Of a DNA stretch of 43,286 nucleotides, positions 1-43,286 are shown one piece after another. The notes under the pieces are model-generated. The model did no database searches. It was given only the letters and a program-made list of their open reading frames with translations, and was not told where the DNA came from. Location of the stretch: positions 1 through 43,286 of the forward strand of contig CALVRE010000026.1 of assembly GCA_944358455.1 (NCBI GenBank). The letters are read 5' to 3'. The DNA comes from an uncultured Bacilli bacterium. Lineage in GTDB: Bacteria > Bacillota_I > Bacilli_A > RF39 > UBA660. The first letter of the stretch is position 1. Every line of letters starts with the position of its first letter. The position numbers were made by a program, and so were the translations under genes.

Positions 1-51
1 ATACCATTTAAGATGACATAGAGAGTTAAAATAAAGGTTTTACCCTAAATA

Positions 52-90
52 CTCACTTATGTGAGAACAACTGCTTAGGCAGTTTTTTTG
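52..90 (+). terminator. Rho-independent terminator of a gene left of the window
   Basis: AACTGC (69-74) pairs with GCAGTT (79-84) around TTAG and is followed by a T-run, so it ends plus-strand transcription arriving from the left. A second small hairpin, CTCAC/GTGAG (52-65), precedes it. The transcript it ends lies outside the window. Confidence 0.7.
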
Positions 91-173
91 TAGCCAAAAT
101 ACACTCTCAGTGTCTCTAATTCCAACATATCATAAACAAAATAAAAATTCAATATGCAACCATCTTTTTACAA

Positions 174-203
174 AAAAACTTTTCGTTTTCTAGAAAAGTT
201 TTT
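174..203 (-). terminator. Terminator of the MutS-like/AlkD/XerD operon
   Basis: An 11-bp stem (174-184 with 193-203) with an 8-nt loop is flanked by A/T runs on both sides, so it could work in both directions. The stop codon of the minus-strand gene (202-204) is the base of the stem. Confidence 0.7.
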
Positions 204-684
204 ATTTGTTATAATGAATATTTTTGGCAATTATTTTAACTTGTGAATCTCCTATAGTAAAAATATCTCCAATGTTATATTGAATTACTTTTTGGACAAG
301 TTCTGCTTGTGCGTTGATATTTTGATTGATAATAAATTCTTCGTATGGTTCTTGATTATACTGAACTGTGAAAGAACCAGTTATTTTTTTTCTTTGTGGT
401 TTTTGATAGGATACAAAACTATCTTTTTTTAGATAATGGTTATATTGGTTTATTTCTTTAAAATCTTTTAATCTATTTTCATCATTTGGTAATATATAAT
501 TGATTTTTCGAGAGGCTAGTTCGTCTATTACATTTGCAATCGCATATTCTGGAAAAGAAACGGTTGGTATTCCTGATCTTGGATTTTCATACAATTTGTA
601 ACCTGTAACATTTGCAACTATATAAGCATCGTCTTGGTAGACATAGTACCAACTACCAACATGATATAATTTAACTACCTTCAT
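202..684 (-). CDS. Stand-alone MutS domain-I-like protein
   Basis: This is a 160-residue protein. Residues 5 to about 75 resemble the N-terminal mismatch-recognition domain of MutS: a LYHVGSWYYVYQDDA block lines up with the family's FYxxGDFYExFxxDA block, and the following GIPTVSFPEYA resembles its GIPMxGVPYHA. The mismatch-reading Phe-x-Glu is replaced by Trp12-x-Tyr14, so direct mismatch reading is doubtful. No clamp or ATPase domain follows; the last 60 residues are beta-rich and unrecognised. ATG at 684 is preferred over an in-frame GTG at 693 because AAAGAAAGAG sits 8 nt upstream. It overlaps the AlkD-like gene by 14 nt, so it probably shares that operon. The family call is by eye; a role in DNA repair is inferred only from its neighbours. 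Confidence 0.6.
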   Translation of the reverse strand: MKVVKLYHVGSWYYVYQDDAYIVANVTGYKLYENPRSGIPTVSFPEYAIANVIDELASRKINYILPNDENRLKDFKEINQYNHYLKKDSFVSYQKPQRKKITGSFTVQYNQEPYEEFIINQNINAQAELVQKVIQYNIGDIFTIGDSQVKIIAKNIHYNK

Positions 685-1408
685 AAATAACACTCTTTCT
701 TTTTAATTTTCGCAAATTTTCTTTTTCTTCTTGGGTAACACGAAGGGATTCACATGTTTTTTGAATTGCTTTATTATGTGTCCAATTATCTAATTGATTG
801 TTTTTGAAAAAGGCCATTGTCTTATTTGGATATTTGACATAACAAATCGATAGTAACCAAGCGACTGCCATTTTTACATAGTATTCTTCGGAATGGATGC
901 GATGGCAAAGTTCTAATATGGTATCGATGTAAGTATCGTTTAAATAATGATCCAACAGAAGAATTAATCCAAAGCGTATCCTCCAAGGATCGTCTTTTGA
1001 AAGATAATGAACAATATAGTCGAATGTTTTGTCCTGATCCTTTTTTAAACTTTTTAAATTGGCGCATACCGTATCATTGATGGCCCAATTGTCATTATAA
1101 GGAAGAAAATCTTCTAGTAGTACGAAGAGTTCTGAAAATGGACATTTGATATCACCTAAAATAAGCCCGTGAATCATGGTTTCTTCATAGTAATTGTGAT
1201 GATTTTCTTTTATGAATTCTTTATAATTACTTTTGCTAATCTCTTTGGCGATCTTTTTTAATACAGGAATTCGTATTCCCAAAATATTTTGATGTTCGGG
1301 AACGAGACGAGAATGAAATTCTCGATATACAGGATCGACTTGTTCATGCAAATAAGCTAAAAAATCTTGATAATCCTTTTGCGTCCAATGATCTTTTTGT
1401 AAATTCAT
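671..1408 (-). CDS. DNA alkylation repair protein, AlkD-like HEAT-repeat family
   Basis: This 245-residue, helix-rich protein has the hallmarks of the AlkC/AlkD HEAT-like family: a GIRIPVLKKIAKEI block near the N-terminus, WAINDTVCANL in the middle, and WRIRFGLILLLDHYL followed by YYVKMAVAWLLS. Members excise N3/N7-alkylated bases by trapping DNA in a curved helical array. The start at 1408 is chosen because AAGTAGG lies just upstream; an in-frame ATG at 1441 lies inside the end of xerD and has no binding site. It sits 7 nt downstream of xerD and overlaps the MutS-domain-like gene, so it looks like part of a small genome-maintenance operon. Whether it is a glycosylase or a non-catalytic relative cannot be settled here. 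Confidence 0.85.
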   Translation of the reverse strand: MNLQKDHWTQKDYQDFLAYLHEQVDPVYREFHSRLVPEHQNILGIRIPVLKKIAKEISKSNYKEFIKENHHNYYEETMIHGLILGDIKCPFSELFVLLEDFLPYNDNWAINDTVCANLKSLKKDQDKTFDYIVHYLSKDDPWRIRFGLILLLDHYLNDTYIDTILELCHRIHSEEYYVKMAVAWLLSICYVKYPNKTMAFFKNNQLDNWTHNKAIQKTCESLRVTQEEKENLRKLKRKSVIYEGS

Positions 1409-1415
1409 AAGTTTC

Positions 1416-2309
1416 CTACTTTCCATGTGGGTGAAATTCACGGTAATTTTCTTTTAATTTTTCTTGTGAAACATGAGTATAGATTTGGGTTGTCGAAATA
1501 TCAGAATGGCCTAATAGTTCTTGAATACTACGTAGATCAGCGCCATGATTGAGTAAATGAGTAGCAAAAGAATGACGTAAGGTATGAGGGGAAAAATGTG
1601 TTTGTATATCTTTTTCTTTCGCTATTTTCTTGACGATTTTAAAGAATCCTACACGTGTCATCTGTTTACCATGATTATTCAAAAACAAATAATCATTTCT
1701 GTTATGTTTATATAGAAGTTCTCGGTAATTTTCATAGTAAATAGAAAGAGCAGTAAGAGCATAATCTCCGATCGGAATGATTCTCTCTTTACTTCCCTTT
1801 CCGATCGTTCTTACGGTTGCCATATTAAAATCAATATCAGATATTTTTAAATTGACAAGTTCACTGACACGCAATCCGGTCGCATACATAAGTTCCAGCA
1901 TGGCTTTGTTGCGATAAGAAAAAGAATCGGTAAGCGGGATATTCAAGATACGATCTACTTCTTCTTCCGATAATACTTGTGGCAAGGTTTTCGTAATTTT
2001 AGGAAGCTCGATCAGAGAAACGGGATTTTGATCAATGTACTTGGAAATCATCAGATATTTATAAAAACTTCTCAGACTACTAATATGATGAGAAATTGTT
2101 TTATCACTCGTATATTTATGTTTTAAATGAGTAAGATAATCTTTTAAATCCTGTTTATTTAATTGATAAAGTTCTTTCTTTTTTTGTTTACAAAAATTCG
2201 CAAACTCGGTTAAATCATTTTGATAGGACATAATCGTATGATTGCTATATTTTTTCTCAATCAATAGATAATTTAAATATTCTTCGATTTTTTCTTCTAC
2301 TTTCCTCAT
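1416..2309 (-). CDS. xerD: Tyrosine recombinase XerD/XerC type
   Basis: This 297-residue protein has an N-terminal SAM-like core-binding domain (residues 5-90) and a catalytic domain carrying the full pentad plus nucleophile: Arg147 (ATGLRVSEL), Lys171 (GKGSKER), His242 and Arg245 (HTLRHSFATHLL), His268 (LLGHSDISTTQIYTH) and Tyr278. Length and motifs fit chromosomal Xer recombinases, which resolve chromosome dimers at dif. The ATG at 2309 has GGTGAT three bases upstream; a GTG at 2321 would be the alternative. It is transcribed away from rarA and is the first gene of the set leading to the AlkD-like and MutS-like genes. XerC and XerD are not easily told apart, and a phage integrase is less likely given the housekeeping neighbours. 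Confidence 0.88.
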   Translation of the reverse strand: MRKVEEKIEEYLNYLLIEKKYSNHTIMSYQNDLTEFANFCKQKKKELYQLNKQDLKDYLTHLKHKYTSDKTISHHISSLRSFYKYLMISKYIDQNPVSLIELPKITKTLPQVLSEEEVDRILNIPLTDSFSYRNKAMLELMYATGLRVSELVNLKISDIDFNMATVRTIGKGSKERIIPIGDYALTALSIYYENYRELLYKHNRNDYLFLNNHGKQMTRVGFFKIVKKIAKEKDIQTHFSPHTLRHSFATHLLNHGADLRSIQELLGHSDISTTQIYTHVSQEKLKENYREFHPHGK

Positions 2310-2443
2310 TCCATCACCCACTTTACTTCTATTAAAATTATATCACAATTCGCCAGATAGAAAGTAAGTTCTTTCGAACTTTACATGTTCTTACGATCTA
2401 TCTTTTTTCATGATATTTTGTTAAAATAATAAATGGTGATAAC

Positions 2444-3661
2444 ATGAATGAACCATTAGCAGTCAAACTCCGACCAAAAAGCATTAGTGAAATCATTGGT
2501 CAAAAACATTTGGTTGGAGAACATAAAGTAATCTATAACATGGTAAAAAATAAGCGTCTTTTTTCGATGATTCTATACGGAAAACCAGGGATTGGTAAAA
2601 CAAGTATCGCAACGGCGATCGTATCCGAATTAGGACTCCAATATCGCATGTTAAATGCTGTCATCAATAACAAAAAGGATTTTGATGTCGTCGTAGAAGA
2701 AGCAAAGATGTATGGTGGAATGGTCGTGATTATGGATGAAATTCATCGTTTAAACAAAGATAAACAGGATTTACTTCTTCCTTATTTAGAAAATGGTCTT
2801 ATTACGTTAATTGGAATGACGACCAGTAATCCTTATCATAAAATCAATCCGGCGATTCGTAGCCGAACACAGATTTTTGAACTTCACGAATTAGAAACGA
2901 ATGATATTGTCGAAGGAATTGAAAAAGCTCTTCACAGTCCTTATTTACCCAATATTACAATTGAGAAAGAAAGTATTTTATATATAGCTCGTCTAAGTGG
3001 TGGAGACTTACGTTACGCTTATAATCTTCTAGAAGTTGCTTACTATTCTTCATCTGATTATCATATTACGATGGATATCTTAAAGAATATTAATAGTAAA
3101 CCAGTCTTTTTTCACGATAAAAACGAAGATGGGCATTATGATGTTTTAAGTGCCTTTCAAAAGTCGATTCGTGGAAGTGATGTCAATGCAGCTTTACATT
3201 ATTTGGCACGTCTGATCGAAGCAGAAGATTTGGATAGCATCTATCGAAGAATGAGTGTCATTGCTTATGAAGATATCGGTCTTGCGAATCCTAGTATGGG
3301 ACCTAAAGTGGATGCTGCTATTAATGCTTGCGAACGATTAGGCCTTCCCGAAGCTAGAATTCCGTTAGCTAGCGTCGTCGTTGAATTAGCTTTATCACCA
3401 AAATCCAATAGTGCACATGTCGCACTTGACAAAGCTTTGAACGATATTCGTAGTGGGAACACCGGTAATGTACCAAGCCACATTAAAACCAACTCTCAAG
3501 ATTATAAATACCCTCATGACTATCCAAACGCTTATGTAAAACAACAATATTTACCAGATCGTTTAAAAAATCGCAAATACTATCAACCGAAAACGACAAG
3601 TAAATACGAAACAATGTTAAAAGAAGTGTACGATCATTTAGAACGCTTGAATCAAAAGTAA
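2444..3661 (+). CDS. rarA: Replication-associated recombination protein A (AAA+ ATPase)
   Basis: This 405-residue RarA/MgsA (WRNIP1 family) ATPase acts at stalled forks with SSB and RecA. The first residues LAVKLRPKSISEIIGQKHLVG are the family signature. Walker A is GKPGIGKTS (Gly46-Ser54), Walker B is VVIMDEIH (Asp98, Glu99), and sensor 1 lies near MTTSNPYHKINPAIRSR. The C-terminal tetramerisation part carries AIRGSD-like and YEDIGLANP motifs (SIRGSDVNAALHYLARLIEAED, then YEDIGLANPS). The start has GGTGAT three bases upstream. The gene is monocistronic, divergent from xerD and closed by a hairpin that contains its own stop codon. In B. subtilis the equivalent gene (yrvN) is also near aspS and the TcdA gene. 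Confidence 0.95.
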   Translation: MNEPLAVKLRPKSISEIIGQKHLVGEHKVIYNMVKNKRLFSMILYGKPGIGKTSIATAIVSELGLQYRMLNAVINNKKDFDVVVEEAKMYGGMVVIMDEIHRLNKDKQDLLLPYLENGLITLIGMTTSNPYHKINPAIRSRTQIFELHELETNDIVEGIEKALHSPYLPNITIEKESILYIARLSGGDLRYAYNLLEVAYYSSSDYHITMDILKNINSKPVFFHDKNEDGHYDVLSAFQKSIRGSDVNAALHYLARLIEAEDLDSIYRRMSVIAYEDIGLANPSMGPKVDAAINACERLGLPEARIPLASVVVELALSPKSNSAHVALDKALNDIRSGNTGNVPSHIKTNSQDYKYPHDYPNAYVKQQYLPDRLKNRKYYQPKTTSKYETMLKEVYDHLERLNQK

Positions 3662-3677
3662 CATTTTGTTACTTTTT
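3654..3677 (+). terminator. rarA terminator overlapping the stop codon
   Basis: AAAAGTAACA (3654-3663) pairs perfectly with TGTTACTTTT (3667-3676) around a three-base loop, followed by T. The rarA stop TAA (3659-3661) is inside the left arm. The next promoter starts four bases later. Confidence 0.8.
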
Positions 3678-3680
3678 AAT

Positions 3681-3708
3681 TTGACAAATAAAGGATTTTT
3701 GATATAAT
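3681..3708 (+). promoter_or_regulatory. Consensus sigma-A promoter
   Basis: TTGACA (3681-3686), a 16-bp spacer and TATAAT (3703-3708) precede the unknown gene at 3737. Both hexamers are perfect. Confidence 0.85.
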
Positions 3709-3736
3709 AGCTTCGCTTCTTAAAAAGGGGGATTTT

Positions 3737-4258
3737 ATGAAAGTAGATGTCGAAAAAGAAAAAAAGATACTTGTCTTTCTTTATCGCAAATATGTGAAAG
3801 ATGGTCAAATGGATATCGAGATACCATTGGCAGTATTGACATTCGAAGATTTCATTGCAAAACAAGAAAAATTAAAACAGTATGATGCAAAATTATTCGT
3901 TCGCTTTTTTAAAACATCGCTAGTTTATTATGAAAATGATATTTATCTATCTGATCATTTAGAAGCGTTAGGAACTAGTTGTGCAATTATGGATAGTAAA
4001 CATCTAGCAATTATCAGAGAACGAATCAAAAATAAGGACGTAAAAAATAATAATAAAAGAAAAATCGTCCAAGGAGAGATCATGAAAAAACGCTACATCG
4101 TTCAAAAGATAACGTTCCCCTACTTGAAGATTGAACATGCAATCGAAGCATCTCATGATAGAATGTTATCTGATCTTCAAAAGGATTCTTTATTGCCATA
4201 TCATGAAGAAGAACAATTGGTATTAAAAATTGGTAAGAAAATATATCATAAACAATAA
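3737..4258 (+). CDS. Unknown soluble protein, 173 residues
   Basis: I do not recognise this protein. It is 173 residues, highly charged, with no signal peptide or membrane segment. The N-terminal half is compact and mixed (KILVFLYRKYVKDGQMDIEI...). A Lys/Asn-rich linker around residues 96-112 (NKDVKNNNKRK) separates it from a C-terminal part with a basic MKKRYIVQKITF stretch. ATG at 3737 has AAGGGGG eight bases upstream, and the promoter is a perfect consensus with a short leader, so the gene is probably well expressed. It is monocistronic between rarA and the convergent holA. An internal ATG at 4082 with GGAGAG upstream could start the C-terminal 59 residues separately. Confidence 0.7.
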   Translation: MKVDVEKEKKILVFLYRKYVKDGQMDIEIPLAVLTFEDFIAKQEKLKQYDAKLFVRFFKTSLVYYENDIYLSDHLEALGTSCAIMDSKHLAIIRERIKNKDVKNNNKRKIVQGEIMKKRYIVQKITFPYLKIEHAIEASHDRMLSDLQKDSLLPYHEEEQLVLKIGKKIYHKQ

Positions 4259-4294
4259 AAGAACTATATGAGAAACTCACAATAGTTCTTTTTT
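4257..4294. terminator. Shared convergent terminator
   Basis: AAAAGAACTAT (4257-4267) pairs with ATAGTTCTTTT (4282-4292); the loop can form a small GAG/CTC inner stem. A-run and T-run on opposite sides suit both the plus-strand gene and holA, whose stop codon (4293-4295) abuts the stem. Confidence 0.8.
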
Positions 4295-5240
4295 ATAATT
4301 CCAAAATAAATAGTTCTAATCCTAACTCTTTATCGATCAATCCATTTTTGATTAAAATGTCCAAATTAGCGAGTTCTCCTATATATTCGAGTAAACTATC
4401 ACTGGTAAAGTTTTTACCCTTCTGAAGGGCTAATTTGATGCGATATGGATGGATTCCCAGTTCTTTAGCAATATCTCCTTCCGTATATCCCTTTTGATAA
4501 AGTAATTTACTTTGATAAATGATTCGAAATTGATTTGCCAACATGACGATAATTTTAATTGGCTCTTCGCTATATTTCAACATTTCATGATAAGTCTCCA
4601 TCGCTTTTTCTTTATTTTTGGAAACGATACTTTCAATTAATCCAAAAATATCGATATCGATATTTTTCGTCGTCAATGCCATAATATCATCTGCCGTAAT
4701 AACCATCGAATCAATCGCATAAAGTTTCAATTTTTCACACTCTTGTTCCAAGCGATGAAGATCCTCTCCTACTCGATCGATTAAAAGACGAATACTATCG
4801 GTTTGAATTTGGTAACCGTTTAATAATTCTTTTACAATTGATATGAAGTTCTGATTATGTTTATTAAATTCGATTACTTTTGCTTCTTTTTTTAACGTTT
4901 TGACGATCTTTTTACGTTCGTCTAACTTCTCTATTCCAACAGTGAAGATGATAATCGAATCAGGATTGGGATGCTTTAAATAATCTTCCAGAAGCGTTGG
5001 ATCTTGTTCGATTCCCCTATTTTTGCTACTTCCTGTTAAAAAACTAGCATTTTCACAAAGGATTCCCTTATTAGAAGAAAATAAAGATATCATCGATGCA
5101 TCTTCTAAAACTTCTTCTAACGAAACTTCTTCTAAATCATAAGTACTTAAATTGATCGCCTCAATTTGTTTCTCCCGTAATACTTTTTTTACTTCGCGTT
5201 CAATCAAATAGGTTTCTAATCCATAAAATACATACACCAT
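4293..5240 (-). CDS. holA: DNA polymerase III delta subunit
   Basis: This 315-residue clamp-loader subunit opens the beta clamp. It starts with MVYVFYGLETYLIEREVKKV, the typical HolA N-terminal box, and keeps the truncated AAA+ architecture without a Walker A. The C-terminal collar region contains EEPIKIIVMLANQFRIIYQSKLL followed by GIHPYRIKLALQKG, which matches the family's HPYxVKLA motif. The ATG at 5240 is chosen over a GTG at 5249 because AAGGTGAAGAGT directly precedes it. It has its own extended -10 promoter and ends convergently with the preceding plus-strand gene. Confidence 0.92.
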   Translation of the reverse strand: MVYVFYGLETYLIEREVKKVLREKQIEAINLSTYDLEEVSLEEVLEDASMISLFSSNKGILCENASFLTGSSKNRGIEQDPTLLEDYLKHPNPDSIIIFTVGIEKLDERKKIVKTLKKEAKVIEFNKHNQNFISIVKELLNGYQIQTDSIRLLIDRVGEDLHRLEQECEKLKLYAIDSMVITADDIMALTTKNIDIDIFGLIESIVSKNKEKAMETYHEMLKYSEEPIKIIVMLANQFRIIYQSKLLYQKGYTEGDIAKELGIHPYRIKLALQKGKNFTSDSLLEYIGELANLDILIKNGLIDKELGLELFILEL

Positions 5241-5260
5241 ACTCTTCACCTTGCATTCCC

Positions 5261-5288
5261 ATTATACCAGAATTTTATCATTTCTAAA
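5261..5288 (-). promoter_or_regulatory. holA promoter, extended -10
   Basis: On the minus strand TTTAGA (5283-5288), a 16-bp spacer and TATAAT (5261-5266) preceded by TG form an extended -10 promoter about 20 bp upstream of the holA start. Confidence 0.6.
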
Positions 5289-5353
5289 CTATTTTTTTAC
5301 TTTTCGCATAAAAAGTATTCGGACATACATAGGATGAAGAGATAGGAGGTTTT

Positions 5354-6307
5354 ATGAAAAGACAAATTTGTTTCCAAGGAAGTCTGAAAGAGAAAAATTA
5401 TTTTGAAGGATGGTACTACAAACATGTAACCGAAGATAAAAAAGAAGTTCTAGCCGTTATTCCCGGTATCTCTTTGGCAGAGAAAAATCCTCATGTTTTT
5501 ATTCAGATAAATGAAACCTGGCATCAGAGATCCTATTATTTTTCTTATCCAATATCGGAATTTCATCACTCTGATGATCCGTTCATGATTATGATTGGTG
5601 ATAGTATCTTTAAAGAAGATGAGATCGAATTAAATATAAAAGAGGGAGCAATCGAAATCATAGGAACTCTCACTTATAGCGATCTTACACCAATCAAACA
5701 AAATTGGTACGCCCCAACCATCATGGGCCCATTTAGCTATTTTAAGATGGAATGCAATCATGGTATTGTCAGTATGGATCACTATGTTGATGGGATTCTC
5801 TTTATCAATCAAGAACGTTTTGAATTTGAAGATGGATATGGTTATATCGAAAAAGATTATGGTACTTCTTTTCCAAAACGATACTTATGGTTTCAATCTA
5901 ATACCCCCAAAAAAGATACTCTCAATCATAAAAAGATGAGTTTTTTGTTATCGATTGCGGATATTCCTTTTCATGGGCTTCATTTTAAAGGAGTCATATG
6001 CGTTCTTCAAAACGATAAAAAACAATATCGATTCAGCACTTATGATTTTGCAAAAATCAAGCAAATGGAGAGTAAAGGAAATGGCATTTACATGATCAAA
6101 CTAAAAAAGCGAGATTATCTTCTGAAAATTGTCATACGAAATGGCATATCCAATTCTTTACTAGCTCCCAAGAGCGGTAATATGGAATCATCAGTTGAAG
6201 AATCATTGCAAGCAGAAGCAACGATCACGTTAAAACAACAAAAGAAGACGATTTGGAAACAACGTTTTGTCTCTGGTGGATTCGAAATTTCTGGATATGA
6301 TCATTAA
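5354..6307 (+). CDS. Tocopherol cyclase-like family protein
   Basis: This 317-residue soluble protein matches the tocopherol cyclase-like (lipocalin-type beta barrel) family by eye: a FEGWYYKHVT motif at residues 17-26, then GPFSYFKMECNHGIVSMDH in the middle, and the diagnostic EKDYGTSFPKRYLWFQSN near residues 172-189. In plants and cyanobacteria the family closes the chromanol ring of tocopherol. Firmicutes do not make tocopherols, so the substrate here is unknown and a barrel binding some other hydrophobic ligand is likely. The start has GGAGG six bases upstream. No neighbour suggests a pathway, and no terminator with a clear T-run follows; a GGAAAG/CTTTCC hairpin lies at about 6312-6332. 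Confidence 0.75.
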   Translation: MKRQICFQGSLKEKNYFEGWYYKHVTEDKKEVLAVIPGISLAEKNPHVFIQINETWHQRSYYFSYPISEFHHSDDPFMIMIGDSIFKEDEIELNIKEGAIEIIGTLTYSDLTPIKQNWYAPTIMGPFSYFKMECNHGIVSMDHYVDGILFINQERFEFEDGYGYIEKDYGTSFPKRYLWFQSNTPKKDTLNHKKMSFLLSIADIPFHGLHFKGVICVLQNDKKQYRFSTYDFAKIKQMESKGNGIYMIKLKKRDYLLKIVIRNGISNSLLAPKSGNMESSVEESLQAEATITLKQQKKTIWKQRFVSGGFEISGYDH

Positions 6308-6462
6308 AAAAGGAAAGCACTATGTACTTTCCGGAGTAGAGAGAGTCGATGTCTCTTAAATACATTTATCAGTGAAAAAATCGGCTGAATGCCTTTCTTT
6401 TCATGATAGTATTTTATGACAGAATTGTGAATATTTTGTGAAAAATGGTTGAACAACGCATG

Positions 6463-6486
6463 AAAAAAGATAGAACGCCTATCTTT
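6463..6486 (-). terminator. Terminator of the tcdA operon
   Basis: AAAGATAG (6466-6473) pairs with CTATCTTT (6479-6486); on the minus strand a T-run follows. The stop codon of the last gene (6485-6487) lies in the stem. Confidence 0.75.
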
Positions 6487-7018
6487 AATTCACTAAAAAA
6501 TCGCTCAACAATTCGATCCCGTTACGAACGGTATCGATTAGGAAATAAAACCAATTTTGAATCATATGAGTCTTTGCTTTGGTAACATCCACTTCTAAAA
6601 TAAATTCATTTTGTTCTTCCCACTCTTTTAACGATGTATGATAACGATGATAACGTTTTTTGAGAAATGCTAAAGTATCCTCATCTAAATGATAAAAGCA
6701 TATCGTCTTTTTGGTAATATCGATACTATCGCGAATAAATGTTTTCATATAAGGAGATACATGGGTATAGTTTACCAACATAGCATCATGCTTTTTCTTT
6801 TTAAAGTAACGACGTAAACGGCGGATTGGTAGAAACTTCTCCGTTTTTTCATCTTCTCCGTCCCCACTTAAAAGCGTTGAATGTAAAAGATCGCAACTTG
6901 TAATACGATTGTTCTCTTCGATCATTTGTAAAATAGACTCTTCTTCGATACCAATTGCAATCAAACGTCCCTCTACTTGTTCTAACCATGTTGTGATCCG
7001 ATTCTTTTTAGTGTTCAT
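6485..7018 (-). CDS. Unknown protein co-transcribed with tcdA
   Basis: This is a 177-residue protein I do not recognise. It has no signal peptide. The N-terminal 45 residues are helical (WLEQVEGRLIAIGIEEESIL), a basic patch RRLRRYFKKKKHD lies near residue 70, and the C-terminal 30 residues are amphipathic with Trp and Phe. The ATG at 7018 is preferred to a GTG at 7027 because AGGTGA sits six bases upstream; it overlaps the tcdA stop by 11 nt, so the two are translationally coupled. Coupling to a tRNA t6A-cyclising enzyme hints at an RNA-linked role, but nothing in the sequence shows it. Confidence 0.7.
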   Translation of the reverse strand: MNTKKNRITTWLEQVEGRLIAIGIEEESILQMIEENNRITSCDLLHSTLLSGDGEDEKTEKFLPIRRLRRYFKKKKHDAMLVNYTHVSPYMKTFIRDSIDITKKTICFYHLDEDTLAFLKKRYHRYHTSLKEWEEQNEFILEVDVTKAKTHMIQNWFYFLIDTVRNGIELLSDFLVN

Positions 7019-7706
7019 TCTTTTCACCTACGATTCTATCTACGATATAACTTGCACAAAATAACCCTGCCGTAGCGGGAACAAACGCATTAGAAGCAAT
7101 GATAGGATCATTTCTTTTTTGTGGTCTTTCTTTACTACAAACCACCATCACTTTTTGATTCGTTTTCATATCTTTGATCATTTTTCGAATGACCCGAGCA
7201 AGCGGATCATAACTCGTCTTTCTAATATCGATAATTTCTAACTGTGTAGGATCCATTTTATTTCCTGTTCCCATCGAAGAAATGATCGTAGTATGATGGT
7301 TTAAACATGCTTTGATGAGCGCACACTTAGTTGATACCGTATCACAGGCATCGATCACATATTGGAACGTATAAGTTTGAAATAATGGTTCGATATCTTG
7401 AGGTAATAGTTTTTGCTGAATCTTTGTAATACGAGCAAGAGGATTAATCTCTTTTATTCGCTTTTCCCAAACATCTACTTTATATTCCCCGATATTTTCT
7501 TGCGTTGCCATCAATTGACGATTCAAATTGGTAATATCGATAACATCAAAGTCAACTAAAATAAAATGTCCGATTCCCGAACGAACTAAACTTTCGGTAG
7601 CATAACTACCAACTCCACCTAGACCCAATATTAAAACAGTCGATTGTTTTAGTTTTTGCATTTTTTCTTTTCCAATCAACAATTCAAAACGTGCGAATTC
7701 ATCCAT
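7008..7706 (-). CDS. tcdA: tRNA threonylcarbamoyladenosine dehydratase
   Basis: This 232-residue E1-like (ThiF/MoeB fold) enzyme cyclises t6A37 of tRNA to ct6A using ATP. The nucleotide loop GLGGVGS is at residues 28-34, followed by the family boxes SGIGHFILVDFDVIDITNLNRQ and KTSYDPLARVIRK, and VVCSKERP near residue 190. A short form without zinc-binding Cys pairs is normal for TcdA/CsdL. GGTGAT lies three bases before the ATG. The substrate-making enzyme YwlC is also encoded in this window (21470). In B. subtilis the homologue yrvM sits next to aspS and 6S-1 RNA, which is nearly the arrangement here. Confidence 0.92.
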   Translation of the reverse strand: MDEFARFELLIGKEKMQKLKQSTVLILGLGGVGSYATESLVRSGIGHFILVDFDVIDITNLNRQLMATQENIGEYKVDVWEKRIKEINPLARITKIQQKLLPQDIEPLFQTYTFQYVIDACDTVSTKCALIKACLNHHTTIISSMGTGNKMDPTQLEIIDIRKTSYDPLARVIRKMIKDMKTNQKVMVVCSKERPQKRNDPIIASNAFVPATAGLFCASYIVDRIVGEKNEH

Positions 7707-7723
7707 AATATCACCATGTCAAC

Positions 7724-7729
7724 ATTATA
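7724..7729 (-). promoter_or_regulatory. -10 element of tcdA (extended)
   Basis: TGTTATAAT on the minus strand gives an extended -10; the TATAAT hexamer is at 7724-7729, 18 bp from the start codon. No good -35 is visible. Confidence 0.5.
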
Positions 7730-7745
7730 ACACATTTGCCCAAAA

Positions 7746-7766
7746 GAAAAAACGATTACTCGTTTT
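7746..7766 (-). terminator. TM2-gene terminator overlapping its stop
   Basis: AAACGA (7750-7755) pairs with TCGTTT (7760-7765), followed on the minus strand by T6. The TM2 stop codon begins at 7765-7767. Confidence 0.6.
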
Positions 7767-8124
7767 ATTTCCATAAATAGTAAGGGTTAGGCTTTCGGAA
7801 AATAGTAATGACATCTACTATCCATCCAATCCCGAATAATCCCCAAGTGAAAAGATAAAGAATTCCAACAAAATATTTTTCTTCATAGAACTTATGAGCT
7901 CCCAACCATCCTAAAAAAAGAGCTAGAAAAAAACTAATCCATTTGTTATATGCCTTTTTTTGTAGACCAAAAGGATGAAATTCTTCCTCACGTTCTCTTT
8001 CTTCTTCAGCCATATATTCTAAGTTTTGATTTTGTACTTTCAGTCTTCTTCCACAATTCGGACAAACTTGACTATTTGCACTCACCTTTTCCCCACACTC
8101 TTTACAAAAGGTTGTTTCTTTCAT
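7765..8124 (-). CDS. Zinc-ribbon TM2-domain membrane protein
   Basis: This 119-residue protein has two parts. The N-terminal zinc ribbon is CKECGEKVSANSQVCPNCG (two CxxC pairs). After a Glu-rich linker, a TM2 domain (about residues 58-112) contains two membrane helices with the family landmarks FFLALFLGWLGAHKFY and GILYLFTWGLFGIGWIVD. TM2 proteins are small inner-membrane proteins without a firmly established bacterial function. GGTGAT lies three bases before the ATG. It follows the 6S-like RNA and its terminator immediately, so its transcription depends on read-through or on a promoter I could not identify. Confidence 0.85.
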   Translation of the reverse strand: MKETTFCKECGEKVSANSQVCPNCGRRLKVQNQNLEYMAEEEREREEEFHPFGLQKKAYNKWISFFLALFLGWLGAHKFYEEKYFVGILYLFTWGLFGIGWIVDVITIFRKPNPYYLWK

Positions 8125-8140
8125 ATTATCACCATAAATA

Positions 8141-8306
8141 AAAAATGCTCAGAAGTGAGCCTTAACGATAAACCTGATCTCCCAGGTGGGCATCACCAGA
8201 CAAACTTTAGGATCCTTACTCGATGGTAAGTATTCAACACCATTCGTCCTTTAGATTCCCAATCGTTAACTTGTAGGTTTTTCTTAATAGCTCTTATCTT
8301 CTAAGC
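8141..8306 (-). ncRNA. ssrS: 6S RNA candidate
   Basis: An independent transcription unit of about 165 nt. On the minus strand it starts after an extended -10 (TGCTATAAT, 8313-8318) and ends at a GCTCA/TGAGC terminator (8147-8160) with a T-run. TTAACGAT near the 5' side pairs with ATCGTTAA near the 3' side as a closing stem. A local ACCTG-GGAGAT-CAGGT hairpin sits in the 3' strand of the resulting central bubble, and a terminal hairpin forms from CTTAC/GTAAG. A closed stem, a large central bubble with a 3'-strand hairpin and a terminal stem is the 6S architecture that mimics an open promoter and binds sigma-A polymerase. The position between the aspS block and tcdA is where B. subtilis carries 6S-1 (bsrA). 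The sequence itself was not matched to a covariance model. Confidence 0.65.
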
Positions 8307-8312
8307 AATTAC

Positions 8313-8318
8313 ATTATA
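8313..8318 (-). promoter_or_regulatory. -10 element of the 6S-like RNA
   Basis: TGCTATAAT on the minus strand is an extended -10. The best -35 candidate 17 bp upstream (TATTCA) is weak. Confidence 0.6.
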
Positions 8319-8379
8319 GCATATTTTCATCCCTTTGAATAGCCTTTTTAGAAGAAAACATATTTTCCCATGATGTTAC

Positions 8380-9192
8380 TTATTCGTTATCATAGGTATC
8401 TAGAAAAGAAGTCTTTTTTCCATTCTTTTTATAACCTAAGATTGTATTCATATTGACGTTATCGGTACTTTTAAAAACTGAAAGATCTGCATCCGGATAG
8501 ATTTTTTTTAATTGTTCTACTAATTGTTTGATTTCTTTTCTTTTACCGCTACTTTTTTTCGTTACAGAACATGCACAATCGATAAAAGTCAATTGGTTCG
8601 ATTGCGCCCAACTTTTAATATCTTGTTCTTTTATATAATAAAGAGGTCTTATCAATTCTAATCCTTCGAAATGATCACTATGTAGTTTAGGCATCATACT
8701 GGAAAATTGTCCAGTAAAAATCAAATTCATGAGAATCGTTTCTACGACATCGTTAAAGTGATGACCAAGAGCAATTTTATTACATCCTAGTTCTTTTGCT
8801 TTCGCATATAAATACCCTCTTCTCATACGGGCACATAAGTAACAAGGACTATCACCGCCAATTTTTTCCGTCACATGAAAAATATCGCTCTCAAATATCT
8901 GAGCAGGAATTTTTAAAATACCCAAATTTTCTTTAATTTTTGAAAGATTTTCCTCATTATAACCTGGATTCATAACAATATATTCTAACGAAAAAGGAAT
9001 TTTTCCATGTTTCTTTAACTCTTCCAAGCATTTTGCCAGTAACATCGAATCTTTCCCACCACTAATACATACTGCGATACGGTCGCCTTCTTTGATCAGT
9101 TCAAATTCTTCGACAGCTTTGACAAATTTTGCCCATATCTCTTTCCGATACTTTTTGATAATGCTACGTTCGATTTCTATGATACGTTCCAT
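8380..9192 (-). CDS. TtcA-family tRNA thiolation protein
   Basis: This 270-residue PP-loop ATPase has SGGKDS at residues 44-49, which adenylates the target base. A CYLC pair (Cys117, Cys120) plus Cys206/Cys208 is the right pattern to bind an iron-sulfur cluster, as in TtcA, which 2-thiolates cytidine 32. The GHHFNDVVETILMNL stretch (143-157) is also typical. A relative acting on another tRNA position or a non-tRNA target is possible, because Firmicute members of this group are poorly studied. ATG at 9192 is preferred to 9201, since AAAGG lies 9 bases upstream of it. It follows the GNAT gene by about 25 bp and probably shares its promoter. Confidence 0.82.
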   Translation of the reverse strand: MERIIEIERSIIKKYRKEIWAKFVKAVEEFELIKEGDRIAVCISGGKDSMLLAKCLEELKKHGKIPFSLEYIVMNPGYNEENLSKIKENLGILKIPAQIFESDIFHVTEKIGGDSPCYLCARMRRGYLYAKAKELGCNKIALGHHFNDVVETILMNLIFTGQFSSMMPKLHSDHFEGLELIRPLYYIKEQDIKSWAQSNQLTFIDCACSVTKKSSGKRKEIKQLVEQLKKIYPDADLSVFKSTDNVNMNTILGYKKNGKKTSFLDTYDNE

Positions 9193-9217
9193 GTGATCCA
9201 TCCTTTCATGACCATCA

Positions 9218-9688
9218 TTATAATTTTTTCCAAAAATAGAATGATTTACGGTCTAGTTCTACTTGTTTAAATTGATTATATAATAAAATTTTTTGACTAG
9301 AATAATTATCTTTTCCAACTTGTGCCTCAACATGTTGAATCATGTCTCGTTTTAGTTCCTCTAAAAAGAGGCGAACCATCTCGTTTCCTAAATGTTGTTT
9401 GCGAAAATGAGGATGAATCGCATACATAAGTTCAACTGATATTTTTAATGATCGATAGCTATTGATATTTAACCATCCAATGTAACGATCATGATATGTC
9501 GAAAAATAGTCTCTTCGATCGACATTTTGTCTCTTCCAAATATTTTGGACATAATCCTCAAATGACATAATCGTTTCGTTAAATCCTGGAAAATATTTAC
9601 GTGTTTCAGGATCGTGCCAAATATCGGAAAGTAAGTGAATTTGCTTTTCGTTACGAGTATCCAATGTCTCATATTGAAAAATAGCCAT
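9218..9688 (-). CDS. GNAT-family N-acetyltransferase
   Basis: This 156-residue protein has the GNAT fold order: an IGWLNINSYRSLKISVELMYAI strand pair, then HPHFRKQHLGNEMVRLFLEEL, in which R/Q-x-x-x-G-N replaces the usual acetyl-CoA-binding R/Q-x-x-G-x-G/A loop. A C-terminal hydrophobic strand ends with FYFWKKL. It transfers acetyl groups from acetyl-CoA; the acceptor cannot be read. GAGGAGG lies 5 bases before the ATG. It sits between the aspS terminator and the TtcA-like gene. Confidence 0.75.
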   Translation of the reverse strand: MAIFQYETLDTRNEKQIHLLSDIWHDPETRKYFPGFNETIMSFEDYVQNIWKRQNVDRRDYFSTYHDRYIGWLNINSYRSLKISVELMYAIHPHFRKQHLGNEMVRLFLEELKRDMIQHVEAQVGKDNYSSQKILLYNQFKQVELDRKSFYFWKKL

Positions 9689-9712
9689 ATTATTCCTCCT
9701 CTTTTCTTAGGT

Positions 9713-9718
9713 ATTATA
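9713..9718 (-). promoter_or_regulatory. -10 element of the GNAT-ttcA-like unit
   Basis: TATAAT on the minus strand lies 25 bp upstream of the GNAT start. The -35 region overlaps the aspS terminator and is poor. Confidence 0.45.
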
Positions 9719-9721
9719 TCA

Positions 9722-9753
9722 CAGAAAAAGAAAAAGAACTATTTTACTAGTTC
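9722..9753 (-). terminator. hisS-aspS operon terminator
   Basis: GAACTA (9736-9741) pairs with TAGTTC (9748-9753); on the minus strand a T-rich run follows. The aspS stop codon (9739-9741) is part of the hairpin. Confidence 0.7.
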
Positions 9754-11481
9754 AATTCCTAACTCTTTTAATTGTTTTTTATCAACGATATTTGGAGCTT
9801 CACTCATGAGATCAGATGCACTTGCCGTCTTAGGAAAGGCTACTACATCACGAATATTATCGGTACCAGCCAGTATCATAATAAGACGTTCTAAACCAAT
9901 TCCAACTCCACCATGAGGTGGTGTTCCAAATTGGAAAGCATCTAGGAAGAATCCAAATTTTGTTTTTGCTTCTTCCATCGTCATACCAATCGCTTCAAAC
10001 ACTTTTTCTTGCAATTGTTGATCGTGAATACGAATCGATCCACTCAGTAATTCATAACCATTGAGTACGAGGTCATATGCTCTTGAAAAACAATTTTCTG
10101 GATCTGTCATAAGTTTATCAACATCTTCTAAATTAGGCGATGTAAAAGGATGGTGAGCAGCCACAAAACGTTCTTCTTCTTCACTATACTCGAACATTGG
10201 AAAATTGGTAACCCATAAGAAATTATATTTTTCCTCCTCGATCAAGTGTAGATCATGACCAAGTTTATTACGAAGCGCTCCTAGTGATGATTGAACAATC
10301 TTCTTTTTATCAGCAACAATTAAAACAAGGTCATTTGCCTCAATTCCTAAGGTTGTAATAAGAGATGACTTTTCTTCCTCATTCATCACTTTTACAATCG
10401 AACCAGAAAGCTCTCCGTCATTATATTTTAAATAAGATAACGCTTTTGCTCCATAAATTTTTACAAATTCTGTCAATTTATCCAAATCTTTACGCGAATA
10501 ATCAGAAGCATGATTTTTAACGACTAGTGCATTAATAATACCTTTATTTTCTATGATATTTTTAAAGATTTCGAAGTTCGTATGCTCAAAGATGGAGGTA
10601 ATGTCCTCTAACTCCATAGCAAATCTGGTATCAGGTTTATCACTTCCAAATCGTTTCATACATTCTGTATAAGTAAGACGTTCGAAAGCATCTAATTGAA
10701 TTCCTTTGACCTGTTTAAAAATCTCTTTCATGAGACTTTCCACTACTTGCCAAATATCTTCTTCTGTAGCAAAACTCATTTCAATATCGATCTGTGTAAA
10801 TTCTGGTTGACGATCAGCGCGCAAGTCTTCATCGCGAAAACAACGAGCTATTTGAAAATATTTTTCCATACCACCAATCATCAATAATTGCTTATAAATT
10901 TGTGGTGATTGTGGCAAAGCATAAAACTTACCTTTGCTGATACGACTAGGAACTAAATAGTCACGAGCACCCTCTGGAGTCGATTTACAAAGAATTGGTG
11001 TTTCAATTTCAATAAAACCTAATTTTGATAAAAAATTACGAGTAATCAACGTCACTTGATGGCGAAGAATTAAATTTTGTTGTAGGTTTTCTCTACGTAA
11101 ATCCAAGTAGCGATACTTTAGACGAGTATCTTCTAAAGCTGTCGTATCTTTCGTAAGTTCGAATGGTAAATCGCTCGATTGATTGATAATCTTCAACTGC
11201 GAAACCGATAATTCTACTTCTCCAGTAGGAAGATTCTCATTTTTACTTTCACGTTCGACAACAATTCCTACTACTTCGATCACATATTCATTCTTCAACG
11301 TTTCACCTAAGGCATAACAAGGATTTTCAGGACGAATGACAAGCTGCATAATACCGCTACGATCACGTAAATCGATAAATAATAGTCCTCCTAAGTTACG
11401 CTTTTTAGCAACCCAACCTTTTAGTGTCACTTCCTCCCCTACATTAGATAGGCGAAAAGATCCGTTTTCATATTTTTTCAT
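9739..11481 (-). CDS. aspS: Aspartyl-tRNA synthetase, bacterial type
   Basis: This 580-residue class II synthetase has the bacterial layout: an OB-fold anticodon domain (1 to about 105, with GWVAKKRNLGGLLFIDLRDR), class II core, a GAD insertion (about 280-410), then motif 3. Motif 2 appears as CFRDEDLRADRQPEFTQID and motif 3 as GGVGIGLERLIMILAG. The length is normal. The start at 11481 is chosen for GGAAGGG upstream; an in-frame start at 11508 would sit inside the preceding gene. It is the third gene of the T-box hisS transcript. A discriminating or non-discriminating nature cannot be judged by eye. Confidence 0.96.
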   Translation of the reverse strand: MKKYENGSFRLSNVGEEVTLKGWVAKKRNLGGLLFIDLRDRSGIMQLVIRPENPCYALGETLKNEYVIEVVGIVVERESKNENLPTGEVELSVSQLKIINQSSDLPFELTKDTTALEDTRLKYRYLDLRRENLQQNLILRHQVTLITRNFLSKLGFIEIETPILCKSTPEGARDYLVPSRISKGKFYALPQSPQIYKQLLMIGGMEKYFQIARCFRDEDLRADRQPEFTQIDIEMSFATEEDIWQVVESLMKEIFKQVKGIQLDAFERLTYTECMKRFGSDKPDTRFAMELEDITSIFEHTNFEIFKNIIENKGIINALVVKNHASDYSRKDLDKLTEFVKIYGAKALSYLKYNDGELSGSIVKVMNEEEKSSLITTLGIEANDLVLIVADKKKIVQSSLGALRNKLGHDLHLIEEEKYNFLWVTNFPMFEYSEEEERFVAAHHPFTSPNLEDVDKLMTDPENCFSRAYDLVLNGYELLSGSIRIHDQQLQEKVFEAIGMTMEEAKTKFGFFLDAFQFGTPPHGGVGIGLERLIMILAGTDNIRDVVAFPKTASASDLMSEAPNIVDKKQLKELGIELVK

Positions 11482-11497
11482 AAGTCCCTTCCTTTCA

Positions 11498-11959
11498 TTA
11501 ATATCCATAATATTTTTCTTGATTCTCTTCTAGTTTTTGATTGCGAATTCGTTTTAGTTCTTTTTCTAATTCTTTTGGTACAAAACGTTTTTCGTATCGA
11601 CATAAGTCGAGAAACATACGAATTTGATCTGGTTCCAACTGTGAAATGTCTCCTGAAAAACCACCTTGTCCCGGAAAAAGAACTCCCCCTAAATAGTCGT
11701 TTGGCACGATTTCTTTCGAATACAAAATCATACCACGTTTTAATAGTTCATCGATTGCTAACATGTCTTCCGAATTTCCCGCATTAGGGACATGAAGAAA
11801 TGCACGAGCCCAATCTTCGTGACGATTGCTTTTTCCTTCTTTTCGAACTCGGTAGAAACAAGCACACTGTTTTTCCGAATCATAAGCAATAAAACCATCT
11901 CCGAATTTCACAATCTGATTCATCAAATAATAAGGAGTAAAATCGTATTCTTCGTTCAT
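11498..11959 (-). CDS. Unknown conserved-looking protein between hisS and aspS
   Basis: This is a 153-residue soluble protein I cannot place. It begins MNEEYDFTPYYLMNQIVKFG, then GDGFIAYDSEKQCACFYRVRK, a central region with LGGVLFPGQGGFSG (about residues 108-121), and a basic helical C-terminus (EKELKRIRNQKLEEN). No membrane or signal segment is seen. The ATG at 11959 has GAGGAATAACGAG before it and lies 4 bp from the hisS stop; a longer reading frame upstream only runs through the hisS tail out of frame. Its place inside a histidine-controlled synthetase operon suggests a translation-linked job, but that is inference only. Confidence 0.75.
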   Translation of the reverse strand: MNEEYDFTPYYLMNQIVKFGDGFIAYDSEKQCACFYRVRKEGKSNRHEDWARAFLHVPNAGNSEDMLAIDELLKRGMILYSKEIVPNDYLGGVLFPGQGGFSGDISQLEPDQIRMFLDLCRYEKRFVPKELEKELKRIRNQKLEENQEKYYGY

Positions 11960-11963
11960 CTCG

Positions 11964-13355
11964 TTATTCCTCATCCTTTTTATCATGGCAATGACAATGA
12001 CCGTCACAATCTTTATGATGATGATCATGTCCACATTCACATTCAGCGTGTTCCATATCAAAATCATAATCGATATCATCATCGATATCTGCTATTTTTT
12101 CATCTAAGAAATTGACTAAATATTCACTATCTACCTTGAATTCTTCTTTCGTATTATTATTTTTTATTGTGAGAATTTCCTCTTTGATTTCTTCTTCTCC
12201 AATAATGATAACAAACTTACTATTTAAACGATCTGCTTGTTTAAAATTACCTTTCAAATTACGACTCATATAATCCATTTCTACTTTAAAACCATTCATA
12301 CGCAAGTTTTGCATCGTATAAAAAGCATAATTTTTTTCATTTTCACTCATAGGAATGATATATGCATCGATCGTATCATCGATATCTAGTTCGATTTTCT
12401 CATGTTCTAAAGCTGATAATAAACGTTCCATACCAAGTGCGAATCCTACTCCTGGTGTCTCTGGGCCACCGATTTGTTCTACTAAATGATTATATCTTCC
12501 ACCACCACAAAGAACATTTTGACTACCAAAATCTTTGATATCTGCTTCTACTTCAAAAACAGTATAAGTATAATAATCAAGTCCTCTTACTAAATTATCA
12601 TCGACTTCATATGGAATAGCCATCAATTCCAAATATTCTTTTACTTTTTCAAAATGCGCTTTGCTTTTCTCACTTAAATAATCACTCATTTTAGGAGCCT
12701 TTTGAATACATTCTAAACCTGCATCCACTTTACAATCTAAAATACGAAGAGGATTTTTTTCATAGCGTTCTTTGCAATCTTCACAAAGCTCAGACAAATG
12801 TGGTTTAAAGTATTCTAACAGTGCTTTACGATAATTTTCACGCGATTCAGAATCTCCCAAACTATTAATTTTTACCTTGATACCTTTTAATCCTAACAAT
12901 CTATAAAAGTTGACTGGAATACTGATTACTTCTGCATCCATCATTGGATCATTGGTTCCAAATACTTCTACTCCAAATTGATAAAATTCACGAAAACGAC
13001 CAGATTGTGGACGTTCATATCGGAACATTGGTCCATAATACCAAGTTTTAACTGGTTGAGCTGGCTCACCATACATTTTATGTTCGATAAAAGAACGCAC
13101 GATTCCGGCTGTTCCTTCTGGACGAAGTGTCATAGAACGATTTCCTCGATCTAAAAAATCATAAGTCTCTTTCGTCACAATATCCGTCGTTTCTCCTACT
13201 CCACGATGAAATAGTTCTGTAGCTTCAAAAATCGGTGTACGAAGGTATTGATAATGATATTTTTCCATCAATCCCTCTAATAGCGTTTGTAAATACAATG
13301 TCTTTTTACTATTTTCACCATTTAAATCATAAGTTCCTTTTGGTTTCTGTAACAT
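11964..13355 (-). CDS. hisS: Histidyl-tRNA synthetase with Cys/His-rich tail
   Basis: This 463-residue class II synthetase charges tRNA-His. The N-terminus (LQKPKGTYDL), motif 2 (GPMFRYERPQSGRFREFYQFG) and the HisRS-specific VRGLDYYTYTVFEV are all clear. The C-terminal anticodon-binding domain runs to about residue 418. After it comes an extra acidic stretch (about 424-435) and then a cluster of 8 His and 5 Cys within residues 436-457. Ordinary HisRS proteins of about 420-430 residues lack this. The tail looks like a metal-binding or metal-storage appendage. The start at 13355 has AGAGGG upstream; the longer frame enters the T-box terminator. It is the first gene of the operon and is controlled by a T-box. 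Confidence 0.95.
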   Translation of the reverse strand: MLQKPKGTYDLNGENSKKTLYLQTLLEGLMEKYHYQYLRTPIFEATELFHRGVGETTDIVTKETYDFLDRGNRSMTLRPEGTAGIVRSFIEHKMYGEPAQPVKTWYYGPMFRYERPQSGRFREFYQFGVEVFGTNDPMMDAEVISIPVNFYRLLGLKGIKVKINSLGDSESRENYRKALLEYFKPHLSELCEDCKERYEKNPLRILDCKVDAGLECIQKAPKMSDYLSEKSKAHFEKVKEYLELMAIPYEVDDNLVRGLDYYTYTVFEVEADIKDFGSQNVLCGGGRYNHLVEQIGGPETPGVGFALGMERLLSALEHEKIELDIDDTIDAYIIPMSENEKNYAFYTMQNLRMNGFKVEMDYMSRNLKGNFKQADRLNSKFVIIIGEEEIKEEILTIKNNNTKEEFKVDSEYLVNFLDEKIADIDDDIDYDFDMEHAECECGHDHHHKDCDGHCHCHDKKDEE

Positions 13356-13372
13356 ACTATCCCTCTTTCTAA

Positions 13373-13572
13373 TAAAAAGAATCCATGATTTAAGGGCGAA
13401 TATTCGCGGTACCACCTTAATTCATAGATTCCTATGCACTTATTTCTTTAACGCAGAATTACGTTTATTTACCGTTTGATGTCTTCTTTATAATATCTTC
13501 TATGTTTCCACCAGCCACATAGTCTCTTATCAAAGAATTTTATAAATACTCCTTCAAACAAATAATCAATAT
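13373..13572 (-). promoter_or_regulatory. T-box leader of hisS
   Basis: On the minus strand the T-box core GGTGGTACCGCG (13405-13416) sits just inside a 16-bp terminator stem (13380-13395 with 13415-13430, one mismatch cluster) followed by T5. The leader of about 150 nt upstream contains a stem-I-like domain with a CTATGT/ACATAG apical hairpin. An AGACATCAA stretch could present a CAU histidine specifier. T-boxes sense uncharged tRNA by pairing the specifier with the anticodon and the bulge with the free NCCA end, then open transcription. The specifier assignment is inference from the downstream gene. Confidence 0.88.
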
Positions 13573-13578
13573 ACAAAC

Positions 13579-13607
13579 AGTATAACGTTTTTTCAAATAA
13601 TAGTCAA
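13579..13607 (-). promoter_or_regulatory. hisS operon promoter
   Basis: TTGACT (13602-13607), a 17-bp spacer and TATACT (13579-13584) on the minus strand place the start of the T-box leader near 13572. Confidence 0.8.
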
Positions 13608-13612
13608 GGTCT

Positions 13613-13792
13613 TTATTTCCTTAAACGAGTTACTTTTTTCATACTTTTCTGTCGTCTTTCTTCTCTCACGATTTGTTCAGTGAGCGACTCTTCAATAAAA
13701 GAAGACGGAATGATTGCACTGATAAAAGGTGTTTCGTTTGGAAGAGAACGTTTAATCGTTTCTAAGACGACCCGTATTTCTTTTCTTGTCAT
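13613..13792 (-). CDS. Small basic protein, 59 residues
   Basis: This short frame begins with ATG at 13792 preceded by AAGGAGTCCT, a strong ribosome site, and ends with TAA at 13613-13615, just 5 bp before the -35 of the hisS promoter. The product starts MTRKEIRVVLETIKRS, has a short hydrophobic centre (FISAIIPSSFIEE) and a strongly basic end (REERRQKSMKKVTRLRK). I do not recognise it. It lies 40 bp downstream of the AI-2E-type permease and could be the last gene of the rel operon. Support is the ribosome site, codon-like composition and lack of any competing frame. Confidence 0.6.
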   Translation of the reverse strand: MTRKEIRVVLETIKRSLPNETPFISAIIPSSFIEESLTEQIVREERRQKSMKKVTRLRK

Positions 13793-13832
13793 AGGACTCC
13801 TTCTTTCTCGCTGTGACTTTAATCATAATATT

Positions 13833-14894
13833 TTACTTTTTCGCAATTTTCATATCTTCGATTTTATCACTAATATCTTCGCGGAAGAATTTATAAGTTG
13901 AAATTAAGATGATGGCCAGTGGTAATGATATGATAATACCAAATACACCAAATAAAATACCTCCAGCGAAAACAGATAAAATGACGATGATTGGATGAAC
14001 TTTATTCGTCTTACCATATACGTATGGATTAATAACATAACCATCCAGACTAGATAATACGAAGAATGCAACTAACGTTTTTAAGAATAAAGCAGGACTA
14101 ATTACAAAAGCGGTGATAGCCGCAATACAGTTATTGATAATTCCTCCAAAGTATGGAATCAAATTACCAATTGCAGCTAAGAAACCTAATAATAGAGCAT
14201 TTGGATGTTCGATAATATAATATGCAACGGTATATTCTACCAAGGTAATACATACTACTTTGATAAAACCATTCAAATAATTTTTCATCTCAGTATCCAA
14301 TACTTTTACATAATAATAATATTTTTTATTTTTGTTAAGTAAAAATTTCTTAATTCCCTTACGAATCTTATCCATATCGATCAAGAAATAAATAGCAGCT
14401 GAAAAAGCAATTACGATATTTGCTAATACATTTAAGGATACACCAATAAAATTGATAGCTCCATCACTCACGTATTTTCCTAAATCTTTAATAATCTCAT
14501 TAAACGTTGTCGATAAGGAATCTTGTAATGGACCGATATTTAGATCATAATCGAGAGAAATTTCCTTTAAGAACGCTAAAATATTGTTAAAGAGACTCGA
14601 TAATTGACCTACTAATAATGGAACAATAAGTCCCAATACTACCCCTACAATTGCGATTACCGAACCAATGATAATAAAAATGGCAAGTCCTTTTGGAACT
14701 TTCTTTTTTTGTAAAAACTGTAAAAATGGATATAAAGCATAAGCAACAACAAAAGCAAAGAAGAATGGAACGAAAATGTTAATTAATTTCGTTGCTACTC
14801 CCATCCATAAATGTCCTGTCTGATACATCAAAAAGACGATCAAAGTAATAATTGCAAAGTTGATTAATTTGAAATCTAATTTGTTTTTAATCAT
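13833..14894 (-). CDS. AI-2E family transporter (YtvI/YdbI-like permease)
   Basis: This 353-residue polytopic membrane protein begins with two hydrophobic segments (residues 12-60), then a pair at about 70-95, a soluble stretch (about 105-150), and a C-terminal bundle with the family box GFLAAIGNLIPYFGGIINN and DGYVINPYVYGKTNKVHP. The family (PF01594 type) includes the autoinducer-2 exporter and Na+/H+ or pyruvate-like exporters, so the substrate cannot be deduced. Its start overlaps the dtd stop by 8 nt with AGTAGGG upstream, hence translational coupling within the comN-rel-dtd operon. Confidence 0.88.
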   Translation of the reverse strand: MIKNKLDFKLINFAIITLIVFLMYQTGHLWMGVATKLINIFVPFFFAFVVAYALYPFLQFLQKKKVPKGLAIFIIIGSVIAIVGVVLGLIVPLLVGQLSSLFNNILAFLKEISLDYDLNIGPLQDSLSTTFNEIIKDLGKYVSDGAINFIGVSLNVLANIVIAFSAAIYFLIDMDKIRKGIKKFLLNKNKKYYYYVKVLDTEMKNYLNGFIKVVCITLVEYTVAYYIIEHPNALLLGFLAAIGNLIPYFGGIINNCIAAITAFVISPALFLKTLVAFFVLSSLDGYVINPYVYGKTNKVHPIIVILSVFAGGILFGVFGIIISLPLAIILISTYKFFREDISDKIEDMKIAKK

Positions 14895-15339
14895 GTTTTT
14901 CCCTACTTTCCATCATGATTGTAATAGGACCATCATTCGTAATATTCACAATCATTTCTGCTCCAAATATTCCCGTTTCGACCGAAATATTATGTTCTTT
15001 TAATTTCTGATTCCAAAGTTCGTAAAGACGCGTCGCTTCCATTGGTTCTAAAGCCTCTACATAACTAGGTCTTCTTCCCTTTCTCGTATCTGCATAAAGT
15101 GTAAATTGCGAAATACTTAAAATACTTCCACCAACATCCAGTAAAGAGCGATTCATAACGCCATTTTCATCATCGAAAATACGTAAATGGATAACCTTAT
15201 TGACTAAATAATCGATATCTTTTTCCGTATCTCCATAAGTAAATCCAACCAAAATAACGAGTCCCGAATCGATTTCTCCCACTATTTTATTTTGAACGGA
15301 TACACTAGAATGTAAACTCCTCTGTACGACAATTCTCAT
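14887..15339 (-). CDS. dtd: D-aminoacyl-tRNA deacylase
   Basis: This 150-residue DTD enzyme removes D-amino acids and glycine mischarged on tRNA-Ala. It starts MRIVVQRSLHSSVSV, with the SQFTLYADTRKGRRPS box at about residues 77-92 and the cross-subunit Gly-Pro motif in VNITNDGPITIMMES (about 131-145). The length is normal. Its ATG overlaps the rel TAA by one base (TAATG), so rel and dtd are coupled, an arrangement common in Firmicutes. Confidence 0.95.
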   Translation of the reverse strand: MRIVVQRSLHSSVSVQNKIVGEIDSGLVILVGFTYGDTEKDIDYLVNKVIHLRIFDDENGVMNRSLLDVGGSILSISQFTLYADTRKGRRPSYVEALEPMEATRLYELWNQKLKEHNISVETGIFGAEMIVNITNDGPITIMMESREKHD

Positions 15340-17504
15340 TATTTCACAATTCTTTCTACATCTAAAATATGTGGAAGCTGATCAATATCATTCATAAATT
15401 TCTGTAATTTATCTTTATCCTCTACTAATACATTTAATTCATACAAAAAGTGATCAGAACTATTTAAGGTATTGATACTTTGAATTAAAATATCCGTATT
15501 GGCCGTTTTTGCGATAATTTCTAAAAGAACATTTTTACCATCCATCGCATGAATTAACAAAGTCGTTGGATATTTCTTCTGCGTATGTTCGTTCCAATGA
15601 ACTGGAATAATACGTTCTTCTAGAGAACTGATATTCGGGCAAATCGAACGATGAACACTAATTCCATTTCCTTTGGTAATATATCCGACAATATTATCAC
15701 CAGGAACCGGTTTGCAACAAGAAGCAACATTGACACGAAGTTTATCGATTCCTTCGACGATCACATCATCACGAACAGCTGTTGAAACAGATCTTCCAGA
15801 TGTAGCTTTCTTGAGAACGAAATCTTCTTTACTCGTATTCTCGTTCAAAATCTGATTGATTACTTGACTAACTGACAATTTATTGTTTCCAATATTGATC
15901 ATCAGTTCATCCAAAGTATTATATTTAAATTCCGCTAATAGTTTCTCGACATTTTCACTGTTTAAAAAATCATTGAAAGCGATTTTTCGCTTGCGTAACT
16001 CCTTCGTTAAAAGTTCTTCCCCATTTTTTAGATTTTCATCTTTATCGATACGATTGAAATATGCTTTAATTTTGTTTTTCGCTTGAGAAGTGTGAGCAAT
16101 GTTCATCCATTCTTTACTAGGCCCTACCGAATTTTTATTGGTGTTGATCTTCACAACATCGTTATTTTGGAGTACATAATCCAAAGGAACGATACTACCA
16201 TTTACAATTGCTCCTACCATTTTATCGCCAATATTACTATGAACACGATAAGCAAAATCGATTGGTGTCGATCCAGTTGGAAGTTCAATCACATCTCCAT
16301 TTGGTGTAAAAACATAAACATTTTCTTTTAGTACCTCGTTTTGAACGGTTTTAACAAATTCTTCATCACTTGCATTTTGTTCTTTTAATTCCATGATCGA
16401 ACGGAAAAATTGTAATTTCTGTTCCATGGCATTTTGTAAGTTGGCCTTGACACTTCCCTTTTCTTTATAAGACCAATGGGAAGCAATACCATGTTCTGCA
16501 ATTTGATCCATTTCATACGTACGAATCTGAATTTCAAAAATGTGCTCGTCGACACCAAATACAGTCGTATGAAGCGATTGATACATATTGGTCTTTGGCA
16601 TCGCAATATAATCCTTAAAACGTTTTGGCATCGGTTTAAAAGTCCCATGAATAATTCCTAATGCCTGATAACAATCGTGTTCCGTATCGACGTAAACACG
16701 AAGTGCTAATAAATCATAAATATCGCTAAATTTCTTTCCTTTATCTAATTTTTTATAAATACTATAAATACTCTTTGCACGGCCCTTAATTTTAAATTTA
16801 ATGCCAGCATCATCCAATAATTTTGATACAGCTTGAATCATATCACGAACCGATTTATCGCGTTCCGCCTTCGTCTGATTTAATTGTTCGACAATACCAA
16901 AATAAATATCTGGTTTCATGTAACGTAAGCACAGATCCTCTAATTCACTCTTAAAAGAATTCATACCTAAACGACTCGCAATCGGAACTAGAATATCCAA
17001 TGTTTCCTTCGCTTTTTCTTTTTGGCTTTTTTCAGGAATTACCCACAATGTACGCATGTTGTGTAAACGATCCGCTAGTTTAATAATAATGACACGAACA
17101 TCTTCCGACAATCCTACCAAAATCTTTCGATGATTTGCTAGAATTGCTTCTTTTTCTCCGCTAAAAGAAAGTTTATTGATAACGGTAACGCCATCAACCA
17201 AAGATGTGATTTCATGTCCAAATTTTTCTTCCAATTCCTCTTTTGTAACACGATTATCTTCTAATACGTCATGTAAAAGACCTGCACATATCGTCGCACC
17301 ATCCGCATTAATTTCCGCTAAAATATAAGCAACATTCAGAGGATGCTCCATATAATCGTCTCCAGTTAGACGCGTTTCTCCCTCATGACATAAAGATGCA
17401 AATTGATAAGCTTCTTCAATCTGTTTTAAATCCGTTTCATTTAGATAAGTTTTTAACTTTTCCATCAGACGATCATAAGTTAAATTTTCGTTTACTTTTG
17501 TCAT
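15339..17504 (-). CDS. relA: Bifunctional (p)ppGpp synthetase/hydrolase Rel
   Basis: This 721-residue long RSH protein controls the stringent response. The hydrolase HD domain has HDVLED at residues 78-83, so hydrolysis should be intact. The synthetase domain contains RVYVDTEHDCYQALGIIHG and KDYIAMPKTNMYQSLHTTV. Then come a TGS domain (VFTPNGDVIELPTGSTPIDFAYRVH), a helical region, a zinc-finger-like VASCCKPVPGDNIVGY, and a C-terminal ACT domain. ATG at 17504 has AAGGAATGATAAA upstream; the longer frame enters comN. It lies between comN and dtd in one operon. Confidence 0.96.
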   Translation of the reverse strand: MTKVNENLTYDRLMEKLKTYLNETDLKQIEEAYQFASLCHEGETRLTGDDYMEHPLNVAYILAEINADGATICAGLLHDVLEDNRVTKEELEEKFGHEITSLVDGVTVINKLSFSGEKEAILANHRKILVGLSEDVRVIIIKLADRLHNMRTLWVIPEKSQKEKAKETLDILVPIASRLGMNSFKSELEDLCLRYMKPDIYFGIVEQLNQTKAERDKSVRDMIQAVSKLLDDAGIKFKIKGRAKSIYSIYKKLDKGKKFSDIYDLLALRVYVDTEHDCYQALGIIHGTFKPMPKRFKDYIAMPKTNMYQSLHTTVFGVDEHIFEIQIRTYEMDQIAEHGIASHWSYKEKGSVKANLQNAMEQKLQFFRSIMELKEQNASDEEFVKTVQNEVLKENVYVFTPNGDVIELPTGSTPIDFAYRVHSNIGDKMVGAIVNGSIVPLDYVLQNNDVVKINTNKNSVGPSKEWMNIAHTSQAKNKIKAYFNRIDKDENLKNGEELLTKELRKRKIAFNDFLNSENVEKLLAEFKYNTLDELMINIGNNKLSVSQVINQILNENTSKEDFVLKKATSGRSVSTAVRDDVIVEGIDKLRVNVASCCKPVPGDNIVGYITKGNGISVHRSICPNISSLEERIIPVHWNEHTQKKYPTTLLIHAMDGKNVLLEIIAKTANTDILIQSINTLNSSDHFLYELNVLVEDKDKLQKFMNDIDQLPHILDVERIVK

Positions 17505-17508
17505 TTTA

Positions 17509-17793
17509 TCATTCCTTGCTATTTGAATCAAAATAAAGATGGCGATTTTGATCATTCAATTTTTGTTTTAAATAATAATCAATATACGCTTCTTCTCCAT
17601 TCAAAACATCACTTACTAGATCATATAAAGATAGATCTCTACCGCTTTTCCATTTACTCTCCTTAAAATAGTTCCAAATATCTTCTTCTTTGATATAAGG
17701 ATACCCATGACGATGCATTTCATTCTTTTTCGTCCTCAAGGCTGGCAATAATCGTTGATATAATTCTTTTTGCGAATGAAACTCTATTTCCAT
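17509..17793 (-). CDS. comN: Post-transcriptional regulator ComN-like
   Basis: This 94-residue protein matches the small post-transcriptional regulator family of B. subtilis ComN: LLPALRTKKNEMHRHGYPYI then EEDIWNYFKESKWKSG and LYDLVSDVLNGEEAYIDYYL. In B. subtilis ComN raises the level of comE mRNA and also interacts with the division machinery; whether competence exists here is unknown. GGTGAT lies three bases before the ATG. It is the first gene of the rel operon and diverges from the SpoVB-like gene, and in B. subtilis comN also neighbours spoVB, which strengthens the call. Confidence 0.78.
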   Translation of the reverse strand: MEIEFHSQKELYQRLLPALRTKKNEMHRHGYPYIKEEDIWNYFKESKWKSGRDLSLYDLVSDVLNGEEAYIDYYLKQKLNDQNRHLYFDSNSKE

Positions 17794-17811
17794 ATCATCA
17801 CCTACATATTC

Positions 17812-17817
17812 ATTATA
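17812..17817 (-). promoter_or_regulatory. -10 element of the comN-rel-dtd operon
   Basis: TGGTATAAT on the minus strand is an extended -10, 18 bp upstream of the comN start. TTTTCA about 16 bp further up is a weak -35. Confidence 0.55.
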
Positions 17818-17942
17818 CCAAAAAAAGCGTATTTGAAAAGCAGAAACCTTCCATAATTCACTTTTTTAAAACTTTTTTTACTTCTTTTGGCTTGGCCATT
17901 CTATTTTTTGTCAAATAGCATAAAGTTTAATAAAGGTGAAAC

Positions 17943-19235
17943 ATGAAAAAAAGCAAGTTTATCAAATCGACGATCATCTTAATGATAGGTGGACTTCTCA
18001 CAAAATTATTAGGGATGATCATAAAAATTGTACAAACGAGATTACTTGGTACTGAAGGTGTTGGTATCTATATGTTGATCATGCCCACCTTTTCTCTTTT
18101 AGTTGCTCTTGCCCAACTGGGATTACCGGTCGCTATTTCTACCCTAGTAGCAAGAGATAATCGTAACAATAAAAAATTAGTGTTCTCGGTGATTCCCATT
18201 TCCCTTATGATCAATGGGATCATTATGATTTTTCTATTCTTATTCAGTAGTTATCTAGCCAATAATCTGCTTCATGAACCACGCAGTTATTATGCTCTTT
18301 TAGGAATGGGATTCGTCTTGCCATTTATTAGTATTTCCAGTATTATCAGAGGTTATTTCTTTGGAAAAGAACGAATGATCCCCCATGTCATATCCAACAT
18401 CGTCGAAGATGTCATACGTCTTATTATTCTAGCAATCGGAATTCCGATTTTTCTCGTCTCTGGCTTGGAATTTGCTGTAGCCTTCATCATTCTTTCTAAC
18501 ATTGTAAGTGAACTTACTTCGATTCTCGTTCTCTTTTTCTTTTTACCGAAAAAGTTTCATATCTCAAAAAGAGATTTTGTTCCAGAAAAAGAAAGTGTGA
18601 AAGAAGTATTAGGAATCAGTCTCCCTACTACGGGAAGTAGGTTAATTGGTAATATTGGTTATTTTTTTGAACCGATTATTTTAACTTATGTTTTACTAAA
18701 AGTTGGTTATACGAATCGCTTCATTGTCACCGAATATGGTATTCTAAATGGTTATGTTATGCCAATGTTAATGCTGCCATCTTTTTTTACTGCTGCTATT
18801 TCACAAGCATTAATTCCCGTCATCAGCAATGCTTATATAAAGCGACATATGCGCTACGCACGTGATAAAATAAAACAAGCCATTTTCTTTTCCCTCATGA
18901 TTGGAATTCCCGCCACTATTTTCTTCTTCTGTTTTCCGTCTTTACCATTAAAACTACTCTACAATACAACTGAAGGAGTGCACTATCTTCGCTTACTTGC
19001 TCCCCTTTTTCTTATCTATTACATTCAATCTCCCCTTACTAGTGCTCTACAAGCAACCGGGAAAGCTGGTACTGCCATGCAAGGAACCATTATAGGAGTA
19101 TTCATTCGAACCTTTTTACTTTTTTCGTTATCCCATCTGAAAATTGGAATGTGGGGACTACTGATCGCCACGATGTCTAACGTTTTCTTTGTTACCTTTC
19201 ATCATGTCTACTATTTAAATAAATACTTAAAATAA
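17943..19235 (+). CDS. spoVB: SpoVB/MurJ-like polysaccharide flippase
   Basis: This 430-residue polytopic protein of the MOP/MATE-like flippase group has about 12 membrane segments. The opening MKKSKFIKSTIILMIGGLLT and the LLGTEGVGIYMLIMPTFSLL block are typical of SpoVB-type proteins, which move lipid-linked wall or spore-cortex precursors across the membrane. The internal ISLPTTGSRLIGNI starts the second half. The start has GGTGAA upstream. The neighbour comN supports the SpoVB assignment. Whether it serves sporulation, peptidoglycan or a surface polysaccharide is open; the acetyltransferase and GT-C genes follow in convergent orientation. Confidence 0.82.
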   Translation: MKKSKFIKSTIILMIGGLLTKLLGMIIKIVQTRLLGTEGVGIYMLIMPTFSLLVALAQLGLPVAISTLVARDNRNNKKLVFSVIPISLMINGIIMIFLFLFSSYLANNLLHEPRSYYALLGMGFVLPFISISSIIRGYFFGKERMIPHVISNIVEDVIRLIILAIGIPIFLVSGLEFAVAFIILSNIVSELTSILVLFFFLPKKFHISKRDFVPEKESVKEVLGISLPTTGSRLIGNIGYFFEPIILTYVLLKVGYTNRFIVTEYGILNGYVMPMLMLPSFFTAAISQALIPVISNAYIKRHMRYARDKIKQAIFFSLMIGIPATIFFFCFPSLPLKLLYNTTEGVHYLRLLAPLFLIYYIQSPLTSALQATGKAGTAMQGTIIGVFIRTFLLFSLSHLKIGMWGLLIATMSNVFFVTFHHVYYLNKYLK

Positions 19236-19256
19236 AAAGCACAACTAGTGCTTTTT
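19234..19256. terminator. Bidirectional terminator
   Basis: AAAAAGCAC (19234-19242) pairs with GTGCTTTTT (19248-19256). The stop codon of the minus-strand acetyltransferase lies in the loop, and the plus-strand flippase ends just outside. Confidence 0.8.
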
Positions 19257-19814
19257 GTCGTTCTCTGTAATTTTTCTAATAACTTTACAAGGATTGCCTA
19301 CTGCCACTACTCCACTAGGAATCGATTTCGTAACGACACTCCCTGCTCCAATCACAGAACCATCACCAATCGAAACACCTGGAAGAATCGTACAATTTCC
19401 ACCAATCCATACGTGATTACCCACATGAATAGGCTTACCAAACTCTCGTTCTATTAAACGGTCATCTGGATGAATCCCGTGACATGCCGTATAAATACCT
19501 GTATTAGGACCTATCAATGTATGATCCCCAATCGTAATAGGACAAACATCTAGTAATGTACAATTATAATTGATGAAAACTTCATTCCCGATGGTAATAT
19601 TAAAACCAAAATCACAAAAAAATGGCGGCTTAATCCAAAAATTTCCTTTTGTATTTAATAATTTTTTGAGAATTCGATGACGCATTTGATACTCGTGAAA
19701 ACATCTTTTATTATACTTATAAATCATTCTACTTGCACGATCACGTAAATAGACGATCTTTAAATTTCTGGGATCATAAATATCGCCACAAATCATTTTT
19801 TCTAATTCTGTCAT
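19245..19814 (-). CDS. Maltose O-acetyltransferase-like hexapeptide transferase
   Basis: This 189-residue protein has the Maa/LacA layout: an N-terminal helical cap (MTELEKMICGDIYDP) and a left-handed beta helix of hexapeptide repeats (ITIGNEVFINYNCTLLDVC, then ITIGDHTLIGPN). The catalytic region is TACHGIHPDDR, where His113 fits the family's active-site histidine. The end VVAVGNPCKVIRKI is also typical. It acetylates a sugar hydroxyl from acetyl-CoA. Its start overlaps the GT-C gene stop by 4 nt, so it is coupled to a sugar-handling membrane protein. Confidence 0.85.
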   Translation of the reverse strand: MTELEKMICGDIYDPRNLKIVYLRDRASRMIYKYNKRCFHEYQMRHRILKKLLNTKGNFWIKPPFFCDFGFNITIGNEVFINYNCTLLDVCPITIGDHTLIGPNTGIYTACHGIHPDDRLIEREFGKPIHVGNHVWIGGNCTILPGVSIGDGSVIGAGSVVTKSIPSGVVAVGNPCKVIRKITENDKKH

Positions 19815-21325
19815 GCTATTTTCTCCTTTTCTTGTTTTTGAAATAACAAGTATTTACCCGGATTATCCTTACCACGTTCGATAAAAGAATCAACATATTC
19901 ATAATTTTCATAAAGATATGGAACATTCAAATGATTTGGATCCGTCGTCACTTTAGAGCGAAATACGATAAAGTCAACACATCCTTCTTTTACATAACGT
20001 TCTTGTTCATCCATGTTTTCCGGGAATTTATCACGTTTTAAATTCAACTTTTCAAAATAACGAACATTAGGAATAATGTTACTAGTTAAATAAAAACCAC
20101 CATCGATAAAACCATAGTTTAATAAAGTGGAATCCTCTTCTATATACTTCAAAAAATAATATTGTGCATAATCTTCTTTCTGCAATTTCATATCGGGTAC
20201 ATTAGGAGAAGTTTTATATAAATATAAAAACGAAAATAGACAGATGAAAAGAAGTACAAAAGGCATCTTTCGATTCTGTGGCGACCATTCTAAATAGTGA
20301 AAAATGGCGACTAATCCAAACAATAAAAAAGGAACAAAGATAAAAAAGTAATACTTATATCCAAATCCACCAATATAAACCGTTAGAATCAAAAAAAGAA
20401 GCAAAAGAAGAAAAAATAATCTACCTCTCTTTTCTTTCGAAAGTATCTGTGAACATGTAAAATATGGAATTCCCAATAATAAGAGCCAAAAAACAAGTGG
20501 ATATTTACACAAATTTTGATAGAAAAGCTTAAATGGTAACCATAATTTTTCTAGTAAATTGATATCATGAGAATACGAATTCATGTTGATCAAAAAATAA
20601 ACCTCGATAAACTCCGGCATAGCATTATGATAGGTGAAATAAAGAAGCCAAGGTAAAGTAGCAATCCCTATTCCTAGTAAAAAAGAAAAACAATTAGAAA
20701 ATGCTTTTAAATAATCCTTTCGGATCAAATATTCAAAAAAGAAACACATCATCCATGCAAACCAAAAACCAATCATCGTATATTTGATCCATAAAACACA
20801 CCCAGCCAAAATTCCTACCACTATGAAATCTTTATCACGTAATGGTCGAACCCCTTTAAAATAGGCTAAAAATAAGTATAAACTATACATTAAAAAGGGT
20901 AAACAAAACTCTTCTGCACTATCTCCCATTCGAAACGCTCCATTACTTAAAATAAGCGCAGCTAAAAGAGGCAATAATAATAAACTTACATTTTCTGATA
21001 AATAAAGACGAAATGTTTGATATGCATAATATAGAGAAAAAGCAAAAAAGATTCCCTCTAATAAATAAACACCAAAAAAAGAGGTAGGAGATACCAAATA
21101 AGCAAGTCCATGCAAGAAAAATAAGAGCGGTCCTTTTTGCTCAAATAAATCTAAATATGGTACAAGCCCATTCATCATACCCTTTCCAACTGTAAAAAAA
21201 GCATTTGGATCTACCCAGTCATTGATAACATACAGTGGTGAACATTTTGATGCAAATAACAAAAAGACAAAAGATAAAATAAGAGTGAACATCACTGTAA
21301 ACCACTTCTCTTTGATCAACTTCAC
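19811..21325 (-). CDS. GT-C-type membrane glycosyltransferase (family 39-like)
   Basis: This 504-residue protein has about 11 hydrophobic segments and a soluble C-terminal domain of about 120 residues. The first outside loop contains DPNAFFTVGKGMMNGLVPYLDLFEQKG, where the early acidic residue and the YLDLFEQKGP block are common to bacterial PMT/GT39-like enzymes that use polyprenyl-phosphate sugars. The donor and acceptor are unknown. GTG at 21325 is preferred because GAGGAG lies 7 bases upstream, and the ATG at 21346 falls within the likely -10 hexamer. Coupled by 4 nt to the acetyltransferase. Confidence 0.72.
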   Translation of the reverse strand: MKLIKEKWFTVMFTLILSFVFLLFASKCSPLYVINDWVDPNAFFTVGKGMMNGLVPYLDLFEQKGPLLFFLHGLAYLVSPTSFFGVYLLEGIFFAFSLYYAYQTFRLYLSENVSLLLLPLLAALILSNGAFRMGDSAEEFCLPFLMYSLYLFLAYFKGVRPLRDKDFIVVGILAGCVLWIKYTMIGFWFAWMMCFFFEYLIRKDYLKAFSNCFSFLLGIGIATLPWLLYFTYHNAMPEFIEVYFLINMNSYSHDINLLEKLWLPFKLFYQNLCKYPLVFWLLLLGIPYFTCSQILSKEKRGRLFFLLLLLFLILTVYIGGFGYKYYFFIFVPFLLFGLVAIFHYLEWSPQNRKMPFVLLFICLFSFLYLYKTSPNVPDMKLQKEDYAQYYFLKYIEEDSTLLNYGFIDGGFYLTSNIIPNVRYFEKLNLKRDKFPENMDEQERYVKEGCVDFIVFRSKVTTDPNHLNVPYLYENYEYVDSFIERGKDNPGKYLLFQKQEKEKIA

Positions 21326-21344
21326 AATATCACTCCTCATAAAC

Positions 21345-21350
21345 ATTATA
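21345..21350 (-). promoter_or_regulatory. Candidate -10 of the GT-C operon
   Basis: TATAAT on the minus strand lies 20 bp upstream of the GTG start and overlaps an alternative ATG. Transcription from it would give a leader of about 16 nt. No clear -35. Confidence 0.4.
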
Positions 21351-21423
21351 TATCATTATTATGACATTTCCATGACTGAATTATAACGAAACTGTCACCA
21401 AACTGACAACTAATATCAAGTAA

Positions 21424-21451
21424 TTGATTTTCCAAAATCAAGTGGTATAAT
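21424..21451 (+). promoter_or_regulatory. ywlC promoter with an 18-bp palindrome
   Basis: TTGATT (21424-21429), a 16-bp spacer and TATAAT (21446-21451) preceded by TG form a good promoter. A perfect palindrome TTGATTTTCCAAAATCAA (21424-21441) covers the -35 and most of the spacer, the position of a repressor operator. Confidence 0.65.
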
Positions 21452-21469
21452 AGTCACGTGGTGAAAAGT

Positions 21470-22495
21470 ATGACAAAAATAATCAATTTTAAAGAAACAA
21501 TCAATCAAAAAGAACTAGAAGAAATCGGAAGTACATTAAGAAATGGCAAACTGGTTATTTTTCCAACTGAAACAGTATACGGAATTGGTGCTAATGCTTT
21601 GGACGCTAAAGCAGTCGATGATATTTTTAAGGCCAAAGGAAGAGCAAATGATAATCCATTAATCGTACATGTCGCTAATTTTGATATGGTTCATGAGTTA
21701 ACGTATGAACCAACTCCTATTGAAAAACATCTAATGGATGCGTTCATGCCAGGACCTTTTACGCTGATTTTAAAAAAGAAAAAGATGATTCCAGATAACG
21801 TATCAGCCGGCTTAGATACCGTTGGCATTCGCATGCCTGAAAACGATATTGCAAGAAAAATTATCGAAGAAGCAAACGTACCAGTTGCAGCTCCAAGCGC
21901 TAATATCTCAAGTCGTCCTTCAGGAACAAAAATAGAAGATATCAAAGATGAATTTGACGGTAAAGTCGATATCATTGTCGATGGTGGAGAAACCAAAATT
22001 GGAATCGAATCAACCGTCGTCAAAGTAATCGATGGCATTCCTAACGTTTTAAGACCTGGCAAAATCACTCCAGAAGATATCAAAGACGTAGTTGGAATCG
22101 TTAAAATCGACGAACATGTCTATAAAAAAGCAGAAGGAAAAGTAGAAAGTCCAGGTATGAAATATCGTCACTATGCTCCAAACAGCAATTGTATCATGAT
22201 CTACAGTGAGCAAGACGAAATCTTAATCGAAGAAATAAAAAAACACTTGACTCCTAATACTATTATCATTGGATACCTCGAACATCAAAAATACTTCCCT
22301 ACTACCAAATTTTATGTTCACGGTAGTAAAAACAACTATGATGAAATTTCACATAACATCTTTTCTCTTCTTCGAAAAGTTGATAAAGAACATCCTGATT
22401 TAATTATCATTGAAGGAGTAAAAAAAGAAGGTATCGGAATCGCTATCATGAATCGCCTAATTCGTTCTTGCAGTTATCACTATATCGAAAAATAA
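21470..22495 (+). CDS. ywlC: Threonylcarbamoyl-AMP synthase (Sua5/YwlC)
   Basis: This 341-residue two-domain enzyme makes threonylcarbamoyl-AMP from threonine, bicarbonate and ATP, the first step of tRNA t6A37. The YrdC domain shows GKLVIFPTETVYGIGANALDA and FKAKGRANDNPLIVHV, then PSANISSRPSGT. The linker PGMKYRHYAPNSNC leads to the Sua5 C-terminal domain (about 230-341). ATG at 21470 is chosen for GGTGAAAAGT directly upstream; a GTG 12 bp earlier is less likely. TcdA in this window uses the downstream product. Monocistronic. Confidence 0.94.
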   Translation: MTKIINFKETINQKELEEIGSTLRNGKLVIFPTETVYGIGANALDAKAVDDIFKAKGRANDNPLIVHVANFDMVHELTYEPTPIEKHLMDAFMPGPFTLILKKKKMIPDNVSAGLDTVGIRMPENDIARKIIEEANVPVAAPSANISSRPSGTKIEDIKDEFDGKVDIIVDGGETKIGIESTVVKVIDGIPNVLRPGKITPEDIKDVVGIVKIDEHVYKKAEGKVESPGMKYRHYAPNSNCIMIYSEQDEILIEEIKKHLTPNTIIIGYLEHQKYFPTTKFYVHGSKNNYDEISHNIFSLLRKVDKEHPDLIIIEGVKKEGIGIAIMNRLIRSCSYHYIEK

Positions 22496-22520
22496 AAGAT
22501 CACGCAAAGTGATCTTTTTT
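22494..22520. terminator. Bidirectional terminator after ywlC
   Basis: AAAAGATCAC (22494-22503) pairs with GTGATCTTTT (22509-22518) around GCAAA. It abuts the stop codon of the minus-strand permease (22519-22521). Confidence 0.8.
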
Positions 22521-23676
22521 AATCGTTTGATACCTGATGATAATAGTATCCATAATACGAGAGTACCAATAATATGGAAGAACAGAATAACCAAAACAAA
22601 CAAATAATAGGAATGGCTTCGATTACTTGGTTTTCTATATAAAACAAATCAAAATAACCAATATTATAAATATTCATAAATTGAATCGGAAAAAACATCT
22701 TATAATTAAAATTACCGAAACTTGGCATAAACATTGGTCCTGCTATGAATAAAATCAAAATACCAAGTGAAAGATAAGGACTACGAAGAAAGCTAGATAA
22801 AAAAGCGCCGATTCCGACAATTGCGAGAGTAGCAATCGGAAAAGAAATAAATCCCCAAAGATATTCCTCCCCATACGTATAAGCATTTGTGGTAAGCGAA
22901 TTCAAATTCATTAATTCTGGATGAAAAGGAAATCGGAAAGAAATAAGTAATGTTGTCCATAAATAATGAATAATAGGAATGATCAAAGCAAGCAATAATA
23001 AAGTGAATATTTTTGCTCCAGCAATCTTTCTTTTCCCCTCTTTTGTTGTTTTGAGTAGAGAAATGGTTTGATCTTTATCTTCTTTATTAAAAATAGAAGG
23101 ACTAATGAATAAAAAGAAAGCAATTAATAAAACAAACGTGATACTAATCGTGTAAAAGAATAAACGATAGGCAGTATCATCCCCTACGATCATCCCAGAT
23201 TCTTTTAATTTCGTATTTAAATACTCTATTTTCTCTTCGATGTGAGAATCAGCGTTTGTACTACCTGTATAGTGAATACTTTCCTTCGCATAGTTTTCGA
23301 TTTGGGAATCGAGATTCATAACCACTGAATTTGTAATTTGATACTTTCTTTCCTCACAAGAAGAAGATATCATTCCATTTTGTCCATATTCTTCAAAAAA
23401 CGATAATAATTCTGTTTTTTTATCCGTAATTTTCTTTTGATAATAGGGATCCATCATATCCCCATAATAGATATCCAAAATTCTGGCATATTCCTTTCGA
23501 TATTGTTCTTTGGACAACTTCCGTCCATCATCATCGACGGAGCAAATATGAGATACTCCATAATTCGAAAAATAAGGAAGTACGATCGGAAGAATCAAGA
23601 CGACGAATAAAAGATAAAAAAGTAGCCATTTATTTTGGAATATTTTTTTTAATTCATATTTCACTAAAGATAGCAT
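22519..23676 (-). CDS. ABC-2 type permease, second of two
   Basis: This 385-residue protein has one N-terminal membrane helix (about 16-36), an extracytoplasmic stretch of about 140 residues rich in charged residues, then five more helices. The cytoplasmic NKEDKDQTISLLKTTKEGKRKIAGAK loop after the second helix is shared with the other permease (NKENKDKMMSLIKTSKNGKRKL). That loop is the part of ABC-2 exporters that contacts the ATPase. ATG at 23676 has AAGGTTAAGAAT upstream; an ATG at 23691 overlapping the previous stop is possible. Last gene of the ECF-ABC operon. The substrate is unknown; antimicrobial peptide or lipid export is plausible. Confidence 0.82.
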   Translation of the reverse strand: MLSLVKYELKKIFQNKWLLFYLLFVVLILPIVLPYFSNYGVSHICSVDDDGRKLSKEQYRKEYARILDIYYGDMMDPYYQKKITDKKTELLSFFEEYGQNGMISSSCEERKYQITNSVVMNLDSQIENYAKESIHYTGSTNADSHIEEKIEYLNTKLKESGMIVGDDTAYRLFFYTISITFVLLIAFFLFISPSIFNKEDKDQTISLLKTTKEGKRKIAGAKIFTLLLLALIIPIIHYLWTTLLISFRFPFHPELMNLNSLTTNAYTYGEEYLWGFISFPIATLAIVGIGAFLSSFLRSPYLSLGILILFIAGPMFMPSFGNFNYKMFFPIQFMNIYNIGYFDLFYIENQVIEAIPIICLFWLFCSSILLVLSYYGYYYHQVSND

Positions 23677-23680
23677 ATTC

Positions 23681-24865
23681 TTAACCTTCATTCGTAATTT
23701 GCATATTCTTATAAAATAGATAAATAAATGGCACCAAAATTAAAATCCAAATACTCGTTTGCAAAATAAAGTGGACGTTGAAAAAGGCATAACTTCCAAT
23801 CGATGAAACAAGCGAGAAAGAATAAAAGCTAGAATTTAGATATTCCACTGGCGATAACAATTTAATCGCAAAAGTACCAATTTTTGTGTTGAGTGCGAGT
23901 GGTAGTATAAAGAAGACAAAACTAATAGCAAGTGAACGATAGCTAGATTTCATCATACTAGAAAAAAACATCGATAAAATAGCGATCGTAAGTGATCCTA
24001 TGATCAGCAATAAGGATGCAATTCCAAACGTTTCACCACAAGTAAAAGTACTTGCTACATCTGAGTTTTCAAATAATTGAAAGGCAAACGAAACATTTGG
24101 ATTTCCAAAACCAAATATGCATTGATAGAAAACAAATACGATTCCGATGATGGCAAGCGGTAATAAAATCGCCACAAGTAAACCTGCTAATAGTTTTGCT
24201 ATTCCTAGTTTTCGTTTTCCATTTTTGGAAGTTTTAATCAGTGACATCATCTTATCCTTATTTTCTTTATTGTACATAGAAGAAAATAGATAAATTAAAT
24301 AAAAAGCAAACACCACTCCATAACTACTGATTGCCGCGATCGCTTGTTTCCAACTCGTCGTATCACCAACATAAATATGGTTTTCTGCCTCGAATGAGTG
24401 GGTAATCAAATCCATTTCTACTCCAGGTCTTGCCTCTTGTGGCAGATAAATTAAATTCCCATTCTCATCATATCCCCAAGAATGGTCATATCCATTATTC
24501 TCTTTTCGCCAAGTTTCATCTAAAATATAATGGCCAAAATCGATCGACTTACGTAAAACATCCATTTCAATTACTTGTTCATCATTTAAATCATGGTTAG
24601 AGGTTTCCAACTTATGATACTGCGCTTCTAAATTGGAGACCCATTCTTCTGTCACTTCTCCACGATACTGTTGTTGATATTTTTGATAAGTTTTTAAATA
24701 TTCGAAAGCATTCATTTCGACACCTGTCACTTCTGAAGAATGATATTCCGATAATTGACTTACGAAAGTTACCACTAGTGGCACCAAAAGAACCAATAAT
24801 AATAAAATAAGATTTAATTTGTTTTTAAATAACTTCTTAATCTCAGTCCATATTAGTAAAATCAA
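23681..24865 (-). CDS. ABC-2 type permease, first of two
   Basis: This 394-residue permease has the same plan as its neighbour: an N-terminal helix (about 17-36), an extracytoplasmic domain of about 130 residues, then five helices. The conserved coupling loop is MYNKENKDKMMSLIKTSKNG. A TTG start at 24865 is the only reasonable one: it overlaps the ATPase stop as TTGA, with GGTGA upstream in the end of the ATPase gene, and the next Met is too far inside the domain. The two permeases are probably a heterodimer driven by the ATPase at 24862. Confidence 0.82.
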   Translation of the reverse strand: MILLIWTEIKKLFKNKLNLILLLLVLLVPLVVTFVSQLSEYHSSEVTGVEMNAFEYLKTYQKYQQQYRGEVTEEWVSNLEAQYHKLETSNHDLNDEQVIEMDVLRKSIDFGHYILDETWRKENNGYDHSWGYDENGNLIYLPQEARPGVEMDLITHSFEAENHIYVGDTTSWKQAIAAISSYGVVFAFYLIYLFSSMYNKENKDKMMSLIKTSKNGKRKLGIAKLLAGLLVAILLPLAIIGIVFVFYQCIFGFGNPNVSFAFQLFENSDVASTFTCGETFGIASLLLIIGSLTIAILSMFFSSMMKSSYRSLAISFVFFILPLALNTKIGTFAIKLLSPVEYLNSSFYSFSLVSSIGSYAFFNVHFILQTSIWILILVPFIYLFYKNMQITNEG

Positions 24866-25728
24866 AATTCTTCACCATCCTTAAAATGATATAAATAAAG
24901 ATCATTTAAATCTGGCGTTAAAAGTGTCGCACCTTCTATTTTCTCATCACTTAATAAATGAAGATAGGTTTCTTCCCTTCCAACTTTGCGATTCACAATC
25001 GTATATTTTTCATAATTGACAACATTGTCATTAGGAACAGTAAGTGCATACACTTTCCCTTCCATTTCTTTTAACAAAACTTCTGGGCGATCGTATGAAA
25101 TAATGGAACCATCTTTCATAATCATAATACGATCCGCAATTTCACTAATATCACTAACGATATGAGTAGATAATATGACAATTTTATCTTGACTAATCGA
25201 ACTAATCAAATTTTTAAAGTTCATACGTTCTTTTGGATCAAGACCTGCGGTTGGCTCATCTAAAATAACGATCTTAGGATCATTTAAAAGGCATACAGCA
25301 ATTCCTAATCGTTGATACATACCACCTGATAATGTTTTGATCTTATGATGACGTTTTTCTTCCAGATTCACTTTATGTAACAATTTGTCGATTTGAATTT
25401 TCGCATAACTTTTCTTTAATCCTTTCAAAGTTGCCATATAATACAAAAATTCTTCCACTTTAAAATTAGGGTACATTCCTAAATGTTGTGGCATATATCC
25501 AATGTCACAAAGATATTGTTCTTTTAATTTCATAATATTTTTACCATCGTAAAAAATTTCTCCACTCGTTGGTTTAATAATATCGACAATCATTCGTAAT
25601 AAGGTTGTCTTACCACTACCATTCGCACCTAGTAGGGCAGTTAACCCTGGTTGTAATGTTAAAGTCACACGATCGACTGCCAATTTACTACCATATTGTT
25701 TGGTCAATTTGTTTAAATTTAATTCCAT
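24862..25728 (-). CDS. ABC transporter ATP-binding protein
   Basis: This 288-residue ATPase has Walker A GANGSGKTT (34-42), Q-loop Gln80, signature LSGGM (132-136), Walker B IVILDEP (152-158) and a switch His in LSTHIVSDI. The C-terminal 70 residues after the ATPase core are typical of exporters of the BcrA/EcsA type. ATG at 25728 is chosen since GGGAGG lies 9 bases upstream, whereas it would touch the ATG at 25737. It overlaps the preceding membrane-protein gene by 10 nt. It powers the two ABC-2 permeases. Confidence 0.92.
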   Translation of the reverse strand: MELNLNKLTKQYGSKLAVDRVTLTLQPGLTALLGANGSGKTTLLRMIVDIIKPTSGEIFYDGKNIMKLKEQYLCDIGYMPQHLGMYPNFKVEEFLYYMATLKGLKKSYAKIQIDKLLHKVNLEEKRHHKIKTLSGGMYQRLGIAVCLLNDPKIVILDEPTAGLDPKERMNFKNLISSISQDKIVILSTHIVSDISEIADRIMIMKDGSIISYDRPEVLLKEMEGKVYALTVPNDNVVNYEKYTIVNRKVGREETYLHLLSDEKIEGATLLTPDLNDLYLYHFKDGEEF

Positions 25729-26453
25729 AATAGACATCCTCCCTCTTCTTCCATCTTGATGAAATATTTATGAATACTAAAGAGAAAATACACGATCGAA
25801 CTGATCAAAATCGCCACTGATAAGGCAATTGAAGAAATCGCATGAAAACTTGAAATCAACAAAAAACTAATGATGTTAACACATATAAAAATTCCTAAGA
25901 AAAGCATTTTACTATGAAAGTAAATACTAAGATGAAATAATAAAGCAAACGATAAAAAGAATGGGAAAAAGCCATAACACAAAATCGTTACAAAATCATA
26001 AGGTGTTAGAAAAAACGTGTAGAGGCTTAAAAAGAAAAGCAACACCATATGTAACAAGCCGATAATCATAATTTTATATAACAACACTTTTTCAGTCGAT
26101 ATCATGCACGTTTTTTCGATCTCCCATGTTCCATAAGAAATATTTTGTAAAAAACTAAGAATCAAAATAAACGTCATAAGACTACTGATAAACGTAATAA
26201 AAAATAAAGCCTGATCTTTCACAATGTGATAAATTCCAAAAAGAAAGATAACACTGACCAATAATTCTAGTAATAGCCAACTTTTCTTGCCACTGAACGT
26301 AACCATCAAAGCTTGCTTTACTTTTGATATTTCAAAACGATCATCGATTGTTTTGGGCAAATATGTCGCACAAAGTTCTACTAAAGATTCGATTTTCTCT
26401 CGTTTTACTTCTGGCACTGTATAATCTTTTAGTTTTCGTTTCCAATTATTCAT
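25719..26453 (-). CDS. Six-helix membrane protein linked to the ECF sigma gene, possible anti-sigma
   Basis: This is a 244-residue protein with a basic cytoplasmic N-terminus of about 60 residues and six hydrophobic segments. I do not recognise a named family. Its gene overlaps the sigma gene by 8 nt on one side and the ABC ATPase by 10 nt on the other. A membrane protein with a soluble N-terminal arm directly after an ECF sigma gene is the usual place of an anti-sigma factor; no zinc-binding HxxxCxxC anti-sigma motif is visible, so this remains inference. The start at 26453 has AAGGTGG upstream. It could instead be an accessory subunit of the transporter. Confidence 0.7.
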   Translation of the reverse strand: MNNWKRKLKDYTVPEVKREKIESLVELCATYLPKTIDDRFEISKVKQALMVTFSGKKSWLLLELLVSVIFLFGIYHIVKDQALFFITFISSLMTFILILSFLQNISYGTWEIEKTCMISTEKVLLYKIMIIGLLHMVLLFFLSLYTFFLTPYDFVTILCYGFFPFFLSFALLFHLSIYFHSKMLFLGIFICVNIISFLLISSFHAISSIALSVAILISSIVYFLFSIHKYFIKMEEEGGCLLWN

Positions 26454-26976
26454 TCTTTCCACCTTCTCTCATCAATTCTTGTAATTTTCTTATTCCTAAA
26501 CGCAATCTAGATTTTATCGTCGCTTCCCTACAATCTAAAATATTAGCAATTTCTTTTGCTTTTAATCCATGATAATACTTGAGAATAATGACTTCTTTTT
26601 GTTCCTCACTAAGCATTTTCAAATAATCAGATATCTCTCGTTTACGTTCTTTTGCTAGGACGATATCGATTGGTAATGGATCACTCGCTTCGACTTCTTC
26701 TATTTCTTCCTCCCGGTAACAAGTTCTAAAGTAATCGTTACATAAATTACAAGCAATTCGATACAAGTAATGTAACGTTTTCCCTTTAAATACATAATGT
26801 TCCAAACTTTTCATAAATCTGAGATACGTCTCTTGTGTAATATCAAAAGCCCGTTCCCTATCTCCTAATTTTCGGAAGACAAATGAATACACATCAAAGT
26901 AAGTTTGATAAATCAATATTTCAAGCTCATCCTTATGGCCACTCTGAATAAGCTTGATCTGTTTTCTGTCCTTCAT
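26446..26976 (-). CDS. ECF-type RNA polymerase sigma factor
   Basis: This 176-residue sigma-70 family protein has region 2 at about residues 20-90 (FDVYSFVFRKLGDRERAFDITQETYLRFMK, with the -10-reading segment LHYLYRIACNLCNDYFR). Region 4 (about 115-170) has the helix-turn-helix LSEEQKEVIILKYYHGLKAKEIANIL and ATIKSRLRLGIRKLQEL. No regions 1 or 3, so it is an ECF sigma. GAGGAGGG lies just before the ATG. It leads a five-gene operon with a membrane protein and an ABC exporter, which suggests response to envelope stress or an antimicrobial. It probably activates its own promoter, which I could not identify. Confidence 0.88.
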   Translation of the reverse strand: MKDRKQIKLIQSGHKDELEILIYQTYFDVYSFVFRKLGDRERAFDITQETYLRFMKSLEHYVFKGKTLHYLYRIACNLCNDYFRTCYREEEIEEVEASDPLPIDIVLAKERKREISDYLKMLSEEQKEVIILKYYHGLKAKEIANILDCREATIKSRLRLGIRKLQELMREGGKNE

Positions 26977-27040
26977 ATAGCCCTCCTCACTTATATAACG
27001 ATTTTATCGCCAAAAAAGATTAATTTTTTTCTATTATATC

Positions 27041-27068
27041 AAAAAAAACTAGATCAAACGATCTAGTT
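27041..27068 (-). terminator. Terminator of tRNA-Glu
   Basis: AACTAGATC (27047-27055) pairs with GATCTAGTT (27060-27068) around a four-base loop; on the minus strand a T-run follows. Confidence 0.85.
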
Positions 27069-27077
27069 AGTATTCCA

Positions 27078-27153
27078 TGGTAGCCTGTATGGGGCTCGAA
27101 CCCATGTATATCGCCTTGAGAGGGCGACGTGTTAACCACTTCACCAACAGGCC
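27078..27153 (-). tRNA. tRNA-Glu (anticodon CTC)
   Basis: A complete 76-nt cloverleaf on the minus strand with encoded CCA: acceptor GGCCTGT/ACAGGCT (one G-U), anticodon stem TCGCC/GGCGA with loop CTCTCAA (anticodon CTC) and T-arm ATGGG/CCCAT with TTCGAGC. CTC reads GAG, which would complement a TTC isoacceptor located elsewhere. Confidence 0.93.
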
Positions 27154-27186
27154 ATGATAATAATGCTCTTCAAAGAAGGCATTATC

Positions 27187-27215
27187 ATTGTATCATTAAA
27201 TAGCTCTTTTGACAA
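27187..27215 (-). promoter_or_regulatory. tRNA-Glu promoter
   Basis: TTGTCA (27210-27215), 17-bp spacer and TACAAT (27187-27192) on the minus strand. The short 5' leader between promoter and tRNA can form an ATAATGC/GCATTAT hairpin that RNase P would remove. Confidence 0.65.
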
Positions 27216-27408
27216 TAGTTGAAATACTTTTGTCTTGTAATTTTTTATTTATTCATTTACCTTTTAATCTTATAAAGATAGCGTCATTCATTATTATATA
27301 GCTAGAGAATGTATAAAAAATTAGTACGAAATTTTGTAAATGTATTTTTCTTTATTGACTCTCTCGTTAACTGTAATGTTAAAGTATCAGTGAAAGGAGG
27401 AAAATATT
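27216..27408. other. AT-rich intergenic region at the left of the accessory island
   Basis: No gene is visible. The only structured part is at 27355-27385: TTGACT followed by an inverted repeat TTAAC (27367-27371) and GTTAA (27378-27382) in front of a weak -10, with GGAGG at 27396-27400 feeding the next frame. Confidence 0.5.
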
Positions 27409-27567
27409 ATAAAAAAAGATACTGAAATAATGATAGCACAACTTAAAATGTTCAAGATGTTATTGTTAGAAAATAAGCAAAAAAACGAACATTATGTAGT
27501 GAAAGAAAAGCCAAAGGTATTGGTTTTGACAAAAAAATTTAAAGGTAGATCTATTAAAGTTCTTTAA
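27409..27567 (+). pseudogene. Small ORF with a perfect ribosome site but no ATG/GTG/TTG start
   Basis: AAAGGAGG (27393-27400) is followed 8 bases later by ATA AAA AAA GAT, opening a clean 52-codon frame that ends with TAA at 27565-27567. The predicted product begins with two lysines, has a helical segment EIMIAQLKMFKMLLLEN and a basic C-terminus (TKKFKGRSIKVL). Either the original ATG has mutated to ATA, making a pseudogene, or translation begins at ATA or the preceding ATT, as is known for infC. An internal ATG at residue 8 has no ribosome site. I do not recognise the family; small basic ORFs of this kind are common on conjugative elements. Confidence 0.5.
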
Positions 27568-27597
27568 ATTATAGTATGATATTTATGAAAGGTATGG

Positions 27598-27987
27598 ATG
27601 CTTATGCTCTATAGAATAGGTGAGTTTTCGAAGCTTACTGGTATTTCAATTAGAACTTTAAGATATTATGATAGTATAGACTTGTTTAAACCTAGTGAAG
27701 TTGATTTATTTACTAGTTATAGATATTATAAAGAAGAACAAGTTAAGGATTTAAAACTTATTAATGAGTTAAAAGAAGTTGGTTTTACTTTAGAAGAAAT
27801 TAGAGATCATTGGAATCATTTCAATGAAGAATTATTTCTAAAAAGAAAAGAAAAATTATTAAAAGAAATTGAACTTAAAAATGAAGCGATTAAGAAAACA
27901 GATATTTTAAGAAGTAAACTTAAAGATGGTAAAATAAATGATAAAATTATAAATAAAGAAACTATTAAGAAAAAATCAATATTTTAG
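27598..27987 (+). CDS. Truncated MerR-family regulator
   Basis: This 129-residue protein carries the MerR winged-helix DNA-binding domain: YRIGEFSKLTGISIRTLRYYD (residues 5-25), a second wing around TSYRYY, and VKDLKLINELKEVGFTLEEI. A dimerising coiled coil follows (about 80-110). The usual GyrI-like ligand domain of BmrR/BltR relatives (another 150 residues) is absent, so it may bind DNA constitutively or respond to a bound metal or partner. ATG at 27598 has AAAGG five bases upstream; ATG at 27604 is possible. The VirD4-like gene starts 16 bases downstream with its own ribosome site, so the two form one unit. Confidence 0.85.
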   Translation: MLMLYRIGEFSKLTGISIRTLRYYDSIDLFKPSEVDLFTSYRYYKEEQVKDLKLINELKEVGFTLEEIRDHWNHFNEELFLKRKEKLLKEIELKNEAIKKTDILRSKLKDGKINDKIINKETIKKKSIF

Positions 27988-28002
27988 GAAAGGTGATATT
28001 TT

Positions 28003-29019
28003 GTGAAAAATACTAATTTAATTATTGGAGAAGTTAATACTTATAAGACTACAGGTGTTATGTTTCATGAAGTTTTAAATTCTATAAAAAAGGGAGAAAA
28101 TTTATTCATTTTAGATAATAAAGATGAATACTTTGGTACTTTTAAAAGTGTACTTGATGAGAACCATTATAATACTTTAGTTTTTAATTTAAGCAATGCT
28201 TATCAAAGTAATAGTTTTAATCCTTTATGGTTACCTTATAAATATTATAAAAGTGGCAATAAAGATAAAGCAATTGAACTTATTAAAGAAATAGGACTTG
28301 AGATATTCAAAACGGATAATCATAATCGTGATACTTTTTGGGAAAATAGTTCTGCCGATTATTTTATAGCTTTAGTTCTAACATTATTTAAAGAAGGAAA
28401 AGAAGAAGAAATTAATTTAGGTAGTATTCAAATTATGATTAATAAATATGATAATATGATTAAGTATTTTAATACTTTAGATGTTCTTGATCCTATTTAT
28501 ATTGCAGGAAGTAGTACTGCTTATGCTCCTAGGGATACAAGAGAAAGCATTTTTTCTGTTATGAAAATGGAGTTAAATGAGTTCTGTGTAAGAGAGATGC
28601 TATTGAATAATTTACTGGGTAATGATATTGATTTATCTAATATAAAGGAGAAAACAGCTATATTTATCATTGGTAATACAAAGGTTAATCGATTAGGTAA
28701 TATTTTAATAGATGAATTAGTTCATGTATTAATGGATAAAAAGATGCAGTTTACATTTTTCTTAGATGGATTATGTGATATACCAGTATTATTGGAGTTA
28801 AATAAACTATTAGATAAAAAAATGAAGTTGTTTGCAACAGTTCGCTCTTTAGAAGAGTTACAAGATAAATATGATAAGTATATAAAAAATAAATTCGAAA
28901 ACTGCGTTAAAAGTATTAATGTTGCTAGTAAAGATAATTTAATCAACATTGCTACTTCTTCTAAATATCCAGAATCTAAAGTTAATAAAGGAGTATATTT
29001 TAATATAGAAGAACTATAA
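28003..29019 (+). CDS. Soluble VirD4/TraG-like protein with altered ATPase motifs
   Basis: This 338-residue protein resembles the cytoplasmic part of conjugative coupling proteins (VirD4-like, CD1115 type). Matching blocks are GENLFILDNKDEYFG (where coupling proteins have a TDPKGEL box), FNPLW, DTFWENSSADYFIALVLTLF (like DPFWExxxxxLLxALILYL) and LFATVRSLEELQDKY. It lacks the two N-terminal membrane helices. Walker A is changed (Gly9...Tyr14-Lys15-Thr16 instead of Gly-Lys-Thr), and the Walker B Asp-Glu pair is Asp255-Gly256, so ATP hydrolysis is doubtful. The GTG start has GGTGAT upstream. It may be a remnant of an integrated element or a repurposed partner protein. Higher AT content than the neighbours supports transfer. 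Confidence 0.7.
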   Translation: MKNTNLIIGEVNTYKTTGVMFHEVLNSIKKGENLFILDNKDEYFGTFKSVLDENHYNTLVFNLSNAYQSNSFNPLWLPYKYYKSGNKDKAIELIKEIGLEIFKTDNHNRDTFWENSSADYFIALVLTLFKEGKEEEINLGSIQIMINKYDNMIKYFNTLDVLDPIYIAGSSTAYAPRDTRESIFSVMKMELNEFCVREMLLNNLLGNDIDLSNIKEKTAIFIIGNTKVNRLGNILIDELVHVLMDKKMQFTFFLDGLCDIPVLLELNKLLDKKMKLFATVRSLEELQDKYDKYIKNKFENCVKSINVASKDNLINIATSSKYPESKVNKGVYFNIEEL

Positions 29020-29124
29020 ATAGATTTTGAAGTTTCACAAATAGGTTTATACATGTAATAATCGATATAAAGTAAGTAGATAGCAAGATCTTAAATAGAA
29101 AAAAGACATGAGTATAAAGATAGC

Positions 29125-29166
29125 AAAAATGACATTTGAAGGGTAACCTAAAAATGTCATTTTTTT
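29125..29166 (+). terminator. Terminator of the MerR/VirD4-like unit
   Basis: AAAAATGACATTT (29125-29137) pairs with AAATGTCATTTTT (29152-29164), a 13-bp stem with T-run. Confidence 0.8.
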
Positions 29167-29222
29167 GAACTTAGAATTCGTATTTTAAAATTTCTTCTTA
29201 TATTTTTATAGAAATCATTTTC

Positions 29223-30872
29223 TCACCTTTTGTTTTGATTACTGATAAATAATTGAAAACGCTTTTGAATGCGATCAGGGCCAAGCAGTTTTAAAAGATA
29301 ATATAAATTAGGAGTTTGTGTACACCCCGTAATCGCAACACGAATTACCTCACAAATATCACGCATATTACCTTTATACATTTCTGGATGTTGTTTATAG
29401 CTTTTCATATCCGCTGCATAACCAAGTTTGGTAGCAAATGCCTTTAAGTGACTCATCCACTCTTCTTCATTATCTCGTACAGAATATACATCTAAATAAC
29501 GAGTAAGAATTGATTGATCATATTCTTTCTTTGGATCAAGATTTTGATAAGGGTTTCCTTGAAAGAAGATTTCATCATACATATACCCATGATAACGTAT
29601 CACATCAGGATAACTGGCAATATCTCTTCTAGGACGTGGAGTATTTCGTTCGATATCGAATACTTGGACACTATAATCTGGATATTTTCTAAGTAATTCC
29701 GCAAAAGAAGGATGATAAATCTCCATATAATGTAATGTTTGTTCATAAAGAGTCTCAGCTGTAATCGTACTAAAATAAATTTTGGAAATCGATTCTAATT
29801 TTTGGAGGTCAAATAGTGATCCCCCGACTGCCATTTTATCAAAAGAGAAGTTGAAATCATCAATGTCAGCATTCGGATTTTTTTGATACCACTCTTCAAA
29901 GTTACTATTCATAATCGTTGCTAAATAAAGCTTTACGGCAGGAGTTGGAATACCTGCTTCGTCATAATAAGTAATCGAACTTTCCGGATCATAACGTTTT
30001 GATAATTTACGAATTTTCGTTTCACTTTCCTTTTTCGTTAGAGGTGCTAAATGAGCATAAGTAGGAAGTGTAAAATGGAGAGCCTCAAATAACTCAATAT
30101 GAACAGGAACAGAAGACAACCATTCATCACCACGAATAACGTGTGTCGTGTGCATCAAATGATCATCGATAACATGAGCAAAATGATAAGTGGGAAGACC
30201 ATCTGATTTTAAAATCACAATATCCATGTCATTTTCTGGAAATTCGATCGTTCCTTTAATAGCATCCTTAAATTTGGTTTTACGTTCAAAACTTCCTCTT
30301 GATGCAAAACGAATGACATAAGATTCTCCATTTTTGATTCTCTCATATGTTTCTTCATTTGAAATATGGCGACATCGTGCCCATTTTCCATAATAACCAA
30401 TTCGTTCCTTTGCCTCTTCTTGTTTTTTACGAATGGCTTCTAGTTCTTCTTCTGTACAAAAACAAGGATACGCAAGACCTTCTCCAACCAAACGTTTGGC
30501 GAAAGATTGATAAATCTCCTTACGTTTTGATTGAATATAAGGAGCATATTTTCCTCCTTTGATAGGATCTTCATCTGTCTTAAAGTCATAAAGAGCCAAA
30601 TCGTGTAAAATTCCTTCGATACCATTTTCAACCATACGTTTTTGATCCGTATCTTCGATACGAAGGTAAAATACTCCATGACTTTGTTTCGCAAACTGAC
30701 TAGAAATAAAAGCAGCATATAAACTTCCCATGTGAACAAATCCCGTTGGGCTTGGGGCAAAACGAGTTACCATCGCGCCTTCTTCTAATTCCCTTTCTGG
30801 ATATTGCTTTTCATAATCACTAAAATCCGATATGTTGGGAAATAAAAAATTAGCTAATTCTTGATTTGACAT
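29223..30872 (-). CDS. gltX: Glutamyl-tRNA synthetase with N-terminal extension
   Basis: This 549-residue class I synthetase has FAPSPTGFVHMG (about 38-49), a His-Met-Gly variant of the HIGH signature, and KLSKR as the KMSKS loop. An extension of about 35 residues precedes the catalytic core (QELANFLFPNISDF), typical of a Clostridia-type GltX subgroup. The C-terminal anticodon domain ends with RIQKRFQLFISNQNK. ATG at 30872 is chosen for AGGAGTGAGAAT directly upstream. Many Firmicutes lack GlnRS and their GltX also charges tRNA-Gln; a tRNA-Gln gene lies just upstream here. Confidence 0.94.
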   Translation of the reverse strand: MSNQELANFLFPNISDFSDYEKQYPERELEEGAMVTRFAPSPTGFVHMGSLYAAFISSQFAKQSHGVFYLRIEDTDQKRMVENGIEGILHDLALYDFKTDEDPIKGGKYAPYIQSKRKEIYQSFAKRLVGEGLAYPCFCTEEELEAIRKKQEEAKERIGYYGKWARCRHISNEETYERIKNGESYVIRFASRGSFERKTKFKDAIKGTIEFPENDMDIVILKSDGLPTYHFAHVIDDHLMHTTHVIRGDEWLSSVPVHIELFEALHFTLPTYAHLAPLTKKESETKIRKLSKRYDPESSITYYDEAGIPTPAVKLYLATIMNSNFEEWYQKNPNADIDDFNFSFDKMAVGGSLFDLQKLESISKIYFSTITAETLYEQTLHYMEIYHPSFAELLRKYPDYSVQVFDIERNTPRPRRDIASYPDVIRYHGYMYDEIFFQGNPYQNLDPKKEYDQSILTRYLDVYSVRDNEEEWMSHLKAFATKLGYAADMKSYKQHPEMYKGNMRDICEVIRVAITGCTQTPNLYYLLKLLGPDRIQKRFQLFISNQNKR

Positions 30873-30927
30873 ATTCTCACTCCTACAAGAAAAAACATCT
30901 ATCGTTTGATAGATAAAACTTACTAAC

Positions 30928-30956
30928 AGTATAAAACAAATCATGATTATTTTCAA
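30928..30956 (-). promoter_or_regulatory. gltX proximal promoter
   Basis: TTGAAA (30951-30956), 17-bp spacer and TATACT (30928-30933) on the minus strand. It lies downstream of the small-RNA terminator, so gltX can be transcribed independently. Confidence 0.7.
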
Positions 30957-30964
30957 GTCGAAAG

Positions 30965-31053
30965 AAAAAGAAAAGGAGATATTCTCCCTTTCTGCGCGCG
31001 GTACAACTTACAACGTACTGCATGTAATTGCTTTCTTGTGCACGAACAATTAC
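30965..31053 (-). ncRNA. Candidate small RNA upstream of gltX
   Basis: An independent transcript of about 90 nt is framed by a strong promoter (31060-31088) and a terminator (AAAAGGAGA 30971-30979 with TCTCCCTTT 30983-30991, then T-rich). The RNA would fold into three hairpins: ATGTAATTG/CAATTACAT with a 16-nt loop, then GCAGTAC/GTACCGC with one A-C mismatch, then the terminator. No open reading frame is evident. It has no SRP-type GGAAGC loop and no T-box stem I, though GTACCGCG is reminiscent of a T-box core. The function is unknown. Confidence 0.5.
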
Positions 31054-31059
31054 ATTTTA

Positions 31060-31088
31060 AATATAGTATAAAACTGACTATTTGTCAA
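31060..31088 (-). promoter_or_regulatory. Strong promoter of the small RNA
   Basis: TTGACA (31083-31088), 17-bp spacer and TATATT (31060-31065) on the minus strand; TSS expected near 31053. Confidence 0.75.
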
Positions 31089-31111
31089 CTGGTTATATAC
31101 AATTTGCAAAT

Positions 31112-31133
31112 AAAAAAACCTTAATAAATAAGG
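31112..31133 (-). terminator. Terminator of tRNA-Gln
   Basis: CCTTA (31119-31123) pairs with TAAGG (31129-31133); T7 follows on the minus strand. The stem is short. Confidence 0.5.
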
Positions 31134-31146
31134 GGTTATTTCTAAT

Positions 31147-31222
31147 TGGCTGCCTCAGTTAGATTCGAACTAACGAAATGTCGGAGTCAGAGTCCGATGC
31201 CTTACCGCTTGGCTATGAGGCA
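31147..31222 (-). tRNA. tRNA-Gln (anticodon CTG)
   Basis: A complete 76-nt cloverleaf on the minus strand with encoded CCA: acceptor TGCCTCA/TGAGGCA with discriminator G, anticodon stem TCGGA/TCCGA with loop CTCTGAC (anticodon CTG), T-arm GTTAG/CTAAC with TTCGAAT. A TATAAT (31235-31240, minus) lies 12 bp upstream. Confidence 0.93.
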
Positions 31223-31271
31223 ATACCTATTAAGATTATACAACGAATTAGCGGAAAAGAAAAGCTTTTTT

Positions 31272-31796
31272 TTATTTCAAAATAAAACCTTGCTCAATCA
31301 GAGCATCTTCCAAGTATTCGCCTTTTTTTAGCAAAATCTTTTTTTCTTTGCGTTTCATAAATTGCTCGATTCTTCTATCCCACTCGCGATCTGCTCGGAT
31401 AATAAAGTTCTCATCTTGACCACGTTTTCGAAAATTATTTAAAAATTCTTCTTTTCTTGACTTATCAGGTAAAGCAATCCAAAAAGGAATCTTCAACTTT
31501 TCGAAATATTCCATTAGTGTGGGATCAGTAAATACCAACACCAAATCATACTCTTGACGAAGTTCCTGAATTTTATTGATATAATTCATTGGCCACTCCG
31601 GATTAGGAATTTTACCTTCTTTGATATTTTTGCGTAGCTCACGATCCATCGTATAAGCATTTGGATCAGTAAAAATAAAACGATAAAGGGACTGCCCAAT
31701 TTCCGCAACATTTTGATACTTCTTACCAAGTGTTGTTTTTCCTACTCCCGAAAATCCACAAATGATTTGACCTAATTGCTGTTTTTTTGATTCCAT
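31272..31796 (-). CDS. P-loop NTPase, nucleotide/nucleoside kinase-like
   Basis: This 174-residue protein has a P-loop GFSGVGKT at residues 14-21, a strand DLVLVFTDPTLMEYFEKL that carries a Walker-B-like aspartate, and a basic lid-like segment FLNNFRKRGQDENF. It resembles small P-loop kinases seen in phages and Firmicutes; the substrate cannot be named. The start at 31796 (GAGGTGG upstream) leaves 14 bp from the stop of the MGMT-like gene; an in-frame longer version overlapping that gene is unlikely. Co-transcribed with the MGMT-like and DUF1848 genes. Confidence 0.7.
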   Translation of the reverse strand: MESKKQQLGQIICGFSGVGKTTLGKKYQNVAEIGQSLYRFIFTDPNAYTMDRELRKNIKEGKIPNPEWPMNYINKIQELRQEYDLVLVFTDPTLMEYFEKLKIPFWIALPDKSRKEEFLNNFRKRGQDENFIIRADREWDRRIEQFMKRKEKKILLKKGEYLEDALIEQGFILK

Positions 31797-31810
31797 ATCA
31801 AGACCCACCT

Positions 31811-32107
31811 CTATACTTCCCAAAGATATTCTTTTAGGTTCACTTTCCCATTCCTTACGATAATTCCTTCTTGTTCTAGTAGTGATTGTTGTTCTGTCCA
31901 TCCATTCAATAACTTTCCACTACTATTTAACACTTTAAAACAAGGATAATCTCCGTAAAGTCCAGCATACTTGAGAGCTTTTCCAACCAGGCGTGAGTTC
32001 TTAGGTCGCCCCATCAACTTAGCAATCTGTCCATAAGTTGTCACTTTCCCATAGGGAATTTCCATGATAATTTCATATACTTCTAAAAAGAATGCTTCTG
32101 TATCCAT
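31811..32107 (-). CDS. Minimal MGMT-like protein
   Basis: This 98-residue protein consists of only the DNA-binding domain of O6-alkylguanine-DNA alkyltransferases. It has GKVTTYGQIAKLMGRPKNSRLVG with the Arg finger (Arg39) and an active-site loop YPCFKVLNSSGK. Cys56 is kept, but the usual Pro-Cys-His-Arg is Pro-Cys-Phe-Lys. Alkyltransferase-like proteins have Trp in place of the Cys, so this protein is between the two classes: methyl transfer may be weak, flagging damage for other repair systems is possible. GGTGAT is two bases before the ATG. First of a short operon with the P-loop gene. Confidence 0.85.
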   Translation of the reverse strand: MDTEAFFLEVYEIIMEIPYGKVTTYGQIAKLMGRPKNSRLVGKALKYAGLYGDYPCFKVLNSSGKLLNGWTEQQSLLEQEGIIVRNGKVNLKEYLWEV

Positions 32108-32128
32108 ATATCACCTATTTCTATATCA

Positions 32129-33025
32129 TTAAGATTCACGAACCGTCACTTTATCATCCTCTTCTAAATGACCGATTAAAAGAGAGGATTCAGGATCATG
32201 CTCGTAATAATTAGAAATTACTTGTTCTTCATCATAATTCGCGTAACAATAACGGCAAAAATGTGGACAAGTATTATAGACACCTAGATCAACCGTTTGC
32301 ACACAACCACAATTACTTCGATTGTGATTCTTACGAAATCCCTTTGTTTTACCAGTCAAATGATAAACCGTTTCCAAATCGATACAACCACCCTTACGAA
32401 ATCCGTACTGTGTTAAGTCATATGGCTCTGCACACGTTTGAATAGGAATCGCGAAAGAAGAGGCAACCCTGCTGAAGACTTCCGCTAAAGTTTCGATTTC
32501 TTTTTGACTAAGTGGTTTGATTCCTAATTCTTGTTCATGTTTTCGCGTATTCTTTTTAAAATCGATAAAACTGATGATCACTCTGGAAATATCGTCTTTG
32601 ATTTCTTCCAAAAGACGTCGAAACATCGCTTCATGATAGGAAATAGTATATTTTGCATTGATAAAAATAGGATCATAACGCAACATAACACGATCTTTTC
32701 CATATTTAGAAGCCAAAAAATGAAATGCCTTGATCATATTTCCCTTCCCTATCACACGTGGTTCTGTTTCTTTCGTATAAGGCGTTAACGTAATCTGAAA
32801 CAAAAGTGAATAATCTTTTAACTCTTCTAAGTATGGGAAAAGAGGAATGGGATTTTTCGTACAGAAAACAATAAGATCAACATGATTCGAATCGAGAGGA
32901 ATACGACTAACTTGCCTCGGATAAAACGGATTTCTCACATCCGCATAACCATCTCGAATTCGATTGATGAACCATTTACTATAAAAAGCAGCAATATCCG
33001 TTCTACCACTCACATTAATAATCAT
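32129..33025 (-). CDS. DUF1848-family protein with a C-terminal CX3CX2C
   Basis: This 298-residue protein starts MIINVSGRTDIAAFYSKWF and has DLIVFCTKNPIPL, LLFQITLTPY and VMLRYDPIF, which are landmarks of the DUF1848 family. The C-terminal part carries Cys239, Cys241 and then Cys253-x3-Cys257-x2-Cys260, the spacing of the radical-SAM cluster motif, but placed at the C-terminus rather than the N-terminus. The fold is related to spore-photoproduct-lyase-like TIM barrels; the reaction is unknown. A strong AAGGAGGGGG lies before the ATG. It lies 21 bp upstream of the MGMT-like gene, so a DNA-lesion context is possible but not shown. Confidence 0.82.
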   Translation of the reverse strand: MIINVSGRTDIAAFYSKWFINRIRDGYADVRNPFYPRQVSRIPLDSNHVDLIVFCTKNPIPLFPYLEELKDYSLLFQITLTPYTKETEPRVIGKGNMIKAFHFLASKYGKDRVMLRYDPIFINAKYTISYHEAMFRRLLEEIKDDISRVIISFIDFKKNTRKHEQELGIKPLSQKEIETLAEVFSRVASSFAIPIQTCAEPYDLTQYGFRKGGCIDLETVYHLTGKTKGFRKNHNRSNCGCVQTVDLGVYNTCPHFCRYCYANYDEEQVISNYYEHDPESSLLIGHLEEDDKVTVRES

Positions 33026-33047
33026 ATTCCCCCTCCTTCTTAAAACA

Positions 33048-34463
33048 TTATAAAATCCATTTTGGATAACGCTTTTTGAGTCTCAATATCAAAGTGGATA
33101 ACAAATGAGTGATCACCAAAAGAGCAATCAATTTGATAATCGTATATTCTTTAAAAAATAACGGGAAACACAAATCTAGTAACACGATTACCATCGGATG
33201 TAACAAATAATAATATTTGGATAAATTGCGAAGTTTACGTGCCAGAGCATGAGAACATAAAGGACCAATATATAGTAAACTTAAAAATAAATAGTAAACT
33301 AACGGAACACAAGATAATAAGATATTACTATTTAAGCGATGCGTCAACTGTAATAAAATTCCTTCGATAACAAGCAAATAAACGGATAATAATAATTTTA
33401 GAAAACTATAGCTCCGGAAAGGATCTTTCTTTTTGCCGACATGATAACCGAGAACGACATAAAACAAACCGAAGAAAAGAAAATTACGGGTCGTAAAGAA
33501 AATCTTAAAATAATAAGACAAAAGCGATTGAAAACTAGAGGGTAACATACCAAAATAGGTTTCGGTTGCTCCAAATAAAAGTAAAACAAATGATATTCCT
33601 AATAATATTTTATAAGAGAATTTTTCTTTCCATTTTTTAAGTACAATCAAAGATAAAAATAAAGCAGGAAAATACCAAAGATGATAGAAAGTTCCTGTAT
33701 AAATAAGTGCGATGATTAACACGATAGGAATGAAGAAGATCGATAAAAGTCCTAATAAATATGGAGATATCGATAATGATCCGACAAATTGCCATGCGAT
33801 ATCAAAATAGTCCCTAGCCCAAATAAGAAGAACCGGGATATAGAGAAAACTCCAAAATAGATAGAAAGGAAGCATCGATTTGATATATTGATTAATATAA
33901 CCTGGATTATCTACTTCTTTTTTGGCCACAAAATAGCCTGTAATCAAGAAAAAAATAGGTACGCAAGTTCTACTTACAATATTGTTAAAAGCAAGATCAA
34001 GACCATCAGAAACACCTAAAAAAGGACGTAAATGTAAAACGATGATAATGATCGATGAAATATAACGCAACAAATCAAGATTATCATAATAAAGAATTCC
34101 TTTTTCATGATGAGCCATACTTCTTTTTTCAATATAAGTAATCGATACCGTTGCTACAATCGTAAAAAAGAAAATTGCCGATATGGAACCGAGTCCATTT
34201 TCCACTTGAAACACATTGACAGCCTTCAAAAAAAGAAACATCAAAAAGCAAACAATTCCAATCATATAACTCTTTCGAATCCAAGGAAGTAGTTCTTTTT
34301 TCTCTTTCGCATCGCGACTGAAGTACCATCCAGATAAACCAATCAGTAATGCAATATCGATGAGAAGAACTGTATCTTGAATATTCAAAAGATGAATTTC
34401 ACGTAACAAATATAATCCTAAAAAAACAATCACCGCAAGAACCCAGCCATTTATTCGCCTCAT
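33048..34463 (-). CDS. Acyltransferase-3 family membrane protein
   Basis: This 471-residue protein has about 12-14 hydrophobic segments. The first 120 residues are an extra membrane region; the acyltransferase-3 signature follows as YDNLDLLRYISSIIIIVLHLRPF and SRTCVPIFFLITGYFVA. GTFYHLWYFPALF is also typical. Such enzymes O-acylate extracytoplasmic sugars or peptidoglycan. ATG at 34463 is preferred over an in-frame TTG at 34472. It is separated from the DUF1848 gene by 22 bp and may be co-transcribed. Confidence 0.8.
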   Translation of the reverse strand: MRRINGWVLAVIVFLGLYLLREIHLLNIQDTVLLIDIALLIGLSGWYFSRDAKEKKELLPWIRKSYMIGIVCFLMFLFLKAVNVFQVENGLGSISAIFFFTIVATVSITYIEKRSMAHHEKGILYYDNLDLLRYISSIIIIVLHLRPFLGVSDGLDLAFNNIVSRTCVPIFFLITGYFVAKKEVDNPGYINQYIKSMLPFYLFWSFLYIPVLLIWARDYFDIAWQFVGSLSISPYLLGLLSIFFIPIVLIIALIYTGTFYHLWYFPALFLSLIVLKKWKEKFSYKILLGISFVLLLFGATETYFGMLPSSFQSLLSYYFKIFFTTRNFLFFGLFYVVLGYHVGKKKDPFRSYSFLKLLLSVYLLVIEGILLQLTHRLNSNILLSCVPLVYYLFLSLLYIGPLCSHALARKLRNLSKYYYLLHPMVIVLLDLCFPLFFKEYTIIKLIALLVITHLLSTLILRLKKRYPKWIL

Positions 34464-34555
34464 ACTACTCAACTCTCTCGTACTCTTATTTTACATCAAA
34501 ACACACATTTTTAAAAGCGTAAGTAATAAGAAATTGATCATTCAACATGAGAAAC

Positions 34556-34583
34556 TAAAAAAAATAGACGTTTAAGTCTATTT
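34556..34583 (-). terminator. Terminator of the Ca-ATPase operon
   Basis: AAATAGAC (34562-34569) pairs with GTCTATTT (34576-34583); T-run follows on the minus strand. The stop codon of the anchored protein is in the stem. Confidence 0.75.
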
Positions 34584-35283
34584 ATTCTACTACTTTCGAT
34601 AATAATTCTTCATATTCCTTTTGGAAACGAGTATCATCAAACATGATATTTTCTTCTGATAGTTGCCAATGATCCGCATTCTCGATCAAAAAGTCAATTA
34701 CCGTTTCCGAATTCGTCAAAATTGCAATCATATCGTCGACAGTCTGCTCCAACATTTCATCGGTCTCATCACGATTGATATCACCAATCAGCTCTCGCTT
34801 ATAAAAATCGATATAGTAATCATCTAATCCTTTTCCCTCAATATAGGACATTGCTTTTTCCTCAGTTAAGAATTCGCGATACTGCTCTTTACACGTTTCT
34901 AACTCATCTTTCGTATTGGCAATATATTGTTTTGTTTCAATAAAATCTTTACCATCTTCGATATAATTCTCGATAGTGAGTAAACTCGTCATCTGTTCAT
35001 CATCTAACAGTAGAATGATTTCAACGATATTGTTAAGACCATCTCGTAAATAAGCCTTACAGGCCTTCTCAACAACTGCATAATCACCTTTGGTGATCGT
35101 TCTTGACAAATACTGATCGATTTTTTGCATATCGATATCGTCAGAATTAGCTAATTGTGACAATTCTTCCATTTCTTTTCTCAATTTGCTCTCTTGATTC
35201 ATATCAAAAATAACATAATAACCAACTAAAATCAAAAACAAAGCAACTAGGATCGCAACTCCTATTAATAGTTTCTTTTTCAT
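34582..35283 (-). CDS. Membrane-anchored extracytoplasmic protein of unknown function
   Basis: This 233-residue protein has an N-terminal anchor (KKKLLIGVAILVALFLILVGYYVIF, about residues 2-26) and a strongly acidic, helical outside domain. No family is recognised. ATG at 35283 has GGAGAGAG upstream, 22 bp after the P-type ATPase stop, so the two are co-transcribed. It may be a partner of the pump, perhaps binding cations through its many Asp/Glu residues, but this is inference. Confidence 0.7.
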   Translation of the reverse strand: MKKKLLIGVAILVALFLILVGYYVIFDMNQESKLRKEMEELSQLANSDDIDMQKIDQYLSRTITKGDYAVVEKACKAYLRDGLNNIVEIILLLDDEQMTSLLTIENYIEDGKDFIETKQYIANTKDELETCKEQYREFLTEEKAMSYIEGKGLDDYYIDFYKRELIGDINRDETDEMLEQTVDDMIAILTNSETVIDFLIENADHWQLSEENIMFDDTRFQKEYEELLSKVVE

Positions 35284-35305
35284 ACTCTCTCCTCCACGAT
35301 TCTTC

Positions 35306-37915
35306 CTATTCATCTTTAAATAATTTGACAATGAACGGTTTTAATAATTCCATTAAAAGAAAAGCAAATACGTTAACCATTGCAATAAATACAAATTGTG
35401 ATACCTGAATAGTAGTTAAACCAAATATCTTTCCCATTGGAGTAAAAAATACAAGTATCTGTACGACGATTAATAGTAAAATACCAATATTTAAATGTTT
35501 ATTACTAAATAAGCCTCTTTTATAGATCGGTTCTTTTAAAGAACGACAATTATAAGCAAAGACAAATTCATTGAGAATAATACTAAGCAAAGCAAGTGTT
35601 TGGGCAGTCTCAATTCCTAAATCCATAAAATGATAATAAACAAATAAACTAATCAGTGTTTCTAATATGACCGATACAATTAAAAAAGCACTGAAAAAAT
35701 TCGTAAAGATTCTTTTATTTAGACCATTTGGTTTCCGCTTCATCGTATCTTTAGAAGCACCTTCGAATGCTAATGCAATAGAAGGAATGGTATCTGCTAC
35801 TAAGTCAATATATAAAACATGAATGGCCGAAATAATCGTATTACCAGTCAACATACCAAATAAGATAATGGCAATTTCGGTAAAATTACTAGATAAATTA
35901 TACAAAATATTCGTAATGACATTATCGTATATTCTTCTACCTTCTGATATTGCCGTCGTAATGGTATGAAAACTATCATCTAATAGAATAATATCCGATA
36001 CATCTTTCGTTACATCCGTACCACTTTTTCCCATACCAATTCCAACATTGGCAAGCTTAATAGCAGGAGCATCGTTCACACCATCACCAGTCATAGCAAC
36101 TACTTTCCCCGTTTTTTGAAGCGCTTTTACGATCTGTAATTTATTTTCTGGATTAACTCTTGCAAATACCGAATGGTTGGCAAGACATTTGATCAAATCT
36201 TTTTCACCCATGCCATCTAGTTCACTCGCATTCAAGCATTCTTGCATCGATGAACAGATACCAACTTCTTTTGCGATCGCATAAGCAGTTGGTAAATTAT
36301 CTCCCGTTAACATAATAGGACGAATATTCGCTTGTAAACAGGTTTCAATGGATTCTTTAATATTCTTTCGAACAGGATCTTTTAAGCCAACTAATCCAAC
36401 AAAAATCAAATCCTGTTCTTCTTGAAGATAATCTTCTTCGAGAATTCTATCTGTATGGATCTTTTTATAAGCAAAAGCCAAAACTTTTAAAGCTTCATTG
36501 GACATCGCTTCTTCCAGCTTTTGATAGTTTGTTATTTTATCCTTTGATAGTCTTTGTATTTTTCCATCGATTAAGACACTGGTACATCTTTTGATAATCG
36601 ATTCAAAACTACCTTTTGTATATAAAAATGTTTGCTGGTCCTTATCATAGATCACACTCATCATTTTGCGATCAGAGTCAAATGGTAGTTCTAGTCGCAT
36701 GGTAGCAGGTTCTACCTTCATCTCATACTTCTTTCGATAATTTTTTAAAGCTACATCGACAGCATCCCCAGTATAAAGACCACTCTCATTTAATACGGAA
36801 GTATTACAATATTCGATAATTTCAGTAAAAGGTGAATAAGTTTGAATAGCATCTAAGGGAATTTCTCCAGTTGGCAGACAAACTTTCACAACTTCCATTT
36901 TATTTTTCGTTAAAGTTCCTGTTTTATCACTACAAATCACTTCAGTTGAACCTAATGTTTCAATCGCCGCCAAATTTCTTACGATCGATTTTTTTTTGGC
37001 CATTTGGCTAACACCAATCGAAAGCGTCGCCGTAATCGCAATTGGTAAGCATTCTGGTACACTCGCAACGATCATCGAAATACATAACATGATGATACTT
37101 AACATATCATAGTGATTCCAAAGACTAAAAATCAAAACAAAAGCAATCAGGATCGCCGCAACAATCGTAATAAAACGACTAATTTTTCTTACTTTCATTT
37201 GTAAAGGTGTAAGTGGTTCTTCTTTGGTATTCATAACTTTCGCGATTTTTCCTAATTCGGTATCCATACCAATTGCAACCACAATTGCTTCAATTTTACC
37301 AGCTACCAATACCGTTCCCGAATAAACCATATTTTTTCTTTCGGAGATGGTTACATCACCAGAGATCACTTCTTCATCTTTATCGACCGTATCACTTTCT
37401 CCAGTTAAAATCGACTCATCGACTTTTCCAAAATAACTTTCGACTACTCTGGCATCTGCTGGTATTCTATCACCTGCTTCTAAGACTAAATAATCGCCAA
37501 CCACCAACTTTTTAGAATCAATTCTTTTGAATTTACTATTTCTCTTTACAGTTATATAATTGGCAGAATATTTCTTCAATTTCCCAATTGCATCTTCCGC
37601 TTTGGATTCTTGTAAAAACCCCATAATACAATTGACGAAAGTTGTACCAAGTATCACAATCGGCTCTAAGAAATCACTCTTAGTTACGATCGCATAAATC
37701 AGTGATAGTATTCCTACGACTAATAGAAGAATGATCATAACGTTTTTAAACTGACTCAAAAATATTTGCCATTTCGTCTTCTTATTCTTTTCGATCAATT
37801 CATTTTTTCCATAAAGTTTCTGTAACTTTCTTACTTGTTTAGAAGATAACCCTTGCTTTGATGTTTGCAAAGATGTAAATATTTGCGAAACGGTTTGTTG
37901 ATATGCGCTTTTCAT
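35306..37915 (-). CDS. Calcium-type (P2) cation-transporting ATPase
   Basis: This 869-residue P-type ATPase has the actuator TGES at 171-174, phosphorylation site DKTGTLT starting at Asp330, and the hinge MTGDGVNDAPAIK. Helix M4 reads VASVPECLP (Pro287-Glu288-Cys289-Leu290-Pro291), close to the PEGLP of Ca2+ pumps, with Cys replacing Gly. The C-terminal six-helix bundle (cation ATPase C domain) is complete. It exports Ca2+ or Mn2+. ATG at 37915 has GGTGAT three bases before it; longer upstream Mets have none. TATAAT at 37956-37961 (minus) gives a promoter. Confidence 0.92.
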   Translation of the reverse strand: MKSAYQQTVSQIFTSLQTSKQGLSSKQVRKLQKLYGKNELIEKNKKTKWQIFLSQFKNVMIILLLVVGILSLIYAIVTKSDFLEPIVILGTTFVNCIMGFLQESKAEDAIGKLKKYSANYITVKRNSKFKRIDSKKLVVGDYLVLEAGDRIPADARVVESYFGKVDESILTGESDTVDKDEEVISGDVTISERKNMVYSGTVLVAGKIEAIVVAIGMDTELGKIAKVMNTKEEPLTPLQMKVRKISRFITIVAAILIAFVLIFSLWNHYDMLSIIMLCISMIVASVPECLPIAITATLSIGVSQMAKKKSIVRNLAAIETLGSTEVICSDKTGTLTKNKMEVVKVCLPTGEIPLDAIQTYSPFTEIIEYCNTSVLNESGLYTGDAVDVALKNYRKKYEMKVEPATMRLELPFDSDRKMMSVIYDKDQQTFLYTKGSFESIIKRCTSVLIDGKIQRLSKDKITNYQKLEEAMSNEALKVLAFAYKKIHTDRILEEDYLQEEQDLIFVGLVGLKDPVRKNIKESIETCLQANIRPIMLTGDNLPTAYAIAKEVGICSSMQECLNASELDGMGEKDLIKCLANHSVFARVNPENKLQIVKALQKTGKVVAMTGDGVNDAPAIKLANVGIGMGKSGTDVTKDVSDIILLDDSFHTITTAISEGRRIYDNVITNILYNLSSNFTEIAIILFGMLTGNTIISAIHVLYIDLVADTIPSIALAFEGASKDTMKRKPNGLNKRIFTNFFSAFLIVSVILETLISLFVYYHFMDLGIETAQTLALLSIILNEFVFAYNCRSLKEPIYKRGLFSNKHLNIGILLLIVVQILVFFTPMGKIFGLTTIQVSQFVFIAMVNVFAFLLMELLKPFIVKLFKDE

Positions 37916-37955
37916 GTCATCACCAATATACTTTCTATTATGAACTATTTTTACC

Positions 37956-37961
37956 ATTATA
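37956..37961 (-). promoter_or_regulatory. -10 of the Ca-ATPase operon
   Basis: TGATATAAT on the minus strand is an extended -10, about 40 bp upstream of the start. The -35 is not clear. Confidence 0.5.
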
Positions 37962-38012
37962 TCACAAATCAAAATAACCTACTACTCTATCTTAAGATTA
38001 TTCTACTTTCAT

Positions 38013-38039
38013 AAAAAAAACAAATCTCTACGATTTGTC
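38013..38039 (-). terminator. Terminator after the sirtuin remnant
   Basis: ACAAATC (38021-38027) pairs with GATTTGT (38033-38039); T8 follows on the minus strand. Confidence 0.75.
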
Positions 38040-38042
38040 TTA

Positions 38043-38438
38043 CTAAGATAATTCTGTCAATTGATCGATAAACTTTCGGCAATCATTCTCTACTAATATC
38101 ACTTTATTTTGAATTTCAAAAGCGAGATCTGGATATCGATCATTGACCCGAATCAAAGTGGCAGAAGGAAACTCTAAAACCATTCTTTCAAAAGGAAAGC
38201 GGATGATCCCTGGTGTATTAAACCCAACTCCTAATTCGATCAATACGAGTCTTTTCTTTTTATTTTCTTCGACAAACGTTTGGTAGGCATGTTGTAAGGT
38301 GTACCAATGCTCATCTTCCACAAAAAAGGCATCTTTCCTTAAATTTATCTCCATCGATTCATGACAAACCGGACAAATCGGGACTAATTCCGTCGGAATT
38401 TTACAATCATGATTGTTTTTCATCATTTCTTTTACCAT
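38043..38438 (-). pseudogene. C-terminal remnant of a SirTM-like sirtuin
   Basis: A 131-codon frame that matches only the C-terminal half of the macrodomain-linked Sir2 subfamily: KIPTELVPICPVCHESMEINLRKDAFFVED, then a Trp-Tyr helix, then LVLIELGVGFNTPGIIRFPFE and LIRVND. A zinc-binding CPVC pair and the GVGFNTP loop are present, but the N-terminal NAD-binding Rossmann half (about 130-150 residues, with the GAGxS loop and the other Cys pair) is missing. Upstream there is only the terminator of the XRE gene, at 38449-38467, and no ribosome site. A deletion has fused this half to the terminator, so it cannot be a working deacylase. No macrodomain gene is nearby. Confidence 0.75.
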
Positions 38439-38441
38439 ATA

Positions 38442-38467
38442 CAAAAAAAGTGATATTGTTTATCACT
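38442..38467 (-). terminator. Terminator of the XRE/TM gene
   Basis: AGTGATA (38449-38455) pairs with TATCACT (38461-38467); T7 follows on the minus strand. It lies directly at the broken end of the sirtuin remnant. Confidence 0.75.
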
Positions 38468-38469
38468 CA

Positions 38470-38865
38470 TTAAAATACATCTTGATGATCATTCAATAAA
38501 TAGATACCAATACAAGTTATTCCAATTCCTAACAAGATGATCGATGATGTTATTTCTATCTGTTTCAATATAGTTAAAACGACAACACCGATTCCCATCG
38601 CAACGGCAACTGCTTTTAACACAAGATTAACCATTGCTTTTATTTTGGTATTCTGATATTCATACTTTTTCGCATTTAAAAGTTCTTCTACCGACACTTC
38701 TAATATATCCGCTAGTTTCGCAATCGTATTGACATCTGGACAAGACAAATCTCTCTCCCATTTCGATACAGCTTTGTCTGTAACATGCATCTTCTCGGCT
38801 AGCTCACTTTGCGTCATCCCTTTTTTCTTTCTAAAAAAGGCAATTGTTTTACCAATACTTGTCAA
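38470..38865 (-). CDS. XRE-family regulator with membrane tail
   Basis: This 131-residue protein has an HTH_3 domain at residues 5-60 (GKTIAFFRKKKGMTQSELAEKM, then VTDKAVSKWERDLSCPD) and two hydrophobic helices in the last 55 residues. Such HTH-plus-membrane proteins are common Firmicute regulators. TTG at 38865 is the start: AGGAGG lies 8 bases upstream and the ATG between them is out of frame. Its promoter is preceded by a tandem 13-bp repeat that may be its operator. Confidence 0.85.
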   Translation of the reverse strand: MTSIGKTIAFFRKKKGMTQSELAEKMHVTDKAVSKWERDLSCPDVNTIAKLADILEVSVEELLNAKKYEYQNTKIKAMVNLVLKAVAVAMGIGVVVLTILKQIEITSSIILLGIGITCIGIYLLNDHQDVF

Positions 38866-38896
38866 TTACATAACCTCCTCAATGAAATATAATTAC

Positions 38897-38925
38897 ATGA
38901 TACGCAAAAGAGACAAAAAAGTAAA
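38897..38925 (-). promoter_or_regulatory. Promoter of the XRE/TM gene
   Basis: TTTACT (38920-38925), 17-bp spacer and TATCAT (38897-38902) on the minus strand. Confidence 0.55.
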
Positions 38926-38927
38926 CA

Positions 38928-38961
38928 GACAATCCGTTTAGTTTTCTCGACAATCCGTTTA
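38928..38961. repeat. Tandem 13-bp operator-like repeat
   Basis: GACAATCCGTTTA occurs at 38928-38940 and again at 38949-38961, 21 bp apart, which is two helical turns. The pair is bracketed by AGTAAAC (38920-38926) and GTTTACT (38957-38963). It lies just upstream of the -35 of the XRE gene. Confidence 0.7.
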
Positions 38962-39059
38962 CTTATCTCTTTAATCCTTAAACATGCAAAAACCAAGCAA
39001 AAACAAAGAAAACATAAACCTGTATCACCCAAGTAAATTTCTTGTTTGTAAACGTTTTT

Positions 39060-40088
39060 CTACTTTTCTTTCTCTATGTTCTTCTGTTTTCTCTTTTTGA
39101 AAAGGAAGAAAAGAATAATGCTGGAAAAAAGGAGCACCACGATCTCAATTCCCATTATCGTCATCCATAAATAACGATCTTGTGAATCTGCTTTTTTTAC
39201 TTCTTCCACTTCTGGCTCAACCTCTTCTGGAAGTACTTGTTCTTGCGGTTCATCTCTTGTTATGCGAAGCAAATATTCTTTCGTACTACCATCTTCTGCC
39301 GTAACGATCAACTTTATTTCGTTTAAACCGACATTGAGTGAGTAATCTCCCATTCCATCTACAGTCGCCGTACCATCTTCCACTATCGCACTTATCGTAA
39401 TCGCATCTACTTCATTTCCCACTTCAACATCGTATTCTAGTAACTCAGGATCGAATAACACTTCTCCAGAACTTAATTCAATATTCGCTAAATTAGCATT
39501 ATTCGATTTTGGCTCTACTATTGGCTGAGTTGTTTCTTTGTCAGGAATAGAAGTTGTTGGATTCGAATAACTTGGTGTTTTGGGCGCATCGTCTAAATAG
39601 ATATAACCAGTTATACCATAGCGATCTGGTGATATCGTATATTCACAAGCGACTCTTTTCGCATTTGCATAACAAATTTTATCCGTTTCTTCACTTACAC
39701 CATTCGCGATACATTCGATAAATTCAGGATCATTACGATCGATACATGGTCCCGTTGAATCCCAAACAAATAAAGTATTACCATCAACTCTTTCTACGTA
39801 TCCTACATGTCCATAAGAAGTCCATCCTCCCCATACGATAATCGAATTCGCTCTAGGTGTCGTTCCGACAGAATATCCAGCATTCTTGGCATCATTGTAC
39901 CATTCTTTCGCATTTCCAAAACCGGGTAAAGCAAGTCCAGCTTTTTCATATGCCATATTCCAAGCGTACCACGTACAATTCGTCCCATAAGGACCAGTTT
40001 GAACATAAGGGTTGGTAGCAGCATGAACTTTTGTAATACCGAGTAACATCAGCAATAATAATACTCCTATTTTCCCACTATATTTCAT
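39060..40088 (-). CDS. Membrane-anchored CHAP-domain protein with cadherin-like domain
   Basis: This 342-residue protein has a signal peptide (about 1-23, ending KVHA), then a CHAP amidase/peptidase domain with GTNCTWYAWNMAY (Cys38), SYGHVGYVE (His94) and Glu99. After a Pro/Thr-rich linker comes a cadherin-like beta-sandwich domain (LANIELSSGEVLFDPELLEYD, about 199-278). A membrane helix at about 306-330 and a basic tail anchor the C-terminus. It likely cleaves peptidoglycan peptides outside the membrane. AGGGAGAG precedes the ATG. It follows the 209-residue protein by two bases, so the two are one operon. Confidence 0.88.
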   Translation of the reverse strand: MKYSGKIGVLLLLMLLGITKVHAATNPYVQTGPYGTNCTWYAWNMAYEKAGLALPGFGNAKEWYNDAKNAGYSVGTTPRANSIIVWGGWTSYGHVGYVERVDGNTLFVWDSTGPCIDRNDPEFIECIANGVSEETDKICYANAKRVACEYTISPDRYGITGYIYLDDAPKTPSYSNPTTSIPDKETTQPIVEPKSNNANLANIELSSGEVLFDPELLEYDVEVGNEVDAITISAIVEDGTATVDGMGDYSLNVGLNEIKLIVTAEDGSTKEYLLRITRDEPQEQVLPEEVEPEVEEVKKADSQDRYLWMTIMGIEIVVLLFSSIILFFLFKKRKQKNIEKEK

Positions 40089-40090
40089 AT

Positions 40091-40720
40091 TTACTCTCCC
40101 TCATCAGTAAAAAATAATGATTCCATAATAAATTCTCCAACCGGCTCCCATTCTTCTCTCAGATTTTCAAAGCATTGAAAAGAAATAAGAACCAATTTAT
40201 GATCATAAGAGAAAAAAACAGTATGATTATAAAAATTCTGGTTTTCTTCTTGACTCGTGAATTCTACTTCTGCTACAGCGTGTTTTCCTATCGTATCATA
40301 AGTAGTATCAATCAATTTGTTATCCTGTTTTAAAAACTGAACAATTTCTTTTTGATACGATTTTACTTCTTCATTTTCTAATATGCCATCACTCATATAA
40401 ATAAAAATATCAACGTTCCGTTCCGCATTAGAAAAAACGATACCTGGTGCATTTTCAGGATATTTTTGTAAAATTTCATCGGCATCCAGTTGTTCAAAAT
40501 TAACAGGAACTTTTACAAAGAAAAGGTCATCATCCACTTGAATATATTCTGTTTCTAGTTCTATTCCACTTTTTGTTTGAATAGACATGATATTTAATTT
40601 ATCCATTTCTTGTTGCAAAGCCTCTTTATCTCTTTTTACTTTCTGTTGTAGAATCAAACAAACAACGATAACGATTAAAAAGACAAATCCTAAGAGTAAC
40701 ATGCCCATTTTCTTTTTCAT
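40091..40720 (-). CDS. Membrane-anchored extracytoplasmic protein, possibly PsbP/DcrB-like
   Basis: This 209-residue protein has an N-terminal helix (about 5-26), a short coiled stretch, and an outside domain with alternating strands: FFVKVPVNFEQLD, then VDIFIYMSD, then HKLVLISFQCFENLREEW. The pattern resembles the PsbP/Mog1/DcrB fold found in many small lipoproteins, but the match is only by eye. It ends two bases before the CHAP gene and is probably its partner at the envelope. Confidence 0.6.
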   Translation of the reverse strand: MKKKMGMLLLGFVFLIVIVVCLILQQKVKRDKEALQQEMDKLNIMSIQTKSGIELETEYIQVDDDLFFVKVPVNFEQLDADEILQKYPENAPGIVFSNAERNVDIFIYMSDGILENEEVKSYQKEIVQFLKQDNKLIDTTYDTIGKHAVAEVEFTSQEENQNFYNHTVFFSYDHKLVLISFQCFENLREEWEPVGEFIMESLFFTDEGE

Positions 40721-40794
40721 AATGTTCTCATTTCACTTCCATTCTGTACTATATGTTTATCATATCACAATTTTAAACAATTACCAACCATCAT

Positions 40795-40819
40795 AAAAAA
40801 CTAGATCTACAATCTAATT
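40795..40819 (-). terminator. Terminator of the YjdF-like gene
   Basis: AACTAGAT (40799-40806) pairs with ATCTAATT (40812-40819, one G-U); A-run gives T6 on the minus strand. Confidence 0.65.
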
Positions 40820-40826
40820 GAAAATT

Positions 40827-41618
40827 TTATTCTCTCTTGCGTGTTAAAAAGCTTTCTGCAAGTTTATATTTTTCTTTGTTATGAATATATAAGTACCCAA
40901 TGACACTAAATACAGAAGCACCAATAAAATTAACAATCAAATCCATCATAGTATCATGTAGACCAATATCTAAATATCCATCTAAAGTAACCAGTTCTTG
41001 ACCATTGCTATCATATATAACGGTCTTATCAATATCATTTAAAGACACAACTTTATTGTTCACATCCGGATCGAGTGTAACCGTATTGATTTTATAAACG
41101 TACTCGTCCTTTTGCATATCAATATTTAAAAGATTATCCATTCCATATTCAAAAAATTCCCATGCAACTCCAATTGTCATACTGAAGCAAAAAGCAACTA
41201 TCGATACAAATAATGGTGAAAGTTTAATAGATGTAATATTTTCATTTAATAAATAAATGAGAGAAAAACCAATACTTGCACATAAAAAACCATTAATGGT
41301 ATGAAGTACTTCATCAAATCTTGGAATAAGTCCGTAAAAATTATTGATTTCTCCAAGAATTTCTGCTGAAAAGATGAAAATATAAATGGTAATTTCCAAT
41401 CCCTCTGGCAAATCAATTTTAAATGTTTTTTCCGCAAAAGCTGGTAAAGCAAATAAAAATAAAGATAAAATACATAACATTCCATTTTGTATATCTCCAG
41501 TCATCAATTCACGGATCATACAAACAATAATCAACAATCGTAAAACAAAAAATACTCTTCTTTTCGTCTTGCTCATATTCTGAACATACTGTTTCGCTCG
41601 TTTAATAAAACTCTTCAT
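40827..41618 (-). CDS. YjdF/DUF2238-like membrane protein
   Basis: This 263-residue protein has a basic N-terminus and about seven helices. The diagnostic pieces are IPRFDEVLHTINGFLCASIGFSL (about 118-140), GVAWEFFEYGMDNL, and near the end DIGLHDTMMDLIVNFIGA, which match the DUF2238 family. Function unknown. ATG at 41618 is chosen since GGAG lies 9 bases upstream. A TGGTATAAT promoter (41664-41669, minus) and a terminator make it monocistronic. Confidence 0.72.
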   Translation of the reverse strand: MKSFIKRAKQYVQNMSKTKRRVFFVLRLLIIVCMIRELMTGDIQNGMLCILSLFLFALPAFAEKTFKIDLPEGLEITIYIFIFSAEILGEINNFYGLIPRFDEVLHTINGFLCASIGFSLIYLLNENITSIKLSPLFVSIVAFCFSMTIGVAWEFFEYGMDNLLNIDMQKDEYVYKINTVTLDPDVNNKVVSLNDIDKTVIYDSNGQELVTLDGYLDIGLHDTMMDLIVNFIGASVFSVIGYLYIHNKEKYKLAESFLTRKRE

Positions 41619-41663
41619 AACATCAATCTCCATATTCAAACTTTGTAATATTATCTTTTCATC

Positions 41664-41669
41664 ATTATA
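41664..41669 (-). promoter_or_regulatory. -10 of the YjdF-like gene
   Basis: TGGTATAAT on the minus strand is an extended -10, 45 bp upstream of the start; no clear -35. Confidence 0.5.
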
Positions 41670-41684
41670 CCATATTTTTATAAA

Positions 41685-41710
41685 TAAAAAACTAGATATC
41701 TCTATCTAGT
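41685..41710 (-). terminator. Terminator of the XRE gene at 41768
   Basis: ACTAGATA (41691-41698) pairs with TATCTAGT (41703-41710); T-run on the minus strand. Confidence 0.75.
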
Positions 41711-41767
41711 TTATATTAATATGGTAACAAGAGATTGTTCAACAAATTACCGTTTAAAAAAATAACT

Positions 41768-42277
41768 TTAGTCCTTCTTTCTAGTTAAGAAAACCCCAAT
41801 GATTAATCCAATTAGGATAATTGGTGCTGTTCTGATAAATAACCATTCAAAAGAATGAAAAGTAACTCCTAAAACAACATTTTCAGGACTACTATAATCC
41901 CAATTTAAGTATGGACTATTCAATAAAATTAAAAATATGAAAATAATTATTATCATGATACATAATGAGATTAACAACCAATGAGCTATTTTTCTTCTTT
42001 CACTCTTCTTTTGTGATAGTTGTAAGTTTATGATCTCCAACTTTTCAGAAATGGCCTTTATATCATCCACTTTAGATTCAGAAATATTTTCTCCAAGTAA
42101 AGTACTTACCGGTGTTTCAAGAACTTCTGATATTGTAATTAACATTTCCGCATCAGGAACTGATAGCCCCTGTTCCCATTTAGAAATTGTTTGTCTCACC
42201 ACATTTAACTTTATGGCAAGTTCCTCTTGCGAAAGACCTTTTGATTTTCTTATTGATTTCATATTTTCTTTTAACAT
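41768..42277 (-). CDS. XRE-family regulator with membrane tail
   Basis: This 169-residue protein has an HTH_3 at residues 5-62 (MKSIRKSKGLSQEELAIKL, VVRQTISKWEQGLSVPD), a helical linker, and two membrane helices (about 97-120 and 145-164). ATG at 42277 has AAAGGAG about 10 bases upstream. Promoter TTGTAG-17-TATAAT at 42308-42336 (minus). It is the last chromosomal gene before the tRNA fragment. Confidence 0.85.
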   Translation of the reverse strand: MLKENMKSIRKSKGLSQEELAIKLNVVRQTISKWEQGLSVPDAEMLITISEVLETPVSTLLGENISESKVDDIKAISEKLEIINLQLSQKKSERRKIAHWLLISLCIMIIIIFIFLILLNSPYLNWDYSSPENVVLGVTFHSFEWLFIRTAPIILIGLIIGVFLTRKKD

Positions 42278-42307
42278 TTTACAACAACTCCTTTCTTTAC
42301 TAAAACT

Positions 42308-42336
42308 ATTATATAAAGAACAGTCCGTTGCTACAA
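42308..42336 (-). promoter_or_regulatory. Promoter of the XRE gene at 41768
   Basis: TTGTAG (42331-42336), 17-bp spacer, TATAAT (42308-42313) on the minus strand. Confidence 0.65.
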
Positions 42337-42399
42337 GCAATGCTTATTAACATTCAATATTTATACCCTCAAATACTACTTCATATATGAATGAAACAC

Positions 42400-42417
42400 A
42401 GCAAATTACGATTTGCT
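42400..42417. repeat. Inverted repeat AGCAAAT/ATTTGCT
   Basis: A perfect 7-bp inverted repeat around TACG with no T-run on either side, lying about 65 bp upstream of the XRE promoter. It could be an operator. Confidence 0.4.
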
Positions 42418-42449
42418 ATTTAGATAATTATATCATTTATTTTCAAAAT

Positions 42450-42473
42450 AAAAAACTAGGTATAATACCTAGT
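42450..42473 (-). terminator. Terminator of the former tRNA-Met unit
   Basis: ACTAGGTA (42455-42462) pairs with TACCTAGT (42466-42473) around a three-base loop, followed on the minus strand by T5-6. It still follows the truncated tRNA. Confidence 0.75.
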
Positions 42474-42487
42474 AAAATAAACAAAAT

Positions 42488-42532
42488 TGGTAGCGACGAG
42501 TGGATTCGAACCACCGACCGATCGGGTATGAA
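42488..42532 (-). mobile_element. tRNA-Met(CAT) 3' fragment, putative attachment site
   Basis: On the minus strand 45 nt match the 3' part of an elongator tRNA-Met: anticodon loop TTCATAC, stem half CCGAT, variable CGGTC, T-arm GGTGG/CCACT with TTCGAAT, acceptor half CGTCGCT, then A and CCA. The 5' half is absent: the sequence before the loop is T-rich and cannot pair as ATCGG. A break in the anticodon loop with the 3' end preserved is the normal footprint of a tyrosine integrase that uses a tRNA gene as attachment site. The element would lie at higher coordinates. Confidence 0.78.
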
Positions 42533-42568
42533 AAAAAGCTCTAATTAGTAATATGATGTAAAATATCA

Positions 42569-42595
42569 AAAAAGCCTTTATTTTTAAGGCTTTTT
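42569..42595. terminator. Bidirectional terminator at the element edge
   Basis: AAAAAGCCTT (42569-42578) pairs with AAGGCTTTTT (42586-42595). It would insulate the element from the tRNA side. Confidence 0.7.
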
Positions 42596-42608
42596 ATTAT
42601 TTGTAAAA

Positions 42609-42653
42609 TTTGAGTAAGTTTGAATAGATTTGATTAAATATAAGTAAATTTGA
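42609..42653. repeat. Helically phased TTTGA repeats
   Basis: TTTGA occurs at 42609, 42619, 42629 and 42649, exact 10-bp steps with one slot (42639) degenerate. It lies 77 bp from the tRNA fragment, where arm-type integrase or excisionase sites are expected. Confidence 0.6.
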
Positions 42654-42712
42654 ATTATTTTTTATAAAAAATAACTAAAATTTAACTACAAATTTTTTAT
42701 AAATATTTAACC

Positions 42713-42730
42713 GATAAATTGTAATTTATC
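42713..42730. repeat. 18-bp palindrome at the end of the XRE gene
   Basis: GATAAATTGTAATTTATC is a perfect palindrome around GT; it contains the XRE stop codon (42726-42728). Its 14-bp core recurs at 43160-43173. Confidence 0.65.
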
Positions 42731-43088
42731 TATTCATAATTATATACACTATAATAAAAACTACCATTCCAGTAATAAATCCTTTTAATGTTCTTTTTAA
42801 TAATAATTCTTTAGAATAATTATCTTTAATTAATTTACTCATATTTTCCTCTGCTTTCTCTTTGTATTTTTCATTTGATATTCTTTCTCCTAAAAATAAT
42901 TCATTAATAGATACACTTAAAACTTCACACAATTCACTTAATAATGAATAGTCTGGTAATCTTCTTCCATTTTCCCAATGTGATACAGCTCTATCTGTTA
43001 CATTTAGTTTATCTGCAAGTTCTTGTTGTGTCATGTTTTTTTCTTTTCTTAATTCACAAATAAACTTTCCAATTCTTTCTTGATCCAT
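42726..43088 (-). CDS. XRE-family regulator of the integrated element
   Basis: This 120-residue protein has an HTH_3 domain at about residues 6-62 (KFICELRKEKNMTQQELADKL, VTDRAVSHWENGRRLPD), a charged helical linker and a C-terminal hydrophobic helix (about 100-118). AAGGAGG lies 5 bases before the ATG. It lies alone between two matching palindromes. The low GC and place beside the tRNA fragment suggest it belongs to the mobile element, possibly as its repressor. Confidence 0.85.
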   Translation of the reverse strand: MDQERIGKFICELRKEKNMTQQELADKLNVTDRAVSHWENGRRLPDYSLLSELCEVLSVSINELFLGERISNEKYKEKAEENMSKLIKDNYSKELLLKRTLKGFITGMVVFIIVYIIMNR

Positions 43089-43159
43089 TTCTTCCTCCTT
43101 TTCAGGATTAATATATCAAATTATTTATAAAAAATATCCATACAAACCGTAGAGTTATG

Positions 43160-43173
43160 TAAATTGTAATTTA
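43160..43173. repeat. 14-bp palindrome upstream of the XRE gene
   Basis: TAAATTGTAATTTA, identical to the core of the palindrome at 42713-42730. It contains the stop codon of the cut-off ORF. Confidence 0.6.
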
Positions 43174-43286
43174 TATAAAACTTTTTTTCAAACCTTTTTT
43201 AAATACTAAAATTGCTTTTGCTGTTCCTGTAATTGACATAGTAACTAGCTCATAACCATCTTGTAACATTTCATTTGCTTTTTCTT
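43171..43286 (-). CDS. Cut-off ORF, C-terminal part only (DUF4177-like)
   Basis: The last 37 codons of a minus-strand gene that enters from beyond the window. The visible product contains NEMLQDGYELVTMSITG and AKAILVFKKG. This pattern, a Leu-x-x-Gly-Tyr/Trp-Glu-Leu-Val strand followed by a short strand ending in Phe-Lys, resembles small DUF4177-type proteins, but the evidence is thin. The stop TAA is at 43171-43173. Confidence 0.55.
   Translation of the reverse strand, partial: EKANEMLQDGYELVTMSITGTAKAILVFKKGLKKSFI

Follow-up and report, generated by a model that had tools for sequence, protein, structure and literature searches.

The histidyl-tRNA synthetase (HisRS) of an uncultured Bacilli bacterium, encoded in the window (the whole stretch of DNA analysed here, 43,286 nucleotides of contig CALVRE010000026.1), extends beyond the ordinary end of the enzyme into a C-terminal tail that is rich in cysteine and histidine, and tails of this kind are present on the HisRS of at least seven families of the same class. 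We consider it rather probable that the tail is a real, selected and intrinsically disordered extension that binds transition metals and acts as a tethered metal buffer or sensor. The earlier note on this DNA had already suggested a role in storing or sensing metal, and this is still the best reading in view of the recurrence of the tail, the shifting mixtures of Cys and His, the selection on their codons and the disordered structural model; the binding of metal, the identity of the metal and the effect on the enzyme or the cell are the parts that we infer.

The gene hisS occupies positions 11,964 to 13,355 of the minus strand and encodes 463 residues, starting from an ATG with MLQKPKGTYD. The protein is a full-length match to TIGR00442 (E 2.9e-148; 494 bits against a curated cut-off of 287), and includes the Pfam domains PF13393 and PF03129, which correspond to the class II catalytic core and the anticodon-binding domain. 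TIGR00442 ends at residue 409, the anticodon-binding domain at 419, and the HisRS of Staphylococcus aureus (1qe0, 420 residues) aligns with residues 1 to 417 and stops there; from the profile and PDB comparisons the ordinary enzyme ends at approximately residue 409 to 420. The window hisS shares its core, its motifs and its operon position before aspS with ordinary bacterial HisRS such as that of S. aureus, but these enzymes finish near residue 420 and have no tail. In the window, translation of the minus strand gives the C-terminal end ...LDEKIADIDDDIDYDFDMEHAECECGHDHHHKDCDGHCHCHDKKDEE*, in which an acidic linker (12,051 to 12,095, minus strand, approximately residues 421 to 435), located at and after the last helix, is followed by the Cys/His-rich core HAECECGHDHHHKDCDGHCHCH (11,985 to 12,050, minus strand, residues 436 to 457) and by the acidic end DKKDEE (11,967 to 11,984, minus strand), read directly from the sequence. 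The earlier description of 22 residues with 8 His and 5 Cys past the ordinary end of HisRS is exact; the acidic stretch that it placed between them is present and spans about 14 residues, a little more than the 12 proposed. An AlphaFold model of this protein, built from 38 HisRS sequences, shows a confident core whose last helix spans residues 410 to 426, while residues 428 to 463 have pLDDT values below 50 and are predicted to be disordered. These features place the window HisRS among the proteins with a disordered Cys/His-rich tail, a putative metal-binding class that resembles SlyD and HspA. The GAG GAA codons of DKKDEE form a Shine-Dalgarno-like GAGG before the ATG of the next gene; this may account for the final DEE, though not for the Cys and His residues.

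An open reading frame of 153 codons begins 4 nt past the hisS stop (11,498 to 11,959, minus strand); it has no Pfam family above the cut-off, and L002 and L032, the nearest two relatives, have frames of similar appearance 3' of hisS. The operon continues with an AspRS-like frame (9,739 to 11,508, minus strand), named aspS from its sequence resemblance and the gene order, and a match to 6S RNA (53.7 bits) lies downstream of the operon at 8,141 to 8,311 on the minus strand. Within the HisRS core, Cys 191, 194 and 208 (CxxC...C) do not vary among the 38 aligned sequences and form a possible metal site, separate from the tail.

The tail stands out against the rest of the proteome. Among 391 genes predicted in the window and in 20 stretches sampled elsewhere in this genome, Cys and His together average 3.1% of residues (Cys 1.1%, His 2.1%), and the richest 22-residue segment is the HisRS tail itself, with 13 Cys or His; the next best segment has 8. 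Similarly, the last 25 residues of HisRS contain 12 Cys or His and those of every other protein in this set at most 5. At the background frequency of this genome, 13 such residues in 22 have a binomial p of about 1e-14, but given that the segment was picked after the fact, the ranking within the genome is the better statistic. In four other genomes with tailed HisRS, none of the 356 sampled genes has more than 5 Cys or His in the last 25 residues, and the single protein that reaches 5 carries a SecA-type zinc tail, CPCGSGKKYKHCH (genome G141), which indicates that the C-terminal scan works. A search of 40 genomes with a profile of the tail gave four matches, all of them hisS, although some known hisS tails were missed. 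A scan of the DNA of 40 genomes for CHCH gave many sites; 49 of them were read out, and the ones that fall within long open frames belong to the ends of six hisS genes and to two unrelated proteins of genome G018, one permease-like and the other Rieske-like. The permease-like protein (L149, G018:C14) has an internal CHCHGECHHKHKH loop and, besides the Rieske-like protein, is the only other metal-like CHCH noticed outside the hisS tails. From the sampled proteomes and the motif and profile scans, the idea that such tails are a general habit of these genomes was rejected.

The distribution of the tail was analysed by reading the 3' end of HisRS in relatives and in 80 further stretches from the matches listed by a class-wide search, with a preference for about one or two per genus; the named records among the relatives include uncultured Bacilli, Tenericutes, Candidatus Pelethosoma and Candidatus Onthousia. 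With tailed fractions, per-family counts included, biased by the ranking of genomes according to a profile that also covered the tail, 9 of the 18 members of the window's family with a readable 3' end have at least four Cys plus His past residue 417, and tails were found in f7 (7/7 sampled HisRS), f22 (13/13, mostly with C-x3-C-x2-C-x3-C or a sequence near it), f12 (11/11, with CxxC and two to eight Cys), f21 (7/7, with two or three Cys), f11 (6/7, with CCGGHGHG repeats) and f19 (8/13, with Cys and His or His only). A short His-only end is present in some sampled members of f13, and the sampled members of f4, f5, f8, f10, f14, f16 and f17 have no tail. HisRS sequences taken from outside the class show no comparable tail, and a phylum-wide search returned matches from the same class only. 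The nearest relative, L002, belongs to the same genus and its HisRS is 93% identical, but it ends in a short tail, DEKLQDMEVNDIIHDYEA, without Cys; the tail of L032, another close relative, is shorter and contains one Cys and four His. The HisRS tail of L011 (G013) includes 16 Cys and 6 His in 63 residues, with near-repeats such as GKECTCGDDCHC, and is metallothionein-like. In the comparison with related HisRS that the earlier note had proposed, many members of the family carry the tail, in frame, but the closest one does not. The earlier note would have given up the tail if all close relatives lacked it and a frameshift appeared at the end of hisS; instead, in-frame tails with differing codons occur in many independently assembled genomes, so an assembly or frameshift artefact was rejected.

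The 75 tails with at least four Cys or His contain, past the first four residues, 19% Cys, 14% His, 29% Asp plus Glu and 12% Gly. Their sequence differs by lineage, with patterns that include CHCH, CxC, CxxC, CCGGHGH(G) repeats and C-x3-C-x2-C-x3-C, and with up to 16 Cys. In one alternative, the tail is structural or mediates an interaction: the compact motifs of f22, f12 and f21 would fold round one zinc ion, or two CxxC tails would share one Zn and bridge the HisRS dimer, for partner docking as in SecA. The regular spacing of four Cys in nearly all 13 sequences of f22 and the CxxC pairs of f12 and f21 are in agreement with this proposal, as are the homodimeric nature of HisRS and the presence of the SecA-type zinc tail in one tailed genome. 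SecA, like the tailed HisRS, is an essential protein with a short C-terminal Cys/His tail. Nonetheless, the SecA motif is fixed (CxCxnCH), whereas within the window's family the HisRS tails preserve composition but not spacing, range from 4 to 22 Cys plus His, and are predicted to be disordered; in a fixed zinc fold the spacing would be preserved. We regard a structural or docking zinc tail as unlikely.

The rapid turnover of the tail could also indicate a weakly constrained end that drifts, that is, a tolerated extension without function that grows by expansion of repeats. A tree of 111 HisRS cores, obtained with a quick method and with several weak branches, requires at least 13 changes of tail state, and the window species and its sister L002 differ in their tails over very short branches; the tail of L032 suggests that it was lost in L002. 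Long tails, for instance those of L011 and L180, contain internal repeats, and many members of the family are tail-less. The absence of the tail from L002 and from half of the family indicates that it is not essential to charging. Against drift, Cys and His are the residues on which independent tails converge, and in the sampled proteomes this convergence is seen on one enzyme and on hardly any other protein; both residues are rare in the proteome of the window species. In addition, the Cys and His codons of four close independent pairs show 13 silent against 4 replacement changes (17 changed codons), a silent excess with p between 1e-7 and 1e-4 when the neutral silent fraction is set between 0.17 and 0.30. 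These codons point to selection for Cys and His, from a modest data set with few changes, and drift without function thus appears improbable.

A thiol redox switch, in which pairs of Cys would sense oxidants and tune HisRS activity while His and the acidic residues are incidental, would account for the frequency of CxC and CxxC; however, the enrichment of His beside Cys and the His-only tails of f13 and f19 fit metal better, and we hold such a switch to be distinctly improbable. In the metal-binding reading, which we prefer, the Cys thiolates and His imidazoles of the tail would bind transition-metal ions, Zn(II) being the first guess and Cu(I) or Ni(II) the next. The tail would load as free metal rises, and once loaded it would keep metal off the synthetase and off its metal-chelating substrate, histidine, or would hand the metal on. 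One shared chemistry for all tails is not certain, considering that some tails of f19 and f13 have only His and some of f21 and f12 only two Cys in a CxxC. No linked metal-transport gene was noticed, without a systematic search.

The hisS operon is preceded by a T-box leader (13,389 to 13,565, minus strand; RF00230, 104 bits), and the earlier note had considered a feedback on histidine demand. A His-responsive T-box would show CAY as specifier; in the specifier region of the window leader, GAAGACAUC, the Rfam alignment places GAC (Asp) at the specifier, with an overlapping CAU. In 23 resolved hisS leaders the specifier is GAC in 20 and AAC in 3, and a purine comes next; the codon that overlaps it two bases on varies, being CAY in 15, CAR in 7 and CGC in 1. 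An AAC (Asn) specifier, as opposed to GAC, was seen in the hisS leaders of L054, L057 and L061. Given that GAC or AAC is kept in all 23 leaders while the overlapping codon varies, and that an aspS-like gene lies downstream, the window T-box most likely reads tRNA-Asp, with the overlapping CAU as a small doubt. Furthermore, a T-box motif within 500 nt is absent at many tailed hisS genes and present at many tail-less ones; the raw table of tail against T-box gives a Fisher p of 0.006 that ignores relatedness, and no association was detected in phylogenetically independent pairs, which are few and of low power. The proposal that HisRS synthesis responds, by way of the His-rich tail together with a His T-box, to the supply of histidyl-tRNA draws on the eight His codons near the end of hisS and on the T-box ahead of it, and was rejected as almost certainly wrong on account of the Asp specifier, the lack of association between tail and T-box once phylogeny is considered, the tails without a T-box, and the composition of the tails, which are as rich in Cys as in His and in some cases have Cys without any His.

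Appended metal-binding tails are known from other proteins. Escherichia coli SlyD is reported to have a C-terminal metal-binding domain that binds nickel (PMC11198818); like the tailed HisRS it is a housekeeping protein with such a region appended, but its host is a prolyl isomerase and not a synthetase, and the likeness lies in the kind of architecture, with no claim of sequence homology. His-rich C-termini are also described for the GroES of Helicobacter pylori (HspA) and for mycobacterial GroEL1, whose tail has been studied as a ligand of Cu(II) (PMC5116745, PMC10170517). These are tails on essential-type proteins, as in HisRS; however, their hosts are chaperonins, whereas the HisRS tails combine Cys with His and differ strongly from one relative to the next. 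Bacterial metallothioneins have a high Cys content, some His and CxC motifs, as in the tail of L011, but are free small proteins; no Pfam family matched any of four HisRS tails at E values as high as 1, no PDB entry matched the L011 tail, and membership in this group was rejected on these grounds. No description of such a tail on HisRS was found in open papers, a scope that leaves most subscription journals outside, and the open literature yielded no synthetase or T-box precedent for it. SlyD and the two chaperonins thus already exemplify the appending of a metal-binding tail, and HisRS as the host enzyme would be new.

A speculative reason for the recurrence of the tail on HisRS is that the substrate of this enzyme, histidine, is the main metal-chelating amino acid. 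A further possibility, which we put forward as tentative and doubtful, is that HisRS has repeatedly become metal-responsive in these lineages, with a tail that would shield histidine or the enzyme, or that in its metal-bound form would switch charging and so link metal status to translation. Chaperones and metallochaperones are known hosts of metal-binding tails; a recurrent tail that, as far as sampled, is confined to one tRNA synthetase suggests a link between metal handling and histidine charging in this clade, and natural pairs of tailed and tail-less enzymes, such as those of the window species and of L002 (93% identical), allow this link to be tested directly.
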